DNA of 64,000 bases from Leptolyngbya subtilissima AS-A7 (GTDB lineage Bacteria > Cyanobacteriota > Cyanobacteriia > Phormidesmidales > Phormidesmidaceae), in NCBI RefSeq assembly GCF_039962255.1, contig NZ_JAMPKY010000005.1:1-64000 (forward strand). The letters run 5' to 3'. Both the position numbers and the translations under genes were made by a program. Positions 1 through 64,000 of this stretch are shown here, piece after piece. The stretch's first letter is position 1. The number at the start of each line of letters is the position of its first letter. The notes beneath the pieces are model-generated. The model was not told where the DNA came from. It ran no database searches and worked only from the letters and a program-made list of their open reading frames with translations.

Positions 1-581
1 ATCAGGATGTTGTGCTCAGCCTGGAACACCAGCATGAAGTTGAAGGTACCAGAGATACCCAGAGGCATGCCGTCGGAGAAGGAGCCTTGACCCAAGGGGT
101 AGATCAAGAACACAGCCACAGCGGCGGACAGCGGGGCAGAGTAAGCGACGCAGATCCATGGGCGCATGCCCAAGCGGTAGCTCAGTTCCCACTGGCGACC
201 CATGTAGGCAAAAATGCCGATTAGGAAGTGGAAAATTACCAACTGGTAAGGGCCACCGTTGTACAGCCACTCATCGAGGGAAGCGGCTTCCCAGATGGGG
301 TAGAAGTGCAGGCCGATAGCGTTTGACGAGGGCACAACGGCACCAGAGATGATGTTGTTGCCGTACATCAGAGAACCTGCAACGGGCTCACGGATGCCGT
401 CAATATCGACCGCAGGAGCGGCGATAAAGGCGATCACAAAGCAGATGGTGGCGGTGAGCAGTGTAGGGATCATCAACACGCCGAACCAGCCCACATACAG
501 GCGATTCTCGGTGCTGGTAATCCACTGGCAAAACTGCTCCCAAGCTCCCGCATTATCGCGGGCGCGAAGAGAAGTAGTCAT
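1..581 (-). CDS. psbA: Photosystem II protein D1 (partial, N-terminal 193 residues)
   Basis: This is the D1 reaction-centre subunit of photosystem II in the thylakoid membrane, which carries the redox tyrosine and most ligands of the Mn4CaO5 cluster. The gene starts at an ATG at 581 and runs off the left edge, so about 193 of roughly 360 residues are visible. Key residues can be counted: His118, Tyr161 (TyrZ), Asp170, Phe186, Glu189 and His190 are present, so this is a functional oxygen-evolving D1 and not a rogue or ChlF-type form. Residue 130 is Gln, the state typical of the standard-light D1:1 isoform; the high-light D1:2 form has Glu. Gly80 and Phe158 also rule out the micro-oxic D1' form. 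The 206-bp gap upstream should hold its promoter and leader. Confidence 0.98.
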
Positions 582-787
582 AGTAAGAGTCCAGTGAATA
601 ACAACGAAAAATGGATGATAAATGCGCCACTAGAGATTCAAGCCCAGAAGTAAAAAATATCTGTGGGAAGCTAAAGCCCCACACTAGACCTGGCATAGTG
701 ACTCACTTCTATGCAGTGTAAAGTTTCTCTTTTCTACAGAAAACGCTGAGAAAAGAAAGTTTATTTCGTTGCACAAAAGTAAATGGC

Positions 788-1228
<441 letters not shown>

Positions 1229-2743
1229 TTAGTTACAAACTTTCTGCGCTAGCGGTTTGACGGTGGGACTATGGAGAATCTTGCCGTCGTAGTTAAAGCG
1301 AGAGCCGTGGCAGGGGCAATCCCAGCTTTTCTCGGCCTGGTTCCAAGCGACAATGCAGCCCAGGTGGGGGCAGACAGCAGAAACGGTGTGCAGCTGACCG
1401 TTGTCGTCGCGGTAGGCGGCGACTTTGGCCCCTTTGTGGGTGACCAGTTTGCCTTCTCCAGGGTTGACGCTATCGGTGGAATCAAACAGGCCTTTGAAGC
1501 GATCGCCCATCCAGTGCGACCCGACATCCAAATTTTGCTGAACTGAGGTCTTGGTGACCAAGGGCGTTGGGCGGGTGGCGTCGTAGAGATCGGCCCAGGG
1601 GTGTCTATGGCCCAAAATGTTGTCCGCTAGCACCATGCCTGCGATCACTGACTTGGTCATGCCCCAGAGGCTGAATCCGGTGGCGACGTAGGTATGCTGG
1701 TGGGCCAAGGTGAGCTTGCCGATGTAGGGCAGCTTGTCGAAGGATTTATAGTCTTGGCTCGACCAGCGGTAGGCGGGTTCGACCCCAAAGTGGTTGTGCA
1801 GATAGGCTTCTAAACGCTGATAGCGTTCGTCGGTGGCGTCGTCTTGACCAACTTTGTTGCCCTCACCGCCGACAAGCAGCAGCAGCCCACCGTCGTCGGT
1901 AGGGGTAGTGCGAATGGAGCGATAGCCTTCGCCGACACCAATGTACATGCCCTGGGGAGCACGGTTGGCGTCGATGTGCCCCCCAACTAGATAGGACCGT
2001 TGGGGATAGCTCTTGGCAAAGAAAAGCCCAACATCCAGAATGGACAGGTTGGTGGCAATTACCACGTCTTGAGCGATGACCGTCGGCCCATTTTGGGTGA
2101 TTACGCGGCCTGGGCCGTCATCTTTAACGGTGTCTACTCGGGTTTGCTCAAAGACGTGGCTGCCGTTGCCGGGCAGAGTGGCTGCGATCGCCAGCATAAA
2201 CTTGCGTGGGTGAAACTGCGCCTGATCGGGCAGCATGATCGCTCCGGTGACCGACAGTGGCAGGTCTACGCTCTCGACAAAGGTAGCGGGGAGACCCACG
2301 CTCTGGGCCGCTTCTAATTCATCTTTGATTTGTTCGAGCCCAGCCTGATCGGTGGCGAAGGTGTAGTTGGCTTTGCGTTCAAAGTCGCAGTCAATGTTTT
2401 CGGCGGCGATTAACTCGGCTAGGCGGGCGATCGCGGCCTGGTTCGACTCTGCGTAGAGCCGTGCTTTCTCGATGCCGTGCTGGTCGATTAGATCTGCATA
2501 GATCAGCTGTTGCAGGGCAGATACTTTGGCGGTGGTGTGGCCGGAGGTGCCTTGCCCGATGCGATCGGCCTCAATCAATGCCACGGTCTTTCCGGCTTGC
2601 TTGAGCAGCTTAGCGGTCATCACCCCCGCTAGCCCAGCACCCACTATAGCCACATCTACCGTCACATCCTGACTCAGAGCCGGGTAGGTAGAAGGCAATG
2701 TCGAATCAATCCAGTAAGAAATATGCCTTCCGGGGCGAGTCAT
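1229..2743 (-). CDS. FAD-dependent oxidoreductase with C-terminal Rieske [2Fe-2S] domain
   Basis: The protein has 504 residues. The N-terminal part is a DAO-type flavoprotein: a GxGxxG dinucleotide-binding loop (VGAGLAGV, about residues 33-40) is followed by an acidic residue at the end of the second strand (IEADRIGQGTSGHTTAK), typical of glycine-oxidase or gamma-glutamylputrescine-oxidase-like enzymes. The C-terminal 50 residues form a Rieske domain with Cys458, His460, Cys476 and His479 as cluster ligands, and Cys463 and Cys478 positioned for the stabilising disulfide. The substrate is unknown; electrons would pass between FAD and the cluster. The gene is last in a minus-strand series after the MarR regulator (149-bp gap), so MarR control is possible but unproven. 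There is no signal peptide. Confidence 0.93.
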   Translation of the reverse strand: MTRPGRHISYWIDSTLPSTYPALSQDVTVDVAIVGAGLAGVMTAKLLKQAGKTVALIEADRIGQGTSGHTTAKVSALQQLIYADLIDQHGIEKARLYAESNQAAIARLAELIAAENIDCDFERKANYTFATDQAGLEQIKDELEAAQSVGLPATFVESVDLPLSVTGAIMLPDQAQFHPRKFMLAIAATLPGNGSHVFEQTRVDTVKDDGPGRVITQNGPTVIAQDVVIATNLSILDVGLFFAKSYPQRSYLVGGHIDANRAPQGMYIGVGEGYRSIRTTPTDDGGLLLLVGGEGNKVGQDDATDERYQRLEAYLHNHFGVEPAYRWSSQDYKSFDKLPYIGKLTLAHQHTYVATGFSLWGMTKSVIAGMVLADNILGHRHPWADLYDATRPTPLVTKTSVQQNLDVGSHWMGDRFKGLFDSTDSVNPGEGKLVTHKGAKVAAYRDDNGQLHTVSAVCPHLGCIVAWNQAEKSWDCPCHGSRFNYDGKILHSPTVKPLAQKVCN

Positions 2744-2892
2744 GGCAGAAAACCAGGATTGGGGAGATCACTAATCTTCCTAAACTTCGCTGTTGCCCCC
2801 CTCACTCCTAAGGCAAGGATCGGACTGCGCCTTTCAATAGACGGTTCTCTTCTTTGGCCAAGGTAGTCAAGAGCGCATGACGGTTCCCACCG

Positions 2893-3339
2893 CTAAAACG
2901 CCTGCCGCAGTTGCCCTAGTAGCACCCGCAACTGCTCTAGATTGGCCGCATCTAGATGGTCAAAGCGCTCTTTAAGGTGAGCAATATGGGCTGGAAACAC
3001 GTCCTCAAAGACCTGATTTCCCTCAGGCGTCAGCTGCACAATGACGCTGCGACGGTTATCGGCGGGAGTCGATCGCTGCACTAGCTGCTTCTGCACTAGG
3101 CGAGCGACTACCCCGGTCAGAGTGCCCTTAGTAATCAGCGTTTTTTCGCCAATGTCGCCCATGGTCATGCCCTGGGTATTACCCAGAGTGGCAATGACAT
3201 CAAACTGGGCAGGGGTCAGATCAAACTGCCGCACATGGGCGTCAGAGTAGGCCGAAAACGCCTGGTAGGCCCGTGCCAGCTCCCGTATCACCGCAATAAA
3301 TGGCTCTTGTGCGGCTTTAGCAGGTGAAGCAGAGGCCAT
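2893..3339 (-). CDS. MarR family transcriptional regulator
   Basis: This winged-helix regulator has 148 residues. The helix-turn-helix and wing region spans roughly residues 50-110 (MTMGDIGEKTLITKGTLTG followed by DNRRSVIVQLTPEG), the classic MarR DxRxxxxxLTxxG wing. I chose the ATG at 3339; the frame remains open to a TTG at 3348, but ATG gives the normal MarR length. MarR dimers bind short palindromes and release DNA on binding phenolic or oxidant ligands. A palindromic candidate operator lies 24 bp upstream of this start. Neighbours are a carotenoid oxygenase upstream and an FAD/Rieske oxidoreductase downstream, either of which could be a target. Confidence 0.93.
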   Translation of the reverse strand: MASASPAKAAQEPFIAVIRELARAYQAFSAYSDAHVRQFDLTPAQFDVIATLGNTQGMTMGDIGEKTLITKGTLTGVVARLVQKQLVQRSTPADNRRSVIVQLTPEGNQVFEDVFPAHIAHLKERFDHLDAANLEQLRVLLGQLRQAF

Positions 3340-3362
3340 CGGCAGCAACTCGTACAGTTCTA

Positions 3363-3379
3363 GTTAGATTAATTCTAAC
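3363..3379. promoter_or_regulatory. Palindrome upstream of marR-like gene: candidate operator
   Basis: GTTAGA-TTAAT-TCTAAC forms an AT-rich inverted repeat with 6-bp perfect arms. It lies 24-40 bp upstream of the MarR-family start codon and overlaps the stop codon of the carotenoid oxygenase. Size and AT-richness fit MarR autoregulatory sites. The assignment to this regulator is inference; I did not find an equally good copy upstream of the neighbouring genes. Confidence 0.45.
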
Positions 3380-4865
3380 CTTGAGCTTCCTCTAAGCTGT
3401 GGTCTGGGCCAAAGTATTGAGGCACAAAGTTGCCGTGCAGGCCGTAGGGCACATGGTGGGGTAGCTTGAGCCGGGCCACAGGGTCAGCGGTAATGTCGCG
3501 CCCATCCAAAATCACCAAGTCAGAGCAGCCGCGATCGGCGTTATACATCAGCACCAGCACCCAGCCGTCGTCATCCCCTTGGCCCTGCGGACGGGGCACA
3601 AACAGCGGCTCACCCATAAACCCGCGTGGGGCAGCGCTCCACAGCTGAGTTTCACCCGTGTGGGTGTCGAGCTTGAGCAGGGCTTGCAGCGGTGCGTTGC
3701 CCTCAGACCCATGAGCTGTCCCTATAAATAGATGTTGGTAGGGTCGACCAAGAACGTCGGGGTGCAGGGTGGGAAATTCCACACAGCGAGAAACCAGCGT
3801 ATCGACCTGGGTGGTACCTGCCGCTACATCCACCGTAAAGCGCCAGAGCTGCCCTGCCGGAACATGGTCAAAGTCAACCTCAAGGTAGTCGCTGCCGTCT
3901 AGGGACGGGAAATTTTCGTAGCAAACGGAGTCGATAATCACCTGGCCGTCTTGTTCAAAGGCATTGGCATGGTGAAACACAAAGCAGGGGTCAGTCTCAA
4001 TCACCTGCATGGGGTCGCCATTGCGCGGCACTAGCAGAATTTTGGTGGGCTGCTTGGGGTTGAAGCTAATGCACTCTGCCGCCCCTTTGAACCCCAGCAA
4101 GAAGGGCACTGGCCCAAAGCTCACAGGGTTTTGGAAGAAGATGGCGTAGTTGGGGGTGATGGCAAAATCGTGGATGAAAGCGAAGCCAGGAATGCTGTGG
4201 CTGTGCTGGCTGAGGGCATTGCCCTGGGCGTCGAGTTCGTAGAGGGTGATGGTGCTGGAGAGGCCAGTTTTAACCGAGAAGCCTACCAGCCGCTGGTCGC
4301 CGTGGTGGCCAGGGTCAACCTTAGGATGGGCCGTGAAGGAACCACCGGGGGCAATCAGGCCGTTTAGGTAGTCCAACCCTAGGGTGTCGAGGGTGGAGGG
4401 ATCTAACCGATGGGGTTCGGCGGCTTCCCATAGGGCCAGCAGCTTGCCGGCCCAGTAGACAATGTTGGTGTTGGCGATGTTTTTGAGCTTCAGGTCAAAG
4501 GCGTTGGCCAAGGGGCCGCCGGGCTTTTGGGTGCCAAAGACGCCTCTGTAAAGCGGTTTCTGGGCCTGCTGCTCGGCTACGTAGCCTTCTGTACGTACAA
4601 AGCGGTTGCGAAAGTAGGCCCGTCCATTCTGCATGGCAATGCTGCTGATCATGCCGTCGCCATCGAAGGGGTGCTTGACGCGGTGGCCGTTGACCTCGAG
4701 CAGGCCAGGGCCGTTGCGAAACAGAGTGCCCTCTAGATCGGCAGGGATGGTGCCCTCAATATCGTCAATCCAGTAGCTGTATTCATGGGGTTGGGAGCGG
4801 TAGCCACCGCCCCAGTCTGCGAGGGAGAAGGTGGCGGCGGTGGGACGGGGTTGGGTCGCAGTCAT
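3375..4865 (-). CDS. Carotenoid oxygenase (RPE65/apocarotenoid oxygenase family)
   Basis: This 496-residue enzyme of the carotenoid cleavage oxygenase family cleaves a polyene double bond with a non-heme Fe(II) in a seven-bladed beta-propeller. The four iron-binding histidines are visible at His180 (TAHPK), His232 (FIHDF), His298 (VFHHAN) and His477 (GLHGN). The spacing closely parallels the cyanobacterial apocarotenoid-15,15'-oxygenase (Diox1/ACO), which cleaves apocarotenals to retinal. The substrate cannot be fixed from sequence alone. It starts at ATG 4865 and is followed 35 bp later by the MarR regulator, whose candidate operator overlaps this gene's stop codon. The folate/biopterin transporter lies 105 bp upstream on the same strand. 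Confidence 0.93.
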   Translation of the reverse strand: MTATQPRPTAATFSLADWGGGYRSQPHEYSYWIDDIEGTIPADLEGTLFRNGPGLLEVNGHRVKHPFDGDGMISSIAMQNGRAYFRNRFVRTEGYVAEQQAQKPLYRGVFGTQKPGGPLANAFDLKLKNIANTNIVYWAGKLLALWEAAEPHRLDPSTLDTLGLDYLNGLIAPGGSFTAHPKVDPGHHGDQRLVGFSVKTGLSSTITLYELDAQGNALSQHSHSIPGFAFIHDFAITPNYAIFFQNPVSFGPVPFLLGFKGAAECISFNPKQPTKILLVPRNGDPMQVIETDPCFVFHHANAFEQDGQVIIDSVCYENFPSLDGSDYLEVDFDHVPAGQLWRFTVDVAAGTTQVDTLVSRCVEFPTLHPDVLGRPYQHLFIGTAHGSEGNAPLQALLKLDTHTGETQLWSAAPRGFMGEPLFVPRPQGQGDDDGWVLVLMYNADRGCSDLVILDGRDITADPVARLKLPHHVPYGLHGNFVPQYFGPDHSLEEAQG

Positions 4866-4970
4866 AGTGGGGTAGTTGAGGAGTAAGGGAGATGGGGAAG
4901 ATAAGGAGGTAAGGGAGATAGAGCGAAAACCGTGGGGTGCATCCGCGAAGCGATGCGAAACCTCGATCGG

Positions 4971-6422
4971 TCACTCTCGCTTCGCGAAGCGTTCCGGCCC
5001 GGAATCGCCCACGGTGACTGGGTGCTCAGTTACATGGGTTGAGAATAAACCTGTTGAACCCATGGGCGTATCTGCCGGGGGGAGACTTTCGGCATGTTCT
5101 TCGCTGCGATCGCTCACTCCCTGAGAAGAGGTGTTGGGCAGCAAAAACAGCAGGGGCAGGGGCAGCAGCGTGGTGAGATTGGTGATCAGCACCAGTTCCC
5201 ACAGGTTGTCGAAGTTGGTCTCGGTGACGCTAAGCCAGTGGGTCAGCACCGCTCCTAGCTCGTGGGAAAGCAGCCCGGCTAGATTGACCACCGACATCAG
5301 TAGCGCAAACAGAGTGGCCTCTACGCCGGGGGGGCAGAGCCGCGCCGAAAGCACTAACACCGGCATGAAGGCAATTTCGCCCATGACGGTGAGCACCAGG
5401 CTGTCGCCGAGGCTAAACCACTCATCGCCAATGCCCAGGTTGCGATTGGCGTGGGTGACCAGCAGCAGCATGCTCATGCCGAGCAGGCTAGAGAGCACCG
5501 TAGACCAGGCAAAAATGGTGCGAAAGGGCACTGTGCGTAGAAACCGCTGAAAAACCCAGATGCCGAGGAGGGCAGCCAAACTAGTAACCAACCGCACCCG
5601 GCCCAAAAACTCGGGCTGAAAGCCTAAATCGTTAGTTGTGAAGAAAAAGAAGGCGGCATCAGCGGTGGGGGTGGCCTGCCACAGAAATAAGAAGAGTGCG
5701 GGCATCCAGATCGCCCGCTGGCGAACGGCCTGCCAGAGCTGTTTGACCTGGTTGCCCACCACCGCCCAGCTGGGAGAATCTACCGGATCCTCAATGATGA
5801 GCACCGCCACCAGGGACACGATCAGCGGAAAGGTGGCGGTAATGCCAAAGACGGCACGGGTGCTGATGTGCTGAAGCAGCGCGCCGCCCAGGTAAGCGGT
5901 GAGAACCCCCCCTACCGCCGAGGTGCCCCAGGCAAGGGATTGCAGCGTGCCGGCGTTGCCGAGGGATTCGCCTCGGGCCCGCTCTACTACGAGAGAATCG
6001 ACGATTACGTCGCTGACGGCAACGGAGAGGGAGCTGAGGGTGATGGCTGCGATCGCAGCCCATCCCGTCTGCACCACCGTGGCTAACGCTAGCCACGCTC
6101 CCGCACCCAACAGCCCAGAAAGGATGAGGTAGGGCCGCCGTCGATAGCCAAAAATCGGCAGTCCATCCGACAGCAGGCCAAACACGGGCTTGATCGTCCA
6201 AGGCAGGGTGGCGATACCGCTGAGGGCAGCTACCTCGGCAGGGGTGAGGCCCAGGTCATCTTTGAGAAAAAAGCTCACCGCTAGCCGCGCTAGGCCCAAG
6301 ATGCCCTGTACGAAGTACACCAGCAAAATGGCGGCCAGTTCTGAGGTTAGGGGCTGGCCAAGCAGAAGGCGCTGCTCCACAAAACCTTTGATGCCGCTAG
6401 AAGTGGGGGAAGAAGCCGTCAT
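4971..6422 (-). CDS. Folate/biopterin transporter (BT1 family, MFS)
   Basis: This 483-residue polytopic inner-membrane protein has about twelve hydrophobic segments. The sequence carries family features of the BT1/FBT transporters: FVQGILGLARLAVSFFLKDD near the N-terminus, the PVFGLLSDG loop and the GTLQSLAWGTSAVGG segment. Homologues move folate or biopterin in Leishmania, plants and Synechocystis; the substrate here is inferred. The last residues (SGPERFAKRE) are encoded by a GC-rich palindrome (CGCTTCGCGAAGCG at 4978-4991), so the C-terminus may have been altered by read-through into an intergenic repeat. It is divergent from the binding-protein/DUF4912 gene across a 590-bp gap. Confidence 0.9.
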   Translation of the reverse strand: MTASSPTSSGIKGFVEQRLLLGQPLTSELAAILLVYFVQGILGLARLAVSFFLKDDLGLTPAEVAALSGIATLPWTIKPVFGLLSDGLPIFGYRRRPYLILSGLLGAGAWLALATVVQTGWAAIAAITLSSLSVAVSDVIVDSLVVERARGESLGNAGTLQSLAWGTSAVGGVLTAYLGGALLQHISTRAVFGITATFPLIVSLVAVLIIEDPVDSPSWAVVGNQVKQLWQAVRQRAIWMPALFLFLWQATPTADAAFFFFTTNDLGFQPEFLGRVRLVTSLAALLGIWVFQRFLRTVPFRTIFAWSTVLSSLLGMSMLLLVTHANRNLGIGDEWFSLGDSLVLTVMGEIAFMPVLVLSARLCPPGVEATLFALLMSVVNLAGLLSHELGAVLTHWLSVTETNFDNLWELVLITNLTTLLPLPLLFLLPNTSSQGVSDRSEEHAESLPPADTPMGSTGLFSTHVTEHPVTVGDSGPERFAKRE

Positions 6423-7012
6423 GAATAAATCAGTCTTGCTAAATAATCGTGCTGAAATTTGTTAAGAAATGTCAATGGTTTTCCCATGATAACCCGCTGG
6501 CTGAGAGTGGGTTAGGTCGGTGACCGTGCCAGAGCACTCTGGTGCTGGGGTCAGAAGTTCGATGTAGAGGCCTGTGCAGAGGCCGACTTGCCTGACTCAG
6601 CGTTCGCCATGAACTTCTTTATTGGAAGATGTAGATGGCACGGGCGAGGCTGTAGAAAAAATTTCGTAGGGTTGGTTTGGGGGCGATCGCTAGAGATGAG
6701 GTCGTGAGTGAGGCTTGACCTGCCCCCGCTATCGGGGAGAGTGTGACGTTGCTGCTTCGTCCCCATTTTCAGTCTGATGAGATGGCGCATTTTTCTCAAT
6801 ATTCAGGGATTTAGAGCCGATATTTGCCTTCAACTGCCCCTAGCCTTTGACCATTGACTCCCCTAGCGAATGCTGCAATAGTTGAGCGTAATTCTCGGGT
6901 ACGCACCAAATCTGGGGTAGTCAACGGGTTTTGCGAGATAGCATACGTCCGTTGTACCTATGGACTTGGTATATTTGCCTAGCCTCCCGTTCTTTGCCTC
7001 CCCCGTCAAACG
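6423..7012. other. Divergent intergenic region, 590 bp
   Basis: This region separates the transporter (minus) from the binding-protein/DUF4912 gene (plus) and should hold both promoters. I see one HIP1 octamer near 6684 and a small hairpin CCCCG-CTAT-CGGGG at 6724-6737 without a T-run. An open frame on the minus strand (6551-6799) has no recognisable family and no convincing ribosome binding site, so I do not call it a gene. Confidence 0.5.
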
Positions 7013-9826
7013 ATGCAGTATTCAGTCAAGCTTCTCGTTGCCGCACTGTTTGCCCTGAGCCCAGCCGCTCACCCAGAGCTGAGGAATTTTGCCCTGGCCC
7101 AGGTAGCTCAGAGCCCGGCCTTTTCGCTGCCTGAAACTGTGCCCTCAGGCACTACCCTCTCGATTCAGAGTTCCCCTAATTTGGGCTTTGCTGCCGATGC
7201 CCTCAAGAAGGAGTTTGAAGCGGCCTACGACGGTAGTGAAGTGGGCGTGGAGGTGACCAACAGCGATGGGGCGATCGCGGCGCTAATCGATGGCGACACT
7301 GACCTAGCAGCGATCGGGCGTCCCCTGACGGAGGAAGAGCAGGCGCAAGACCTAAATACGGTCGCTCTAGATCGAGCCAAAATTGCCATTATTATTGGTG
7401 CCGACAACCCCTTCAACGGCAACCTAACCTTTGAGCAGTTTGCCGGCATGTTTCGCGGCGACATTACCGACTGGGCTGAAGTCGGTGGAGAGCCTGGTCC
7501 AATTCGCTTTGTCGATCGCCCCGAAGACAGCGATACGCGACGTTCGCTCAGCCAGTACGACGTCTTTGGTGGCGCTTCGTTTGAGGCTGGCCCTACTACC
7601 GACACTGTGGCTGAAGATGACACGGCAGCGGTGATTCAGGCGTTGAACGATGACGGCATTAGCTATGCGATCGCCCCCCATGTCACCGATCAGCCGGCGG
7701 TCAAAATCGTGCCCATGCACCAGACCCTGCCCGATGACCCCCGCTATCCCTATTCGCAACCCCGCTACTTTGTCTATAAAGGTGAACCTAGCCCCGCAGT
7801 AGCCGCCTTTTTGGGCTACGCCACCTCCTCCACCGGGCAATCGGCCCTAGCTGCGGCTCAGGTTGCTGAGGTGGGAGAGGTAGCGGCAGGGGTAACCGCC
7901 CCAGGCTCCCCCGCTGCCGAAGAAACCCCAGCGGCGGCTCCTGCCCCTGGTGAGACAGACCCCGCTGCTACCGAGGCTCCGGCCGATCCGGCCCCGGTAG
8001 CCGACAATAACGCTGGATTTCCCTGGTGGTGGCTGCTGCTGCCTTTAGCAGCTTTGGGTGGGTTAGCCTGGGCGATCGGTCGCAGCAGACGCGGGTTAAC
8101 ACCAGGCCCTGGCACCCCTGCGGATGCTCCTCCTACTGCCGAACATCCCCTGCCCACCCCAATCGATCCTGCCGTTGCTGCTCCCCCGGTTGAGCCGGTT
8201 GTAGTGCCGCCTGTCGTAATAGATGAGCCCATAGCCGCTGCTGTGCCAGAAGAGCCCGTGCCGGTTGTCGATCTTCCCGACTCCGCTCCGGTCGAGCCAC
8301 CCGTACCTGAACCTGAAATTGTCGCTGTAGATGAAGTGCCCGCTGCCCCCGAACCGGTAGTAGCCCCCCCAGAGCCTGAACCGGCTATGCCCGCTGCTAT
8401 CCCCGTGACGCTGGGGCTTGCAGGTTTGGCTGCTGGGGCCGCTGCGTCAGAAGCACCCGCGCCGGTTGTCGATCTTCCCGAACCTGCTCCGGTCGAGCCA
8501 CCCGTACCTGAACCTGAAATTGTCGCTATGGATGAAGTGCCCGCTGCCCCCGAACCGGCAGTAACCCCCACAGAGCCTGAACCGGCCGTGCCTGCTGCTG
8601 TCCCTGTGACGCTGGGGCTCGCAGGCTTGGCTGCTGGGGCCGCAGCATCTTTGGCCAGCACTGAAGATCAGTCTGCCGTTGAGGCCAGCAAATATAATGT
8701 GATCGGTCGACCGGCTGAAGGCGATATAGATCTGTCTACTATTGATGACGGTCTGCCGCCCTTGCCCGACGGCTATGGCGAAAGCCGCATTGTGCTAATG
8801 CCCCGTGATCCGCAATGGGCCTACGCCTACTGGGATACACCCAGTTCTCGCAAAGAAGAGCTGCGCCGTCAGGGGGGCGAACATCTGGCCCTGCGGTTGT
8901 ACGACGTCACCGGCATCAATTTAGATAGCCAGGCTCCCCACAGTCTGCAACAGGTGGGCTGCGACGAACTGGCCCGCGAGTGGTACATGCAGATTCCGGT
9001 GAGCGATCGCGACTACCAAGTCGAGATTGGCTACCTGACGGGCGATGGCCGCTGGCTGGTGCTGGCTCGCTCTAACACCATTCGCGTACCGCCCGTTTAC
9101 CCCTCCGACTGGACAGAAGAACATTTCCTCACCGTTATCTGGGACGAAAATCTGCGCGGCAAGACCATCATGACGCTGGTTGATCCTCGCGTTGAGAGGG
9201 CCGATGCCGGTGCGCTGCATGCCCAGCTCTATTCCTTGGCCCAGGGCGGTGAAGCTCTGCGCGTGGATGGCTCTTTGTTTGGCTCGATGCAGCACGTGGC
9301 TGGGTCTATGGCACCCTCCATTAGCTCTTTCATCTTTCCGTCCGGGGCGGGTCTAGGCGCGGCGGCAATTGGGCCTGGTCCGACCATGTCCGGGGTATCG
9401 GGCTTTACCCTCTCGGGTTTCCCTGGGGCAATGGCTGAATTTCCTGGCCTGACAATGTCGGGCATTGGCAGTCTCACCATGTCAGGGGTTGCTGGTCTGA
9501 CCATGTCTGGAGCAGGCTTTTCGGCCTCGGCGCCACCCATTCGGCCCCGCGAGTTTTGGCTGGTGGCCGATGCCGAGTTGATTGTTTACGGTGCGACAGA
9601 ACCCGATGCTACCGTAACCGTGGCGGGCAACCCCATTCAGCTCAACGAAGATGGCACCTTCCGCTTCCAGATCTCCTTCCAGGACGGCACTGTTGACTAC
9701 CCGATTATGGCGGTGGCGGCCGATGGCGAGCAGAGCCGCAACATTCACATGACCTTTGAGCGCCAGACCCCTGAGCGACGCACCAACACCAAAGACGAAG
9801 CCCAGGAAGAGTGGCCGAATTTATAG
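7013..9826 (+). CDS. Periplasmic binding (PstS-like) domain / TM / Pro-rich linker / DUF4912 fusion protein
   Basis: The protein has 937 residues. A signal peptide (1-30) is followed by a phosphate-binding-protein-like domain (about 40-285; TLSIQSSPNLGFAADALKKEF, DLAAIGRPLTEEE). Next come an Ala/Pro linker and one strong membrane span (about 340-356, WWWLLLPLAALGGLAWAIG) flanked by RSRRG, which predicts a cytoplasmic C-terminal part. The linker at 360-560 is Pro/Glu/Val-rich and contains two near-identical 67-residue units. A DUF4912 domain follows (about 590-720; RIVLMPRDPQWAYAYWD), then short TMSG repeats and a small beta-rich C-terminal domain (about 850-925). It looks like a transmembrane receptor that senses a ligand outside and signals or binds inside. 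DUF4912 function is unknown. The start ATG 7013 lacks an obvious Shine-Dalgarno. Confidence 0.85.
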   Translation: MQYSVKLLVAALFALSPAAHPELRNFALAQVAQSPAFSLPETVPSGTTLSIQSSPNLGFAADALKKEFEAAYDGSEVGVEVTNSDGAIAALIDGDTDLAAIGRPLTEEEQAQDLNTVALDRAKIAIIIGADNPFNGNLTFEQFAGMFRGDITDWAEVGGEPGPIRFVDRPEDSDTRRSLSQYDVFGGASFEAGPTTDTVAEDDTAAVIQALNDDGISYAIAPHVTDQPAVKIVPMHQTLPDDPRYPYSQPRYFVYKGEPSPAVAAFLGYATSSTGQSALAAAQVAEVGEVAAGVTAPGSPAAEETPAAAPAPGETDPAATEAPADPAPVADNNAGFPWWWLLLPLAALGGLAWAIGRSRRGLTPGPGTPADAPPTAEHPLPTPIDPAVAAPPVEPVVVPPVVIDEPIAAAVPEEPVPVVDLPDSAPVEPPVPEPEIVAVDEVPAAPEPVVAPPEPEPAMPAAIPVTLGLAGLAAGAAASEAPAPVVDLPEPAPVEPPVPEPEIVAMDEVPAAPEPAVTPTEPEPAVPAAVPVTLGLAGLAAGAAASLASTEDQSAVEASKYNVIGRPAEGDIDLSTIDDGLPPLPDGYGESRIVLMPRDPQWAYAYWDTPSSRKEELRRQGGEHLALRLYDVTGINLDSQAPHSLQQVGCDELAREWYMQIPVSDRDYQVEIGYLTGDGRWLVLARSNTIRVPPVYPSDWTEEHFLTVIWDENLRGKTIMTLVDPRVERADAGALHAQLYSLAQGGEALRVDGSLFGSMQHVAGSMAPSISSFIFPSGAGLGAAAIGPGPTMSGVSGFTLSGFPGAMAEFPGLTMSGIGSLTMSGVAGLTMSGAGFSASAPPIRPREFWLVADAELIVYGATEPDATVTVAGNPIQLNEDGTFRFQISFQDGTVDYPIMAVAADGEQSRNIHMTFERQTPERRTNTKDEAQEEWPNL
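8261..8651 (+). repeat. 201-bp in-gene tandem duplication (two units)
   Basis: Two copies of a 201-bp (67-codon) unit begin at 8261 and 8462, each starting CCGGTTGTCGATCTTCCCGA. They encode Pro/Glu/Val-rich linker followed by a short hydrophobic VTLGLAGLAAGAAAS segment. The copies differ by scattered substitutions, so the duplication is not brand new but is still easily aligned. Confidence 0.9.
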
Positions 9827-9860
9827 TTTTGGGGTGAATAGAGGGCTGACTTGTGGGGAG

Positions 9861-9906
9861 GGGTATAAGGTTTAGGGTCTAGGGCTGCCCCTACGACCTT
9901 ATACCC
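9861..9906. terminator. Bidirectional hairpin between convergent genes
   Basis: GGGTATAAGG (9861-9870) pairs perfectly with CCTTATACCC (9897-9906), and an inner TAGGG/CCCTA stem fits in the loop. It lies between the stop codons of the DUF4912 fusion (plus) and the hydantoinase (minus). There is no long T-run, so it may be a transcript-end stabiliser rather than a classical terminator. The same sequence is part of a dispersed repeat, with a second copy at 11471-11546. Confidence 0.55.
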
Positions 9907-9921
9907 TGGACCTTGCACCCC

Positions 9922-11337
9922 TTAAAGCACTCTTCCTGAGGCGCTGCGGGGAAGATATTGGCCCATGCCCGATCGCCCCAGCCATTCGTCGCCATCGACA
10001 ATGCACTGGCCCCGCAGAAAGACTTTTTTGACCTTGCCCGTGACTTCTCGCCCCTCAAACAGCGAATAATCCACCAGGGAATGATGAGTGCTGGCGCTGA
10101 GGGTGTGAGTTTCGTTGGGGTCAAACAGCACCAGGTCGGCATCGCTACCGACAGCGATCGTGCCCTTCTGGGGAAATAGGCCAAACATTTTGGCCGGGGC
10201 GGTAGCGGTGAGCTGCACAAAGCGGTTGAGGTTGATGCGTCCGGCTCTGACTCCACCGTCGTAGAGTAGTGTCAGGCGCAGTTCTACCCCAGGGGCACCG
10301 TTGGGGATGCGGTTGAAATTATCCCGACCGACCTGCTTTGACTTGAGAATCCCGAGGGGGTTCTCGTTCATGCAGAAAGGGCAGTGGTCGGTGGCCACCA
10401 GCTGAAGGTCATCGAATTGGAGCCCCCGCCACAGGGCATGTTGGCAGTCGTGATTCCTTAAGGGTGGAGTCATCACGTATTTTGCCGCCTCAAAGCCGGG
10501 AGCGTCGTACTCCGACTCATCGAGAAAGAGGTAGTGAGGGCAGGTTTCGGCAAAGGCATGAATGCCGCGATCGCGCGCCTCCACTACTGCCTCCAAGGCT
10601 TCCTTTGCCGATAGGTGCACAATGTATACCGGCACCTCCGCCAGCTCCGCAATGCGAATCACCCGGTGGGCGGCTTCCCCTTCCATTAGGCTGGGGCGGG
10701 TGAGCTGATGGTATTTAGGCGAAGTGTTGCCCTGCTCTAGCGCCTCTTCAATCAGCGCTTGAATGACCACGCCATTCTCAGCGTGGAGGTTGACCATGCC
10801 GCCGTGATCGCCCGTGCGGCGCATGGTTCTAAAGATATCGGCGTCGTCAACCATCAGCACGCTGGGGTAGGCCATGTAGAGCTTGAAGCTAGACACCCCA
10901 TCCTGGTTGATCAGATCGGGTAGCTCGGCTAAAGAGCCGGGGTTAATGTCGGTGAGAATAACGTGAAAGGCGTAGTCAACGCAGCACTGGGGTTCAGCCG
11001 CCGCCAGACGTCTATCTAAGGCTGCCTTGGGGCTGTCGTTGTGGAACTGCTGAGCAAAGTCAATGATGGTGGTGGTGCCGCCAAAGGCTGCTGAGCGAGT
11101 ACCCGTTTCAAATGTGTCGCAGGTGTAGACATCGTTGCCCATGGGGGTTTCCATGTGCACATGGGCGTCAATGCCGCCGGGTAGGACTAGCAAACCGGCG
11201 GCATTGTGACATTCAGCATTCTCTACCGAGAGCTGGCGGCCAATGGCCTCAATGCGGCCATCTTGAATGAGGATGTCACCCTGGTAGTCGTCTACCGCTG
11301 TGACAATGCGACCACCCTGAATCAATACCGATGTCAT
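9922..11337 (-). CDS. Dihydropyrimidinase / hydantoinase (cyclic amidohydrolase)
   Basis: This zinc amidohydrolase is about 471 residues long and opens six-membered dihydropyrimidine or five-membered hydantoin rings, normally in the reductive pyrimidine degradation pathway. The binuclear metal site is complete: His59 and His61 (DAHVH), carbamylated Lys152 (SFKLYMAYPS), His185 (NLHAEN), His241 (IVHLSAKEA) and Asp317 (ATDHCPF). I chose the ATG at 11337 (MTSVLIQGG), which fits the family N-terminus; the frame extends 16 codons further upstream with no similarity. No other pyrimidine-catabolism gene is in the window, so the physiological substrate is uncertain. It converges with the DUF4912 fusion. 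Confidence 0.93.
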   Translation of the reverse strand: MTSVLIQGGRIVTAVDDYQGDILIQDGRIEAIGRQLSVENAECHNAAGLLVLPGGIDAHVHMETPMGNDVYTCDTFETGTRSAAFGGTTTIIDFAQQFHNDSPKAALDRRLAAAEPQCCVDYAFHVILTDINPGSLAELPDLINQDGVSSFKLYMAYPSVLMVDDADIFRTMRRTGDHGGMVNLHAENGVVIQALIEEALEQGNTSPKYHQLTRPSLMEGEAAHRVIRIAELAEVPVYIVHLSAKEALEAVVEARDRGIHAFAETCPHYLFLDESEYDAPGFEAAKYVMTPPLRNHDCQHALWRGLQFDDLQLVATDHCPFCMNENPLGILKSKQVGRDNFNRIPNGAPGVELRLTLLYDGGVRAGRINLNRFVQLTATAPAKMFGLFPQKGTIAVGSDADLVLFDPNETHTLSASTHHSLVDYSLFEGREVTGKVKKVFLRGQCIVDGDEWLGRSGMGQYLPRSASGRVL

Positions 11338-11470
11338 AGCAAGCCTTTGCAGCGAAACGGCTGGCCAAGTGGCCCAATTGCCCATTCCCTCAGGGGAAGC
11401 GCAATGTTGCTATGACTATAGTGAGTGACCTAATGTTTGCCCATTAAATAAATGTGCAGTTGTAGGGGGA

Positions 11471-11546
11471 GGAAGGTTCCAGGTTTAGGGTTTAGGTATG
11501 ACGAGCCACCGTGAACCTTATATCTTGCACCTTGCACCATAAACCC
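11471..11546. repeat. Second copy of a dispersed intergenic repeat (other copy at 9861-9921)
   Basis: The segment AGGTTTAGGGTTTAGG, a spacer and ACCTTATATCTTGCACCTTG matches AGGTTTAGGGTCTAGG and ACCTTATACCCTGGACCTTG at 9868-9917. Both copies flank the hydantoinase gene and both contain an outer inverted repeat (here AAGGTTC/GAACCTT). It looks like a short non-coding dispersed repeat. Confidence 0.6.
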
Positions 11547-11553
11547 CAGATCC

Positions 11554-11799
11554 CTAGTTGCGATAGTGCAACTCTTCGAGCCAGGTGCGGAGCTCGTCGG
11601 CAGAAGCGTGGTCGATCGCCATCTGGGTAATGGGGTCGTAGGCATTCCACAGAGTTTGATCAGAGGTATCGCTGGCTTTCCACACGCGGGGTTCAGTGGT
11701 GGCTTCGAGGTGAGCCAACAGGTTTTGCCAGAGGGTGCCGAGTTGGGCAACCAGGCCAGTGGTGCTGCCATTGTGAATCGGCCAATAGCTGCTATTCAT
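11554..11799 (-). CDS. Small hypothetical protein (81 residues)
   Basis: This small soluble protein is Trp-rich for its size (MNSSYWPIHNGST at the start, TWLEELHYRN at the end). I do not recognise a family. The start at 11799 is well supported by a strong AAAGGAG ribosome binding site 6 bases upstream, so I regard it as a real gene. It has no signal peptide or membrane span and is mostly helical by eye, with several tryptophans (WQNLL, RVWKAS, LWNAY). It stands alone between the hydantoinase start and the DUF4278 region. Confidence 0.65.
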   Translation of the reverse strand: MNSSYWPIHNGSTTGLVAQLGTLWQNLLAHLEATTEPRVWKASDTSDQTLWNAYDPITQMAIDHASADELRTWLEELHYRN

Positions 11800-12206
11800 A
11801 AGTAGATCTCCTTTAGTGTTGCGTCGAGGGTTTTTCACCCACAACCTGAGAATAGATTTCTGTATCTAAAATTACAAAAACTTTCTGTCATGGTAGATAT
11901 GAATAACTTTCATGGGCGATTTGCGGAGCGTAAAGCCTATGGCATCAAGAAACGGGAACCGACTCGGAACGAGTATCTGTTCCGGAATCGCTTGCTAAAG
12001 CGATGCATATGCTCTCCATGTAGAATTGTCAAAAGCTGATATTTTCAAAAAACAGTAGCGTATTATACAAATATCAAGATAATCGTTCATCTCCCCCTGA
12101 CGTTTACTGGGTGCATTCCCCCTCAGGCACCCCAGATGGGAGACGGAAGTAGGGACACTCCCGAAGGAACGCGCCTCACTACGCATCGCTTCTAGGAGGC
12201 GGCATT
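11800..12206 (+). other. Intergenic region, 407 bp, upstream of DUF4278 gene
   Basis: The region is moderately AT-rich in its first half. An open frame at 11890-12039 (49 codons, very basic, MVDMNNFHGRF...) has no ribosome binding site and no recognised family, so I leave it uncalled. Just before the DUF4278 gene, CGCCTC (12172-12177) can pair with GAGGCG (12196-12201), which includes the AGGAGG ribosome binding site. Confidence 0.4.
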
Positions 12207-12716
12207 ATGAAACTCACCTATCGCGGTCACAGCTACGACGCTCCATCTCAGCCCGCGCCCAAAGTGGGCGAAACCATCGACACCGGCAACTATCGAGGTG
12301 CTCCAGTGGCATTTGAGGCTTTGGCCGAACTGCCTGCTCAGCCCGCTGCCGATTTGACCTGGCGTGGTGTGTCCCATCGCACGGGTATTGCTGCTCCGGT
12401 GGCAGCGATTCCGGAACGGATCGCTCCGCGAATCGCCCCGGTGGTCATAGCCGCAGAGCTGCCGGCGGTTGCCGCTAGCCTCGTTGCCCCTGCGGTGGAA
12501 TCTGAAGCCACGCCTGTTAACATCTCTGACCTAGCCCGCAACCTGTTTATTCGCCGTCACCAGCGCAGCCGTCGCCGCGAGCAGGGCATGATGGTGCGCC
12601 TAGCCGCTGAGGTCGGCATCTCTGTAGAAGACGCGGCTCACTACGAAAGCCACATTCAAGGCAAAATGCCCCATGATTTCTCCGGCTACGATCGCGGCTC
12701 AGCCGCCATGAGCTAG
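12207..12716 (+). CDS. DUF4278 domain-containing protein
   Basis: This 169-residue cyanobacterial protein starts with the DUF4278 hallmark MKLTYRGHSYDA; a second echo (LTWRGVSHRTG) occurs near residue 50. The middle is Ala/Pro/Val-rich and probably unstructured. The C-terminal 60 residues are basic then acidic and helical (NLFIRRHQRSRRREQGMMVR). An ideal AGGAGG ribosome binding site precedes the ATG by 7 bases. The function of DUF4278 is not known; such proteins are typically small, soluble and specific to cyanobacteria. Its stop codon overlaps the stop codon of the convergent lipoate ligase gene by 4 bp. Confidence 0.85.
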   Translation: MKLTYRGHSYDAPSQPAPKVGETIDTGNYRGAPVAFEALAELPAQPAADLTWRGVSHRTGIAAPVAAIPERIAPRIAPVVIAAELPAVAASLVAPAVESEATPVNISDLARNLFIRRHQRSRRREQGMMVRLAAEVGISVEDAAHYESHIQGKMPHDFSGYDRGSAAMS

Positions 12717-13507
12717 CTTCGAACCGATACGGCAGATGGCTCGGTGCTCTGGCACTCCGGGCCATTTTTTTGTGCCAGGGCGTAGACCTCTACCCACTCT
12801 TGTTGGGTTAGAGGTTGGGCAATGAGCTGGCAATTAAAGCAATCCTCGGCCGCCTGAGTGAGCGATTCAATGATTTTGGAGACGGTCAACCCCTGTCGCA
12901 CAGCCAGCTGGGCCTGACTCGCTGGCCGTGCTGGCGTTTGAAACACCTGCTGCCACAGCTCGGCATCGGTCATCAATCCCATCGAGCCATGCTGAAGTAG
13001 GCAGGAACCGCGCCGCAGCTGGGCACTGCCGATCACCTTGATGCCTTGAGCATCGACCAAATCGGCACTGGTGGCCAGGGCAAAGCAGTTGTGCGAACGT
13101 CCATAGTCTCGACCGGGCTGCCCAAACGTGAGGGATACACCCAACTTTGCCCAGCCCGCAATTAAGAACTGGCAGAGAAATCTGTAGGCTTGGTCGCGGC
13201 TTCCAGCAATGTGAGAAGTCACTAGGGCATAGGTCAAATCGCCTTGGTGTAGTACTCCACGCCCGCCGGTCGGTCGCTGCACCAGCTCCACCGGCTGTCC
13301 CTGCCAGACAAGACTTTGCCAATGGTCAGGCATCTGCCGCCGCTGGCTTGCCCCTAGGGAAATCGCTGCCGGATTCCAGGTGTAGAACCGCAGGGTGGGC
13401 GGATGCCCCTGGTGCTGATGCTGATCGAGCAGCCAGGCATCGATCGCCATCTGCACCGCGCCGGAGGCATCCAGCAATGGAATCAGCCGCCAGGTCACCT
13501 GACTCAA
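12713..13507 (-). CDS. Lipoate-protein ligase / octanoyltransferase (BPL/LplA/LipM family)
   Basis: This 264-residue enzyme attaches lipoate or octanoate to the lipoyl domains of 2-oxoacid dehydrogenases and GcvH. Visible motifs are the RRP-like [10 protein letters not shown] substrate loop (about residues 77-86), the conserved lysine loop [11 protein letters not shown], and a Cys in the SHNCFALAT segment at the position of the catalytic cysteine of Bacillus octanoyltransferase LipM. The cysteine and the adjacent lipA suggest an octanoyltransferase role feeding lipoyl synthase, although an ATP-dependent ligase cannot be excluded. The start codon overlaps the lipA stop by 4 bp, showing translational coupling in a folB-lipA-ligase operon. 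Confidence 0.88.
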
Positions 13508-14412
13508 GGCGCTTCCCCAGCGTGGTAAGAGCTGCGCACCAACGGCCCAGAGCGCACATGCTCGAATCCGAGTCCTTGGGCAATTTTTCCTAACCGGGTG
13601 AACTCTTCAGGAGTCCAGTAGCGATCGACTGGACGGTGATCGAGAGAGGGGCGCATGTATTGGCCGATGGTGATGCGATCGCACCCCACCTGCCGCAAAT
13701 CTTGCATCGCCTCAATCAGTTCTGCCTCGGTTTCGCCGTGGCCCACCATCAGTCCCGATTTTGTCGGCATGGTGTGGTCAAATTCCTTCACCAGCGATAG
13801 GACACGGAGGGAGCGATCGTACTTAGCCCCGCGCCGCACTGGATCTTGCAGTCGCCGCACAGTTTCGAGGTTGTGGTTGTAGCAGGCGGGCTTGGCAGCC
13901 ACTACGGTCTGAACGCGATCGGCCTGCCCGACTGCACGGGTTGGCCCACCCCAAAAGTCTGGAGTCAACACTTCGATTTCAATCCCCGGATTCTCCTGAC
14001 GAATGGTGTGCATCACGGTGGCGAACCAGCTGGCCCCGTGGTCGGGTAAATCATCCCGCGCTACCGAAGTCAGCACCACGTAGCGCAAGCCCAGCAGCCG
14101 TACCGATTCCGCAACCTTTTCGGGTTCGTAGGGGTCGAGGGTCATGGGCGCGTGGCCCTTTTCCACCTGACAAAATGAGCAGGCGCGGGTGCACACCGAC
14201 CCCATCAGCAAAAAGGTGGCGGTGCGGTTGGCGTAGCACTCGCCTCGGTTGGGGCAGCGGCCCTCTTCGCAAATGGTGTGAATTTGCCGCTCTTTGACAA
14301 TGCGCTGCACTGCCGAAATCTCGCTGGCGTTGCCGATAGGGCGACGCAGCCAGTCGGGCATGCGCTCTAGCTCAGCCCTGAGCTGCTGCCGTGAATTGGT
14401 TGTAGAAGTCAT
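13504..14412 (-). CDS. lipA: Lipoyl synthase
   Basis: This radical SAM enzyme inserts two sulfurs at C6 and C8 of protein-bound octanoyl groups. Both iron-sulfur cluster motifs are present: the auxiliary cluster cysteines in [12 protein letters not shown] and the radical SAM CxxxCxxC in CTRACSFC. The C-terminal RSSYHAGE contains the serine that ligates the auxiliary cluster. I chose ATG 14412 ([10 protein letters not shown]), giving 302 residues; a GTG 21 bases upstream lies in a repeat-like sequence. It is coupled to the downstream ligase by a 4-bp overlap and lies 52 bp after folB. Confidence 0.97.
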
Positions 14413-14423
14413 GAGCCACCGTG

Positions 14424-14443
14424 GGGTAGGCACTGCCCACCAG
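14424..14443. repeat. Short palindromic intergenic repeat (GGTAGGCACTGCCCACC type)
   Basis: GGGGTAGGCACTGCCCACCA lies between folB and lipA. A related sequence, AGGGTGGGCACTGCTCACCA, occurs just after bioB (about 23907-23926). Both are near-palindromes around CACTG, resembling REP-like dispersed repeats of cyanobacterial genomes. Confidence 0.5.
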
Positions 14444-14464
14444 GTTTACGTTAGGAATTACCGC

Positions 14465-14830
14465 TTACTGGATTCTATCGCGGGTGATTTCTACCGCCAC
14501 CTGACCCGTGTAGTCGGGGATAGGTGGATTGAGCTTGGTAACTTTGACCGTGACCCGTTGCAGACGCGCATCAGAGTCGAGCGCTAGGGTAGCGATCGCC
14601 CCCGCCAGCCGCTCAATTAGCGCAAACTTGGCTTCGCGAATAATCTGCTGGGTGCCGTTGATCACGGTGCGATAGTCGTGGGTGTCGGCGAGGCGATCGC
14701 TCTGGGTAGCCTCAGCCAAATCCAAATACAGTATGAGGTCGGCCTGAAACCACTGGCCCAGCACGTTTTCTTCGGGCAGCGCCCCCGTGTAGCCGTAGGC
14801 GCGAATATTGCTTAAGTGAATGGCATCCAT
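14465..14830 (-). CDS. folB: Dihydroneopterin aldolase
   Basis: This 121-residue enzyme of folate synthesis converts 7,8-dihydroneopterin to 6-hydroxymethyl-dihydropterin and glycolaldehyde. Family features are the opening MDAIHLSNIRAYGYTGALPEE with the conserved Tyr and Glu, DTHDYRTV in the middle, and a C-terminal VTKLNPPIP containing the catalytic lysine. I set the start at ATG 14830, which gives the normal family length; the frame continues upstream without similarity. It is the first gene of a probable operon with lipA and the lipoate ligase, a pairing that joins two cofactor pathways. Confidence 0.95.
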   Translation of the reverse strand: MDAIHLSNIRAYGYTGALPEENVLGQWFQADLILYLDLAEATQSDRLADTHDYRTVINGTQQIIREAKFALIERLAGAIATLALDSDARLQRVTVKVTKLNPPIPDYTGQVAVEITRDRIQ

Positions 14831-15023
14831 AAAGTACGAGATTTTTGATTGAGAGATGAATATTATCTTCGCTCCGCTCCTCAGATATTTGGTGCAACAC
14901 GCCAACTAAAACCCCCCTTATTTAGGAAGGGCAGAGGAGATCTCTAAAGAGACCGTTGACCACTGCCCTCCCAAACTCGGGGGGCGGGAGATTTGGAGAT
15001 GTGTCTTACCGAACGGCGTTGAG

Positions 15024-16199
15024 CTACTTGAGCCAACCTTTGAGGCGGGCAGCCACCTGGGGCCGCCGCAGCTTGCGCATAGCTTTGGTTTGAATCTGGC
15101 GCACCCGCTCTCGGGAGAGGTTGAAGATGCCGCCCACCTCTTCTAGCGTGTGAGTCTCGCCAGTCGCCAGCCCATAGCGCAGCGTAATGATATCTTTTTC
15201 GCGTTCGGTCAGCACCTCGCCCAGCACGCTGGTAATTTCTTGGCGCATCATGTTTTCGCTAATTTTAGACTCCGGTGTCTGGGTGCTGCTGTCTTCGAGC
15301 AGCTCCATCAATTCGGTGTCTTCGCCTTTACCAACGCGGTGGTTTAAGGAGAGCGATCGCCGCCGCACCTGCTGCAAACTTCTCAATTGATCAACCGTCA
15401 CATCGAGGGCATCAGCCAGTTCTTGCTCGCTGGGGTTGCGCTGCAAATCGCGCCGCAGATCGCGGTGAGCTTTCTTCAGCTTGTTCAACTTTTCCACAAT
15501 GTGGATCGGCAGGCGAATCGTGCGGGCATCGTTGGCGATGGTGCGAGTAATGCCCTGGCGAATCCACCAGTAGGCGTAGGTCGAAAATTTGTAGCCCTTG
15601 TCGGGATCAAATTTTTCGGTGGCTCGGTTTAATCCCAGCGCTCCTTCTTGAATTAAATCGAGAAAAGGCACTCCTCGGTTTAAATAGCGCTTGGCGATCG
15701 ACACCACCAACCGCAGGTTAGAGCGAATCATTCTTCGCTTGGCAGTTCTACCTTCGTGGAGCTTTTGGGTGAACTCCGCTTCGCTGATCTTTAGTTTCTC
15801 AACTAGTTCTTGTCGGTTGGGTTTACGACCCAACTCTTTTTGCAATTTTTCACTGGCGGCTTCGACCTTAGATAAGAAGCGTACCTGCCGGGCAAGCTCA
15901 ATTTCTTCACTCGGCTTTAGCAGCGGGTAGCGCGCCATTTCCTTAAAGAAAGCCCCAACGGCATCGTCGGTAATGGTTTTGCTATAGCCCGACAGCCCCA
16001 TCTCTGACATGGCCTCTGACTGAGAAAACTTTGCCAGAACCTCCCGATCTTCGTCCCAGGCCGTAAGGTCTGGGGTGATTTGGCTATCAGCGGCAGACAC
16101 CTTTTCTGCCACTCGATTTAAGTCGGTGTCGAACCCATCCATGGATTCATCGGCCCAAGCAATAGAACTGTCTCTGTCGGAGTTATATGTAGTGGCCAT
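15024..16199 (-). CDS. Group 2 sigma-70 RNA polymerase sigma factor (SigB/C/D/E type)
   Basis: This 391-residue sigma factor has region 1.2 (AVGAFFKEMARYPLLKPSEE, about 80-100), regions 2.1-2.4 (NLRLVVSIAKRYLNRG, DLIQEGALGLNRA, YAYWWIRQGITRTIA), region 3 and region 4.2 helix-turn-helix (TLEEVGGIFNLSRERVRQIQ). The 2.4 and 4.2 sequences match the -10 and -35 recognition of the housekeeping class. However, region 1.2 differs from the SigA form (YLQEIGRIRLL) and the N-terminus is short and acidic, so I place it among the non-essential group 2 factors that respond to stress, carbon/nitrogen or circadian state. The exact member (SigC is possible) is not certain. It is divergent from priA. Confidence 0.9.
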   Translation of the reverse strand: MATTYNSDRDSSIAWADESMDGFDTDLNRVAEKVSAADSQITPDLTAWDEDREVLAKFSQSEAMSEMGLSGYSKTITDDAVGAFFKEMARYPLLKPSEEIELARQVRFLSKVEAASEKLQKELGRKPNRQELVEKLKISEAEFTQKLHEGRTAKRRMIRSNLRLVVSIAKRYLNRGVPFLDLIQEGALGLNRATEKFDPDKGYKFSTYAYWWIRQGITRTIANDARTIRLPIHIVEKLNKLKKAHRDLRRDLQRNPSEQELADALDVTVDQLRSLQQVRRRSLSLNHRVGKGEDTELMELLEDSSTQTPESKISENMMRQEITSVLGEVLTEREKDIITLRYGLATGETHTLEEVGGIFNLSRERVRQIQTKAMRKLRRPQVAARLKGWLK

Positions 16200-16864
16200 G
16201 GGGTAAATAAAACTGTATACCTACGGGTCGAAGCATGCAGATTGAAGGCATGTATATTCGGGTTGCCTTGCCAATGGCAACCCCTGACAAAACGCTTGAT
16301 CCCGGAACTGGATCTTTAGACTTATTTTGTGAGTCCACAATACGGATTATTTTGTGAATTCCCAGGCAATGTAACATTTCTTTGGCAACTTGCGTAGTGT
16401 AACAGCCAATCCAAAAAATGGACCGAAAATTTAAGGGTAACCTCCAGGATTTTTTGCTATCCTCGGACACTTTGCCTTGTTATTGATTGCCATCTAGGGA
16501 TAGAGATAGGTATCCAGGGTTGGGGCAGATTGCTGTTGATCTGGGTTTAGAGATCTATATTTTTTCTTCTATATGGTTTGGCTCCGTTTTCAACAGATTG
16601 TGGAAAACTTTCCACAATCTGTTGAAAACTTTCCACAGATTGCATTCTGTTAAAAACTAACGGGCTTGAGTGTTTAAACCCGATTCGAGTCTGGCTGAGG
16701 ATTGTGATCTGTAGGGAGGCTAATCGATACCAACCTGAATTGGGGATAGACAGCGCTGAGTGCTGAGGCTATTCACGCTATCGCCAATCTTGAATGGTGG
16801 ATTGCGTCTGCCAGTACTGTTGCCTCAAGCGGCGCGGTCACACCCCAAAATGAGATGTCGTTGA
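16200..16864. other. Divergent intergenic region between sigma factor and priA, 665 bp
   Basis: This long non-coding gap must contain promoters for both the sigma factor (minus) and priA (plus). Its most notable content is the inverted/direct repeat of TTTCCACA motifs at 16591-16636. I saw no small gene in it that I could support. Confidence 0.5.
16591..16636. promoter_or_regulatory. Perfect 16-bp inverted repeat with three DnaA-box-like TTTCCACA motifs
   Basis: CAACAGATTGTGGAAA (16591-16606) and TTTCCACAATCTGTTG (16609-16624) are perfect inverted copies separated by 2 bp. The segment GAAAACTTTCCACA recurs with a 21-bp period starting at 16603 and 16624. Thus three near-TTTTCCACA boxes lie within about 40 bp, two in direct and one in inverted orientation. 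Cyanobacterial DnaA boxes resemble TTTTCCACA, and the next gene is priA. This may be a DnaA-binding cluster or an operator for a dimeric regulator; a T-run is missing, so it is not a typical terminator. Confidence 0.5.
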
Positions 16865-19582
16865 TTGGGGGAAAGGTTGTTAATCAGTCTTCAGTCAGCT
16901 GGTCAAACAACCTCTTACACTGGCAGAGGTAACGTAGGTGGTGTAAAACACGTGGGCCTTGGTGAGAGTGGACCCCAGCCTCAGTGGGTCAACGTTTTGG
17001 TGGACTATGGCGGCCAGCCCGCAGAATATACCTATGTAGTGCCTGCTTCGCTAGAGGTACAGGTGGGTGACATATTAACGGTGCCCTTTCGTCATCAAAG
17101 CATTGGCGCGATCGCCCTTTCCCTTTCCCTAACTCCTCCAGCCAACTTGGTGGCCCACCAGATTAGATCTGTAGAGGGCGTGGTTGAACAGCGGTTTTTC
17201 GCCCCGCCCTACTGGGTGTTGTTGCAGCGGGTGGCTCACTACTACCAAGTGCCGCTGATGCAGGTGCTCAAGACAGCGCTGCCGCCAGGGCTGCTAGCCA
17301 AATCCCAGCGACGGCTGCGGCTGCGGCGCGATCGCCTGCCCCAGATCCCCTTAGCGCCAGGGCTGAAGGAGCTAGTGGAGGATCTCCAGCGATCGCCCAC
17401 GGGAGACTACACCTGGCCCTATCTACAAAAACGCGGCCACAGCTATCGAACCCTGCAACAGCTTATCCAGTTGGGTTGGGCCGAGTCTTACTTGGCACCA
17501 CCCCAGCCGCCCCAAGCCAAGCGCCGCCAGGCAGTTACCCTGGTCTGCGGCGACACCCTACCCTCCGCTTTGACGGCCCGTCAGCAAGACATCATTGCTA
17601 CACTGCGCCGTCAGGGTAGCGATCTGTGGCTGAGCGATGCTTTGCAACTGTGCCAAACCACCAGTCCTACTCTGAGGCGATTGGCCCAGATGGGCTGCTT
17701 GGTGATCGAGCCGCGCGAGCAGCTGCGGACTGAAACTGGGCCAGCGCTGCTGCCCGATCAGCCCAAGCCCCTTACCCACTATCAGGCTCAGGTGCTCGCT
17801 CCTATTAATAAGAGTCAGCAAGGGAGTCAGTTTTTACTGCATGGGGTAACGGGGTCGGGGAAGACCGAGGTGTATTTGCAGGCGATCGCCCCTCGCCTTG
17901 CCGCTGGGCAGTCGGCCCTGGTGCTGGTGCCCGAGATTGGCCTCACTCCCCAGCTCACCGATCGCTTTCGCCGTCGCTTTGGCGCTCAGGTGTGGGTCTA
18001 CCACAGCAATCTAGCCGATGGCGAACGCTACGACACCTGGCGGCAGAGCCTCAGGCCGTCTAAACCACTAGTGATTGTAGGCACCCGTTCTGCCATCTTT
18101 ATGCCCCTGCCCAACCTGGGCCTGATCATTCTCGACGAAGAACACGACAGCAGCTACAAGCAAGACGTGCCCCCCTGCTACCACGCTCGCACCGTCGCCC
18201 GTTGGCGAGCTGAGTTGGAAAACTGCCCCCTGGTGCTCGGTTCCGCTACGCCCTCCCTCGATACCTGGGTGCAGTGTCAGGGGTTGGGCGAGGAGATGTT
18301 AGACGCAGCGATGCCAATAGATCGGGAAATGGCCGTATCCCGAACGAAGACGCTAGATGACCGCCAAATTTCAACCTTGGCAGGTGTTGAAACTTCGATT
18401 GCCTCCAACTTTGGCGGGCTTGGAGAGCGCTCTGCCTTAGCATCCAGTCAGACTATGCGCGCCGCCAACTCTCAACGAAAAGAATCCCTGCCCTGGACAT
18501 ATCTTTCGCTGCCGGAGCGGGTGCAGGCCCAGCCGCTGCCCACTGTAAACGTTGTGGATATGCGCGACGAGCTACAAGACGGCAACCGCAGCATTCTCAG
18601 CCGATCGCTACAAACCGCTTTGGCCACCATGAAAGCCGAGGGCAACCAGGGATTGTTGTTCATTCATCGGCGGGGGCACAGCAGTTTTGTGTCGTGCCGC
18701 AGCTGTGGCTATGTGATGATGTGCCCCCACTGCGATGTGTCGCTGTCGTACCACCAGCCAGGGGCAAACAGCGCCATGACTCTGCGCTGCCACTACTGCA
18801 ACTATAGCCAGAACCATCCCAAACACTGCCCGGCCTGTAGCTCACCCTACCTCAAACACTTTGGCAGCGGCACCCAGCGGGTAGTTAATGCTCTGGCTGA
18901 AACCTTTCCAGAGCTCAGCTGCATTCGCTTCGACAGCGACACTACCCGTACCAAAGGGGCTCACCGCGCGCTGCTGACTCGCTTTGCCGAGGGTGGAGCC
19001 GATCTGCTGGTGGGTACCCAAATGCTGACTAAGGGCATCGATCTGCCCCAGGTTACCCTGGTGGGCATCATTGCCGCCGACGGACTCCTATATATGAATG
19101 ATTATTGGGCCAGCGAGCGAGCGCTGCAAATGCTAATTCAGGTGGCGGGGCGGGCGGGGCGCGGCACCCAGCCAGGGCAGGTCTTTTTACAGACCTATAC
19201 CCCCGACCATCCGGTGGTAGAAGCGGTTACCCGCCATGCTTATGAGGGCTTTATCGCCGCTGAGTGGACGCAGCGACAGTTATTGCAGTACCCGCCTGCC
19301 GGGCAGATGGTGCTACTGCGGCTCAGCAGTACCGATCCTGACGCAGTGCAACAAACGGCTGAAATCCTCGCTCAGCATGTGACTCAGATGCTGGCCGGGT
19401 CGTCTTATCAACTGCTGGGACCAGCCCCAGCACCAATTCCGCGAGTTGCCCGTCGCTACCGCTGGCATCTAGTCGTCAAAGGCCCCCTGCATGAGCCTTT
19501 ACCTAACCTACAAGACCTGAAACGCCATTGCCCCAGCCAAGTGAGTCTCACTATTGATGTCGATCCGCTAAATTTGGCTTAA
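16865..19582 (+). CDS. priA: Primosomal protein N' (replication restart helicase PriA)
   Basis: This superfamily 2 3'-5' DNA helicase reloads the replisome at stalled forks. Visible are the N-terminal DNA-binding domain (WVNVLVDYGG, VGDILTVPF), Walker A (GVTGSGKTEVY, about residue 327), the DEEH box (LDEEHDSSYKQD), and eight cysteines of the paired zinc sites (CRSCGY, CPHCD, CHYC, CPAC). A C-terminal helicase core follows (GTQMLTKGIDLPQV, QVAGRAGRG). At 905 residues it is longer than E. coli PriA (732), partly from an insert of about 65 residues between GSATPSLDTW and YLSLPERVQ. The frame opens with a TTG at 16865; a GTG at 16952 just before the conserved region is an equally plausible start. 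Confidence 0.95.
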   Translation: MGERLLISLQSAGQTTSYTGRGNVGGVKHVGLGESGPQPQWVNVLVDYGGQPAEYTYVVPASLEVQVGDILTVPFRHQSIGAIALSLSLTPPANLVAHQIRSVEGVVEQRFFAPPYWVLLQRVAHYYQVPLMQVLKTALPPGLLAKSQRRLRLRRDRLPQIPLAPGLKELVEDLQRSPTGDYTWPYLQKRGHSYRTLQQLIQLGWAESYLAPPQPPQAKRRQAVTLVCGDTLPSALTARQQDIIATLRRQGSDLWLSDALQLCQTTSPTLRRLAQMGCLVIEPREQLRTETGPALLPDQPKPLTHYQAQVLAPINKSQQGSQFLLHGVTGSGKTEVYLQAIAPRLAAGQSALVLVPEIGLTPQLTDRFRRRFGAQVWVYHSNLADGERYDTWRQSLRPSKPLVIVGTRSAIFMPLPNLGLIILDEEHDSSYKQDVPPCYHARTVARWRAELENCPLVLGSATPSLDTWVQCQGLGEEMLDAAMPIDREMAVSRTKTLDDRQISTLAGVETSIASNFGGLGERSALASSQTMRAANSQRKESLPWTYLSLPERVQAQPLPTVNVVDMRDELQDGNRSILSRSLQTALATMKAEGNQGLLFIHRRGHSSFVSCRSCGYVMMCPHCDVSLSYHQPGANSAMTLRCHYCNYSQNHPKHCPACSSPYLKHFGSGTQRVVNALAETFPELSCIRFDSDTTRTKGAHRALLTRFAEGGADLLVGTQMLTKGIDLPQVTLVGIIAADGLLYMNDYWASERALQMLIQVAGRAGRGTQPGQVFLQTYTPDHPVVEAVTRHAYEGFIAAEWTQRQLLQYPPAGQMVLLRLSSTDPDAVQQTAEILAQHVTQMLAGSSYQLLGPAPAPIPRVARRYRWHLVVKGPLHEPLPNLQDLKRHCPSQVSLTIDVDPLNLA

Positions 19583-20162
19583 ATTTAGTCTTTCAAGGAT
19601 CCCAAAAGATATTTTCTGCTGAGAACTTTGTTACCATTGCTAACCCCTGTAACGACGGGTAACGATACGTCAAACGCCTTTGCAGGCCCCTTTGGCTGTG
19701 ATAGTTTAGATATATCGAAAACAACTGAATACCCCGCAAGCCTAACTCGGTTAACAGCCTTTACGAGCTGGTGCTTTAGTTAGTAACAAACTCAAATTCG
19801 CTTCAAAACAATCCTTCTAGAGGTGGTCATTCTTGACCTTAACCTACCCTAACTGCCGGTCAGGCAACGGATTGTGAAAAGCAACTGTAGTTTAGCGAGA
19901 TTGCCCATTCTGTTGATTTTTTGTCCATTCTTGAGGTGTTTAACTCAGTTAAGCAGCTTGTTTCAGCCACGGCAGCCCTTAAGCTTGTCTGGCCAACCCC
20001 ATGAAAAAGACTTAACGGAGAGTGGCCAAGATGGTCACTCTTCAGTTTTTTAAAGGGTATTGCTGCGATTGCTTTCCCTCTAAAATCCTGACGCATTCAA
20101 AAGAACTAAAAAGTGCAGTTCTTTCCCTAAAATTTTCCCGTCTCGCCGTTATCGATGCGTTT
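19583..20162 (+). other. Intergenic region, 580 bp, between priA and coaX
   Basis: The two genes run in the same direction. The gap is AT-richer than its surroundings, with a GTAACG-type direct repeat near 19648-19665 (CTGTAACGACGGGTAACGAT). The coaX frame remains open upstream to 20022, but that extension has no family similarity. I found no RNA gene or clear terminator. Confidence 0.4.
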
Positions 20163-21023
20163 ATGGGTACAGGTCGTCAATCTTTTTGGCTAGCTTTGAT
20201 CATTGGCAACAGCCGCTGGCATTGGGCTGCCTTTGCAGATGATGGTCACGATTCGGGGGTAGGCGATCGCTGGCTAGGGTCGTGGCACACCGCTCACCTA
20301 TCAGAATCCCAGGTGAATACGCTCTATCAAGGCCATTTTGCGCTCTCGGCTTGGCAGCAGTTGGGGATTGAGACCGCTCTTCCCTCTAACGCAGACAACG
20401 GGAACCAAGGGCTGGGGGAGCATCCCGAAATTTGGCTGGCTTCCGTCGTCGATGCGCCCCTAACTTGGCTGTTGGACTATCCCAACATTTACCCGATCAA
20501 AACTGAACAGGTGCCGCTGCAAAACACCTACGCCACCTTTGGGGTAGATCGCGCTCTAGCGCTGGTGGGTGCAGGGGATGTCTGGGGCTGGCCGGCGCTG
20601 GTAGTTGACTGCGGTACGGCTCTAACCTTTACCGCTGGAGTCGAGCAACGTCTGATCGGGGGCGCAATCTTGCCGGGGTTGCGATCGCAATTTCGAGCCC
20701 TCCATACTCATACCGATCGGCTGCCAGCACTAGAGTTTAATCCTGAGATTTGGCCCCAGCGTTGGGCAACCAACACGGCTGAGGCGATCGCTAGCGGCAT
20801 TTTGCACACCCAGCTAGCGGGAATTCGCGATTTCATTCAAGCTTGGCAGACTGACTGGCCCCAGGGCGCGGTCGTGCTAACGGGGGGAGATAGCGCGGCT
20901 GTCTATCACGCCATGAAAAAGCAGACCCCGCCCCTGACCCAGCAAGTCAGGGTAGACCCAGACCTGGGATTTTGGGGATTGAGGGTCTGCCGTCAGCAGC
21001 TCAAGCAATTGGAGACGCTATAG
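20163..21023 (+). CDS. coaX: Type III pantothenate kinase
   Basis: This 286-residue acetate/sugar-kinase-fold enzyme phosphorylates pantothenate in the first step of coenzyme A synthesis. Motifs in order are the P-loop strand (LALIIGNSRWHW), GVDRALALVGAG (GxDR, pantothenate binding), DCGTALTF (phosphate binding) and GGAILPGL. The first strand has Ile where many bacterial CoaX have the catalytic Asp (DxGN). I recall that cyanobacterial members often show this change, so it may not mean loss of function. I chose ATG 20163 because it gives the normal length. The 3' end overlaps the convergent M48 protease gene by 6 bp. Confidence 0.9.
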   Translation: MGTGRQSFWLALIIGNSRWHWAAFADDGHDSGVGDRWLGSWHTAHLSESQVNTLYQGHFALSAWQQLGIETALPSNADNGNQGLGEHPEIWLASVVDAPLTWLLDYPNIYPIKTEQVPLQNTYATFGVDRALALVGAGDVWGWPALVVDCGTALTFTAGVEQRLIGGAILPGLRSQFRALHTHTDRLPALEFNPEIWPQRWATNTAEAIASGILHTQLAGIRDFIQAWQTDWPQGAVVLTGGDSAAVYHAMKKQTPPLTQQVRVDPDLGFWGLRVCRQQLKQLETL

Positions 21024-21869
21024 ACCGCGAATGCGATTGCGGTAGGCGTTGGCATCGGTGCCCACCCCATTGTTGGGATAGGTGCCACTGCTGTTCATAC
21101 TTTGCAGGTTGCTTACCCGGTTGCCGGGGTTGGGGTGGGAACTCAAAAACTCAGCCGAAGACCCACCCTCTAGCTTTTGCATAAAGGTGATAAAACCCCT
21201 AGTGTCATAGCCCGCCCGGCCCAGGTTGTTAAATCCACGGCGATCGGCGTCATACTCAGCCTCGCGGCTATTAGGTAGCTGTAGGGCAAGCTGTACCCCA
21301 ATGTTCACCAGGGCATCTTGACGCACTTCTAGGGCACCGGCCACACCACTGGCTAGCGCCTGCTGTCGCATCTGGCCAATGGCGTGGCGTCCAGTGATGT
21401 GGCCAATTTCGTGGGCCATTACACCAGCTAGCTCAGCTTCATTAGCTGCCGCCTTAATTAGTCCGGTTTGAATGTAGACAAAGCCGCCAGCAGTGGCGAA
21501 GGCGTTGACGCCGTCGTCATCTACCACCTGAAACGTGTAGGGTATGTTGGGGCGATCGCTATTTGTCGCCAGGCGCTGACCAATTTCATTTATATAAGCA
21601 TTAACGCCCGAGTTGCGGTTGTAAACCCGTACCCCCGCCTGGGCCTTGAGTTGGCGGTCAATTTGGCCGCCTAGGTTGACTTCATCCTGGTCAGACAGGT
21701 TGCCCAGCTGCACATAGCGAATGCCCTGAAAAATCAGGTCAAAAATGCCGGCCTGGGACGCAGTGGGAGTCGATAGGCCAATGGTGATCGCCATGACGGC
21801 GGCCAGTAAGCCATACAGCCCGCGGCGCAAAAAAGAATTTTTTGTCAGTTGCGTGAGAGGAGTAAGCAT
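21018..21869 (-). CDS. M48 family metallopeptidase, exported
   Basis: This zinc endopeptidase is about 283 residues long. It starts at ATG 21869 with a basic N-region and a hydrophobic signal (GLYGLLAAVMAITIGL) ending at ASQA. The catalytic site is MAHEIGHITGRHA (HExxH), with the third zinc ligand Glu in NSREAEYDADRRG, typical of the M48 / BepA-YcaL group. A repeat-like C-terminus (SHPNPGNRVSNLQ) is also typical of the group. It probably works in the periplasm in envelope protein quality control. There are no TPR repeats, so it is shorter than BepA. The stop overlaps the coaX stop. Confidence 0.93.
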   Translation of the reverse strand: MLTPLTQLTKNSFLRRGLYGLLAAVMAITIGLSTPTASQAGIFDLIFQGIRYVQLGNLSDQDEVNLGGQIDRQLKAQAGVRVYNRNSGVNAYINEIGQRLATNSDRPNIPYTFQVVDDDGVNAFATAGGFVYIQTGLIKAAANEAELAGVMAHEIGHITGRHAIGQMRQQALASGVAGALEVRQDALVNIGVQLALQLPNSREAEYDADRRGFNNLGRAGYDTRGFITFMQKLEGGSSAEFLSSHPNPGNRVSNLQSMNSSGTYPNNGVGTDANAYRNRIRGL

Positions 21870-22110
21870 AGGAGTGCCCCAAGTACCGCTGAGGTACAGA
21901 ACTATATCCATCTTGCCCCGCTACGCGTCTGGCGACCACAGCTAGTGGTCAGTAATAAATTTGGCTTCGCTATCCTATGGGCACTAGGTACAGGTGCGAT
22001 CGCGCAAGGGCAAGCTCACGCCTCAAACGAGCCACCCTGTGGTTCAATGGGATCGACATTCTCCTTTATTAAAACCACTCACCTTTTCCCTCTGCGAGGG
22101 CACCCTAGCC

Positions 22111-22647
22111 ATGACCCTACTCGACGCTAAAGGCCGCCTGTTCGGCAAAGTCAGCATTTTAGATGTTGCGGCGGCGCTTATTATATTGATGGTCCTGTTT
22201 GGTATTTTTCTATATCCGGGCACCTCAGGGTCAGTGGCGCAGGTCGGTGCAACCACCAAGCCAGTGGAAGTAGACGTCATGGTGCGTGGTCTCTCCTCCT
22301 CTGACCCCAAACGGCTATTTGCAGCCATTAAGAATTCTGAAACTACGAACATCATCATTCGCAACCAGCCCTATGGCCAGGTCAAGATTAAAAACGCGGT
22401 GCTGCTGCCTCGCAGTACTACTGTGCCCCAGCCCGATGGCACGGTCAAAGCCCTGCCCGACCCTCGCCCTGAGTTGAACTACACACTGGACATGCTCATC
22501 ACCCTCGAAGACGATGCCCAAATTACCGATACCGGGCCAGTGTTTGGCAACAGCAAGGTCAAAGTAGGTACTCCGATTGAGCTGGATGGCGATCTCTACA
22601 ATTTCAACGCCAGCACCGTGGATGTCCGGGTTTTAGAAAACAGCTAG
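22111..22647 (+). CDS. DUF4330 domain-containing membrane protein
   Basis: This 178-residue cyanobacterial protein begins MTLLDAKGRLFGKVSILD, the DUF4330 signature, followed by one membrane span (VAAALIILMVLFGIFLY, about 20-36). The rest is a predicted extracytoplasmic beta-rich domain (VEVDVMVRGLSSSDPK, VLLPRSTTVPQPDG, VKVGTPIELDGDLYNF). The ATG at 22111 is chosen from the family N-terminus; the open frame extends upstream to 21994 without similarity. The function is unknown. The layout (one short N-terminal anchor, then a single domain) resembles proteins that attach to envelope transport complexes, but that is only an analogy. Confidence 0.85.
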   Translation: MTLLDAKGRLFGKVSILDVAAALIILMVLFGIFLYPGTSGSVAQVGATTKPVEVDVMVRGLSSSDPKRLFAAIKNSETTNIIIRNQPYGQVKIKNAVLLPRSTTVPQPDGTVKALPDPRPELNYTLDMLITLEDDAQITDTGPVFGNSKVKVGTPIELDGDLYNFNASTVDVRVLENS

Positions 22648-22693
22648 GCTAGCCGCTGTCTTACGTTCTTGATTTCCCCTCAGTTGCTTAAAC

Positions 22694-22740
22694 AAGACCA
22701 GTCGAGGGGCCAAGCGGAGATGCATCTCTGCCCAGGTCTT
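22694..22740 (+). ncRNA. Structured leader or small RNA candidate upstream of bioB
   Basis: AAGACC (22694-22699) can pair with GGTCTT (22735-22740), enclosing a second stem GCGGAGAT/ATCTCTGC (22714-22731, one G-U pair). The element sits between DUF4330 and bioB, about 120 bp before the bioB start. It does not match riboswitch consensus sequences that I know (TPP, cobalamin, SAM). It may be a terminator-like hairpin or a leader structure. Confidence 0.3.
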
Positions 22741-22861
22741 ACTGAGATTCTGCGCCTCCTGAGTTTGGGGAGAAATGGTCGCCCTCATACCCGGAAAGCT
22801 ATGGGGATCTAATCTGAGACAATAGAAACCTTAATTCTCCCCAACCACTTACCTCACCGCT

Positions 22862-23908
22862 ATGACTGCCACTTCTACTGTGACTTCCCGTGTCAATTGG
22901 CAAACTCTGGCAGACCAGGCTTTAGCTGGTGAGGTGCTGAGTCGAGAGCAGGCTGACGCCGTCCTCACCGCCCCTGACACAGAGCTGCTCGATCAACTGG
23001 CGGCAGCCTACCGAGTGCGGCGACATTACTGGGGCAACCGGGTAAGGCTGCACTTTTTGCTCAATGCCCAAAGCGGCTTGTGCCCCGAAGACTGTCACTA
23101 CTGCTCGCAGTCGAAAATCTCTGCTGCCGAAATCGAAAAATATCCCTTTATGGCCCAGGAGAAAATCCTGGCGGCGGCTGAGCGGGCCAATACGCTAAAG
23201 GCCGGTACGTTTTGCATGGTGATTTCGGGGCGATCGCCTTCCGATCGCGTCTTTGGTGAAGTGCTCGACGCGGTGCGTCAGGTCAAAGAACGCTACCCCA
23301 TGAAAATCTGTGCCTGCCTCGGCCTGCTCGATGAAACCCAAACCCAGCAGTTGGCGGCGGCGGGAGTTGATCGAGTGAACCACAATCTCAACACTAGCGA
23401 AGCTAACTACGGCGAGATCTGCACCACCCACACCTTTGATGACCGGGTGAATACTATTCAGGCGGTGCAGTCGGCGGGCATGACCACCTGCTCTGGGGGC
23501 ATCTTTGGCCTGGGCGAGTCGAATGACGACATTATCGACATGGCCCTGGCACTACGGCGGTTGGAGGTGACCAGCGTGCCGCTGAATTTTCTGATTCCCA
23601 TTGAGGGCACACCTTTCGAGGGTCGCCATGAGCTAAACCCGCGTCAGTGTCTGCGGATTTTGTGTCTCTACCGACTGCTGCTGCCCTCCCAAGAAATTCG
23701 CATTGCCGGTGGCAGAGAAGTGCAGCTGCGGCAGCTTCAGCCCCTAGGCCTCTATGCCGCCAACTCAATTTTTGTGGGCGATTACTTAACGACACCTGGG
23801 CAAGCCGCTCAGGCTGACTACGCCATGATTCGCGATGCTGGGTTTGTGCTCGAAGGCCCTGACGGCGAGGCCATGGAGCTGCCAGAAGCAGTCTTCGCAG
23901 TCCCGTAG
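22862..23908 (+). CDS. bioB: Biotin synthase
   Basis: This 348-residue radical SAM enzyme inserts sulfur into dethiobiotin in the last step of biotin synthesis. The SAM cluster motif [11 protein letters not shown] is near residues 74-84, and the auxiliary 2Fe-2S ligands include the Cys of AGTFCMV, the Cys pair region KICACLG and the Arg of [18 protein letters not shown]-like [13 protein letters not shown] and GLGES are also family-specific. The upstream gap carries a structured element that could regulate it. bioF is in the same window at 56084 but not linked in an operon, so the biotin pathway is dispersed here. Confidence 0.97.
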
Positions 23909-23926
23909 GGTGGGCACTGCTCACCA
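23905..23926. repeat. Short palindromic repeat overlapping the bioB stop
   Basis: GTAGGGTGGGCACTGCTCAC lies at the bioB 3' end and includes part of the stop codon. It is related to the copy between folB and lipA (14424-14443). Confidence 0.45.
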
Positions 23927-24099
23927 TCCTGACGTGGACCGATGAAATTCTACTCAACCGAGCACAGACTGGGGGCTGGGGGCCAAAGCTCATACAGGCA
24001 ATACTCCTTTTCAACAAGGAAACAACCGTGCCTGCTGAGAGTGAGTAGATAGCGCGGCACCCAACCGATGGCTTCGGTGGGTGGATAGTTTGAAAAACC

Positions 24100-24702
24100 T
24101 TAGGCAGCCTGCGATCGCGTCACCAGGTTTACCAAACTATCCACCAAGCGCTTGGGCTCCATGGGCATAATGTGCTCCCCGTGCATCACACTCTGGGTCA
24201 TGATAAAAAACACCGTCGCGCCCAGCACCACTCGCGCTGTCGCCTCTGGGTCGGGCAAATTTAGTTCTGGGCAGCCCTTGAGATAGTCGGTGAGCTGGTC
24301 GGCGGCAGGTTTGGTGAGATATTCCACAAAAGCCTGGGCTAGCTGTGGAAAACGGCCCGACTCACCCGCCACTAGACGCACAAAATTTTGATAGTCGAGG
24401 TCGTGGAGCTCGCTCTCAATGGCGTTGGTAATTAAGCGCCGAATCACCACTTCAGGACGGCCCTCTAGGTTGCCGTCGCCCATCACCTGCTCACACCGGG
24501 CCTGGGCCACATACTGAATCAGCGCTCGAAACAGTCCCTCTTTGTCTTTGAAATAGTTGTAGACCGTTGGTTTAGAGACTCCGGCGGTGGCGGCTACTTT
24601 GTCCATGCTGGTGCCAGCGTAGCCATTTTGCAGAAACTCTTGCATTGCTCCCTGCAAAATTTGCACGGCTTTGTCATTTAGCACTGCCGGACTTTGAACC
24701 AC
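24100..24702 (-). CDS. TetR/AcrR family transcriptional regulator
   Basis: This regulator has about 200 residues from a GTG at 24702 that is preceded by GAGAGGTGG. The frame is open further upstream to an ATG at 24816, but that extension has no TetR similarity. The helix-turn-helix is DKVAATAGVSKPTVYNYFKDKEGLF (about residues 30-54). The C-terminal ligand/dimer domain resembles the TetR_C_7 / AefR-like type (VGATVFFIMTQSVMHGEHIMP). It is divergent from a SnoaL-like gene. An interrupted palindrome ACTAA-N14-TTAGT with an inner AAACCGTTT (24875-24898) lies between them and could be its operator. Confidence 0.9.
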   Translation of the reverse strand: MVQSPAVLNDKAVQILQGAMQEFLQNGYAGTSMDKVAATAGVSKPTVYNYFKDKEGLFRALIQYVAQARCEQVMGDGNLEGRPEVVIRRLITNAIESELHDLDYQNFVRLVAGESGRFPQLAQAFVEYLTKPAADQLTDYLKGCPELNLPDPEATARVVLGATVFFIMTQSVMHGEHIMPMEPKRLVDSLVNLVTRSQAA

Positions 24703-24937
24703 GCGTTGCCACCTCTCTAACCCAATTGATTCATGTATAGCACCCGATCGCCGGGAGACATAGCAACTCGGCCCCTGCGATCGCATTGAGCCAAGTCGCT
24801 GCTCACCCCAGAGCATCCCCTAGGAACCAAAGCAACAGAGTATCGCTCTATACACTCATTCTAACGAGGCATTGACTAATTTTACCAAACCGTTTAGTTT
24901 AGTTTTGTTGCCTCTAATAACTTTGGCGAATCAATCT

Positions 24938-25408
24938 ATGCAGGCGACAGAGCCTAATCAGGACTTGGTGCTTCGTTTCTACAAAGCCTTCGACGATCGC
25001 ACCATCGATCGTGCCCTAGATTTGCTCGCGCCTAACTTTGTCGCTCACCAAGCAGGAATGCCTGAGCCCCTAAACAAAGAAGGCTTTAACCAGTTTGGTC
25101 TGTCGTTTTATACGGCCTTTAGCCAGGGTCACCACAGGTTTGATGAAATTGTTGCGGCGGGCGATCGCGTCGTCACCTGCGGCACGTTTACAGCTACCCA
25201 TCTTGGCTCCTTTCAAGGTTTACCACCCACCGGTAAGCAAATCAGCCTAGCGGTTATGCACATTGACCGAGTGGAGAACGGCAAGATTGTTGAACACTGG
25301 GGCCATGGCGATGCCCTGGGGCTGATGCAGCAGCTTGGCGTTGTCTTTCTACCCGGGCCTAAGCTGCTTCCCCATCTGCTACGCAGTGCTGTGACTCGAT
25401 GGTTTTAG
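24938..25408 (+). CDS. SnoaL-like ester cyclase family protein
   Basis: This cytoplasmic protein has about 156 residues from ATG 24938 (MQATEPNQDLVLRFYKAF); a TTG 22 codons upstream gives a hydrophobic extension that I consider unlikely. The fold is NTF2/SnoaL: FYKAFDDRTIDRALDLLAPNFVAHQ, a GD(R)VV strand and HIDRVENGKIVEHWGHGD, including the conserved His and Asp used by polyketide cyclases. Many such proteins are not polyketide enzymes, and the substrate here is unknown. It is divergently arranged with a TetR regulator, suggesting ligand-controlled expression. Confidence 0.85.
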   Translation: MQATEPNQDLVLRFYKAFDDRTIDRALDLLAPNFVAHQAGMPEPLNKEGFNQFGLSFYTAFSQGHHRFDEIVAAGDRVVTCGTFTATHLGSFQGLPPTGKQISLAVMHIDRVENGKIVEHWGHGDALGLMQQLGVVFLPGPKLLPHLLRSAVTRWF

Positions 25409-25788
25409 TCGGTGCGCCAGCTCTTAACTAAGTCTGAGAACTATCGCCATCGGGTCAGGATCTCGACTGAGTGAACCTGTGACTAATCGAGCTTTTCTCT
25501 GGGCCTTTTTTTGGCCTTATACCTAGGTATGACCTGTGCAAACTTCCATCTATCGCGATTTTAAGTGGAACCGTATAGCGTTTGCTCTGCTGGCAACATT
25601 GATTCTTGCCGACACCGCCCCCCATCCACAGCTGTCACCAGGGCTGCTGCAAACCTTCGTAGTGCAAGTGCAGTCTTCTCTACAAAATGAGCAATAGCCG
25701 GTTGGGATGTAGCTAAGATTCCATAAACTCGTCCCCCGAAGGGGCAACTGGGTGACTAAGCTAGGGGTTGCCCCCGCTGCGATCGCCC
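25409..25788 (+). other. Intergenic region, 380 bp, upstream of the kinase gene
   Basis: The gap holds the candidate 53-codon frame at 25536-25697 described separately. I see no other convincing gene, terminator or repeat here. Confidence 0.4.
25536..25697 (+). CDS. Candidate small secreted protein (53 residues)
   Basis: A GTG-initiated frame with an AGGT 8-12 bases upstream encodes a basic N-terminus (YRDFKWNR) then a hydrophobic stretch (IAFALLATLILADTA) and a short polar tail ending SSLQNEQ. The shape is that of a signal peptide or small membrane peptide. No family is recognised. It lies 91 bp before the CHASE2 kinase on the same strand. Coding status is unproven; chance cannot be excluded for a frame this short. 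Confidence 0.35.
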   Translation: MQTSIYRDFKWNRIAFALLATLILADTAPHPQLSPGLLQTFVVQVQSSLQNEQ

Positions 25789-28251
25789 ATGACCTCGTCT
25801 TCCAAAACTAAGACTGCTGCCCTTGCCACCTCTCGGGTTACGGGCTGGGTGCAGCGACAGATCAAGCGAGATTGGGTAAAAATTTCGCTGGCCGGGTTGT
25901 GGCTGAGTTTTGTAGCGGCCCACGTGGCTACCGACTCGGTGCCGGTGCAGCTGCTCGAACGACGGCTGCAAACGGTCTTTTTTGACATTCGTGGCCCCCT
26001 AGCGCCCCCCGATGACATTGTCATTTTGGCGATGGATGATGAATCCTTTGGGCAAGCCGAATACTACCGCGCCGACCCTGAGCGGTACAGCTATCTCGCT
26101 CCGATTTCGGGCAGTCCATGGCAGCGCACGGCCCATGCGATCGTGATCGAACGTTTGCTGGAGGCGGGAGCCAAGGCGGTAGCGTTGGATATTTTGATGT
26201 TCTCTGACAGCAGCTACGGCCCCGCCGATGACCAGGCCCTGGCTGATGTGCTGGCTCGCTATGGCGATCGCGTGGTACTGGCTACTACCGTGGATGATGC
26301 CAACATGAGCGAGGGCGAGTATGTCAATCCGACTCGGCCCCTCACTAAACTGCTCAATACCCCCGTTTATATCGGTAACGTCAACTTCCCCACCGAGCTC
26401 GATGGCCGTATTCACCGCCATGGGCGCGCCTACTTAAATGACCTGATCGCGAGAGAGGCTGATCTCGACCGTGACACGATCGAAAGTGAGGTCGAGAACA
26501 CCCAGTCATTTGCTGAGGCCACCCTCGATGCTGCTGGGGTTAGTCATCCCCTCTATAAGGGCGACTTTATGGACTTTTATGGGCCTACTCGCAGTTTTAC
26601 CCACATCCCCTTTTGGCATGTCCTTGACCCTGACCCTTGGGCCAATTACCTCGATAACGGGCGCTATTTTGAAGACAAGATCGTGCTGATTGGCGGCACT
26701 GCTAAGTTCCTCCAAGACTTTCACCAAGCCCCTTTTTCAGAAACCTTGCTGCACCCCGAGACCATGGCCGGGGTCGAAATTTTGGCCACCGATATTGCTA
26801 ACCTGCGCGATGGCCAAGCCCTGCGCATAGGAATTCCTAACCCTTGGCTGCGGGGGCTGCTGGTGTTGGGTAGCGGGGCCGGGTTTGTGCTGCTGCTGCG
26901 GCGGTTTAATCGCCCCATTGCCCGCCTAGGCTGGACGGCGGCCAGCCTAGGCGGCTGGTTTTGGGTGAGCTACGGGGCCTTTGTGGGGGCAGGTTTGTTG
27001 CTGCCTACAGGCGCTCCTATCGTGGGATTGATGGTGCTGGGCAGCACCTACATCGTGGCCGATATTGTGACCGAGCAGCTGCGCAAACAGCGCCTGCGTC
27101 AAACTCTAGAGCAGTACGTTACTTCCCCAATTGTGCAGGAAATCATCAGTCAGCAAGACGACCTGCAAGACCTGCTCAAGCTGCGGGAGGCGGAGGTGAT
27201 CGGCCTGCTGCTGGCCAACCGCTACCGCATTGTGCGGCTGCTGGGGTCAGGGGGCTTTGGCGAAACCTACGTGGCCGAAGACACCCAGCGCCCTGGTTCG
27301 CCCATTTGCGTGGTGAAGCAGCTGCGGATTATTAGCGATGATCCGAGGGCGCACCGCTTGGGCAGGCGCTTTTTCCAGGGCGAAGCCGAAACTCTCGAAA
27401 AACTGGGTCACCATCCGCAAATTCCGCGGCTTTTAGCCTATTTTGAGGCACAAAATTCTTTCTACTTGGTTGAAGAAATGATTGAGGGTTGCCTGCTCAA
27501 GGATGAGCTAGCCTCCCGCCGGCCGATGCCTCAGGCCTATGTGCTGGACTTGCTGCTAGGGCTGCTGCCGGTGGTGGCCTTTGTGCATGACCAGGGGGTG
27601 ATTCACCGCGACATCAAGCCGTCTAACATCATTCGTCGCGAGGCGGATGGGCAGCTGGTGCTGATCGATTTTGGCGCTGTCAAGCTAATTTCTAACAAGC
27701 TAGCGGATACGGGGGTGAATCTCACCTCTACCTCCACTATTGGAGTGGGCACCCAGGGCTACATGCCCAGCGAACAGTCGGCGGGGTTGCCCAAATTTGG
27801 CAGCGACCTCTACGCCCTGGGCATCACTGCCATTGAAGCCCTGACTGGTATCCCAGCCTACGCCCTGCGCCGCGACGTGAACGGGGAACTGCTCTGGCGG
27901 CACGAGGCTCCTAACCTCGATCCTAGATTTGGCGACATCGTCACTCGGCTGGTGCTCTATGACTTTACCGATCGCTACCAGCGGGCCGAGGAAGTGCTGG
28001 CTGACCTCAGCAGTGTTGAAGTAGTCGTGCGATCGCAGCCCCAGCCTGAGGGCTTGCCTGCCTCAGGAGGAGACACTGTTGTCGGTCTGCCCCCCTACGG
28101 CGTGCGTATCGAGAGCGTAGCCACCGACAACATGGATGACCCCGAGGCCGCTGAGGACGACACCCGCATGCTGCCCGGCGATTGGTTTGCCACCGCTGAA
28201 GAAGCGTCCTCCAGCGATACTGACACCGGCAGTACCGAAGATAACTCCTGA
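25789..28251 (+). CDS. CHASE2 sensor serine/threonine protein kinase
   Basis: This protein of about 820 residues starts at ATG 25789 (MTSSSKTKTAA); a TTG seven codons earlier is the alternative. In order: a first membrane span (about 33-50), an extracytoplasmic CHASE2 domain (about 55-340; LAPPDDIVILAMDDESFG, AVALDILM, FYGPTRSF), three membrane spans (about 345-425), and a Hanks-type kinase domain (about 475-740). Kinase motifs are the glycine loop LLGSGGFGETYVAED, VVKQL (ATP lysine), HRDIKPSN (catalytic loop), DFGAVK (metal) and GTQGYMPSEQ. All catalytic residues are present, so it should be active. The tail is acidic and unstructured. The ligand of CHASE2 is unknown. Confidence 0.93.
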   Translation: MTSSSKTKTAALATSRVTGWVQRQIKRDWVKISLAGLWLSFVAAHVATDSVPVQLLERRLQTVFFDIRGPLAPPDDIVILAMDDESFGQAEYYRADPERYSYLAPISGSPWQRTAHAIVIERLLEAGAKAVALDILMFSDSSYGPADDQALADVLARYGDRVVLATTVDDANMSEGEYVNPTRPLTKLLNTPVYIGNVNFPTELDGRIHRHGRAYLNDLIAREADLDRDTIESEVENTQSFAEATLDAAGVSHPLYKGDFMDFYGPTRSFTHIPFWHVLDPDPWANYLDNGRYFEDKIVLIGGTAKFLQDFHQAPFSETLLHPETMAGVEILATDIANLRDGQALRIGIPNPWLRGLLVLGSGAGFVLLLRRFNRPIARLGWTAASLGGWFWVSYGAFVGAGLLLPTGAPIVGLMVLGSTYIVADIVTEQLRKQRLRQTLEQYVTSPIVQEIISQQDDLQDLLKLREAEVIGLLLANRYRIVRLLGSGGFGETYVAEDTQRPGSPICVVKQLRIISDDPRAHRLGRRFFQGEAETLEKLGHHPQIPRLLAYFEAQNSFYLVEEMIEGCLLKDELASRRPMPQAYVLDLLLGLLPVVAFVHDQGVIHRDIKPSNIIRREADGQLVLIDFGAVKLISNKLADTGVNLTSTSTIGVGTQGYMPSEQSAGLPKFGSDLYALGITAIEALTGIPAYALRRDVNGELLWRHEAPNLDPRFGDIVTRLVLYDFTDRYQRAEEVLADLSSVEVVVRSQPQPEGLPASGGDTVVGLPPYGVRIESVATDNMDDPEAAEDDTRMLPGDWFATAEEASSSDTDTGSTEDNS

Positions 28252-28261
28252 GCTGGTGTCC

Positions 28262-29761
28262 CTAAGCCTGGGGCTGGGGAATAGTGATATCGATCGGAGT
28301 GACCGTAATATTTGGGGCCAAGGCGTCGAGACCCGGCTGAATTTCTGCCGGATTGCCAACCACTAGAATCACCAGCTGGTCTGGGTTGAGCCTAGCCTGG
28401 GCAGCCGCCTGTACCTGGGCGGCCGTTGCTTCGCGCACCTGGTCTTGAAACTGAAACACAAAGTCTTGGGGGTAGCCGTAGTACTCGTAGCGAATCAGCC
28501 GAGCTAGGGTTTGGCCAGGGCTTTGGAAGTTAAACACAAAGCTGTTGAGCACGGCATCTTTTGCTTGCGCTAGCTCTACATCGGTAATAGTCGTCGTGCG
28601 GATGCGGTTGATCTCAGCCAGCGTCGACTGAATAAAAGGCACTGTGGCCTCAGAGCGGGTTTGCCCCCCGCCAATAAAGAGTCCGGGGTGGTCATAGCGA
28701 GGCGCCCAGTAGGCGTAGACCGAGTAGGCCAGGCCTTGGCGCGATCGCACCTCGTTAAACAACCTGCCGCTAAAGCCGTTCAGTACCTCGTTCATCACCG
28801 CTAGAGCGGCATGGTCGGGGTAGTTAAGCTGCCCACCCAGGTGACCCAGCTCAACATAGCTCTGAGTCAGCTGGGGTTGGGACACCACAAACACGCCAGC
28901 CTTCGCCTGCTCCACCGACGGCAACGTATCCTCTAACGCCTCTCCAACACCCTGCCACTCGCCAAAATAATCAGCAATCCACTGCTTCATCTGGGCGCTG
29001 TCAAAGTCACCCACAACGCCCAAAATGGTGTGCTCGGGGCGAATAGAAGCCTGATAAAACTGCTCAATATCCTCCTGGCCAATCGCTGCCAGCGTTGCGT
29101 ACTCAATGGTGCGAGCGTAGGGGCTATCGGCCCCGTACACCAGCTTGCGAAACTCGCGGCTAGTAATACCGTCTGGGTCATCGTTGCGACGAGCAATGCC
29201 GCCACCATACTGGCGCTTGAGCAAATCGATCTTGTCGTCGGCAAAGGCGGGCCGCTGCACAACATCGGCAAACAGTTCAAATACCGCTGCGGTGTCTTCA
29301 CTGAGGGCACTAAAGCTGGCGCTGCCTTCACTTATGTCAATGCCGGTTTCGATCGACGCGGCCCGCTGCTCCAACTGCTGGTTGAGAGCGTCAGCATCTA
29401 GGCGGGTAGTGCCCCCCAGTCGCATGGCTTCGCCGGTTAGATTGGCCAGCCCGACTTTGTCCGCAGGCTCAAACCGCGCTCCGGTACGAAAGGTAGCACT
29501 GCCGCTCACCAGCGGCAACTCATGGTCTTCAAGCAGGTACACCACCAAGCCATTGGGCAACTCATAGCGCTCATAGGCCGGAATCTCAATATCTCGCAGG
29601 GCCGGAAACTCTAGCTCGTCATAGTAGCGAGGGGTTTGGGCAATAGCCGAGGGCTGCCAGGTCAGCAGCAGCACCCCCAACAGCCCAGCCAGGGCCAGCA
29701 GCGGTATCATGCTCCGCCGTAAGATGCGACGGGTACCCATAAACCAGCTGTTCGCGTTCAT
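28262..29761 (-). CDS. M16 family peptidase-like protein, zinc motif lost
   Basis: The protein has about 500 residues from ATG 29761, with a basic N-region and a signal/anchor (MIPLLALAGLLGVLLLTW) ending SAIAQ; ATG 29827 is an alternative start. It has the two-lobe M16 layout, but where the partner has HYLEH it reads ANLTGEAMRLGG, so the HxxEH zinc site is missing. Family residues of the non-catalytic subunit remain (RGLAYSVYAYW-like RQGLAYSVYAYWAPR in the C-terminal half). It should be the substrate-binding, inactive subunit of a periplasmic heterodimer with the gene immediately upstream (104 bp), as in mitochondrial processing peptidase. Confidence 0.92.
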   Translation of the reverse strand: MNANSWFMGTRRILRRSMIPLLALAGLLGVLLLTWQPSAIAQTPRYYDELEFPALRDIEIPAYERYELPNGLVVYLLEDHELPLVSGSATFRTGARFEPADKVGLANLTGEAMRLGGTTRLDADALNQQLEQRAASIETGIDISEGSASFSALSEDTAAVFELFADVVQRPAFADDKIDLLKRQYGGGIARRNDDPDGITSREFRKLVYGADSPYARTIEYATLAAIGQEDIEQFYQASIRPEHTILGVVGDFDSAQMKQWIADYFGEWQGVGEALEDTLPSVEQAKAGVFVVSQPQLTQSYVELGHLGGQLNYPDHAALAVMNEVLNGFSGRLFNEVRSRQGLAYSVYAYWAPRYDHPGLFIGGGQTRSEATVPFIQSTLAEINRIRTTTITDVELAQAKDAVLNSFVFNFQSPGQTLARLIRYEYYGYPQDFVFQFQDQVREATAAQVQAAAQARLNPDQLVILVVGNPAEIQPGLDALAPNITVTPIDITIPQPQA

Positions 29762-29865
29762 CACTGTGCGTCCCAATACCGTAGGTCTTAAATATGAATG
29801 TCTTGAAGGCGGCCTAGGGCCACTCATGCGTTTTGGTGGCTGACTCAAATTGATCGGCTCCTAAA

Positions 29866-31455
29866 CTACTCGGCAGACGGAGCCTGCACTAGCTTGCCTA
29901 CGGTGCGGCTTTCGGGCCGAAATAGAGTCTGCGCGACCCGCTGAATATCGGCCACTGACACCGCCTCAATGGCTTTGAGGTTGTTAAAGATATTGCGCCA
30001 ATCGCCGGTTTTAGCCTGGTACTCAGCTAACAGCGAAGCCATACCGCCATTAGAAGCCAAACTTTGCAGCAGACCCGCCCGAGCCTGGGTTTTTACTCGA
30101 TCTAGCTCTTCAGGGCTAACGGGCTCCTGCTTAATCCGATCAATCTCCTGGGCAAACAGGGTGCCAATCTCCTCGGGGGTGTGGCCGGGGGCCGTAAGGC
30201 CATAGATCAAAAAGATATTGTCGTAGCGATCGCCCGGAAAGCCATTCAAACTGCCAATATCCAAGGCAATACGAGCCTCGTCTACCACAGTTTTGTAGAT
30301 TCTAGACGTCCGCCCGCCCATCAACAGACTCTCGATCATGCCGTAAATCACATGGTCAGGGTGGCGCAGGCTAGGCCGATGATACCCCTCTAGATACCAG
30401 GGCTCCGAGGGCAGTGCCAGCGAAAATTCCTTGGGCTCAGTCTGAGGTGGTTCATCAATAGCAGGCTCGGGAGGTACCGCCCGAGGAGTATAGCGACTAA
30501 AGTAAACCTCAGCTAGGCGCTTCACCTCAGCGGGGTCAACATCGCCTACTACCGCAGCGGTCAGGTTGGCAGGACCATAGTAGGTGTCATAAAAGGTTTG
30601 CACATCCTCACGGGTGGCCACAAAGAGGTCATCCTGGTAGCCAATCACGGGGCGACGGTAGGGGTGGCTGACAAACGCCTCCTCGAGAAACCGCTCGATC
30701 ATTGTGCCAATCGGGGAGTTATCTACCCGCATGCGGCGCTCTTCAAGAATGACATCCTTCTCTTCGTAAAACTCGCGAAACACCGGGTCAAGAAACCGCT
30801 CCGACTCCAGCGACATCCACAGCTCCAGCTTGTTGGCAGGTAAGCTGTAGAAATAACGTGTCTCATCGGCAGACGTAGTAGCGTTGAGGCCGACCCCTCC
30901 CGCCTGCTGAATGATCTGGCCGTACTGATTTTGCTCCACAAAGCTGGCCGCCTGCTTCTGCAATGCCGCCAACTCCTCCTGTAGCTCAGCAGCTTTGGCC
31001 GTATCACCGGCTGTTTGGGCTGCCAGCAGATCGTTAAATACTGCATCGAGCTGGGTCATTAACTGCTGCTCAGCGGCAAAGTCTTTGGTGCCAATGCGGC
31101 TAGTACCCTTAAATGCCAGGTGCTCTAAATAGTGGGCCACACCGGTTTTGCCGTCGGTTTCATCCACCGCGCCTACGTTGGCGTGAATCATAAATGACAC
31201 CACCGGAGCCTGGTGCCGCTCTAGCACGATGAATTTCATCCCGTTCTCGAGCGTAAACTCGGTAACGGCATCCGCTACCCGATCCAGGTAGGGTTGAATG
31301 GCCTGGGCCGTCTGCACGGGTGCCCGCGCCGCCGCTGGAGCAATGGGCCACCACAGCCAAAGGCCAACTAGCGCTACTAAACCCACTAACATTGGGCGTA
31401 GCCGGTGTCTTGACCTTGCCCAAAATCCTGGGGCGGTTGGCGGTGTTCCATTCAT
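29866..31455 (-). CDS. M16 family zinc metallopeptidase, active subunit
   Basis: This exported protein has about 529 residues from ATG 31455, with a signal sequence (MLVGLVALVGLWLWWPIAPAAA). The inverted zinc motif HYLEHLAFKG (HxxEH) is intact, and a second acidic ligand lies in LWMSLESERF roughly 75 residues later. An insert between them (about residues 130-165) is coiled and Ala/Gln-rich. The C-terminal lobe carries the RIYKTVVDE segment. It likely degrades peptides in the periplasm as a heterodimer with the downstream inactive M16 paralogue, which is transcribed after it. Confidence 0.93.
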   Translation of the reverse strand: MNGTPPTAPGFWARSRHRLRPMLVGLVALVGLWLWWPIAPAAARAPVQTAQAIQPYLDRVADAVTEFTLENGMKFIVLERHQAPVVSFMIHANVGAVDETDGKTGVAHYLEHLAFKGTSRIGTKDFAAEQQLMTQLDAVFNDLLAAQTAGDTAKAAELQEELAALQKQAASFVEQNQYGQIIQQAGGVGLNATTSADETRYFYSLPANKLELWMSLESERFLDPVFREFYEEKDVILEERRMRVDNSPIGTMIERFLEEAFVSHPYRRPVIGYQDDLFVATREDVQTFYDTYYGPANLTAAVVGDVDPAEVKRLAEVYFSRYTPRAVPPEPAIDEPPQTEPKEFSLALPSEPWYLEGYHRPSLRHPDHVIYGMIESLLMGGRTSRIYKTVVDEARIALDIGSLNGFPGDRYDNIFLIYGLTAPGHTPEEIGTLFAQEIDRIKQEPVSPEELDRVKTQARAGLLQSLASNGGMASLLAEYQAKTGDWRNIFNNLKAIEAVSVADIQRVAQTLFRPESRTVGKLVQAPSAE

Positions 31456-31771
31456 AAGCAGCACTCAAACGGGATGGATTAGACTCCGACCTTCAGGATA
31501 GTGGAGTCTCACAGACAATGGCCACACTCCGCACTTTGTGGCTAGGGTTCCTCCTGCTCGATCCTGGGGCAGTTGTCAAAGCCTCAAATCCTCAGTAAAG
31601 TTCCCATAGACCCATGGTCGAGTGGGCCTTAAACCCCTCTAGGATTAGTTCTAAATCGACTTGCTCTGCAACGGGCGCAAGCGATACAGGACTCCTTAGG
31701 AGCAGGCTAATCCTAAGCTCCCGGCAAACTCGACTTTCCGATTACTTACGTTCCAAAAAGGGGGTCAGGCC
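31456..31771. other. Divergent intergenic region, 316 bp, with a leader stem
   Basis: The gap separates the M16 pair (minus) and the MlaE gene (plus). CTTAGGA (31695-31701) and TCCTAAG (31711-31717) form a perfect 7-bp stem with a 9-base loop, 55 bp before the MlaE start; a related GGATTAG occurs near 31641. This could be a leader hairpin or operator. No gene is visible in the gap. Confidence 0.4.
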
Positions 31772-32569
31772 TTGACACAGGTGGCAGATAGCACAAACCT
31801 GAAGCTATGGACCCAACGAGCTCTAGCCGCGACCTTTTTAGCAGGTCAGGTTGTCATTCACTTGATTTCTCGTCCGGTACATCGGCGCAATACTCTAGAT
31901 CAAATGGCTGCGGTAGGGCCTGCGTCACTGCTGATTGCTCTCATCACAGCAGCCTTCGTAGGCATGGTGTTTACCATTCAGGTGACGCGAGAATTTTTAA
32001 ACTTTGGGGCTGGAGCGGCGGTGGGTGGCGTGCTGGCCCTCACCCTAGCCCGAGAGCTTGGCCCGGTGCTGACAGCAGTGATTATTGCTGGGCGGGTGGG
32101 GTCAGCTTTTGCGGCCGAAATTGGCACCATGCGCGTTACTGAGCAAATCGACGCCCTGCAAATTCTCAAAACTGACCCCATCGACTACCTAGTGATTCCT
32201 CGGGTCATTGCCTGCGCCCTGATGCTGCCTCTGCTGAACGTGCTGTCATTCATCACCGGCATGACCGGCGGGCTGTTGATTGCCACTAGTCAGTACGGCA
32301 TCCCCTCTTCAGTCTTTTTAGATTCAGCCCAAAACTTTCTGTCGATTTGGGATTTGGTAAGCTCGCTAATCAAGGCGTTTTTCTTTGGCATTCTAATTGC
32401 CATCATTGGTACTAGTTGGGGCCTAACCACTACTGGTGGTGCCAAAGGCGTTGGGCAATCTACCACCACTGCAGTAGTAACGGCACTGCTAGCTATTTTC
32501 ATCAGCAACTTTTTCCTCTCGTGGCTCATGTTCCAAGGCACCGGCAGCGCTGTGATGAATAACTTTTAA
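31772..32569 (+). CDS. MlaE-family ABC transporter permease (lipid transport)
   Basis: This 265-residue inner-membrane protein has five to six hydrophobic segments. It belongs to the MlaE/TGD1 family that moves lipids between membranes with an MlaF-type ATPase and an MCE-domain protein. Typical sequence includes MVFTIQVTREF, LARELGPVLTAVIIAGRVGSAFAAEIGTMRVTEQIDALQ (the EQIDAL coupling region) and the GLTTTGGAKGVG loop. The start is a TTG at 31772 preceded by AGGGGGTCA; there is no early in-frame ATG. The ATPase and MCE partners are not in this window. DUF3119 and DUF3086 genes follow closely in the same direction. Confidence 0.95.
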   Translation: MTQVADSTNLKLWTQRALAATFLAGQVVIHLISRPVHRRNTLDQMAAVGPASLLIALITAAFVGMVFTIQVTREFLNFGAGAAVGGVLALTLARELGPVLTAVIIAGRVGSAFAAEIGTMRVTEQIDALQILKTDPIDYLVIPRVIACALMLPLLNVLSFITGMTGGLLIATSQYGIPSSVFLDSAQNFLSIWDLVSSLIKAFFFGILIAIIGTSWGLTTTGGAKGVGQSTTTAVVTALLAIFISNFFLSWLMFQGTGSAVMNNF

Positions 32570-32651
32570 TGGCAGCTGATTCAGCGATCGCCTCTTCAGC
32601 ACTAGAAGGTAGATTCTCCTATACTTCAGATAGCCCCAACCTTTGTAAACT

Positions 32652-33038
32652 GTGACCTCTACCCCTACAGCAACCCATACCAACCTACCTCCCAGCTACC
32701 GCATCCCCCTGACCGTAATCAGCCTCGGAATATTGCTGGCGTTTGGGAAAATCTGGTTAGGAGCATTGGTAGGTATCTTCGGCGTGTTTTTGCTAGTGCA
32801 GGCCGTGACGCTTACGCTACGGTTTACTGATAGTGCGCTAGATATTTACCGACGCGATACGCTGATTCGTCACTTTCCCTATGCGGAGTGGCAGCACTGG
32901 GAAATCTTTTGGGGACCAGTGCCCGTGCTGTTCTACTTTCGTGAGATCAACAGCATCCACTTTTTACCGATCATATTTAGCCCCAGCGAATTGCGTACCT
33001 GCCTCGAAACCCACTGCGCGGCTGCCAAAGAAGAGTAA
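32652..33038 (+). CDS. DUF3119 family membrane protein
   Basis: This 128-residue protein has a polar Thr/Pro-rich N-terminus, then two close hydrophobic spans (about 18-52; IPLTVISLGILLAFG, LGALVGIFGVFLLVQAVTL). A conserved soluble part follows (FPYAEWQHWEIFWGPVPVLFYFREINSIHFLPIIF). This is the cyanobacterial/plastid-lineage DUF3119 family. The start is GTG 32652. It follows the MlaE permease by 82 bp and precedes DUF3086 by 53 bp, so the three are probably co-transcribed. Function is unknown; the neighbourhood suggests an envelope or lipid-related role. Confidence 0.85.
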   Translation: MTSTPTATHTNLPPSYRIPLTVISLGILLAFGKIWLGALVGIFGVFLLVQAVTLTLRFTDSALDIYRRDTLIRHFPYAEWQHWEIFWGPVPVLFYFREINSIHFLPIIFSPSELRTCLETHCAAAKEE

Positions 33039-33091
33039 CAGGCATCCAGGGGCGAACCAAGCCCTCATCTGATAGGCTGACAACAGGGTCT

Positions 33092-34258
33092 ATGGGAACC
33101 GTTATGACCGCAGAGGAGCTATCACAATCGAATCTGGGACCGGATGGTACCAGTAGCTATGGGAGCCCCGAGGCTAGCTCTGCTTTGGGTTCGGATTCAA
33201 CGGGTCTCAAATCAGACTGGAGCAATCGCCTTGACGCTCTACGCCAGCAGGAGACTGACCTCAAGCGCAGCATTGCTGACCTGCAAGCAACCTACAACCG
33301 CTTGACTCAAGACCAGTTTCAAAAAATTCAGGCTGACATTGGCCGGATGGTGCAGCAGGGCACAGCAGACTTAGAGCAGCGCAAGCGCAATCTGCAAAAA
33401 GAAATTGAAACGCTAGAGCGTCGTCAGGAGCGCATTCAGGCCGAGATGCGCACTACCTTTGCCGGTGCATCCCAAGATTTAGCGGTACGGGTGCAGGGCT
33501 TTAAAGACTATTTGGTAGGTAGCCTGCAAGATTTGGCAGTGGCGGCAGACCAGCTCGATATCACTCCAGCAGCTCGCTCTACCCCGGCGTCGAGGATAGA
33601 CGCTAGGGATGGCTCTGCAGCGGATGCTCGTTTCGAGTCTGGTGCCGAACGCTCCGCCCCTCGCCCGTCTCCCCGCCGAGCTGCTGCCGAGTCGTCGGCT
33701 CAGCCAGCCTTTGCCTCGAATGCTTTTCAAGACCAAACGGAGCGTATTCGCAGCCTGCTTGACCAGTACCGCATGCGTCCCGATTACTACGGCCCCCTTT
33801 GGCAGCTGCGCCGCACCTTTGAACCCATCCACGCCGAGCGGGTTTCTAACTGGTTCTTTGCCCAAGGCGGACGGGGAGCGGTTAAGAGCATGGGCAGCCG
33901 TCTGCAAAACGTGCTGGTGGCTTCGTCGGCGCTGTCGATTTTGCATGCTCTTTACGGCAATCGCCTACGCACCCTAGTGCTCTCTAATAGCCCCGAGCGT
34001 TTGGGAGAATGGCGGCGGGGGCTGCAAGACTGTTTGGGCATTTCCCGTGCGGATTTTGGTACTGGCCAGGGGGTCATGCTGTTTGATGCACCAGAGCCTC
34101 TAGCTCAGCGAGCCGATCGCATCTCCGCTGACAACGGTCTACCCTTTATTGTGGTAGACGAAGCTGAGTCAGTGATTAGTTTGGCGCTGCTGCAATTTCC
34201 GCTATGGCTAGCCTTTGCTCCCGACCCCATGAATCCAGTAGCTGAGTACGACTACTAG
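33092..34258 (+). CDS. DUF3086 domain-containing coiled-coil protein
   Basis: This protein has 388 residues. Residues about 50-130 form a long charged coiled coil (LRQQETDLKRSIADLQATYNR and following). A Ser/Ala/Arg-rich linker (160-210) leads to the conserved C-terminal DUF3086 domain (about 215-380; SNWFFAQGGRGAVKSMG, LQNVLVASSALSILHALYG, LPFIVVDEAESVIS). It is soluble with no signal peptide. The family is found in cyanobacteria and has no assigned function. It is the third gene of a likely operon with MlaE and DUF3119, which could make it a cytoplasmic partner of the lipid transporter. Confidence 0.85.
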   Translation: MGTVMTAEELSQSNLGPDGTSSYGSPEASSALGSDSTGLKSDWSNRLDALRQQETDLKRSIADLQATYNRLTQDQFQKIQADIGRMVQQGTADLEQRKRNLQKEIETLERRQERIQAEMRTTFAGASQDLAVRVQGFKDYLVGSLQDLAVAADQLDITPAARSTPASRIDARDGSAADARFESGAERSAPRPSPRRAAAESSAQPAFASNAFQDQTERIRSLLDQYRMRPDYYGPLWQLRRTFEPIHAERVSNWFFAQGGRGAVKSMGSRLQNVLVASSALSILHALYGNRLRTLVLSNSPERLGEWRRGLQDCLGISRADFGTGQGVMLFDAPEPLAQRADRISADNGLPFIVVDEAESVISLALLQFPLWLAFAPDPMNPVAEYDY

Positions 34259-34326
34259 CAGCTCTCCTCTCGTTGGAGAAGTACAGAGCGCAGGTGTTGA
34301 CTGTTCCAGGCTCAGAGATTCTATTG

Positions 34327-35676
34327 TCAGTCGCTAAAGACCTTTGCCAAGGTTTCAACTACCCGATCGAGGGCCACCGATCGCGAGGCTTTGAGCAAGA
34401 CGCGATCGCCCGGTTGCAGCATCCCTTCCAGATGCTGGGCTAGAGATTGGTGATCGGCGAAGCTCACGGTCTTAACGCTCGCTGCCCCCTCCGCCAAAGC
34501 CAAGGATTCGTCAGGGTCAGCCAGAGTGAGCAGGGCATCCAGTCCCAAATTGTCCACGACCTGCCCAACTTGGCGGTGCAAATCGACCGATCGCTCTCCT
34601 AGCTCTTTCATCGTGCCCAGCACGGCAATCCGGCGTTGGCCAGGGGTCTCGGCTAGCAAATGAAGGGCCGCCGTCATTGACTCTACCCCCGCGTTGTAGG
34701 TTTCATCGAGCAGCACAATGTCGTCCGGCAACAGAATTTGTCGCGCCCGACCGCTGGGCAAGTCTACTGAAATGCCTTGGCTGAGCACCCGCCAGTCGAG
34801 GTTGAGAGCCTGCATAACGGCGATCGCCGCCAACAGGTTTAGGGCATTGTGGCGACCTGGCAGCGGCAGCGGTAAATGTACACCTTGTACCTCTAGGGTT
34901 CCAGGATCAACCAGCTGACCCTGAACGTCGCCGCCCTCCAGGCCAAAGGTGATGGTGCGCCCTGCCCATACGGTGCGGGCAGTGGTTAGGAGCCTAGCGT
35001 TGTCATGGTTGAGCACGGCAATGCTCTGGGGCGACTCGGCTAGCAGCTCGCACTTGGCGTCAGCAATGGCCTGCTCCGACCCCAGACGGCCAATGTGGGC
35101 CGTACCCACGTTGGTAATGACCGCCACATCGGGTACAGCGATGCGGGCTAACCGGGCAATCTCCCCCGGCCCCCGCATGCCCATTTCGATCACCCCAAAG
35201 GCATGGTCGGGTCGAAGTTGAAGCAGCGTTTTGGGAACCCCAATGTCGTTGTTGTAGTTAGCCTGGGTTTTGTGCACCGCTCCTTGGGTGCCTAAGGCCG
35301 CCGCCAGCAGTTCCTTGGTGGTGGTTTTGCCCACCGACCCAGTAATCGCTACGATGCTGGCTTGCTGTTGGGTACGCCACCAGTGCCCTAGGGCCTGGTA
35401 TGCCACCAGGGTATCGGCCACCGGCAGGCAAGGCAGATGGGGTATGAGCTTATCTTGCTCGACCACCGCAGCTATGGCACCCTGAGCGATCGCCGCTTCA
35501 ACAAAGCTATGCCCATCAAAACGATCGCCCGTCAGAGCGACGAAAAGAGCGTTTTCCCGGATATCGCGGCTATCAGTAGTAATATTTGCTACACAATCTT
35601 CTCGGTGAGCAGGCAGCACATAATCTAGAGGTGCCTGTATAGCTGCAGCCAGAGTAGCTAGTGATGAAAAGCCCAT
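34327..35676 (-). CDS. murF: UDP-N-acetylmuramoyl-tripeptide--D-alanyl-D-alanine ligase
   Basis: This 449-residue ATP-dependent Mur ligase adds D-Ala-D-Ala to the UDP-MurNAc tripeptide, completing the cytoplasmic peptidoglycan precursor. The Mur P-loop is GSVGKTTTKELL (about residues 112-123). The family residues NYNNDIGVPKTLL, EMGMRGPGEI and NVGTAHIGRLGS, and the C-terminal DETYNAGVESM identify MurF rather than MurE or MurD. The length is normal. It is convergent with the DUF3086 gene with a 68-bp gap. No other cell-wall gene is adjacent. Confidence 0.96.
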   Translation of the reverse strand: MGFSSLATLAAAIQAPLDYVLPAHREDCVANITTDSRDIRENALFVALTGDRFDGHSFVEAAIAQGAIAAVVEQDKLIPHLPCLPVADTLVAYQALGHWWRTQQQASIVAITGSVGKTTTKELLAAALGTQGAVHKTQANYNNDIGVPKTLLQLRPDHAFGVIEMGMRGPGEIARLARIAVPDVAVITNVGTAHIGRLGSEQAIADAKCELLAESPQSIAVLNHDNARLLTTARTVWAGRTITFGLEGGDVQGQLVDPGTLEVQGVHLPLPLPGRHNALNLLAAIAVMQALNLDWRVLSQGISVDLPSGRARQILLPDDIVLLDETYNAGVESMTAALHLLAETPGQRRIAVLGTMKELGERSVDLHRQVGQVVDNLGLDALLTLADPDESLALAEGAASVKTVSFADHQSLAQHLEGMLQPGDRVLLKASRSVALDRVVETLAKVFSD

Positions 35677-36236
35677 AGAGTCAACGGTGGTTAATCTGTA
35701 GCAATGTCTGCGATACGTCAGGTTTTGGCCCGATCTTGTCGCAAAGTGCTTTGATTGTAAGGGAATTCGGACCCTAGCTGTTAGGCACCTCTTCCGAAGT
35801 AGAAAGCTGACCTTACCTGTCGCTCAGTAAGCTGCCCACGGTTCAGGGCTGGTCTACAGACAAGGCTTGCGCTAATGTTTTGCGGTGAATAGCCTTGGGG
35901 TATGGGTATCCTAACCCTAACAGGGTTTACTACTACCTCATGGTTAGGTAAAGAACTTTACCAGAGCTTCGTTAACGCTCCCGACATAATCGCGGAAACT
36001 AGAAAATTCACGCAGTAATCTTGAGATACGCAAACGATAGCCTAGTGTAAAAACTGACGCGAACAGGGTTGTCTATCGTCTTTAATGAGCCTAAGGACTG
36101 TTGCTACCATCAAAACCGTGCATCTTTAGAGTTCGTACTTTAGCCAGTGAGCTTAACATCAAAATTCTTCTCATCGCAGTCCGTATGGGCTTAGTTTACT
36201 AAGCTCATCTGTTGGTGGGGCAAGGGCGGTAAAGCC
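35677..36236. other. Divergent intergenic region, 560 bp
   Basis: The gap lies between murF (minus) and an unknown gene (plus). It is AT-rich towards the unknown gene and holds a small hairpin AACCCT-AAC-AGGGTT at 35913-35927. I found no RNA gene, repeat or clear promoter box. Confidence 0.4.
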
Positions 36237-37532
36237 GTGAAGACAAAAGCGACTTATAACAATCGAATTACTACCGCTGATGAGCAGTGTCTCTACAGTC
36301 ACCTGTTGACCTGCGTTAGCGTTGAGTCTCCTGACGCCATGCTCGATCGGTTTCAGGCGCTCTTTCTTGACGGGTTTGGCTACCCCGATCGCGATGTCGT
36401 AGCTGCCCTCGATCGCCTGCTGGCCTGCCAAGAGATCGAAGAGTATTTTCGGTTCATTCTCAACCGTTGCTGCCACATTCTCATCAACCGCTGGCAAACC
36501 AATCCTCAGCTGCAGCCGGCTATTCCTGTCTTGATTAAGCTGCTAGAGTCTGTGCCTGCCGATCGGGTGTCAGAACTGTCGCGATCGCGGCCCATTCGCC
36601 GCCTGCGCCAGGTTACCCAAGACTTTAGAGACACGGAGCAGTATCTCGCCCTCAAGCGACTGGCGTGTGTCATTGAGGCTCGCCACTCTGCCCTACCCCG
36701 CAATCGGCAGGCCGAGGCCGTGCCCCTGGGCTCGCTGATCAACCGCTATCCCTATCTTTACGAGCACTGTTTGGTGACTGAAGATAGCGACCTTCAGCAT
36801 CAGCAGTACGTGCGTCACATGCAGGTTGAGGCTCAGCATAAATTTGAGGTTGACCTCAGCCACTATGTCACCTACCGAGTTCGTCGGGGGCGACTGCATC
36901 GCCAGGGGCAGACAGACTTTGCTGATCGGTTGCGGATGGTGCCCAATCCCACGTTATTAAACGATAAAGAGCTGGTCTCGTCGCTCAAGCACTTCGCCCG
37001 CCGCCGCGATCACGGTCAAAGCTATCGCGACGGAGCTCAGCGTTTTTTGCTTAACCACGATCATGGCATGTCGTTTCGGCAGTTCAAAGAAGACCTGTTT
37101 GACTACATCATTGCCGATGTCGATGCCGACTATGGCCAGCGACAGTTCAAAGCCATGCTGCAAGACCACCTACTGTCTGCCTTTACCGACAGCGATAGCA
37201 ATCCAATGGATGACTTTCTCAAAGTGCGTACTTGTAGCAACCTATTCAACTTTTTGGTGGTTGACCCCAGCGCTGGTCGGCAACACTACGTATTCCTCGA
37301 TTTAATCAACAATCTGGGGCCAGTGCACACCACAGGACTGCTGCTTAGAATTTTGCTGATTTGCCAGAAGGTCAGACCTTTCTTAGATCGACGGTTTTCG
37401 CTGTTGTTTAACCACTACGAAACTGCCTCCAGCGAAACGGTGGCCTGGTTGATCAATATGTTTGAAAATATCAACATTGCCCTTAGTCTTAACTTCGGCA
37501 GCGTTGATCTGTCCCATGCTGGAGCCCGATAG
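36237..37532 (+). CDS. Conserved-looking hypothetical protein (431 residues)
   Basis: I do not recognise a named domain. The protein is soluble, basic and mostly helical, with no signal peptide or membrane span. Well-ordered segments suggest a real fold: FRFILNRCCHILINRWQ, VTYRVRRGRLHRQGQ, RFLLNHDHGMSFRQFK, FKAMLQDHLLSAF and a C-terminal VAWLINMFENINIALSLNFG. The middle is rich in His and Arg, which would fit nucleic-acid binding, but no motif proves it. The start is a GTG at 36237 with a weak ribosome binding site. It might be a HetZ-like cyanobacterial developmental family member; this is a guess. A TPR-like gene follows 117 bp later. Confidence 0.8.
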   Translation: MKTKATYNNRITTADEQCLYSHLLTCVSVESPDAMLDRFQALFLDGFGYPDRDVVAALDRLLACQEIEEYFRFILNRCCHILINRWQTNPQLQPAIPVLIKLLESVPADRVSELSRSRPIRRLRQVTQDFRDTEQYLALKRLACVIEARHSALPRNRQAEAVPLGSLINRYPYLYEHCLVTEDSDLQHQQYVRHMQVEAQHKFEVDLSHYVTYRVRRGRLHRQGQTDFADRLRMVPNPTLLNDKELVSSLKHFARRRDHGQSYRDGAQRFLLNHDHGMSFRQFKEDLFDYIIADVDADYGQRQFKAMLQDHLLSAFTDSDSNPMDDFLKVRTCSNLFNFLVVDPSAGRQHYVFLDLINNLGPVHTTGLLLRILLICQKVRPFLDRRFSLLFNHYETASSETVAWLINMFENINIALSLNFGSVDLSHAGAR

Positions 37533-37649
37533 GGTGCTGCTATGGCCTAGCTCAGCAGCTGCGGACGCCGTTTAGCTAGCAGCAAACCCGAGTCTAGCCC
37601 GAGCGCAAATGCTAGAGTCGTAGCACGTGCAGAATCTCTATTGCCCATT

Positions 37650-38747
37650 ATGTACGACCTTGTTTCTGCCGCCCTTGGGGCTCAGCAGTTGACTCAGGCA
37701 GCCCAGCTAATTAAGCAGTGGCAGCAAAAAACGCCCCAAGATCCTTGGCTTAAGCTGGCCATGGGGCAATATTGGGAAGCCAAGACCGAGTTGGAGAAGG
37801 CCCAGATTACCTATACCCAGCTGCTGCAAAGCACCGCCAACACTAAAGTGCTGAACCAGGCGCGCGAAGGCGTACAACGGGTGCGAGACCGGATGGCCAA
37901 GCGTCGAGAGCACGATCTGAGCGCTGCCAAGCAGCAGCCGGGAGCGGCGGCGACGGCCATGCTAGTGCTAGAGCCAGTAACGGGCGATCGCCGAGAACCG
38001 GCAGCCCAGGGCCTAGCCCGAGTTATGCAGATTGATGCTTACACTGCTAAAACTCGGCTACCCAGCAAGCACTGGCGACTGCTGCGGGTCGGCTCAGCGG
38101 GAGAAACTCAGTATTTTTGCGAACAGCTTCAGGCCGAGGGCACTCCCGCCCGTTGGGCTACGGTGGATCAGGTCAAGGAGGTGGACACCTTTCGAGTGCA
38201 GGCGATTCGCGCAGTGGAGCCAGAGTTGATGGTGATCTGCCTGAATAGTGCAGGCCAGCAGGGCACCATTCAGCTCACCTGGAACGACATCACTCAGTGG
38301 GTAGTGGGGCAACTGCCCATTTATGAATCAGTAGTGGATTTAGATATGCGCGGCAAGCTCAAGCGCAAAGATGCCACCCAAGACTATGGTGAAGTGATCG
38401 ACTGGCACCTGCACGGACGCGGCTGCGTGCTGCGCTTGTGCGATCGCACCTACAAGTTTCGTGAGGCAATGCCCCTGCCCCCAGCGGAATCATTTCCGTC
38501 ACCCTTGATTGCGGCTACTGCCTGGAAAGCTATGAAAAGCTACTTTGCAGCCCGGATCGCTTCAGCCCCGCTTACCGATTTCAACGGCTTTGGGGAAAGC
38601 GCCCTAGATTTGATCGAACTGCTGCCGTCTTTTGAGAACCAAGTGGAGATGGGGCGATCGCTGCCCTCGCCCTGGGATGCAGCTTTTCACCTGTACAGCG
38701 GTCTACGGTTTGTGGTGAAAAGAGAAGCTAAAGGCTCAAAAAATTAA
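37650..38747 (+). CDS. TPR-containing hypothetical protein
   Basis: This protein has 365 residues from ATG 37650. Residues 1-90 look like two to three tetratricopeptide-type helical hairpins (QLTQAAQLIKQWQQKTPQDPWLKLAMGQYWEAKTELEKA is one span, positions about 11-49). The remainder contains an (R)LPSKHWRLLRVGSAG segment that starts a mixed alpha/beta region, and a C-terminal helical part (TAWKAMKSYFAARI). No catalytic motif is visible and no signal peptide is present. The composition fits a cyanobacterial protein-protein interaction factor. It follows the unknown gene at 36237 and ends directly at a strong inverted repeat. Confidence 0.8.
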   Translation: MYDLVSAALGAQQLTQAAQLIKQWQQKTPQDPWLKLAMGQYWEAKTELEKAQITYTQLLQSTANTKVLNQAREGVQRVRDRMAKRREHDLSAAKQQPGAAATAMLVLEPVTGDRREPAAQGLARVMQIDAYTAKTRLPSKHWRLLRVGSAGETQYFCEQLQAEGTPARWATVDQVKEVDTFRVQAIRAVEPELMVICLNSAGQQGTIQLTWNDITQWVVGQLPIYESVVDLDMRGKLKRKDATQDYGEVIDWHLHGRGCVLRLCDRTYKFREAMPLPPAESFPSPLIAATAWKAMKSYFAARIASAPLTDFNGFGESALDLIELLPSFENQVEMGRSLPSPWDAAFHLYSGLRFVVKREAKGSKN

Positions 38748-38792
38748 AGTTCAGGGATGAGGGCTAGTTGTTTAACCCTCATCCCTGAACTT
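38747..38792. terminator. 17-bp inverted repeat: bidirectional terminator
   Basis: AAGTTCAGGGATGAGGG and its exact complement CCCTCATCCCTGAACTT (38776-38792) flank a 12-base loop. The left arm begins at the last base of the TPR gene stop codon. It lies between convergent genes and would fold in both transcripts. There is only a short T-rich stretch, so it may act together with Rho-independent pausing or as a 3'-end stabiliser. Confidence 0.75.
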
Positions 38793-38828
38793 CTGGATTA
38801 TCCCTAACGTATGCGTAGAGTGGTTGGT

Positions 38829-39287
38829 TTAGCGGGTCTTGACCTGCTTAGCCATATTCAAAAAAGGAGACAGGCTAGGACCAGGACGGCGACGACGGGG
38901 TAGGGACGTACCTACGGTGGTGAGGTAGGTAGAGGCGAAGGCGGTAGGAGCTGGCTCAGCAGGTGCCATTGCTACTAAGGCGGGAGCAGGGGCAGCTTTA
39001 GCTGGAGCTTTGGCCGCTGCTTTTGCTAAAGCCTTTGCTGGAGCTTTAGTCGTTGCCTTTTCTGAAACCTTTGCTAGGGCATTAGTCGCTGCCTTTGCTG
39101 GAGCGGCCACAGACTCAGCCTTAGCAGGGGCTGTGAGAGCAGGCGCCGGTTGGGCGCTGCTCTCAGATTCATCGAGTTCCATGAAAAACTCAGACTTTTT
39201 GCCTAGACCTACCAGGCCGCCAACGGTTTTGAAGATGCCGCCAAGCAGCCCAAAGATCGCCCCAAAAATAGACTTGATTAAACCCAT
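38829..39287 (-). CDS. Small protein with amphipathic N-terminus and Lys/Ala-rich (KAPAKA) tail
   Basis: This protein has 152 residues. Residues 2-29 are a Gly-rich hydrophobic/amphipathic helix (IKSIFGAIFGLLGGIFK, TVGGLVGLGKK), followed by the short motif SEFFMELDE (32-40), which I have the impression is shared by a cyanobacterial small-protein family. Residues 50-115 are Ala/Lys/Pro repeats (APAKA, KAPAKALAKAAAKAPAKA) that resemble histone H1 tails. The end is basic (RRRRPGPS). The repeats are built from variations of GCTTTAGCTGGAG. It could tether to a membrane through the N-terminus and bind acidic partners or DNA through the tail; this is inference. Confidence 0.7.
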   Translation of the reverse strand: MGLIKSIFGAIFGLLGGIFKTVGGLVGLGKKSEFFMELDESESSAQPAPALTAPAKAESVAAPAKAATNALAKVSEKATTKAPAKALAKAAAKAPAKAAPAPALVAMAPAEPAPTAFASTYLTTVGTSLPRRRRPGPSLSPFLNMAKQVKTR

Positions 39288-39844
39288 GGGTATGTCCTTG
39301 ATTTATCTGCGTTTCTAAATTAATTATCAAGTTCCGTTACGCCCTCTCACAAGGCGGAGCGACAACTAGATAAAAAAGTTAACACTAGCCTCAGAATTCT
39401 CTACAGATATAGCTCTGCCTTTGGGATCCTTTAGGCCTGCCTCAGGTTATGGCAGAAATCTTGACTGTGTCAGCCTGATAGACCGACACAAGTTACAAGA
39501 CCATAACTTGCGCCGGGAGGGAAACAGCCTCAAGCTCCAGGTGCTGGCTTCGCCTAACCAGCGGTGTTTGGCAATACCGGATGCTGCAATGCCCCGTTAT
39601 ATGTTGGACTGCCAAGTTTGAAGGAGCGCCCTTGACCAAGCTACAGGGGTTTGGGGGCTTAAATGATTGAGTTTTGGTGCGATCGCCCTTGAAATGGTTA
39701 GCCAACGCTATTAGGTTAACTTCTGCCGCTGAGCTAGAACGGGAATTTTTTAGTGAAGAAAGCAAATTGAGGTAAGCGGACCCTTTACTTCCCTTAAAAC
39801 TTCGTTAGGATAATTAACAACGATATTAAGTTTTCTAAACTCCT
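39288..39844. other. Divergent intergenic region, 557 bp
   Basis: The gap lies between the Lys/Ala-tail gene (minus) and DoxX (plus). Open frames in it (39421-39621 plus, 39493-39765 minus) overlap each other and have no family similarity. The 60 bp before DoxX are AT-rich and probably hold its promoter. I see no RNA gene. Confidence 0.4.
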
Positions 39845-40399
39845 ATGATTGCCCAGCAACGCCTTCTAGCCTTGGGCGGCCTTGCGCTTCAGCCCAATCA
39901 GTCCACCAACACCGCTTTTCAGATTTCTTGGACAATTCTGAGAGTGGTTGCCGGTATTGTTATGGTTCATAACGGCCTTGACAAACTAGCCAACATCGAG
40001 AGCTTTGCCAATGCCTACGTGGCTTATCTAGGTCTGCCTTTCCCCATCACTCTGAGCTACATGGCGGCCTTCACTGAGCTAATTGGTGCGCCTTTGGTAG
40101 CCCTGGGGCTGTTTACTCGTCCTGCCGCCATGGGGCTTGTTTTCACTATGCTGGTGGCGATGTATCACCACGTCAAGGTAGCGGGTTTCAGTATTCCTTA
40201 CCTGGAGCTGTCTGCCCTCTACGCCGCCACCTTTCTGTTCTTTGTAATCAATGGTGGTGGTCGATTCTCCCTAGATGCGGTGCTGGCTAATGTGTTCAAC
40301 AGGCTGCGCACCAACCAAACCGACGGTAAGCGCGCCTCCTTAGAAGATGTTTTTCGACGGTCGGATGAGGTTAAGTCTGGCACCAAATCGGCTTCATAA
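39845..40399 (+). CDS. DoxX family membrane protein
   Basis: This 184-residue inner-membrane protein has four hydrophobic spans (about 28-48, 66-86, 95-112, 118-136). The DoxX hallmark VVAGIVMVHNGLDKLANI is at the first span, with ELIGAPLVALGLFTRPAA in the second. A soluble C-terminal tail (NRLRTNQTDGKRASLEDVF) follows. Family members act in thiosulfate:quinone oxidoreductase or redox-linked membrane complexes, but the role here is unknown. The gene stands alone and ends in a good Rho-independent terminator. Confidence 0.9.
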   Translation: MIAQQRLLALGGLALQPNQSTNTAFQISWTILRVVAGIVMVHNGLDKLANIESFANAYVAYLGLPFPITLSYMAAFTELIGAPLVALGLFTRPAAMGLVFTMLVAMYHHVKVAGFSIPYLELSALYAATFLFFVINGGGRFSLDAVLANVFNRLRTNQTDGKRASLEDVFRRSDEVKSGTKSAS

Positions 40400-40735
40400 T
40401 CTGTCTTGTTGATTTCCTCAAGCCCCTTGTCAGAATACAAGGGGCTTTGTTTTGGGGATTGGTATAGGGCTACCCAAACAGCACGAGAGAACAGGCGGTC
40501 ACATTATGTCCCCAGCAGCGCCATAAGAGCCACGATGGGGCTATCGGGCCAAAAGCTTAGAAACCTTGCTGCGCTATCTCCGGTTGTCAATGCAGCTACG
40601 GATTCTCCTAAGGTGAAAAAGGTTGCTAGAACAGGCTGGCCTCACCTGATTAGGAGAGGCCAGAGCGAGGCGCAATAACTGTCGCCAAAAAGTCTTGGTT
40701 TGTCTGATCCATCAGCTATAGGCTAGCAATTCGGC
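40400..40735 (+). other. Intergenic region, 336 bp, after DoxX
   Basis: The gap is between the convergent DoxX and purB genes. Its first 50 bp hold the DoxX terminator (described separately). The remainder shows no gene, repeat or RNA that I can support. Confidence 0.4.
40421..40453 (+). terminator. Rho-independent terminator of DoxX
   Basis: AGCCCCTTGT and ACAAGGGGCT form a perfect 10-bp stem with a 6-base loop (CAGAAT), followed by TTGTTTT. It is 21 bp after the DoxX stop codon. Confidence 0.9.
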
Positions 40736-42031
40736 TCAGATTCCCAAACGCTGGTAAACCTGATCGAGGTTGCGCAGGTGACGCTCAGGACTAAAGCAGA
40801 GGTCAATTTCTGCCTTCGATAGGTGCGCCGTCACCCGCTCATCGGCCTCGATCAGCCCACGAAAGTTGCCGTCGTCGGTGTTCCAGGCCTGGTGGGCGCA
40901 CGACTGCACGATCGCATAGGCCTCTTCCCGCACCAGCCCCTTGTCGACTAAAGCCAGCAGCACTCCCTGGCTAAACACTACGCCGCCGTAGACATTCATG
41001 TTGCGGGCCATATTCTCGGGGTAGACCAGCAGATTCTTGATCAGCTCGGTGGTTTCTACCAGCATAAAGTGAGTCAGGATGCAGCTGTCGGGAAAGGCCA
41101 CGCGCTCCACAGAGCTGTGGGAAATATCGCGCTCGTGCCACAGCGCTACGTTTTCTAACGCCGCCATAGCATTGCCTCGCAAGAGCCGCGCCATACCAGT
41201 CAAACGTTCTGAGCGAATTGGGTTGCGCTTGTGGGGCATGGCCGACGAGCCCTTCTGCTTCTTAGAGAAAAATTCCTCCACTTCCAGTACGTCGGTGCGC
41301 TGCAGGTTGCGAATTTCTACTGCAAACCGCTCGATGGAGGCTCCCAGCAGAGCCAGAGCGTTCATAAAGTCGGCGTGGATATCGCGGGAGATGACCTGGG
41401 TGGAGGCCGTGTCGGGGCGCAGGCCCAGGTTTTGGCAGGCCAGCGCCTCAATCTTGGGGTCGATGTTGGCGTAGGTGCCCACTGCACCAGAGATTTTGCC
41501 AACGGCGATCGCATCCTGTAGGTGGGTCAGCCGCTCCCGGTGGCGCAGCATCTCGGCCAGCCAGCCAGCCAGCTTAAAACCAAAGGTAATTGGCTCAGCG
41601 TGAATGCCGTGGGAGCGACCAATCATCACCGTGTCGCGGTGCTCTTGGGCCCGATAGCGAATCGCCTGAATCAGGCTCTCCACATGAATCATGATCACCT
41701 GAAGGCTGTCTACGAGCTGGAGCGACAGGGCCGTGTCGAGCATATCGGAGCTGGTCATGCCCAGGTGAATGTAGCGCCCGGCGTCGCCCACATACTCGTT
41801 GACGTTGGTGAGAAAGGCGATCACGTCGTGGCGTACCTCAGCCTCAATTTCAAGAATGCGCTTGGGGTCAAACTTGGCTTTAGCCTTGATTTCCTCGACC
41901 GCTTCCCGAGGAATGTAGCCCAGCTCGGCCTGGGCTTCGCACACCGCGATTTCGACCCGCAGCCAGGTCTTAAATTTATAGTCGTCGGTCCAAAGATCGC
42001 CCATTTCGGGCAGGGTGTAGCGTTCAATCAA
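40736..42031 (-). CDS. purB: Adenylosuccinate lyase
   Basis: This 431-residue fumarase-superfamily enzyme cleaves SAICAR and adenylosuccinate in purine synthesis, releasing fumarate. The superfamily signature GSSAMPHKRNPI is near residue 263. Other family blocks are TSSDMLDTALSLQL and GRSHGIHAEPITFG with the catalytic His. The length and the short N-terminus (MIERYTLPEMGDLW) match the bacterial/Bacillus-type PurB. It is encoded alone on the minus strand, downstream of the giant acidic protein gene, with a 319-bp gap. Confidence 0.97.
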   Translation of the reverse strand: MIERYTLPEMGDLWTDDYKFKTWLRVEIAVCEAQAELGYIPREAVEEIKAKAKFDPKRILEIEAEVRHDVIAFLTNVNEYVGDAGRYIHLGMTSSDMLDTALSLQLVDSLQVIMIHVESLIQAIRYRAQEHRDTVMIGRSHGIHAEPITFGFKLAGWLAEMLRHRERLTHLQDAIAVGKISGAVGTYANIDPKIEALACQNLGLRPDTASTQVISRDIHADFMNALALLGASIERFAVEIRNLQRTDVLEVEEFFSKKQKGSSAMPHKRNPIRSERLTGMARLLRGNAMAALENVALWHERDISHSSVERVAFPDSCILTHFMLVETTELIKNLLVYPENMARNMNVYGGVVFSQGVLLALVDKGLVREEAYAIVQSCAHQAWNTDDGNFRGLIEADERVTAHLSKAEIDLCFSPERHLRNLDQVYQRLGI

Positions 42032-42350
42032 GGCTTTGGTCAGAATACAACCGTCCCATTCTACCCGGCGACCCTAGGCTGTGGAAAATTGAAGCACTAT
42101 ACTTCACGCCGGTGGCACCGATTAGCACCTTTCCCAGCATCAGGTCGGTTGAAAGTTCAGCACTAGTTAGCTAACTGACTCACCACCGCCCAAGCGAGTG
42201 CAGCAAAGGCCCGTCTAACCGCCGTGGCTGTGCCGATTTGAACAGCTGCAACTGCAACCGTTTGAACCTGCACTAGATCAGCACTTCAGGATTTGCCCTG
42301 AGTTGCGACCGCAACACTCTAGCTTTGCTTTTCAGAGGTGTTTACTGCGA
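42032..42350 (-). other. Intergenic region, 319 bp, upstream of purB
   Basis: The gap lies between the giant protein's stop and the purB start. I see a small TGAAG/CTTCA stem near 42093 and a weak direct repeat TTTGAAC-TGCA near 42237-42275. No gene, RNA or good terminator is visible. Confidence 0.4.
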
Positions 42351-45300
42351 CTACTGAGCGTTTTGCCGGGCGTAGTCAAGATTGGGCTGATAGTCAACCG
42401 CCTTCTGCTGGGCAGTGGCGTAGTTGGGGTCAGAGGCCGGAACTCGTTGCATGAGAGCAATGGCTTGGGCCCAAGCGTCGGCTACCGCTTGCCACTGGGC
42501 TGGGGTACTGGCGGTTTGGGCTTGGTTGGCTGCGGTTTGGGCTGCATTAACCGCTTGCCTAAACAGCTCATCTTCGGGCACAGCAGCCGGGTCAACCGGA
42601 GGTGTAGCAGGCTCGGTGATTGCGGGGGCTCCCCCTGGACTAGGCTCCCGCAAGCGACTGAGCACTCCGTAGAGCAGCAGGCCACCTAGAGCTAAAGCCC
42701 CCACCAATCCTAAAATCAGGCGCGTGGGCAAGCCAGACCTTCCGCCTGACCGGCGGACACTGCCGTCGTCATTAAACTGGTCTGGGGTGAGGGCTACGTG
42801 GGTAGAGGGGTCGGAACCAAACTCCTGAATGAAGTCGTCGGTAGCGTCGGGTTCGTCATTCGTTAAGACCACCCCATTGCGGTCTTGGATGAAGCCGTTG
42901 CTATCTAGGGAACTGTCGCTGAAGGCTCCATCATCAAAACCTTCATCATCAAAACCTGTGTTCCCGAAGCCTTCATCGGCAAAGCCCTCGGTGCCGAAAT
43001 CGGTCTCAAAGCCTTCATCGCTTAACCCTGCGGACTCGAAGCCGGGTGCCTCAAACTCGTCGTTGCCAAACTCAACGGGCTCAAAGGCTGGATCATCTGC
43101 GATATCATCGCTAAGCAGGCCAGCAGCCGGTATAGCCCCAGCAGAATAATCCTCCGGCTGTTCTAGAAAGGCAGCGTCGACGTCGCCAAGTTCGTTGGTC
43201 ATAGCGAGGTCAGGCATAAAGTCGCCCTCGACTGTTTGGTCCAACTCCATGGTCGAGAAGGGCATATCGGCGTCGGCTTCAAAGCCCACCTCGTAGGGCT
43301 CAGCTGCAAAAGGATTTGAAGTGATGTGAGGATCCTCAGCTTGAGCATCGAAGGTCAGTCCAGGATCAAAGCCGCTCTCCGGTTCAGCCCCAAAGTCGGC
43401 GGGAGAATCTAGGACAAGGTTAGGGTCGAAACTGCCGTCTTCTACTGCCCAGGGTGGAGCATCGGCTGCGGAGAAGCCCAAGTCGCCCTCTTCGGGTACA
43501 AAGGCATCTACGCCGAGGGGCTTTAGAACCAGATCGTTAGGACCGGCTTCTAGATCAAAATCGCTTGAGAAAGGAGTGTCTATGGCTTGATCACTCAGCT
43601 CGCCCTCTGACAAGTCAAGGTCAACGGCGGCAAAGTCAGCGGTGCCCAAATCGCCGTAACTGCCTAGATCGTCGTAAGTGCCCAGATCGGTATCAGAGTC
43701 GAGGGGCAGTTCGCCCTCGGCCAAGCCGGTAGTGCCGAGATCGTCGTAAGTACCTAGATCGTCGTAGGTGCCTAGATCTGTGTCAGAGTCAATGGTCAGT
43801 TCGCCCTCAATCAAGCCAGCGGTCCCTAAATCGTCGTAAGTACCTAGATCGTCGTAGGCGCCCAGATCAGTGTCAGAGTCGAGGGTGAGATCAGGCTCGT
43901 CTGCGCTCCAGTCGCTGCCTGCGAAGGCAGCGGGTTCTGTGAGGTCTAGATCGGTAGCAGCGCCTAAATCCTCAAACGCTAACTCTTCTGGGGTCAACAG
44001 TTCAGGGGGTAGAGGCTCTAAACCCGCTTCTAGGTTTGAAGTGGTGCTGTCGGTGCCTAGATCGAGGTCAGGAAAGGCATCGACATCAAGTGTGCTGCCC
44101 TCAACCATCGGTGTTTCTGAATCAAATCCTTCATCTAACCCTAGGTCCAAGCCGGTGTCGAACTCGGTAGCTGCTAAAGGATCTAATTCAGGAAAATCCA
44201 GATCGTTGGGACTGTTCTGTCCTAAATCCAAGCCGGTGTCGAACTCAGTGGCCGCTAGAGGATCTGGTTCTGCCTCAAGAAAATCTAGGTCGCTGGAGCT
44301 GTCCTCTAAATTGGTGAAATCGTCGGAGAGGACGGCGTCGCTACTCGGGTCTTCGTCAAAGTCGACTAGGTCATCCATGCCAGACAAGTCATCGGCCCAA
44401 GGGGGGGCAGAACTGTCTACTGGGCCTGCGGCGGGAGCGATGCCCGTGTCTGGGCTGGCGTCGCTACTGCTCCAAAGGTCATCTAGATCAATATCGACGT
44501 CGGGGGCTGTGGGGGGAGCCGCGGGGGTGTTGAGATCGAAGTCGAAGTCGTCGGCTGCGATCGCAGCCTCAGCCTGATCCCCAACCGTCTCACTCAGTTC
44601 TGGGCCATTCTCAAAGTCGAGACCAAAGTCTGCAATCTCCTCAGTGCCACTGTCGGCGGCCCATTGCTGAGCTTCTAAATCTAAAGCGGCCTGATCGGCA
44701 GCGGCAAAATCTAGGTCTAGGTCGCTAGTGCTGGTGCTTGGGTCAAAGTCGAGCTCATTGCCCGCCCCAGTGGGCGCATCATCAAGACCAAGATCCAGAT
44801 CTAACGCATCAGCAGTAATGGGTTCTTCGCCGCCTAGATCAAAATCCAGGTCAGTGTCAGCCTTGACAGTGGGTGATTGGTCTGGGCCTAGATCCAGGTC
44901 TAAATCATCGTCATTGAAGCCAAGATCCAAATCCAATGCATTAGTAGTAGCGGATTCTTCGCTACCTAGATCAAAATCTAGACCGGTGTTAGCCCCGGCA
45001 GCGGGTGATGGGTCTAAGCCTAGATCTAGGTCCAAATCATCGTCATTCAGGCCAAGATCCAGATCTAATGCATCAGCAGTGATAGGGTCTTCGCCGTCTA
45101 GATCAAAATCCAGGTCAGTGTCAGCCCCAACGGTGGGCGATGGGTCTGGGCCTAGATCTAGGTCCAACTCATCGACAGGCGCCCCAGTGACTTCGTCGCC
45201 CATGCCTAAATCGAGGTCAAAATCGCTTGCAGAAGCATCTCCCTTAGGAGCATCAATGAAGTCTAGGTCAAGGCCTAGGTTATCTGGGGCGGTGGCGGGT

Positions 45301-46235
45301 GCCTCCTCAAGGCCTAGGTCAAAGTCCAGCTCAGTGTCGTTGGGTACGGTGCTCGTTGAGTCTTTGGTAAAGCTCAGGTCAGGGGCGGGGGCATCGGCCA
45401 AGGCCAGGTCGAGATCAAAATCAGTGGCAGACTCGGCAGCGGCAGGCTCTGAGAACTCTAGGTCAAAATCTAGATCGGTGGCTCCAGCATCGCTCGGCTC
45501 TTCACCAAGACCCAGATCGAAATCAAGATCGCTGGCATTGGTAGAGGTGTCGGTGAACTCTAGATTGAAATCGCTTGCGTCGGCAGAGGTGTCGGTGAAT
45601 TCTAGGCCAAAATCATCGGTGGCCCCCAGATCGGCACCGGCTTCGGAGAGGCTGGTGTCGGTCAGATCGAGGCCAAAGTCGCTGGCGCTATTGTCGGTAA
45701 AGCTCAGGTCAAAGTCGGCCGGGACATCGAGATCGAGATCGCTAGAGCCATCGGTAAACCCTAAATCGAGGTCGGCACCGCCAAAGTCATCGCCTAGGGA
45801 CGCGTCAAAATCGCCTAGCTGATCGAGGTCGAGGTCGGCACCATTGGTGCTATCGAGGTCGAACCCGAGGTCGAGGTCATCACTGGTCGGAGTGGGCGCT
45901 AGACCTAGGTCAAAGTCCAGATCGCTAACCGGAGCGTCTTGCAGCACCAGGTTTTCGCTCCAGGCGCTGGTGTCAGCCCCTAGTTGTTTGCCGCTGACGG
46001 TCAGCTGTTGAATGGTGGCTAGCTCCAGCCCGGTAATGCCCTTTTTGACATAGGCGACCAGATCAGCCTGGTTGGGAATTTGGGCAGACTCTAGGTTCAC
46101 CTGGAGGGTGCTGTCGTGTTGCACCACGTGGGCAGTGATACCTTGGGCCTCCAGGTGGCGATTCATCAGAGCCGCGATCGCCTCTGGGTCACCCTGACGG
46201 GCCAGTTGCAGAACAGTGGGGGGCGTATTAGACAT
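42351..46235 (-). CDS. Giant Asp/Leu-rich acidic single-span membrane protein (1294 residues)
   Basis: Residues about 1-75 form a compact helical/strand domain (LARQGDPEAIAALMNRHLEAQGITAHV) that I believe recurs in cyanobacterial proteins. Residues about 100-1170 are extremely acidic low-complexity sequence dominated by DLDFDLG, DLDLDLGL, and DLGTYDD repeats. A membrane span (about 1172-1195, RLILGLVGALALGGLLLYGV) follows a basic RRSGGRSGLPTR stretch, then a 99-residue helical tail (TPAQWQAVADAWAQAIALMQ). The basic stretch before the span suggests that the acidic part is cytoplasmic and the tail extracytoplasmic. Function is unknown. Start ATG 46235. The opposite strand has long open frames over the repeats, but they are shadows. 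Confidence 0.85.
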   Translation of the reverse strand: MSNTPPTVLQLARQGDPEAIAALMNRHLEAQGITAHVVQHDSTLQVNLESAQIPNQADLVAYVKKGITGLELATIQQLTVSGKQLGADTSAWSENLVLQDAPVSDLDFDLGLAPTPTSDDLDLGFDLDSTNGADLDLDQLGDFDASLGDDFGGADLDLGFTDGSSDLDLDVPADFDLSFTDNSASDFGLDLTDTSLSEAGADLGATDDFGLEFTDTSADASDFNLEFTDTSTNASDLDFDLGLGEEPSDAGATDLDFDLEFSEPAAAESATDFDLDLALADAPAPDLSFTKDSTSTVPNDTELDFDLGLEEAPATAPDNLGLDLDFIDAPKGDASASDFDLDLGMGDEVTGAPVDELDLDLGPDPSPTVGADTDLDFDLDGEDPITADALDLDLGLNDDDLDLDLGLDPSPAAGANTGLDFDLGSEESATTNALDLDLGFNDDDLDLDLGPDQSPTVKADTDLDFDLGGEEPITADALDLDLGLDDAPTGAGNELDFDPSTSTSDLDLDFAAADQAALDLEAQQWAADSGTEEIADFGLDFENGPELSETVGDQAEAAIAADDFDFDLNTPAAPPTAPDVDIDLDDLWSSSDASPDTGIAPAAGPVDSSAPPWADDLSGMDDLVDFDEDPSSDAVLSDDFTNLEDSSSDLDFLEAEPDPLAATEFDTGLDLGQNSPNDLDFPELDPLAATEFDTGLDLGLDEGFDSETPMVEGSTLDVDAFPDLDLGTDSTTSNLEAGLEPLPPELLTPEELAFEDLGAATDLDLTEPAAFAGSDWSADEPDLTLDSDTDLGAYDDLGTYDDLGTAGLIEGELTIDSDTDLGTYDDLGTYDDLGTTGLAEGELPLDSDTDLGTYDDLGSYGDLGTADFAAVDLDLSEGELSDQAIDTPFSSDFDLEAGPNDLVLKPLGVDAFVPEEGDLGFSAADAPPWAVEDGSFDPNLVLDSPADFGAEPESGFDPGLTFDAQAEDPHITSNPFAAEPYEVGFEADADMPFSTMELDQTVEGDFMPDLAMTNELGDVDAAFLEQPEDYSAGAIPAAGLLSDDIADDPAFEPVEFGNDEFEAPGFESAGLSDEGFETDFGTEGFADEGFGNTGFDDEGFDDGAFSDSSLDSNGFIQDRNGVVLTNDEPDATDDFIQEFGSDPSTHVALTPDQFNDDGSVRRSGGRSGLPTRLILGLVGALALGGLLLYGVLSRLREPSPGGAPAITEPATPPVDPAAVPEDELFRQAVNAAQTAANQAQTASTPAQWQAVADAWAQAIALMQRVPASDPNYATAQQKAVDYQPNLDYARQNAQ
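43686..43885 (-). repeat. 90-bp (30-residue) tandem repeats in the giant acidic protein
   Basis: Units encoding SDTDLGTYDDLGTYDDLGT and following residues recur with a 90-bp period, seen as GTGTCAGAGTCGAGG-type blocks near 43686, 43776 and 43866 on the plus strand. Two full and one partial unit are visible. Confidence 0.8.
44803..45198 (-). repeat. 132-bp (44-residue) tandem repeats in the giant acidic protein
   Basis: The unit that starts near AACGCATCAGCAGTAATGGG (44803) recurs at 44935 and 45067, exactly 132 bp apart. Each encodes a version of ALDLDLGLNDDDLDLDLGLD, then PSPxxGAxTDLDFDLGxEE. Copies differ at scattered positions. Confidence 0.85.
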
Positions 46236-46364
46236 AGGGGTCTATTGAATTCGATGAATTCAGCGCACAGGCCGGAGAATTCCCTATAGTATGCCCGCGG
46301 TGGCTGATATTGACACAATCATTGGCTCACAGGGCGTAAACCTGAGGTAATGTCGTCCCAAATG

Positions 46365-49208
46365 TTACGGATTTTGTTGATTTAGCTCCTGTAAAGCGCG
46401 CTCTAACTGCTGCTGGGCTTCGCCGTAGCGCTGCCAATCGCCCTGCTGAAGAGCCTGCTGGCCGCTTTGGTACGATTCCAGCGCCGACTGCACCAGATCA
46501 GACACGGTGCTAGGTGGTGCCGGTTCGGTGCCGGGATCGACGGGAGCGGGCGGTGGGGCAACGGCATCGCCAAAGATGGCGTCTAGGCTTTGGTCGAGGG
46601 TTTCTCGCATCACCACGCGATCGTTGTAGGCAACAATCACTCGGCGCAGCTCGGGCAGTTCGCCCTGGTCGGCCCGTAGGTAAATGGGCTGCACGTAGAG
46701 CAACGACTGCTCGACGGGGATCACCAGCAGGGTGCCGCGAATTACCCCCGAGCCCTGCTGGCTCCAGAGGGTGAGCTGCTCAGAGATTTCTGGAGTTTGG
46801 CTAATGCGGGCCTCAACCTGGGTGGGGCCAAACACTAGCTCCTGCTTCGGAAATTCGTAGAGCAGCAGCCGACCGTAGTTGTCGCCGTCGGAGCCGCCTG
46901 CCATCCAGGCGATCATGTTGTCGCGGTTGGCCGGGGTAAAGGGGAGAATTTGCATAAATTCCTCTCCCTCTAGCTGAGGCAGCTTCATAATCACGTAGTA
47001 GGGCTCCATGGGTTCCACGGCGTCCTCTTCCCCGTGTTCTGGAAACCGCCAGAGGTCTTCACGGTTGTAGAAGACCTCTGGGTTTTCCATGTGGTAGGCC
47101 CGGTACATCTGGGCCTGCACCGTGAAAATGTCCAGGGGGTAGCGCAGGTGCTCGCGATAGTTGGCGGGCAGCTCTTCGATGGGTTTGAAGAGGTCGGGAA
47201 AGATCTGGCTGTAGGTAGCCAGCAGCGGGTCGTAGCGATCGCGCGCATAAAACTCCAGGCTGCCGTCGTAGGCGTCGATAAAGACCTTGACGGCATCGCG
47301 AATGTAGTTGACGCCGTTGCGCATCAGGGGATTGGTGTTCTCCACCAGCGAGACCATGTCGGTGCGGCGGTTGAGGGGCTCGGAATAGGGGTAGCGATCG
47401 CTGCTGGTGTAGCCATCCAAAACCCACTTGATCCGCCCGTCGATCACCGCCGGGTAGGGATCGCTGTCGTAGGTGAGAAAGGGGGCGACGTGGCGCACCC
47501 GATCAGTAATCAGCCGGTGGTAGTGAATCCGAGTTTCAGGGCTGAAATAGTTGGAGATCAGCACCCGCACGTTGCCCAGATCGAAGGCGTAGGCCAGCCG
47601 CCGCAGCCACGAATTGAGCGGCACGCCGCCCGCCCCGGTGTAGCGGTAAGACGCGTTGGTGTCGCCTTGGGGATAGTCAAACTCGTCGGTGTTGGCCCCG
47701 GTAAAGATGTAATTGCGGGTGCTTTCGCCGTAGTAAAGGCGGGGCTGGTCGAGGGGCAAATCGACGGTGCTGCTGGGGGGCACATTGCGAATAAAGAAAT
47801 CAGGCAGCCCGTTGGGGGTCACCTGGTTGACCGGGCTCATCACAATCCCAAAGCCGTGGGTAAATTTGAGCTGGCGGTTGATCCAGTTTTGGGCCTCGGG
47901 GGGTAATTGCTCGACCGGCAGCTCGCGAGCCGAAATGGTCACCTGGCGGTAGTCGCCGTTGAGGGTGTAGCGGTCAACATCCACATCCTCAAAGTTGTAG
48001 TAGAGGCGAATTTCTTGCAGCTGCTTGTAGGTGCTGAGCAGCGGAGCGTAATCCCACAGGCGGATGTTGCCGATGGTGGGCTCGTTGGCGTCGAGCACCG
48101 CACGATCGAGGCTGTTGTTGGCGGGGAAGGGCTCTGACACCACGCTGGTAAGGTTGTAGGCCGCGCGGGTAAAGGCAATATTGTGCTCGATGTAGGGGCG
48201 CTCCATGGTGAGCTCGTTGGGCTCAACCACAAAGTTTTGCTGAAACCAGGGATACATGCCGTTAACCAGCACCAGTACGCCCAGGTAGATCACAATGCCA
48301 AAAATTGGCAGCGAAAAGCCGCTACGCCCCAGAGCAATCAAAAACAGCGCCGCCACCGCCAGGGTGACAAACCCCATCAGCCAAAAAGACTGGAGCCGAG
48401 CATGGACATCGGTGTAGCCCGCGCCGAAAATAACGCCGCTGTCAGAGTAGAGCAGCGAGAAGCGGTCGAGCCAAAAGCCCACCGCCAGCAGGGCCGCGAT
48501 CGCTGCTAGCAGCAGACACAGGTGAGCTTTAGCTTCCCCCGTGAGAAAGTATTTCCAACCGCGCTCGGGGCGCACCTCACCCTTGAGGGCATACACGGCG
48601 CTGGCCAGCAGCAGCGACCACACCAGCAGGCCCAGCAGATTGTCTTGCAGCCCCTGCCACAGGGGCAGCTTAAACATATAAAAGCTGATATCGCGCTGAA
48701 AGATGGGGTCAGGGGTGCCAAACTCGGTAGGGTTAAGAAATTGCAGCACGGTCTGCCAAGCCGAAGCCGCCCGCAGCGCCACCCCTAGCGACAGCAAAAA
48801 AACCAGCCCTACCACCCCCAAATGGGTGAAGCGTTCGATCTGCTGGCGCTGAACTGGGTTGCTGTAGCGGCTCAAAAATCGGTAGACGCGATCGCGGGTT
48901 AGCTGCCGCGCGATCTGGTAGTTGGCCCACAGCACTCCGCCGTAAACGACAAACGACCCCACTCCTAGGGCTAGCTGCCACTTGATGCGTACCCAAAACA
49001 CCGATGCGTAACCTACCGACTCAAACCACCATGACTCGGTGAGCAGATGCACTAAGCTGCTCGAAAAGACCAGCAGCAGAGTGATTGCCACTAGCCAGGG
49101 CAGCAGTCGACGGGCCTTGAAGGATTTAGCAGGGGAATAGGTCACAGGTATGGCAGGTAGGGGCGAAGTGCATTCGGGCAAAACCTCTAAACATAGCGCC
49201 TGAAGCAC
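46365..49208 (-). CDS. UPF0182 family large membrane protein
   Basis: This 947-residue protein has about seven membrane spans in the first 330 residues (LLPWLVAITLLLVFSSSLV, VGLVFLLSLGVALRA, LLGLLVWSLLLASAVYAL and others). A large extracytoplasmic domain follows (about 340-870; PYIEHNIAFTRAAYNL, GYTSSDRYPYSEP, VLISNYFSPETRI). The C-terminal 60 residues are Pro-rich then helical (SALESYQSGQQALQQGDWQ), like a short TPR-type hairpin. The UPF0182 family is widespread in actinobacteria and cyanobacteria with no known function. A GTG at 49208 opens the frame; GTG 49145 is another possible start. It is divergent from the tubulin-like gene across 277 bp. Confidence 0.93.
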   Translation of the reverse strand: MLQALCLEVLPECTSPLPAIPVTYSPAKSFKARRLLPWLVAITLLLVFSSSLVHLLTESWWFESVGYASVFWVRIKWQLALGVGSFVVYGGVLWANYQIARQLTRDRVYRFLSRYSNPVQRQQIERFTHLGVVGLVFLLSLGVALRAASAWQTVLQFLNPTEFGTPDPIFQRDISFYMFKLPLWQGLQDNLLGLLVWSLLLASAVYALKGEVRPERGWKYFLTGEAKAHLCLLLAAIAALLAVGFWLDRFSLLYSDSGVIFGAGYTDVHARLQSFWLMGFVTLAVAALFLIALGRSGFSLPIFGIVIYLGVLVLVNGMYPWFQQNFVVEPNELTMERPYIEHNIAFTRAAYNLTSVVSEPFPANNSLDRAVLDANEPTIGNIRLWDYAPLLSTYKQLQEIRLYYNFEDVDVDRYTLNGDYRQVTISARELPVEQLPPEAQNWINRQLKFTHGFGIVMSPVNQVTPNGLPDFFIRNVPPSSTVDLPLDQPRLYYGESTRNYIFTGANTDEFDYPQGDTNASYRYTGAGGVPLNSWLRRLAYAFDLGNVRVLISNYFSPETRIHYHRLITDRVRHVAPFLTYDSDPYPAVIDGRIKWVLDGYTSSDRYPYSEPLNRRTDMVSLVENTNPLMRNGVNYIRDAVKVFIDAYDGSLEFYARDRYDPLLATYSQIFPDLFKPIEELPANYREHLRYPLDIFTVQAQMYRAYHMENPEVFYNREDLWRFPEHGEEDAVEPMEPYYVIMKLPQLEGEEFMQILPFTPANRDNMIAWMAGGSDGDNYGRLLLYEFPKQELVFGPTQVEARISQTPEISEQLTLWSQQGSGVIRGTLLVIPVEQSLLYVQPIYLRADQGELPELRRVIVAYNDRVVMRETLDQSLDAIFGDAVAPPPAPVDPGTEPAPPSTVSDLVQSALESYQSGQQALQQGDWQRYGEAQQQLERALQELNQQNP

Positions 49209-49485
49209 CGTTGCTTCTAAAGTCTAGCGATCTGTCTGCTGAGACAAGTCGCCTACTCCTCTAGGCTTAACCTTTTTTTAGGACGGCGATCGCGTTGATG
49301 GCCTCTGCGTTGGCTAACCAACCCCGCCTACCGACGGATACTGCCATGCTTGGGTTGACCTGCGATCGCAACAATGTTTCCCCAGCTGATTGTCAACTTT
49401 TAATAAGCCCGTGCGGAATGCCCGTAATTTCACGGAAGTTACCTGGGAAACCTAATAGGAATAGCCCTCCCACGGTGCCCCATCT

Positions 49486-52400
49486 ATGAGCGAATACACA
49501 GGCATGACCCCTACCGTCATCATTGGCGTGGGGGGCACTGGCAAAGAGATTTTGATCAAAATTCGCCGCATGATCGTGGAGCAGTATGGCTCCCTCGACG
49601 CCCTGCCAATCGTCTCGTTTTTGCACATTGACACCGAGCAAAACGCTAAAGTTTCCGAAGCCCAAACAGTCTTGAAGCAAGATATTTCCCTGCGACCCAT
49701 CGAGCAGGTGTGGGCCAAGGTCGAAGATGCCAAGGCCATTCTCAACAAGCTGTCGGCCTACCAATATTTAGACGAGTGGTTCCCCAGCGAGCTCAAAGGC
49801 ACCGACTCAATTTTGTCTGGAGCAGGGCAAATTCGCGCCCTGGGGCGGTTTGCCTTTAGCCTCAACTACCCCCTGATCAAGGACTACTTCACCAAGGCCA
49901 AGGGGCGCATCGTCGGCCATGAGAAATTCATGCTCGATCGCTGGAAGGTGCAGCTCGACAAGGGCATCAACATCTTTGTGGTCTGCTCGCTCTCCGGCGG
50001 CACTGGCTCCGGCATGGTGATGGATCTGGCCTACAACCTGCGCGACTGGGTGCCGGTGTCAGAATTACCCCAGACCAGTGCATTCCTGGTGCTGCCAGGG
50101 GCCTTTTCGGGATTGGGCGATCGCGTCATCGCCAACGCCTACGCCGCCCTCATGGAGCTGAACCACTACAGCCGCGGCGACACCCGCTTTGACGCTCAGT
50201 ACAGCGACAGCCAGAGCGATCGCATCACCAGTCAGAGCGGCCTCGATGTGCCCTTCAACTTCACCTACCTGGTGGGCAACAGCAACGACAAAGTCACCTT
50301 CCCCACCCTGGGCGATGTGCTGGAAATGGTGGCCCAGAACGTGTTTCTCGACTTTAGCTCCGGCTTCAGTCAGTACAAAAAGCTGGTGCGCGACAACGTT
50401 CGCAAGCACTGGGCCAGCCCTGACGCCTTGGGCTACCCGCAAAACTTCATGAGCTTTGGCCTCTCCAGCATTCAGTTTCCGGTCGAGCGGGTGCTAAACG
50501 CCTGCTCGGCCCGCCTGGCCGCCAAGCTAGTGGACTGGTGGAGCAACCCTACCCCTGCCCCAGCGGCGATGTCCGACCTGATTCGCACCGAGATTCTCCC
50601 CGGTCTATTTCTGGCCGAATCGGAGCACGACCACCAGGTGATCGACAGCATCAGCATGGGCGACAACAAAAAGCCCTACGCCAAGGAAGTCGCCGACTGG
50701 GTAGCCGGGGTGCGCAAGCGCCGCAACGACCTGAATATTCCCTTTGAAAACCTGCAGCGGTTTATCTCTAACGAGCAGGAAAAATATTCTCCCCACTTCA
50801 ACGACACCGGCACCGATCCCAAGCGCTGGAGCGACTACTTTCAAAAAATGTGGGACAACCTCAGCTGGCTGATCCCCGAAAAGCGCAAGGAGCTGCGGGC
50901 GGCGGTCTACCTGATGGTGGAAGATCGTTTCCGGGGGCCGAAGTTCACCCGTCAATTCTTAGAAGTGCTGATTGAGGTGTTTGCCGACTTTCGCAGCAAG
51001 TTCGACCAAGACCGACAGAAATACTGGCTACCCCGCGAGCGATCGGCCCAAAACGCCCTGCAAACCCTGCTAAAGCAGATCGACGACCACGCCAAGCAGA
51101 TGATGATGCTCAACCGCAAGAAAGTCATCGAAGACGACTTTCAAGGCATTATGCAGGCCCTAGAGCAGATCTACGTTTCTAAAGTCGAGGTCAAAGCCCG
51201 CACTCTGGGGGTGATGCTGCTCGACGGCCTGCGCGAAGAAATTGACCAGCTCTTGGTCGACCTCACTGCCTTTGAGACGGTGCTAAACAACGTCCAGGTC
51301 GAGCTGAAGGATAAGGAGCGCGTCTATACCCGCGAAACCGGCGGCCTGACGGTCAACGGCATTCTGCTCTACGACGAAAAGGAAATCGACGCCGCCTACC
51401 GCAAAACCGTCGCCGACCAGGAAGAAACCCTCTGCCAAACCCTCTCCCAGCAGGTGCTCGAAGAACTGCGGGTGCGCCTATTTGACCTCTACCCCTACGA
51501 CGCCCTCAAGACCAAAGACCTCTACGAGCGGCTGCTGGGTCAAGCGATGGATGTGTTTCGCCGCCGCAGCCAGCTCGACATTTCCACCGCCCGCAAGTTT
51601 CTGGAGCAGTACCCCACCGTCGAGATGCAGGAGGCCCAGATCAAAACCACCTTTGAGAAATCGGAAGCCTTTTTGCGCCTTAGCCAGGAGCAAAAGAAGC
51701 TGGGCTGGGACGACAAGCTAGAGAAGTACCAAAAACTGGTCGGCATCCAGGGCGGCAGCAAACCCACCGATCCGGCGGTCTCGGCCCTGCTGCCGATGAT
51801 TCGCAAAACCAGCACCGTCACCGACAAAGAAATTCGCCCCCTCAACGACCCCTACCACATCTACTTTGTGCAGGAGACCGGGGCCTTCCCCCTACGGCTA
51901 ATTGAGGGCATGGAGCGGATGCGATCGCTCTACCGCGCCGTCAGCCAAGCTGACCACAACCCCCTGCACACTCACCAAGACTATCGCCAGTTTGGCGACG
52001 TCATGCCCGAAACCAGCAACGAGCGCCAGGCCCGCTACAACCTGATGCTGGCCAACGCCCTGGGTCTGGTGCGCCGCGAAGACAATCGCGTCACCGGCTT
52101 TGCTGAGGTCAAATTCACCTATCGCGACAAGCTCACCGGCTTCGACAAAACTGAGGTCATGGGCGCCACCTGGGAAGAGGCGGAAGACTTTTTGCTCACC
52201 GACCAAAACCGTCGCCTGGCCGAAACCTTAGACAATGCCATTCGAGCGATCGGTGAAGAAGCCGCTACTAAACCCCAGAAACAAGCCCTTTACACCCAGG
52301 TGATGACCTACCTGCAACAGCAGGAGCAAACAATTCAGGGCGGCTCCGACAGCGACGACTACAAGCGCATCCAAGCCGCCATCTCCAACTTCGTCACTAC

Positions 52401-52845
52401 CCACCGCCTCTTCATCCCCTCGGATGCCCCCGCTACCCCCTCACCCACTACCCCATCACCCGTCACTACATCACCGTCTCCCGCGCCGCCGCCTCCCGCC
52501 CTTGACTCCGAGAACTTAGTCAAATACGCCAAGCTAGTCGAGACCTGCTACCGGCGCGGCAATCCCTCGCCCACGGAGCTAGAACTGCTGGAAAAATTCC
52601 GGGTAAAGTACAGGGTCTCGGTGGCCGATGCCAATGCGATCGCCGCCCAATACCAGCCCCAAAACACCATCGAGCAAGCCGCAGCCGAATACGGGTTGAT
52701 GTTCCGCGCCTTCCTCGACAACGACGGCGAAGTTGACCTAGAAGAGCAGGCCCAACTGCTCGACCTCCAAGAAGAACTGGGTCTCACCAACGAGCAGGTT
52801 GCCACCATCGAAGACAACGTGCGCGCTGAAATGAACAGACCGTAG
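49486..52845 (+). CDS. Tubulin/FtsZ-like GTPase (Tubulin_2 type), 1119 residues
   Basis: The N-terminal 350 residues look like a divergent tubulin-superfamily GTPase. A first-loop nucleotide motif IIGVGGTGKE (12-21) parallels the FtsZ T1 loop, SGAGQIRALGR (111-121) parallels T3, and SLSGGTGSGM (168-177) corresponds to the tubulin signature GGGTGTG. The middle (about 370-950) is long, charged and helical with coiled-coil character (QTLLKQIDDHAKQMMMLNRKKVIEDD spans about 525-550). A Pro/Ser/Thr linker (about 978-1007) leads to two short helical repeats (GNPSPTELELLEKFRVKYR and DNDGEVDLEEQAQLLDLQE), the second with an EF-hand-like acidic loop. This matches the large non-canonical FtsZ-like families proposed to remodel membranes, but no function is proven. 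The adjacent gene is a membrane-anchored binding protein. Confidence 0.85.
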   Translation: MSEYTGMTPTVIIGVGGTGKEILIKIRRMIVEQYGSLDALPIVSFLHIDTEQNAKVSEAQTVLKQDISLRPIEQVWAKVEDAKAILNKLSAYQYLDEWFPSELKGTDSILSGAGQIRALGRFAFSLNYPLIKDYFTKAKGRIVGHEKFMLDRWKVQLDKGINIFVVCSLSGGTGSGMVMDLAYNLRDWVPVSELPQTSAFLVLPGAFSGLGDRVIANAYAALMELNHYSRGDTRFDAQYSDSQSDRITSQSGLDVPFNFTYLVGNSNDKVTFPTLGDVLEMVAQNVFLDFSSGFSQYKKLVRDNVRKHWASPDALGYPQNFMSFGLSSIQFPVERVLNACSARLAAKLVDWWSNPTPAPAAMSDLIRTEILPGLFLAESEHDHQVIDSISMGDNKKPYAKEVADWVAGVRKRRNDLNIPFENLQRFISNEQEKYSPHFNDTGTDPKRWSDYFQKMWDNLSWLIPEKRKELRAAVYLMVEDRFRGPKFTRQFLEVLIEVFADFRSKFDQDRQKYWLPRERSAQNALQTLLKQIDDHAKQMMMLNRKKVIEDDFQGIMQALEQIYVSKVEVKARTLGVMLLDGLREEIDQLLVDLTAFETVLNNVQVELKDKERVYTRETGGLTVNGILLYDEKEIDAAYRKTVADQEETLCQTLSQQVLEELRVRLFDLYPYDALKTKDLYERLLGQAMDVFRRRSQLDISTARKFLEQYPTVEMQEAQIKTTFEKSEAFLRLSQEQKKLGWDDKLEKYQKLVGIQGGSKPTDPAVSALLPMIRKTSTVTDKEIRPLNDPYHIYFVQETGAFPLRLIEGMERMRSLYRAVSQADHNPLHTHQDYRQFGDVMPETSNERQARYNLMLANALGLVRREDNRVTGFAEVKFTYRDKLTGFDKTEVMGATWEEAEDFLLTDQNRRLAETLDNAIRAIGEEAATKPQKQALYTQVMTYLQQQEQTIQGGSDSDDYKRIQAAISNFVTTHRLFIPSDAPATPSPTTPSPVTTSPSPAPPPPALDSENLVKYAKLVETCYRRGNPSPTELELLEKFRVKYRVSVADANAIAAQYQPQNTIEQAAAEYGLMFRAFLDNDGEVDLEEQAQLLDLQEELGLTNEQVATIEDNVRAEMNRP

Positions 52846-52849
52846 GCAG

Positions 52850-53010
52850 AAAGTTTTGAGTTTTGAATGCTTAGTTTTGAGTTCTTGGCATGCTGTAATC
52901 CTAGGTTGGATGCAGTGCCAGCGTAACAACGCTTATAGGGATTATTGGGTTCCACGCCGTTTCACCCAACCTACCCGACTACTTCAACTCAAAACTTAAA
53001 ATTCAGAACT
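52850..53010. repeat. Repeat-rich spacer between the GTPase and sensor genes (MITE/REP-like)
   Basis: The spacer contains outer inverted segments GTTTTGAGTT and AACTCAAAAC (near 52870 and 52985), and inner TAGGTTGG (near 52902) facing CCAACCTA (near 52968). The inner end has a hairpin TTGGGT-N13-ACCCAA. Sequences of the form TTGGGTTCC...CACCCAACCTAC are a recurring type of cyanobacterial intergenic repeat, so this looks like a small non-autonomous element or REP cluster inserted between the two genes. Confidence 0.5.
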
Positions 53011-53054
53011 CCTCCTACCACCCATCCACTCCCTAACCCATCCACCCATTCGCC

Positions 53055-54626
53055 ATGACCGACAGCTTCAACCACGTCACCTGCCCCAAATGCGGCTACG
53101 AAGAAAACACCACCACGGCCCAGAAGTGCGAAATCTGCGGCCAACCTTTGAAAAAGAGCAAGTCTATTGCTCCCCTCATCGCCGGGGTTGGGGCGGTTAT
53201 CTTTCTAGCAGCGCTGGGCTTCACAGGATACAACGCCTTTGTGCGCAAAGATGCGCCGCAGGCTCCGGTTGCGGTGCCGACTACCCCCGCAGCCCCCGCA
53301 GATCCCGCCGCCGCTGACTCTGGCACAACCTCTACTGCTGCTACCCCGACGACCACCCTAGGCCAGCCCGCTAATGTGGCTAATGCGCTGAGCTGGGGCG
53401 ATCGCATCCTCTTTACCGATACCTCTAATGCCGATATGCAGGCGGGGGCTGCTGCCTACGCCTCGGGTGACTATGCCACGGCCGCTGCACGCTTCGAGGC
53501 GGCCCGCAACGCTGTTCGCAACGACCCCGAAGCATTGATCTACCTCAACAATGCTCGGATTGGGGCTAATCCTGCCTTGGGCATCGCTGCGGTGGTGCCC
53601 ATTGGCGATAGCCCCAACACCGCCCGCGAGCTGCTGCGGGGGGTAGCCCAAGCCCAAGATGAGGCGATCAAGGCCGGCACCCCCGTGAAGGTGCTGATTG
53701 CTAACGACCAGAACAATGCCGGTCAGGCTGCCGCGATCGCCAACGCTCTAGTTCAAGACCCCGATGTTGTCGGCGTCATCGGCCACGGCACCAGCACTAC
53801 CACCTTGGCGGCCGCGCCCGTTTACCAACAAGGGCAGCTGCCGATGATCTCTCCCACCAGCACCACTACAGAGCTGACCACAGTGCCCAAAGAGGGCGGC
53901 AATTTTGTGTTTCGGGTGATTCCCAGTGATCAGTTCACGGGCACCACCCTGGCCCGCCACATGCTCACCCTGGGCAAGAGCAAACCCATCGTTTACTACA
54001 ACTCCCAAAGCTCCTACAGCAAGTCGCTGCAAGATGCGTTCTCCACCACCCTAGGCCTAGAAGGGGGACAGGTGGTCAAACTGGTTGATCTGTCCCAGGG
54101 CAATCCAACGACGGAGCTGCAGGGCAGTGGGGCCGATGCCGTGGTGCTGCTGCCCGACTCGGCCACCTTTGATGCGGCGATCGCCGTCGCCCAGCTCAAC
54201 AATGGCCAGCTGCCGGTGCTAGCTGGCGATGCTTTCTACCGCATTGATGCCCTGGAAAAGGGCGGGGCTAGCCTGACGGGCACCGTAGTCACCGTCCCCT
54301 GGCATCCACTCAAATCGGCCCCACCTTTTGCCCAGACCGCCTCTGGCCTCTGGGGCGGCGATGTTAACTGGCGCACGGCCCTCAGCTACGACGCGTTTCA
54401 GGTCTTGAGTTCAGCCCGCACTGTAGGAAACGTGGCTCCCGACAGCGGTACCTCAGGGCGAGCTGCGCTCGGTCAGGCTTTGGCCACCCAAGGGTTTTCT
54501 GCCAATGGATCAACAGGAACAATTAACTTTTTGCCGTCGGGCGATCGCAACACCACCGTCCTGCTAGTCGAGGTTAAACCCGGTACCCGCTCGGGCACCG
54601 GCTTCGACTTCGTGCCTCTGCCGTAA
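53055..54626 (+). CDS. Zinc-ribbon / single-span / periplasmic ABC-type substrate-binding protein
   Basis: The protein has 523 residues. A four-cysteine zinc ribbon (Cys10, Cys13, Cys25, Cys28; CPKCG and CEICG) is followed by KKSKS and one membrane span (about 39-62, APLIAGVGAVIFLAALGFTGYNAF). An Ala/Pro/Thr linker (about 68-105), a short TPR-like helical segment (SGDYATAAARFEAARNAVR) and a branched-amino-acid-type periplasmic binding domain (about 175-523; AAVVPIGDSPNTARELLRG, DVVGVIGHGTSTTTLAAAPVY, PIVYYNSQSSYSKSLQDAF) follow. The layout puts the zinc ribbon in the cytoplasm and the binding domain outside. No permease or ATPase gene is near, so it is likely a receptor, not a transport component. 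It is 209 bp downstream of the tubulin-like gene. Confidence 0.85.
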   Translation: MTDSFNHVTCPKCGYEENTTTAQKCEICGQPLKKSKSIAPLIAGVGAVIFLAALGFTGYNAFVRKDAPQAPVAVPTTPAAPADPAAADSGTTSTAATPTTTLGQPANVANALSWGDRILFTDTSNADMQAGAAAYASGDYATAAARFEAARNAVRNDPEALIYLNNARIGANPALGIAAVVPIGDSPNTARELLRGVAQAQDEAIKAGTPVKVLIANDQNNAGQAAAIANALVQDPDVVGVIGHGTSTTTLAAAPVYQQGQLPMISPTSTTTELTTVPKEGGNFVFRVIPSDQFTGTTLARHMLTLGKSKPIVYYNSQSSYSKSLQDAFSTTLGLEGGQVVKLVDLSQGNPTTELQGSGADAVVLLPDSATFDAAIAVAQLNNGQLPVLAGDAFYRIDALEKGGASLTGTVVTVPWHPLKSAPPFAQTASGLWGGDVNWRTALSYDAFQVLSSARTVGNVAPDSGTSGRAALGQALATQGFSANGSTGTINFLPSGDRNTTVLLVEVKPGTRSGTGFDFVPLP

Positions 54627-54751
54627 GGGAGTAGGAAGTAGATGAACTTGAGAAATATTGAACCCCTTACCCATCTACCCCTCAAAGCTGCCGCGCCGCG
54701 CCCGCATACGTAAAGATTCTCTGGGTAACCTGCCGTCTCTGGCCTTCGGCT

Positions 54752-54898
54752 CTAAATCGGCTGCCCTGTTCCTAAAACTAGCCGGCTGAGCAGGGCTGGA
54801 TCTTTCCAATACAGGTAAGCAATCCCTAAGAGCAGGAGTAGCGTTGCTGCCAAAAGCCATAGGGGCCAGCGGAGCTGAGCGTTGGGAGGCATGCCCAT
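54752..54898 (-). CDS. Small single-span membrane protein (48 residues)
   Basis: From ATG 54898, with GAGG 6 bases upstream, the frame encodes MGMPPNAQLRWPLWLLAATL and a continuing hydrophobic stretch (LLLLGIAYLYWKDPALLSR). The longer open frame begins at 54979 but has no ribosome binding site. It looks like a small membrane protein of the kind found in cyanobacterial thylakoid or plasma membrane complexes. I do not recognise a family. Confidence 0.5.
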   Translation of the reverse strand: MGMPPNAQLRWPLWLLAATLLLLLGIAYLYWKDPALLSRLVLGTGQPI

Positions 54899-55067
54899 AA
54901 CAACCTCATATCGCGTTTTGCTAACTCTACCTTGGTCTAGAGCAGCCCCAAGGACGTTCTCTACACAATGGCTCAACAACGGCGCGGGCGCAGGTTGTTA
55001 CAATTTTTAAGGGCTTTTGAAAATGAATTTTGCCCTAACGCTGACGTTATGAGGCTCAAGCAAGATA

Positions 55068-55271
55068 ATGGCGATTAATTGCGCAGTAGACTGTAAAGAC
55101 GGCTGTGTGCTGGGGAACGACTGCCCCAACCTGAAGTACACTGCCGAAGCGACAAAATTTATTTCTGACACCTCCCTTGATGAGATGCTTGAAATGGCCG
55201 ATGAGGCCGTGCGACGCAGAATGATGGAGCGCGCCTCTCAGCCGCCTAAATGGGTAATGCCGGAGGATTAG
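55068..55271 (+). CDS. Small Cys-containing cyanobacterial hypothetical protein (67 residues)
   Basis: The sequence begins MAINCAVDCKDGCVLGNDCPN, with four cysteines in the first 19 residues, then a helical middle (DTSLDEMLEMADEAVRRRMM) and a conserved-looking end (PPKWVMPED). My impression is that this short family recurs in cyanobacteria with the same CxxxCxxGCxxGxxCP pattern and PPKWV(I/M)PED tail. The cysteines could bind a metal or an iron-sulfur cluster. A GAGG lies about 13 bases before the ATG. Function is unknown. Confidence 0.75.
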   Translation: MAINCAVDCKDGCVLGNDCPNLKYTAEATKFISDTSLDEMLEMADEAVRRRMMERASQPPKWVMPED

Positions 55272-55388
55272 ACGACTCTAACAGGCTAGTTTGCGATCGC
55301 CCCATACTGGTCACAAGGTAGCCCTGTGCTATCGTGTGACAAGCAAGTTGTTAGTTGCATTACCGGCTTGGCTTAGTCCTTAGTTGAG

Positions 55389-55438
55389 TACATCTCCTTG
55401 ATAACTTTCTACTTTTTCTCTCTCTATTTGGAGATGTA
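55389..55438 (+). promoter_or_regulatory. Leader stem enclosing the ribosome binding site of the RRM gene
   Basis: TACATCTCC (55389-55397) is exactly complementary to GGAGATGTA (55430-55438), with a 32-base, pyrimidine-rich loop. The GGAG at 55430 is the Shine-Dalgarno of the RRM protein (ATG 55442, 8-base spacing). Folding would hide the ribosome binding site. Cyanobacterial rbp genes are known to be cold-responsive, so the stem is a candidate post-transcriptional switch. Confidence 0.6.
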
Positions 55439-55441
55439 TCC

Positions 55442-55744
55442 ATGTCGATTTATGTAGGGAATTTGGCCTTCAGCGCCACCCAAGACCAGATCACCGAGGT
55501 CTTTGCTGAATACGGTGCTGTTAGCCGGGTTAGCCTGCCCACCGATCGTGAGACCGGTCGTCCTCGTGGTTTTGCCTTCGTCGAAATGGAAAGCGAAGCC
55601 GACGAAGACAAAGCCATCGAGGCCCTCGATGGTGCTGAGTGGATGGGCCGCGACCTCAAGGTCAACAAAGCTCGCCCCAGAGAGTCGCGTGGCGGCGGTG
55701 GTGGCGGTGGCGGCGGTGGCTGGAACAATAGCCGCGGTCGCTAG
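55442..55744 (+). CDS. RRM-domain RNA-binding protein (cyanobacterial Rbp)
   Basis: This 100-residue protein has a single RNA-recognition motif: RNP2 IYVGNL (residues 3-8) and RNP1 RGFAFVEM (42-49). The C-terminal tail (79-100) is Gly/Arg-rich with a long glycine run (RESRGGGGGGG) and ends NNSRGR. This fits the type I Rbp proteins of cyanobacteria, several of which are induced by cold and bind RNA. Adjacent rpsU is the usual neighbour of this family. The leader can form a stem over the ribosome binding site, suggesting post-transcriptional control. Confidence 0.95.
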   Translation: MSIYVGNLAFSATQDQITEVFAEYGAVSRVSLPTDRETGRPRGFAFVEMESEADEDKAIEALDGAEWMGRDLKVNKARPRESRGGGGGGGGGGWNNSRGR

Positions 55745-55751
55745 ATAACTG

Positions 55752-55778
55752 GGTATGGCCAAAGCTCTTGGCCATACC
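55752..55778 (+). other. Stem-loop between the RRM gene and rpsU
   Basis: GGTATGGCCAA and TTGGCCATACC form a perfect 11-bp stem with a 5-base loop just 8 bp after the RRM stop. No T-run follows, so partial read-through to rpsU (112 bp later) is likely. A second hairpin TATCGC/GCGATA sits at 55805-55821. Confidence 0.6.
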
Positions 55779-55890
55779 TTAGCCTACGGGCTTTCGAAGT
55801 GAGGTATCGCGCTCAGCGATATCCAGTGGTTTTAGGCTGACGCTACTAGAGCGCTGCTTTACCCGCGTTAGCAAATTTTTAGGAGAACTA

Positions 55891-56079
55891 ATGGCCCAGG
55901 TTGTATTGGGAGAAGACGAAAACATTGAATCGGCCCTACGACGCTTTAAGCGAAAGGTTGCCCGGGCCGGCATTTTTTCGGATATGCGAAAAAATCGCCA
56001 CTTTGAAACCCCGATTGAAAAGAAAAAGCGCAAGACCATCGCTCGCCAGAAGCAGCGACGTTGGGGTTCAAAGCGCTAA
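55891..56079 (+). CDS. rpsU: 30S ribosomal protein S21
   Basis: This 62-residue very basic protein is the last small-subunit protein to assemble and lies near the mRNA exit. The family sequence is clear: [20 protein letters not shown], then [20 protein letters not shown] and a basic tail [11 protein letters not shown] clear AGGAG ribosome binding site precedes ATG 55891. It follows the RRM gene; in cyanobacteria the two are often adjacent. It converges with bioF, only a few bases from its stop. Confidence 0.97.
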
Positions 56080-56083
56080 ACGC

Positions 56084-57277
56084 TCAACCCTGATTCAGAG
56101 TCTGTAGTCCAGTGATCAGCTGATGCAGGTGATAGGGCTTATGGGTAGCCATAACCGTAATTCGTAGTCGGCTTGTGGGCACTGTGGGCGGGCGTACTGC
56201 TGCCACCCATAGCCCAGCTGACTGTAGGTGTTGGTTAGCCGTCAGAATTGCCTCTGCTGACGCACCCTCTAGGCAAATAATGGGCGAAGCCGAAGGCAAT
56301 CGCCGCAGCCCAAAGGGAGCTGCTGCTGGCTCTGTCAAGATTTGATCAATTTGTTGAATCAAGTGATTCACCTGGTGCCAGAGCATTTCGCGGCGCCAGG
56401 TTTCTTGCTGAATAATTTTCACTGCCGCTAGGGCCGCCGCTGTATCCGCTGGCGATAGACCCGTAGTGTAAATCCAACTGGGGGCGCGGTTGCGGAGGAA
56501 GTCAATGAGTACAGCAGACCCGGCTACATTGCCCCCTAGGCTGCCCAGAGCCTTACTGAGAGTACCGACTGTGACTAAGGGGCGTCCGGTACATCCTAGG
56601 TGCTCTACGGCCCCCGAGCCGCACTTGCCAAAAACTCCTGTGCCATGGGCCTCATCCACCAGCACCATCGCGTGGTAGTTCTCCGCTAGGTCAAGAATGG
56701 CCGCCAGCGGGCACAGGTCGCCATCCATACTAAATACACTGTCGGTGGTAATCAAACAGCGGCGATGGCGATCGCGATACAGCTTCAGCAATTCCTCCAG
56801 GTGGGCAACGTCACCATGGCGGTAGTCTAGGGCGGTGGCACCGCTAACTTTGCCCCCTGACTTGAGGCTGGAGTGGTTGTACTCGTCGCCTAAGATCAGG
56901 TCTGGGCTACCGACTAGGGCCGCGATCGCCCCCATGTTGGCCAGATAGCCCGAGCTAAAGACAATCGCATCTTCAGTGCCCTTGAGAGCAGCGATCGCCT
57001 GCTCTAGCTCCCTATGCAACTCCCGGTGGCCGCTGAGCAATCGGGAGCCGGTGCTGCCAGTGCCGTAGGTCTGAATGGCGGCGATCGCCGCCTCCGCCAG
57101 CCGAGGATCGCTGGCTAGTCCCAGATAGTCGTTGCTGGCAAAGTTGATTAGAGTTTGCCCCTGCCGCTGCACCACGGCCCCGGTCATGCCATCGACAGCC
57201 GCTACGGTTCGATAGCGGTGGGCGCGGTGCAGGGCTGCCAAAGATTTATCTAGCCAAACGTAGGGGTCGGTACCCAT
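56084..57277 (-). CDS. bioF: 8-amino-7-oxononanoate synthase
   Basis: This 397-residue PLP-dependent alpha-oxoamine synthase condenses pimeloyl-CoA/ACP with alanine in biotin synthesis. Family blocks: NFASNDYLGLA near residue 46, STGSRLLSGHRELH, DEAHGTGVFG (Asp that contacts the PLP ring and following), and TLSKALGSLGG with the Schiff-base lysine. The start MGTDPYVWLDKSL is at 57277. It follows the GST gene by 10 bp on the same strand, so the TetR-GST-bioF genes may form one transcript, although a functional link is not evident. bioB is separate at 22862. Confidence 0.96.
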   Translation of the reverse strand: MGTDPYVWLDKSLAALHRAHRYRTVAAVDGMTGAVVQRQGQTLINFASNDYLGLASDPRLAEAAIAAIQTYGTGSTGSRLLSGHRELHRELEQAIAALKGTEDAIVFSSGYLANMGAIAALVGSPDLILGDEYNHSSLKSGGKVSGATALDYRHGDVAHLEELLKLYRDRHRRCLITTDSVFSMDGDLCPLAAILDLAENYHAMVLVDEAHGTGVFGKCGSGAVEHLGCTGRPLVTVGTLSKALGSLGGNVAGSAVLIDFLRNRAPSWIYTTGLSPADTAAALAAVKIIQQETWRREMLWHQVNHLIQQIDQILTEPAAAPFGLRRLPSASPIICLEGASAEAILTANQHLQSAGLWVAAVRPPTVPTSRLRITVMATHKPYHLHQLITGLQTLNQG

Positions 57278-57287
57278 AGACGAGCGA

Positions 57288-57995
57288 TTACATCGTTAGA
57301 CTTTGCTGCGATAGTGCGGTCATGCGCTGATGGCGACGGCGCTGCCAAATTTTAGGAATGACGCGCATACGGCGTTTGAAGGTGTTCCACTCCTCCGCAC
57401 TCAGCGCAATCTGCTGCCACGCTGGTCGAGCGAGCAGCCGTTTAGACCAGTGACTCAATCGAGGATAATCGGCCAGCGCCACTCCCAGATCCGGTACCCT
57501 GTGAACTACAGTTCCAGCAACGACTTCTGCCAGCGTAAATTGCTCGCCCGCGAAATAGCAGCCGTCACCCAGCAAATTTTCCAGAAAACTCAGCGTATTC
57601 CTGACCCGTAGCTGAGCATATTCTATTTCAGCCGATTTTTGGTCCGAGCGCTCGTTGTCAATCAGCAGCTTAAAGACCCCCGGCAGCAGTTCGTTAAGCG
57701 TCAGCATCTGCACCATGCGAACCCTAGCTAAAGCCGTTGCATCCCTGGGCAACAACGCCATATCGGGATAGCGAGCTTCTAAATAATCCAAAATCGCCAT
57801 CGACTCAATAACGCGTAAATCACCATCTTCCAAAACCGGCACATGGCCCAAGGGATTAACAGCCAAAAACTCAGGCTCAAACTGCTTGCCGCTCAAGTCA
57901 ACTGGTGCCAACTCAAAGGGCAATTGCTTTTCAATCAAAGCGAGCCACACCGGGCGGGCGTAGACGGATGGCCGGGCGTAGTAAAGCTTCAGCAT
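57288..57995 (-). CDS. Glutathione S-transferase family protein
   Basis: This 235-residue protein has an N-terminal thioredoxin-fold domain (LYYARPSVYARPVWLALIEK, VNPLGHVPVLEDGDLRVIESMAI with the cis-Pro and the ES glutathione-contact pair) and a helical C-terminal domain (about 90-210). The residue following the first strand is Ser/Tyr rather than the Cys of omega-class enzymes, compatible with conjugating activity. A basic C-terminal extension (KRRMRVIPKIWQRRRHQRM) is unusual. It is 61 bp downstream of a TetR regulator gene, and a perfect palindrome lies between them, indicating repression by that regulator. Confidence 0.9.
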   Translation of the reverse strand: MLKLYYARPSVYARPVWLALIEKQLPFELAPVDLSGKQFEPEFLAVNPLGHVPVLEDGDLRVIESMAILDYLEARYPDMALLPRDATALARVRMVQMLTLNELLPGVFKLLIDNERSDQKSAEIEYAQLRVRNTLSFLENLLGDGCYFAGEQFTLAEVVAGTVVHRVPDLGVALADYPRLSHWSKRLLARPAWQQIALSAEEWNTFKRRMRVIPKIWQRRRHQRMTALSQQSLTM

Positions 57996-58024
57996 GGGTA
58001 CAGTTCCTTAATGAGAATAAGAAA

Positions 58025-58038
58025 AGACCGATCGGTCT
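58025..58038. promoter_or_regulatory. TetR operator: perfect 14-bp palindrome
   Basis: AGACCGATCGGTCT lies 30 bp upstream of the GST start, between the GST and TetR genes. It matches, with one change, a copy directly upstream of the TetR start (58663). Paired near-identical palindromes flanking a TetR gene and its target indicate its operators. Confidence 0.75.
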
Positions 58039-58056
58039 GTTTGTGCGCAAAAAAAA

Positions 58057-58656
58057 TTAGCCGGGCGTGGCTAGCTGCTGTTGAACATAGGTTCTTAAAT
58101 GGGCTAGAGCTTGTTCTAAATAGGCGGGGTCGTCGTACAGCTTGCTGAGCATGATGCCTCCCTCAATGGTGGCGATCAAGATCGTAGCTACTGTGGCAGC
58201 ATCTACGGTGGGTTGCAGTTCACCACGGGCAACACCTTTGTCGACGATGCGTTCAATTAGCGATCGCCAGTTATTCATCGCCATCTGAGTTTGCTTTCGT
58301 AGTGCCGGGTGAGCATCATCACTCTCCACAGCTGTATTTAACAGCGGGCAGCCTCCTAGAATAGGGGGATCCTCCAAAAACCGTTCGTAGACGCTGAGAA
58401 TAGTCATCAACCTGTCTACAGCGTGGCGCTTGCCCTTGAGAGCCCCAATAAATCGCTGCTGGATGCGCTGAACTGCGAAGCCAAAGGCCTCTAAGGCCAG
58501 TTCATCTTTGCTGCGAAAGTGGTTATAAATTCCTCCCTTTTGTAAGCCTGTTACCCGCATCACATCAGACATCGACGCCCCAGCGTAGCCCTGCCGGTTA
58601 AACAGAGCTGCCGCCTGCTCGATGATATGCGCCTTGGTAACTTGAGCTTTTGACAT
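58057..58656 (-). CDS. TetR/AcrR family regulator (likely GST repressor)
   Basis: This 199-residue protein starts at ATG 58656; a TTG one codon earlier is not needed. The helix-turn-helix is near residues 28-50 (MSDVMRVTGLQKGGIYNHFRSKDELALEAF). The C-terminal ligand-binding domain (LEDPPILGGCPLLNTAVESDD with a Cys, and MNNWRSLIERIVDKGV) resembles the TetR_C_16/NemR-type regulators that sense electrophiles by cysteine chemistry. A matching palindrome 7 bp upstream of the start implies autoregulation, and a second copy controls the GST gene, consistent with a detoxification circuit. Confidence 0.93.
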   Translation of the reverse strand: MSKAQVTKAHIIEQAAALFNRQGYAGASMSDVMRVTGLQKGGIYNHFRSKDELALEAFGFAVQRIQQRFIGALKGKRHAVDRLMTILSVYERFLEDPPILGGCPLLNTAVESDDAHPALRKQTQMAMNNWRSLIERIVDKGVARGELQPTVDAATVATILIATIEGGIMLSKLYDDPAYLEQALAHLRTYVQQQLATPG

Positions 58657-58662
58657 CAAAAA

Positions 58663-58676
58663 AGACTGATCGGTCT
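58663..58676. promoter_or_regulatory. TetR autoregulatory operator
   Basis: AGACTGATCGGTCT is one substitution away from the palindrome at 58025. It lies 7-20 bp upstream of the TetR start codon, covering the likely ribosome binding site/promoter, so repressor binding should shut off its own gene. Confidence 0.7.
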
Positions 58677-58843
58677 GATTCAGGCTACCAGCAATTTTTT
58701 AAGAGAGCAAGGATCAGCTAGGCGTAGAGACAATAGCCCAAACACTGGGAAATTGCCATCCGAAGAGGTTTTTGTCTTCTTCTTGTCTGTATAGCTGTTG
58801 AGAGGTCGAGCGAGTTAACCCCAAGTAATTGCCTGAGGAATGC

Positions 58844-59266
58844 TTAATCTTGATGGATCCACTGTGGATTCCACACCACCTCCCAAAGGTGGCCGTCTGG
58901 GTCTTGAAAATATCCTCCGTAACCACCCCAAAACGTCTCCTGGGCAGGTTTAACGATAACTGCACCGGCGGCGGTTACCTGTTCCATGACGGCATCAACT
59001 TCTGCTCTAGAGCCTACGTTGTGCCCTAGGGTAAACTCCGTTGAGCTGGGCTTGCCTCGCGACAGCCCGGTGTCATAGGCGATACTCTCGCGGGGCCAAA
59101 GAGCAAGTCTGAGACCCGACTGAAGATCGATGAAGACAACGGCTCCAAACTCAAACTCCTGGCCTACGATCCCTGCTGTTGAGAGGCCTAGGCCATCTCG
59201 GTAAAAACGCAGCGATCGCTCCAAGTTATCCACGCCAAGGGTGATGACTGTAATGCGTGGTTGCAT
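58844..59266 (-). CDS. VOC family protein (glyoxalase/bleomycin-resistance fold)
   Basis: This 140-residue protein has two paired beta-alpha-beta-beta-beta modules. The family pattern begins ITVITLGVDNLERSLRFYRDGLGL, continues VFIDLQSGLRLALWPRESIA, and ends GGYFQDPDGHLWEVVWNP, with the Glu/His metal ligand set (the Glu of LWEVVWN). Such proteins bind a divalent metal and act as lyases, dioxygenases or antibiotic-binding proteins; the substrate is unknown. It is 23 bp after glgB on the same strand and probably co-transcribed. Confidence 0.92.
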   Translation of the reverse strand: MQPRITVITLGVDNLERSLRFYRDGLGLSTAGIVGQEFEFGAVVFIDLQSGLRLALWPRESIAYDTGLSRGKPSSTEFTLGHNVGSRAEVDAVMEQVTAAGAVIVKPAQETFWGGYGGYFQDPDGHLWEVVWNPQWIHQD

Positions 59267-59289
59267 GGCGCCTTCGAGCTAACCCTCGG

Positions 59290-61584
59290 TTACTGACCTG
59301 ATAGGGCTTTCTGAGTTTCTTCTGAAGTCAGCTTCAGCACAATAACTCCTAGCGGTGGCAGGGTCAGATCCAGCGAATAGGGTCGGTTGTGGAACGACCA
59401 ATCCTCAGACCACTTGCCGCCGAGATTGCCCATGTTGCTGCCGCCAAAGTCGCGGGCATCGCTGTTGAAGAGCTCTCTGTAGTAGCCCTGCTCAGGCACG
59501 CCTACCCGATAGTGGCTATGGGGCTGGGGCGTAAAGTTGCACACCACCACCACAAAGTCATCGCTGCCCTTGTCGCAGCGAATAAAGGCCACCACGCTGT
59601 GGCGGTTGTCGCTACAGTCGATCCACTCAAAGCCAGCTTGGTCAAAGTCTTGGGTAAACAGAGCCGGTTCACTACGGTAAAACTCGTTGAGCTTACCCAT
59701 AAAGTGCTTAAGGCTAGCGTGGGCCTGATGCTGAAGCAGGTGCCATTCCAAGTCGCCCCAGACATTCCACTCGCTCCACTGGCCAAATTCCATGCTCATA
59801 AACAGGGTTTTTTTGCCCGGATGCATGAACATGTAGGTGTAGAGGCAGCGCAGGTTGGCAAACTTTTGCCACTCATCCCCCGGCATTTTGCCTAGCATAT
59901 TGCTCTTGCCGTGCACCACCTCATCGTGGGACAGGGCCAGCATAAAGTTTTCAGTAAAGGCGTACCAAATACTGAAGGTAACGTTGTTCTGGTGAAACTG
60001 GCGGAACCATGGATCCATGTTGAAGTAATCCAACATGTCGTGCATCCAGCCCATGTTCCACTTGAGGTTAAAGCCTAGTCCGCCCACGTAGGTAGGCCAG
60101 GAGACCATTGGCCAAGCGGTCGATTCTTCTGCGATCGAAAGCACTCCAGGGAAGTAGGTAAACAGCACGTGGTTTACCTGACGGAGAAAGTCTGCCGCTT
60201 CGATGTGCTCGCAGCCGCCGTAGTCGTTAGCCACCCACTCCCCGTCTTTGCGGAAGTAGTTGAGGTAGAGCATGGAAGCTACCGCATCCACCCGGATTCC
60301 GTCGATGTGGTACTTTTCAAACCAAAAGATGGCGTTGGCCACCAAGAAGTTGCGCACCTCGTTGCGACCGTAGTTGAACACCAGGGTGCCCCACTCTTTG
60401 TGCTCGCCCTTGCGGGGGTCAGCATGTTCGTAGAGGTGGGTGCCGTCAAAGAATGCTAGACCGTGGCCGTCCTTAGGAAAGTGGCCTGGCACCCAATCGA
60501 CAATGACGCCGATGCCGTTGGCGTGGCACTGGTCGACAAAATACATAAAGTCCTCGGGCGTTCCGTAGCGGGAGGTGACGGCGTAATAGCCAGTGACCTG
60601 GTAGCCCCAGGAACCGTCGAAAGGGTGCTCAGCGACGGGCAGTAGCTCAATGTGGGTAAACCCTAGCTCTTTGATATAAGGAATCAGCCGATCCGCTAGC
60701 TCTCGGTAGGTGAGGAAGCGAGCTCCGGGCTTGAGCTCAGCTACCGTAACGACCGGTTCTGGACTGCCGTCGGGACGCAGGGCGGGGCTAGCCGATGACT
60801 CGTGCAGCCAGGAGCCAACATGCAGCTCGTAGATAGAAACTGGCTGGGTCAAAGGTTCGGTCTGGCGACGCTTTTCCATCCAGTCAGCATCTTGCCAGGC
60901 GTAACTATCTAGATCGGTGACAATGGAGGCGGTTTTGGGTCGAATTTCCTGCTGAAAGCCGTAGGGGTCAGATTTTTCGTAAATGTGGCCGTCGTGGTTT
61001 TTAATCTCGTACTTATAGTGGGTTCCAACATCTAACCCAGGAATAAATAGATCCCAAATGCCGTTAGAAAGGCGGCGCATCTGGTGTTTGCGGCCATCCC
61101 AATAGTTGAAATCGCCTAGTACCGATGCGTTGCGAGCATTGGGAGCCCACACGGCAAAGTAAACGCCCGTGACGCCCTCGACTTCGGTGAAGTGTGCACC
61201 TAGCTTTTCGTAAATGCGATGGTGGTTGCCTTCGCTAAAGAGGTGGATGTCAAAATCGGTGATGGCACGGGTCTTAAAGGCGTAGGGATCATAGATGACA
61301 TGGGTATGGTCACCGATGACGTATTTAAGCTGATAGTTAGCCAGATCTTGAACCTGCAGCACGCACTCAAAGAAGTGGGGGTTATGGTTAGATTCCATAG
61401 GCACTTCTTTGTGCTCTTCTGGCAGCACCACCCAGGCTTTGTCAGCCTGAGGCAGATAGGCCCTCACGGCCCAAACGGTTTGACCATCTTGCTGCACCAT
61501 GTGCGGCCCCAAGATCTCAAAGGGGTCATGGTGCTGGTTCCAGACAATCCGGTCAATCTGTTCGGCGTCAACGGTTGCAGGCAT
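59290..61584 (-). CDS. glgB: 1,4-alpha-glucan branching enzyme
   Basis: This 764-residue GH13 enzyme makes alpha-1,6 branches in glycogen. It has the N1 and CBM48 N-terminal modules ([40 protein letters not shown]) and the catalytic barrel motifs [22 protein letters not shown] (nucleophile Asp), IAEESTAW (acid Glu) and LSHDEV. The C-terminal all-beta domain ends with GVIVLKL. The length matches the GlgB family with N1 domain. It is the main carbon-storage enzyme of the window; other glycogen genes are not present. Confidence 0.97.
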
Positions 61585-61704
61585 GTTATTAAAGGTCCAC
61601 AGGGGATATAAACGATCTGTGTGAATTTACTATCTGCGGAATAGAGTAACAAAACTTAGCGATTCCCACAGGGAAATTTTCGCGGATCTTGGCCTATTTG
61701 GCCC

Positions 61705-62019
61705 CTACCGTAAGAAAGGGAGGACGGGTTTGAGGAGACGTCTCAGCTGCAAAAGTTGAATTAGGTCAGCGATGTCAGGGTTAACAACGGGCTCGGTGTT
61801 GGGATCGCGCAGCTGCTCTTGTAGGGCAGCGTACTCTGCTGCAGAAAGCGGCTCTCCGTCAAGGGGCGATCGCGCCTCCGTAATTACCTCTGTGCGCAAA
61901 ATTTCTTCAGGAATTTCTTCGGGAGGCGGCAGTGCTAGGGCACAATCGCTTAGGACGGCCAACGTCCCTAGACAAGCTAATACGCGATACAGAGGGGGCA
62001 TAGGTAGGCTGAGTAGCAT
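61705..62019 (-). CDS. Small exported hypothetical protein (104 residues)
   Basis: A signal peptide (about 1-29; LYRVLACLGTLAVLSDCALA) precedes an acidic stretch with PPPEEIPEEILRTEVITEAR, then a segment SPLDGEPLSAAEYAALQEQLR and a hydrophobic C-terminus (LRRLLKPVLPFLR). The EEILRTE(V/I)ITEARSP(L/I)DG and AAEYAALQ segments look like a conserved cyanobacterial lumenal or periplasmic family. A possible alternative start is ATG 62001. The gene lies just upstream of glgB (120 bp). Function is unknown. Confidence 0.7.
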   Translation of the reverse strand: MLLSLPMPPLYRVLACLGTLAVLSDCALALPPPEEIPEEILRTEVITEARSPLDGEPLSAAEYAALQEQLRDPNTEPVVNPDIADLIQLLQLRRLLKPVLPFLR

Positions 62020-62135
62020 GGCTTCAGTATTACCATAGTCTGCTGAGACACTGCTAATGGTTCCGTGGCTAGGTCGGCCTTGTGTTAGGCTGCATGGCAG
62101 ATTTGTGTGTTCGTTGTTTCCCTAAGGGAGGTTGC

Positions 62136-62846
62136 ATGGGTTTTCTACGGTTGTTTCCTGCGGGAGTAGTAGCGCCTGTAGCCTTGGTGGGGCTGCTGGC
62201 TGGCCCGGCAACGCTGGTTGCCCGCGCCGATACCGTACTAGAAGAGGCGGGCACCATTTATCCGGCAGAGTCTACCTATACCTTCGAGGGCACAGCCGGA
62301 CAGGTGATGACGATCACCCTAGCCAGTGAGGACTTTGATCCGGTGTTGTCATTAACCGGGCCTGATGAGACCGAAATCGCGTCTAACGACGATTTTGGCG
62401 GCACTCTAAACTCAACCATTATCATCGAGCTGCCTGAAGATGGTACCTACACTGTAGTGGCCCGGTCATTTTCGGGCCAGGGTGGCGACTATGACCTCGT
62501 TGTGCGCACCTCTACCGAATTTGAGGTGACCTATGCTGAGGCTGAGGCCCTGGCTCTGGCTGAAGACTACACTGGCGCCATTGCTGCCTACACTGAGGCG
62601 ATCGCAATTGACCCTGAGCAGTCTTCAGCCTACCTAGGGCGGGCCCAGGCCACGCTAGGGCAGGTGTATGTGGAGCAAGGCGATTTAGTAGAAGGGCCAG
62701 AGGATATTCCCTTAGAGGCAAGAGAGTCAGTGATTGCCGATTTTGAGCAGGCCGCTACTCTTTTTGAGGCCAGCGGATCCGAAGACTGGGCCGCTTCTCT
62801 GCGAGAACAGGCCGAGGTGCTGCGCAATGCCGAGAGTCCGCAATAG
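62136..62846 (+). CDS. Exported PPC-domain and TPR protein
   Basis: This protein has about 236 residues from ATG 62136, supported by AAGGGAGG just upstream. Signal peptide about 1-30 (VVAPVALVGLLAGPATLVARA). A bacterial pre-peptidase C-terminal (PPC) beta-sandwich domain spans about 35-130 (STYTFEGTAGQVMTITLAS, DFDPVLSLTGPDETEIASNDD, DGTYTVVARSFSG). A TPR hairpin follows (about 140-170, EDYTGAIAAYTEAIAIDPEQ) and a helical end. PPC domains occur at the end of secreted proteases and in cyanobacterial envelope proteins, so this is probably a periplasmic or surface interaction protein. It ends at a strong terminator. Confidence 0.88.
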   Translation: MGFLRLFPAGVVAPVALVGLLAGPATLVARADTVLEEAGTIYPAESTYTFEGTAGQVMTITLASEDFDPVLSLTGPDETEIASNDDFGGTLNSTIIIELPEDGTYTVVARSFSGQGGDYDLVVRTSTEFEVTYAEAEALALAEDYTGAIAAYTEAIAIDPEQSSAYLGRAQATLGQVYVEQGDLVEGPEDIPLEARESVIADFEQAATLFEASGSEDWAASLREQAEVLRNAESPQ

Positions 62847-62924
62847 GCTGAAACTTTGTAGCAACTTTTCCGGACGAAGTCTCGTCTTAGGTGAAAAGGT
62901 GAATGGTAGATGCACCCTGAAAAG

Positions 62925-62956
62925 TCCCACTGGCTACGGCCAGGGGATTTTTTTTT
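62925..62956 (+). terminator. Rho-independent terminator after the PPC-TPR gene
   Basis: TCCC-(A)-CTGGC pairs with GCCAG-GGGA around a TACG loop, with one bulged A, followed by nine consecutive T residues. It lies 79 bp after the PPC-TPR stop codon. Confidence 0.9.
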
Positions 62957-62998
62957 GCCCCTGTGTTGGCCTGGCCTAATCAACAGGCCCGTTTGGAC

Positions 62999-63031
62999 AA
63001 AAAAAGGGATGCAAGCCGTAGCTCGCATCCC
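62999..63031 (-). terminator. Rho-independent terminator of cpcG
   Basis: Read on the minus strand, GGGATGC pairs with GCATCCC with a 12-base loop, followed by seven T residues. It lies about 45 bp after the cpcG stop codon, facing the plus-strand terminator of the preceding gene. Confidence 0.9.
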
Positions 63032-63074
63032 CGATGGTGTTCTAGAAACCTAACCGAAGGGCTGCTAAACCCAG

Positions 63075-63836
63075 TTATGATGACACTTTGCGGTAGGGTA
63101 CAGCGGTGGCGATGTTGATGTCGCCGGTGGATACGCGAGCCGGGGCTGCACCACTGGCTCCAATACTGCGGGCCATGCCAAGGAAGGCTTGGGGGTTGCC
63201 AGCGGTAACCTTCTTCTCTTGGGGAACGTACCGCTTGACCTGAGACTGCCACACAATCTGAGGGAAGCCCAGCTGATTGCGGTGGTAAGCGTCGTAGCGG
63301 GGATTTTTGATGTGGATGGGGCGCTCGCCTTCGGGGCGACCAGGCAGCACTCGGCGCTTTTGATAAGGCACGGTGTTGTAGCCAAAGCTGGTGAGATACT
63401 CTTCGCTGTCGAGCAACTCATCGACTAGGCCTTTAATGCCCTTGTTGGCCACTACGATAGACCAAGCAATTTTTTCGCGATCGCTGTATACGTCGCGACC
63501 CAGAATTTTTTGAACGCAATGCTCAACAAATCTGTAGTTGCTGTTCTTCTCGAAGAAGCTGTTGTAGAAGGTAGGCGACAGCGCTAGGCCACGAATAAAG
63601 TCGCGCACGGTGATTTGGCCGTTGCGCAGCTGCGACTCCAGAAAGGTCTGGCGATCGCACTTAAAGGCGTGGAAGAACATCTGCCGATAGGCCGCATTAA
63701 TCAGCGCATCCATGTCGCTGGTATCGTACAGGTCATCGGTGGAGAAAATTCTGGGCTGTTCATCGCCGCCGATTTCGTAAGCCGCAACGCGCTGATTTTG
63801 ACTGGACGGGGAATAGTTTAGTAACGGAAGAGACAC
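63075..63836 (-). CDS. cpcG: Phycobilisome rod-core linker polypeptide CpcG
   Basis: This 253-residue linker joins phycocyanin rods to the allophycocyanin core. The N-terminal PBS-linker domain is complete (about 20-165; [65 protein letters not shown]). The C-terminal region binds the core ([17 protein letters not shown]-like, about 190-215). It lacks the hydrophobic C-terminal membrane helix of CpcL (CpcG2), so it is the rod-core CpcG1 type. The start is GTG 63836 (SLPLLNY), preceded by GGAG at normal distance. Other rod genes are not within the window. Confidence 0.95.
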
Positions 63837-64000
63837 GTTTGAATCTCCAGAATCTTAGGAAAATTTACAAACTTTAAGGATGATCATACGGGAATGGCTG
63901 CCGCGAACCTGAGCAACCTGAGCAAATCAACATAGTCCTTAACATTCCACGGGTGTGGATGCTGTAGCGGTTGCTGTGGCTCAAGGATGGGTCATGCGGC
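63837..64000 (-). other. cpcG upstream region (to window edge)
   Basis: This 164-bp stretch should carry the cpcG promoter and leader. GGAG lies about 9 bases before the GTG start. The leader is AT-rich near 63855-63885. I did not identify confident -10/-35 boxes. Confidence 0.4.

Follow-up and report, generated by a model that had tools for sequence, protein, structure and literature searches.

What does a large tubulin-like GTPase do next to the gene for a membrane protein with a periplasmic-binding domain? This question is raised by a gene pair of the cyanobacterium Leptolyngbya subtilissima AS-A7, which we analyzed within a stretch of 64,000 nucleotides of contig NZ_JAMPKY010000005.1 (here referred to as the window). 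A sequence-only reading had described two adjacent genes on the same strand, no transporter permease or ATPase nearby and a GTPase distinct from canonical FtsZ. The layout was found as described. Both ORFs are present (Table 1), no permease or ATPase was seen when the ORFs from 42 to 61.6 kb of the window were inspected by reading, and FtsZ proper is encoded by a separate gene on another contig of the same genome. Nodosilinea strains and Phormidium tenue FACHB-1052 have counterparts of the GTPase with 97% identity, which marks the organism as a Nodosilinea-type cyanobacterium.

The gap between the two genes contains nested inverted repeats with arms at 52858-52883/52986-53011 (outer) and 52902-52912/52963-52973 (inner). 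A promoter and terminator scan found no terminator-like site within these 209 bp. In several other members of the clade to which the window GTPase belongs (here named A1) the corresponding gap is only 4-33 bp in size.

Table 1. Coordinates of the two genes and their predicted parts within the window
Feature	Position	Strand	Basis
FtsZl1 (Tubulin_2 family) GTPase, 1119 aa	49486..52845	+	ORF; PF13809 E=5e-94; 70 full-length cyanobacterial homologues
Tubulin_2 domain, residues 11-350, Rossmann-type GTPase core	49516..50535	+	Pfam match; CetZ/tubulin matches Z 14-17
T1-like nucleotide loop GVGGTGKE, residues 14-21	49525..49548	+	G16, G17, T18, G19, E21 invariant in 47 sequences
T4-like phosphate loop SLSGGTGSGM, residues 168-177	49987..50016	+	S168, G171-M177 invariant in 47 sequences
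Long helical / coiled-coil part, residues about 362-740	50569..51705	+	model helices
Alpha/beta module, residues about 745-895	51718..52170	+	strand/helix order; VIA alignments; invariant residues
C-terminal helical domain, residues 1008-1115, behind Pro-rich linker	52507..52830	+	model
Intergenic gap, 209 bp, nested inverted repeats	52846..53054	.	
Zinc-ribbon / one-span / TPR-like / type I binding protein, 523 aa, putative receptor or anchor	53055..54626	+	
C4 zinc ribbon CPKC-x11-CEIC, residues 10-28, predicted cytoplasmic	53082..53138	+	
Single membrane span, residues 39-62, KKSK before it (N terminus inside)	53169..53240	+	model helix
Three TPR-like helices, residues 126-169	53430..53561	+	model; TPR_11 match in homologue L158
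Type I periplasmic-binding fold, residues 175-521	53577..54617	+	Peripla_BP_6; 3td9/3hut/4q6b

By its sequence the GTPase is clearly a member of the known FtsZl1/Tubulin_2 family. Comparison with the Tubulin_2 and FtsZ profiles gave a match of residues 11-350 to Tubulin_2 (PF13809), which with 315.9 bits lies far above the cut-off of 27. Canonical FtsZ was ruled out, as PF00091 reached 17.1 bits with a cut-off of 33 and FtsZ_C did not match. A search of NCBIfam returned sub-threshold noise only. The T1-like and T4-like motifs that had been claimed were found at the respective loops, with the invariant residues given in Table 1. The protein resembles the FtsZl1 family (PMC2875224, PF13809) in its N-terminal FtsZ-like domain with T1 and T4 loops, its long coiled coil and its helical C-terminal part (model helices 450-618 and 1008-1115). 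A T7 catalytic loop was not recognised, since the homologue alignment shows no NxDxx(D/E)-like invariant past the core helix (residues 333-354). The C-terminal region of sister-clade GTPases often bears a zinc ribbon.

Because a sequence search of the PDB gave no relative of the GTPase, the fold was approached through a predicted model (AlphaFold2 on 47 homologues, mean pLDDT 79). A tubulin fold had been expected of the first 350 residues, and the model bears this out: the top Foldseek match was CetZ (2.5e-4), and VIA alignments gave Z 16.8 for CetZ and Z 14-15 for many tubulins. Together with the Tubulin_2 match this supports a predicted tubulin/FtsZ fold of the core and the membership in the tubulin superfamily that had been proposed for this 1119-residue protein. 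The model is almost wholly helical from residue 362 to about 740 (helices 450-479, 484-537, 544-618 and others), with pLDDT mostly above 85 in the coiled-coil part. An alpha/beta module follows, in which E797, F801, L803 and R804 are invariant in the homologue alignment. Many tubulin alignments span model residues 7-840 and tubulin residues 1-436. Since they run to residue 840 and the module lies at 745-895, the latter may tentatively be seen, from the alignment ranges only, as the second (activation) tubulin domain displaced by the coiled-coil insertion. Such a domain was not found in FtsZl1 by Makarova & Koonin 2010 (PMC2875224). The likeness to CetZ and tubulin thus concerns the fold predicted for the GTPase core (Z 14-17), whereas the protein differs from both by a coiled-coil insertion of about 390 residues, an extra C-terminal domain and the lack of a recognised T7 loop.

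For the second gene a zinc ribbon, one membrane span and an extracytoplasmic type I binding domain had been read from the translation, and all three were recovered. The cysteines lie at residues 10-13 (CPKC) and 25-28 (CEIC), a single hydrophobic helix follows, and the outer domain matched Peripla_BP_6 of Pfam with E=1.6e-24. Taken alone the ribbon falls under the Pfam cut-off; its four cysteines are invariant in relatives. In the alignment, Ser247, Thr270 and Tyr321 occupy the places of the pocket residues in the Leu/Ile/Val-binding protein. Tyr321 is retained in 31 of 32 relatives. The ligand would differ, or be absent, in some relatives, since Ser247 is replaced by Asp in 18 of the 32. The residues suggest that the ligand of the window protein is probably an amino acid or a similar small molecule. 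In A1 the most plausible ligand is an amino acid, and other ligands may apply to the sister clade (here named A2). HAAT-type binding proteins (LivJ/LivK) share the type I fold and the pocket Ser/Thr/Tyr, and importer subunits are the nearest PDB relatives of the domain (3td9, 3hut, 4q6b). In contrast to them, the partner is predicted to be anchored in the membrane behind a cytoplasmic zinc ribbon and a TPR-like stalk. A cytoplasmic-type ribbon with an internal span is not the build of an ABC importer subunit, and no importer genes adjoin (ORFs at 42-61.6 kb).

The conserved linkage was surveyed in about 60 loci from whole genomes and 80 named loci. Clade A1, the window type, comprises GTPases of about 62-99% identity, and here the receptor gene comes after FtsZl1. 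The GTPases of A2 have about 30-37% identity to that of the window, and their usual gene order is receptor, a von Willebrand A (VWA) membrane protein of roughly 300 residues and FtsZl1. A receptor gene on the same strand within 5 kb of FtsZl1 was present in 14 of 20 A1 loci and 36 of 56 A2 loci; the linkage, whose survey had been proposed as a check, is thus kept. Because the pair is conserved across the phylum, a chance arrangement is excluded.

A VWA gene was found near FtsZl1 in 37 of 56 A2 loci versus none of the 20 A1 loci (in L046 the protein matched VWA_3 with 2.6e-4). The VWA protein of the sister clade had no match in the window genome, and none adjoins the window GTPase gene, which therefore stands outside a VWA operon. 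VWA is a frequent association and is not required for membership in the FtsZl1 family. Compared with the FtsZl1 systems described earlier (PMC2875224), VWA and OmpA partners also occur among the relatives here, whereas the operon of the window clade is without VWA, kinase and GTPase genes.

Which part of the partner is constant? The first 60 residues of A1 partners are alike, with invariant CPKCG and CEIC-type cysteines, and the remainder varies. The C4 finger is joined to the amino-acid-type Peripla_BP_6 in the window protein, to the phosphate-type PBP_like_2 in L084, L117, L169, L215 and L218, to an NMT1-like domain plus OmpA in L214 and L220, and to WD40 in L170 and, judged by sequence, L172. 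In L169 and L170 the receptor gene is not linked to FtsZl1. The finger of A2 is of the type C-H-C-C (pattern W-x-C...H...C-x2-C) and is joined to Peripla_BP_6, PBP_like_2 (L237), phosphonate-binding (L279, L195) or Ppx-GppA domains (L276). On the FtsZl1 tree 10 changes of the outer-domain type are needed, some placements of long branches being unsure. The binding domain itself was considered as the conserved partner and rejected: other domains replace it, and it is common, then without a finger, in many genomes lacking A1/A2 FtsZl1. It is therefore the zinc finger with its span, and not the ligand domain, that stays constant and tracks the GTPase.

A constant membrane module of this kind could also belong to a static anchor, which is the main rival explanation. 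The finger protein would then merely tether FtsZl1 to the membrane and cell wall, much as ZipA or SepF do with FtsZ, while its binding-protein folds would be spacers or contacts to envelope proteins. This would suit the partners L214 and L220, which end in a peptidoglycan-binding OmpA domain, as well as the WD40 type, since neither OmpA nor WD40 needs a diffusible ligand. Additionally, two fingers in genome G187 carry helical or low-complexity outer parts alone. However, solute-binding folds of several kinds, unrelated to one another, make up the majority of the outer domains, and the window protein keeps the pocket Ser/Thr/Tyr, which a pure spacer would not need. We regard a purely static anchor as unlikely, and the two further explanations taken up below as less likely still. 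In layout the partner does resemble the FtsZ tethers FtsA, ZipA and SepF, as it would recruit a cytoplasmic GTPase of the tubulin superfamily to the inner membrane, and ZipA also has one membrane span. It differs from them in that its cytoplasmic part is, as predicted, a tiny zinc finger and its bulk is extracytoplasmic and of the ligand-binding type.

Stronger evidence than the linkage is that the finger/span module co-occurs with the FtsZl1 clade to which it corresponds. FtsZl1 and each finger were used to search one and the same set of 386 cyanobacterial genomes. A1 FtsZl1 (bits above 1600) was present in four genomes (G000, G064, G085 and G241), and the C4 finger plus span (bits above 60, next genome 37.6) in exactly those four. 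A2 FtsZl1 was present in 23 of the 386 genomes and the C-H-C-C finger in the same 23 plus G056, which has a C-H-C-C protein and just a distant FtsZl1. Fisher tests, which ignore common descent, gave 1e-9 (A1/C4) and 4e-36 (A2/C-H-C-C). When 59 relatives were searched likewise for the A1 set, FtsZl1 and the C4 module were found in the identical 23 genomes (the FtsZl1 of G294 is a contig-end fragment), and both were lacking in nine congeneric species and in every other genus. In genera with both states (e.g. g16, g36, g48, g4, g17 and g23) finger and GTPase are present or absent together. The co-occurrence still holds where the genes are unlinked, at a distance of 2.1 Mb in G307 and about 0.33 Mb in G318, and where receptor genes stand alone (G085, G241 and Microcystis G095/G235).

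The patchy distribution within genera (in Nodosilinea the pair is present in 19 and absent in 9) and the exchangeable outer domains would also be consistent with a conflict or defence module with a diversifying immune sensor. In L123 the gene after FtsZl1 is of the type I modification type, and a membrane two-gene conflict system carries PBP domains in variable position (PMC7159879, system 4). However, PADLOC gave no match, the pair comes without an effector enzyme and as a rule in one copy per genome, and the divergence of FtsZl1 within the window genus is low (91-99% identity); we consider a role in defence improbable. An orphan binding protein of an ABC amino-acid importer that adjoins FtsZl1 by accident is more improbable again, since Peripla_BP_6 and the top PDB relatives do belong to importers but the zinc ribbon with an uncleaved span and no signal peptide, the identical type of N-terminus on unrelated outer domains, the exact co-occurrence with FtsZl1 and the lack of the finger where these FtsZl1 clades are absent all speak against it.

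Fold, gene order, co-occurrence and sensor exchange together indicate that FtsZl1 and the finger protein are very probably functional partners. We favour, as the probable reading, a dedicated two-protein system in which the finger docks the GTPase and the outer domain senses. The same lines of evidence make a direct contact of finger and FtsZl1 somewhat probable. FtsZl1 would be a cytoplasmic GTPase docked at the inner membrane by the cytoplasmic zinc finger, and the outer domain would sense the envelope or periplasm. Finger and span would form a constant plug with an exchangeable outer domain, so that the inputs wired to the same GTPase could differ from one cyanobacterium to another. The VWA membrane protein would be a third partner in the sister clade. 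In the likeliest working, binding of the ligand would cluster or re-orient the receptor, and this change would localise, nucleate or release FtsZl1 assemblies on the membrane. That the ligand controls assembly of FtsZl1 is put forward on the same evidence as a tentative suggestion. We are slightly more reserved towards the general idea of a class of zinc-finger-plug receptors that would regulate a tubulin-type GTPase directly on extracellular ligands, with exchangeable inputs and no kinase or transcription factor. The finger without A2 FtsZl1 in G056, the lack of VWA in A1, the unrecognised T7 loop and the variable Ser247 count against the proposal. The sequence-only reading had suggested a signal from the envelope to the GTPase. 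Linkage and co-occurrence agree with it in that the arrangement is compatible with a receptor serving a cytoplasmic GTPase; it has to be revised in that the ligand domain is not the constant part.

The FtsZl1 family with its VWA and OmpA partners was described by Makarova & Koonin 2010 (PMC2875224), and a referee of that paper disputed the membrane-remodelling proposal for FtsZl1. The same referee pointed to Arthrospira, where a gene for a branched-chain amino-acid binding protein adjoins FtsZl1, and proposed transport or signalling. The authors replied that such genes are confined to a single organism or a few close ones, so that they cannot be implicated unequivocally. The link to a ligand receptor, which had been called undescribed, was therefore raised before in part, as both the GTPase family and the Arthrospira neighbour appear there. 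What stands of this claim are the finger receptors: our literature search of open papers found neither a description of them nor a tested function for FtsZl1 proteins. From the main text of PMC2875224, zinc-finger/one-span receptors, the two finger types and exchangeable outer domains are absent.

The system is real and conserved, and it possibly represents a new kind of receptor-to-cytoskeleton link. If true, a bacterial receptor would act straight on a tubulin-like protein, which suggests that outside signals may steer a cytoskeleton-type protein in cyanobacteria. The finger protein is a specific partner candidate for FtsZl1 in these bacteria, with ligand classes indicated. The dispute of 2010 turned on the conservation of the binding-protein neighbours, and conserved they are, once the class is delimited by its zinc finger rather than its ligand domain. 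In Arthrospira (L282) binding protein, VWA and FtsZl1 are consecutive, and because this row is shown by many other genera as well, the authors' objection of non-conservation is removed for cyanobacteria.

The gap between the genes of the Tubulin_2-family GTPase FtsZl1 and its zinc-ribbon receptor carried nested inverted repeats. The outer repeat had 26-nt arms (85%), and an 11-nt inverted-repeat pair was found flanking TGGGTTCCACGCCGTTTCACCCA. The nested repeats resemble a small mobile element. In several other species of A1, the FtsZl1 clade of the window type, the gap was merely 4-33 bp long. Additional genes were present between FtsZl1 and receptor, or after them, at the cyanobacterial loci L123, L209, L210 and L119; those of L123 were a type I modification-like methylase and a specificity-like gene. 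The FtsZl1-receptor locus may attract insertions.

The genes upstream of the pair were found at the same position in most Nodosilinea relatives and were not kept beyond the genus. The 1294-residue product was acidic and rich in repeats, with one span.

Features at the FtsZl1-receptor locus and proteins with a finger and span
Feature	Location	Strand	Remark
FtsZl1-receptor intergenic gap	window 52846-53054		nested inverted repeats
UPF0182 membrane protein and 1294-residue protein	window 42351-49208	-	divergent, upstream of pair
Zinc ribbon and span of the receptor's N-terminal type, joined to WD40 propeller	L170:7644-8801; L172:7544-8680		
C-H-C-C finger and span, phosphonate-binding domain, start of staphylococcal-nuclease-like domain	L195:4-1641		
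C-H-C-C finger and span with Ppx/GppA-like (actin-fold) outer domain	L276:3427-4815		

The FtsZl1 gene was split by a frameshift or stop at L213 and L225 and in genomes G312, G301 and G251. Since split genes occurred in several genomes, loss of FtsZl1 may be frequent; sequencing error is a possible alternative explanation of the splits.

Many FtsZl1 proteins of the sister clade A2 ended in a zinc ribbon of their own, NCG...CxxCG (L034, L037, L055, L069, L073), in place of which A1 carried an unnamed helical domain. Other cyanobacterial FtsZl1 clades had different partners (L039, L058 and similar), namely an OmpA/FtsL_2-like small membrane protein at L039 and a 610-residue VWA protein at L058. 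The WD40-type genes, from two genomes of a Gloeomargarita-like branch, were unlinked to FtsZl1, and their propeller was predicted to be extracytoplasmic.
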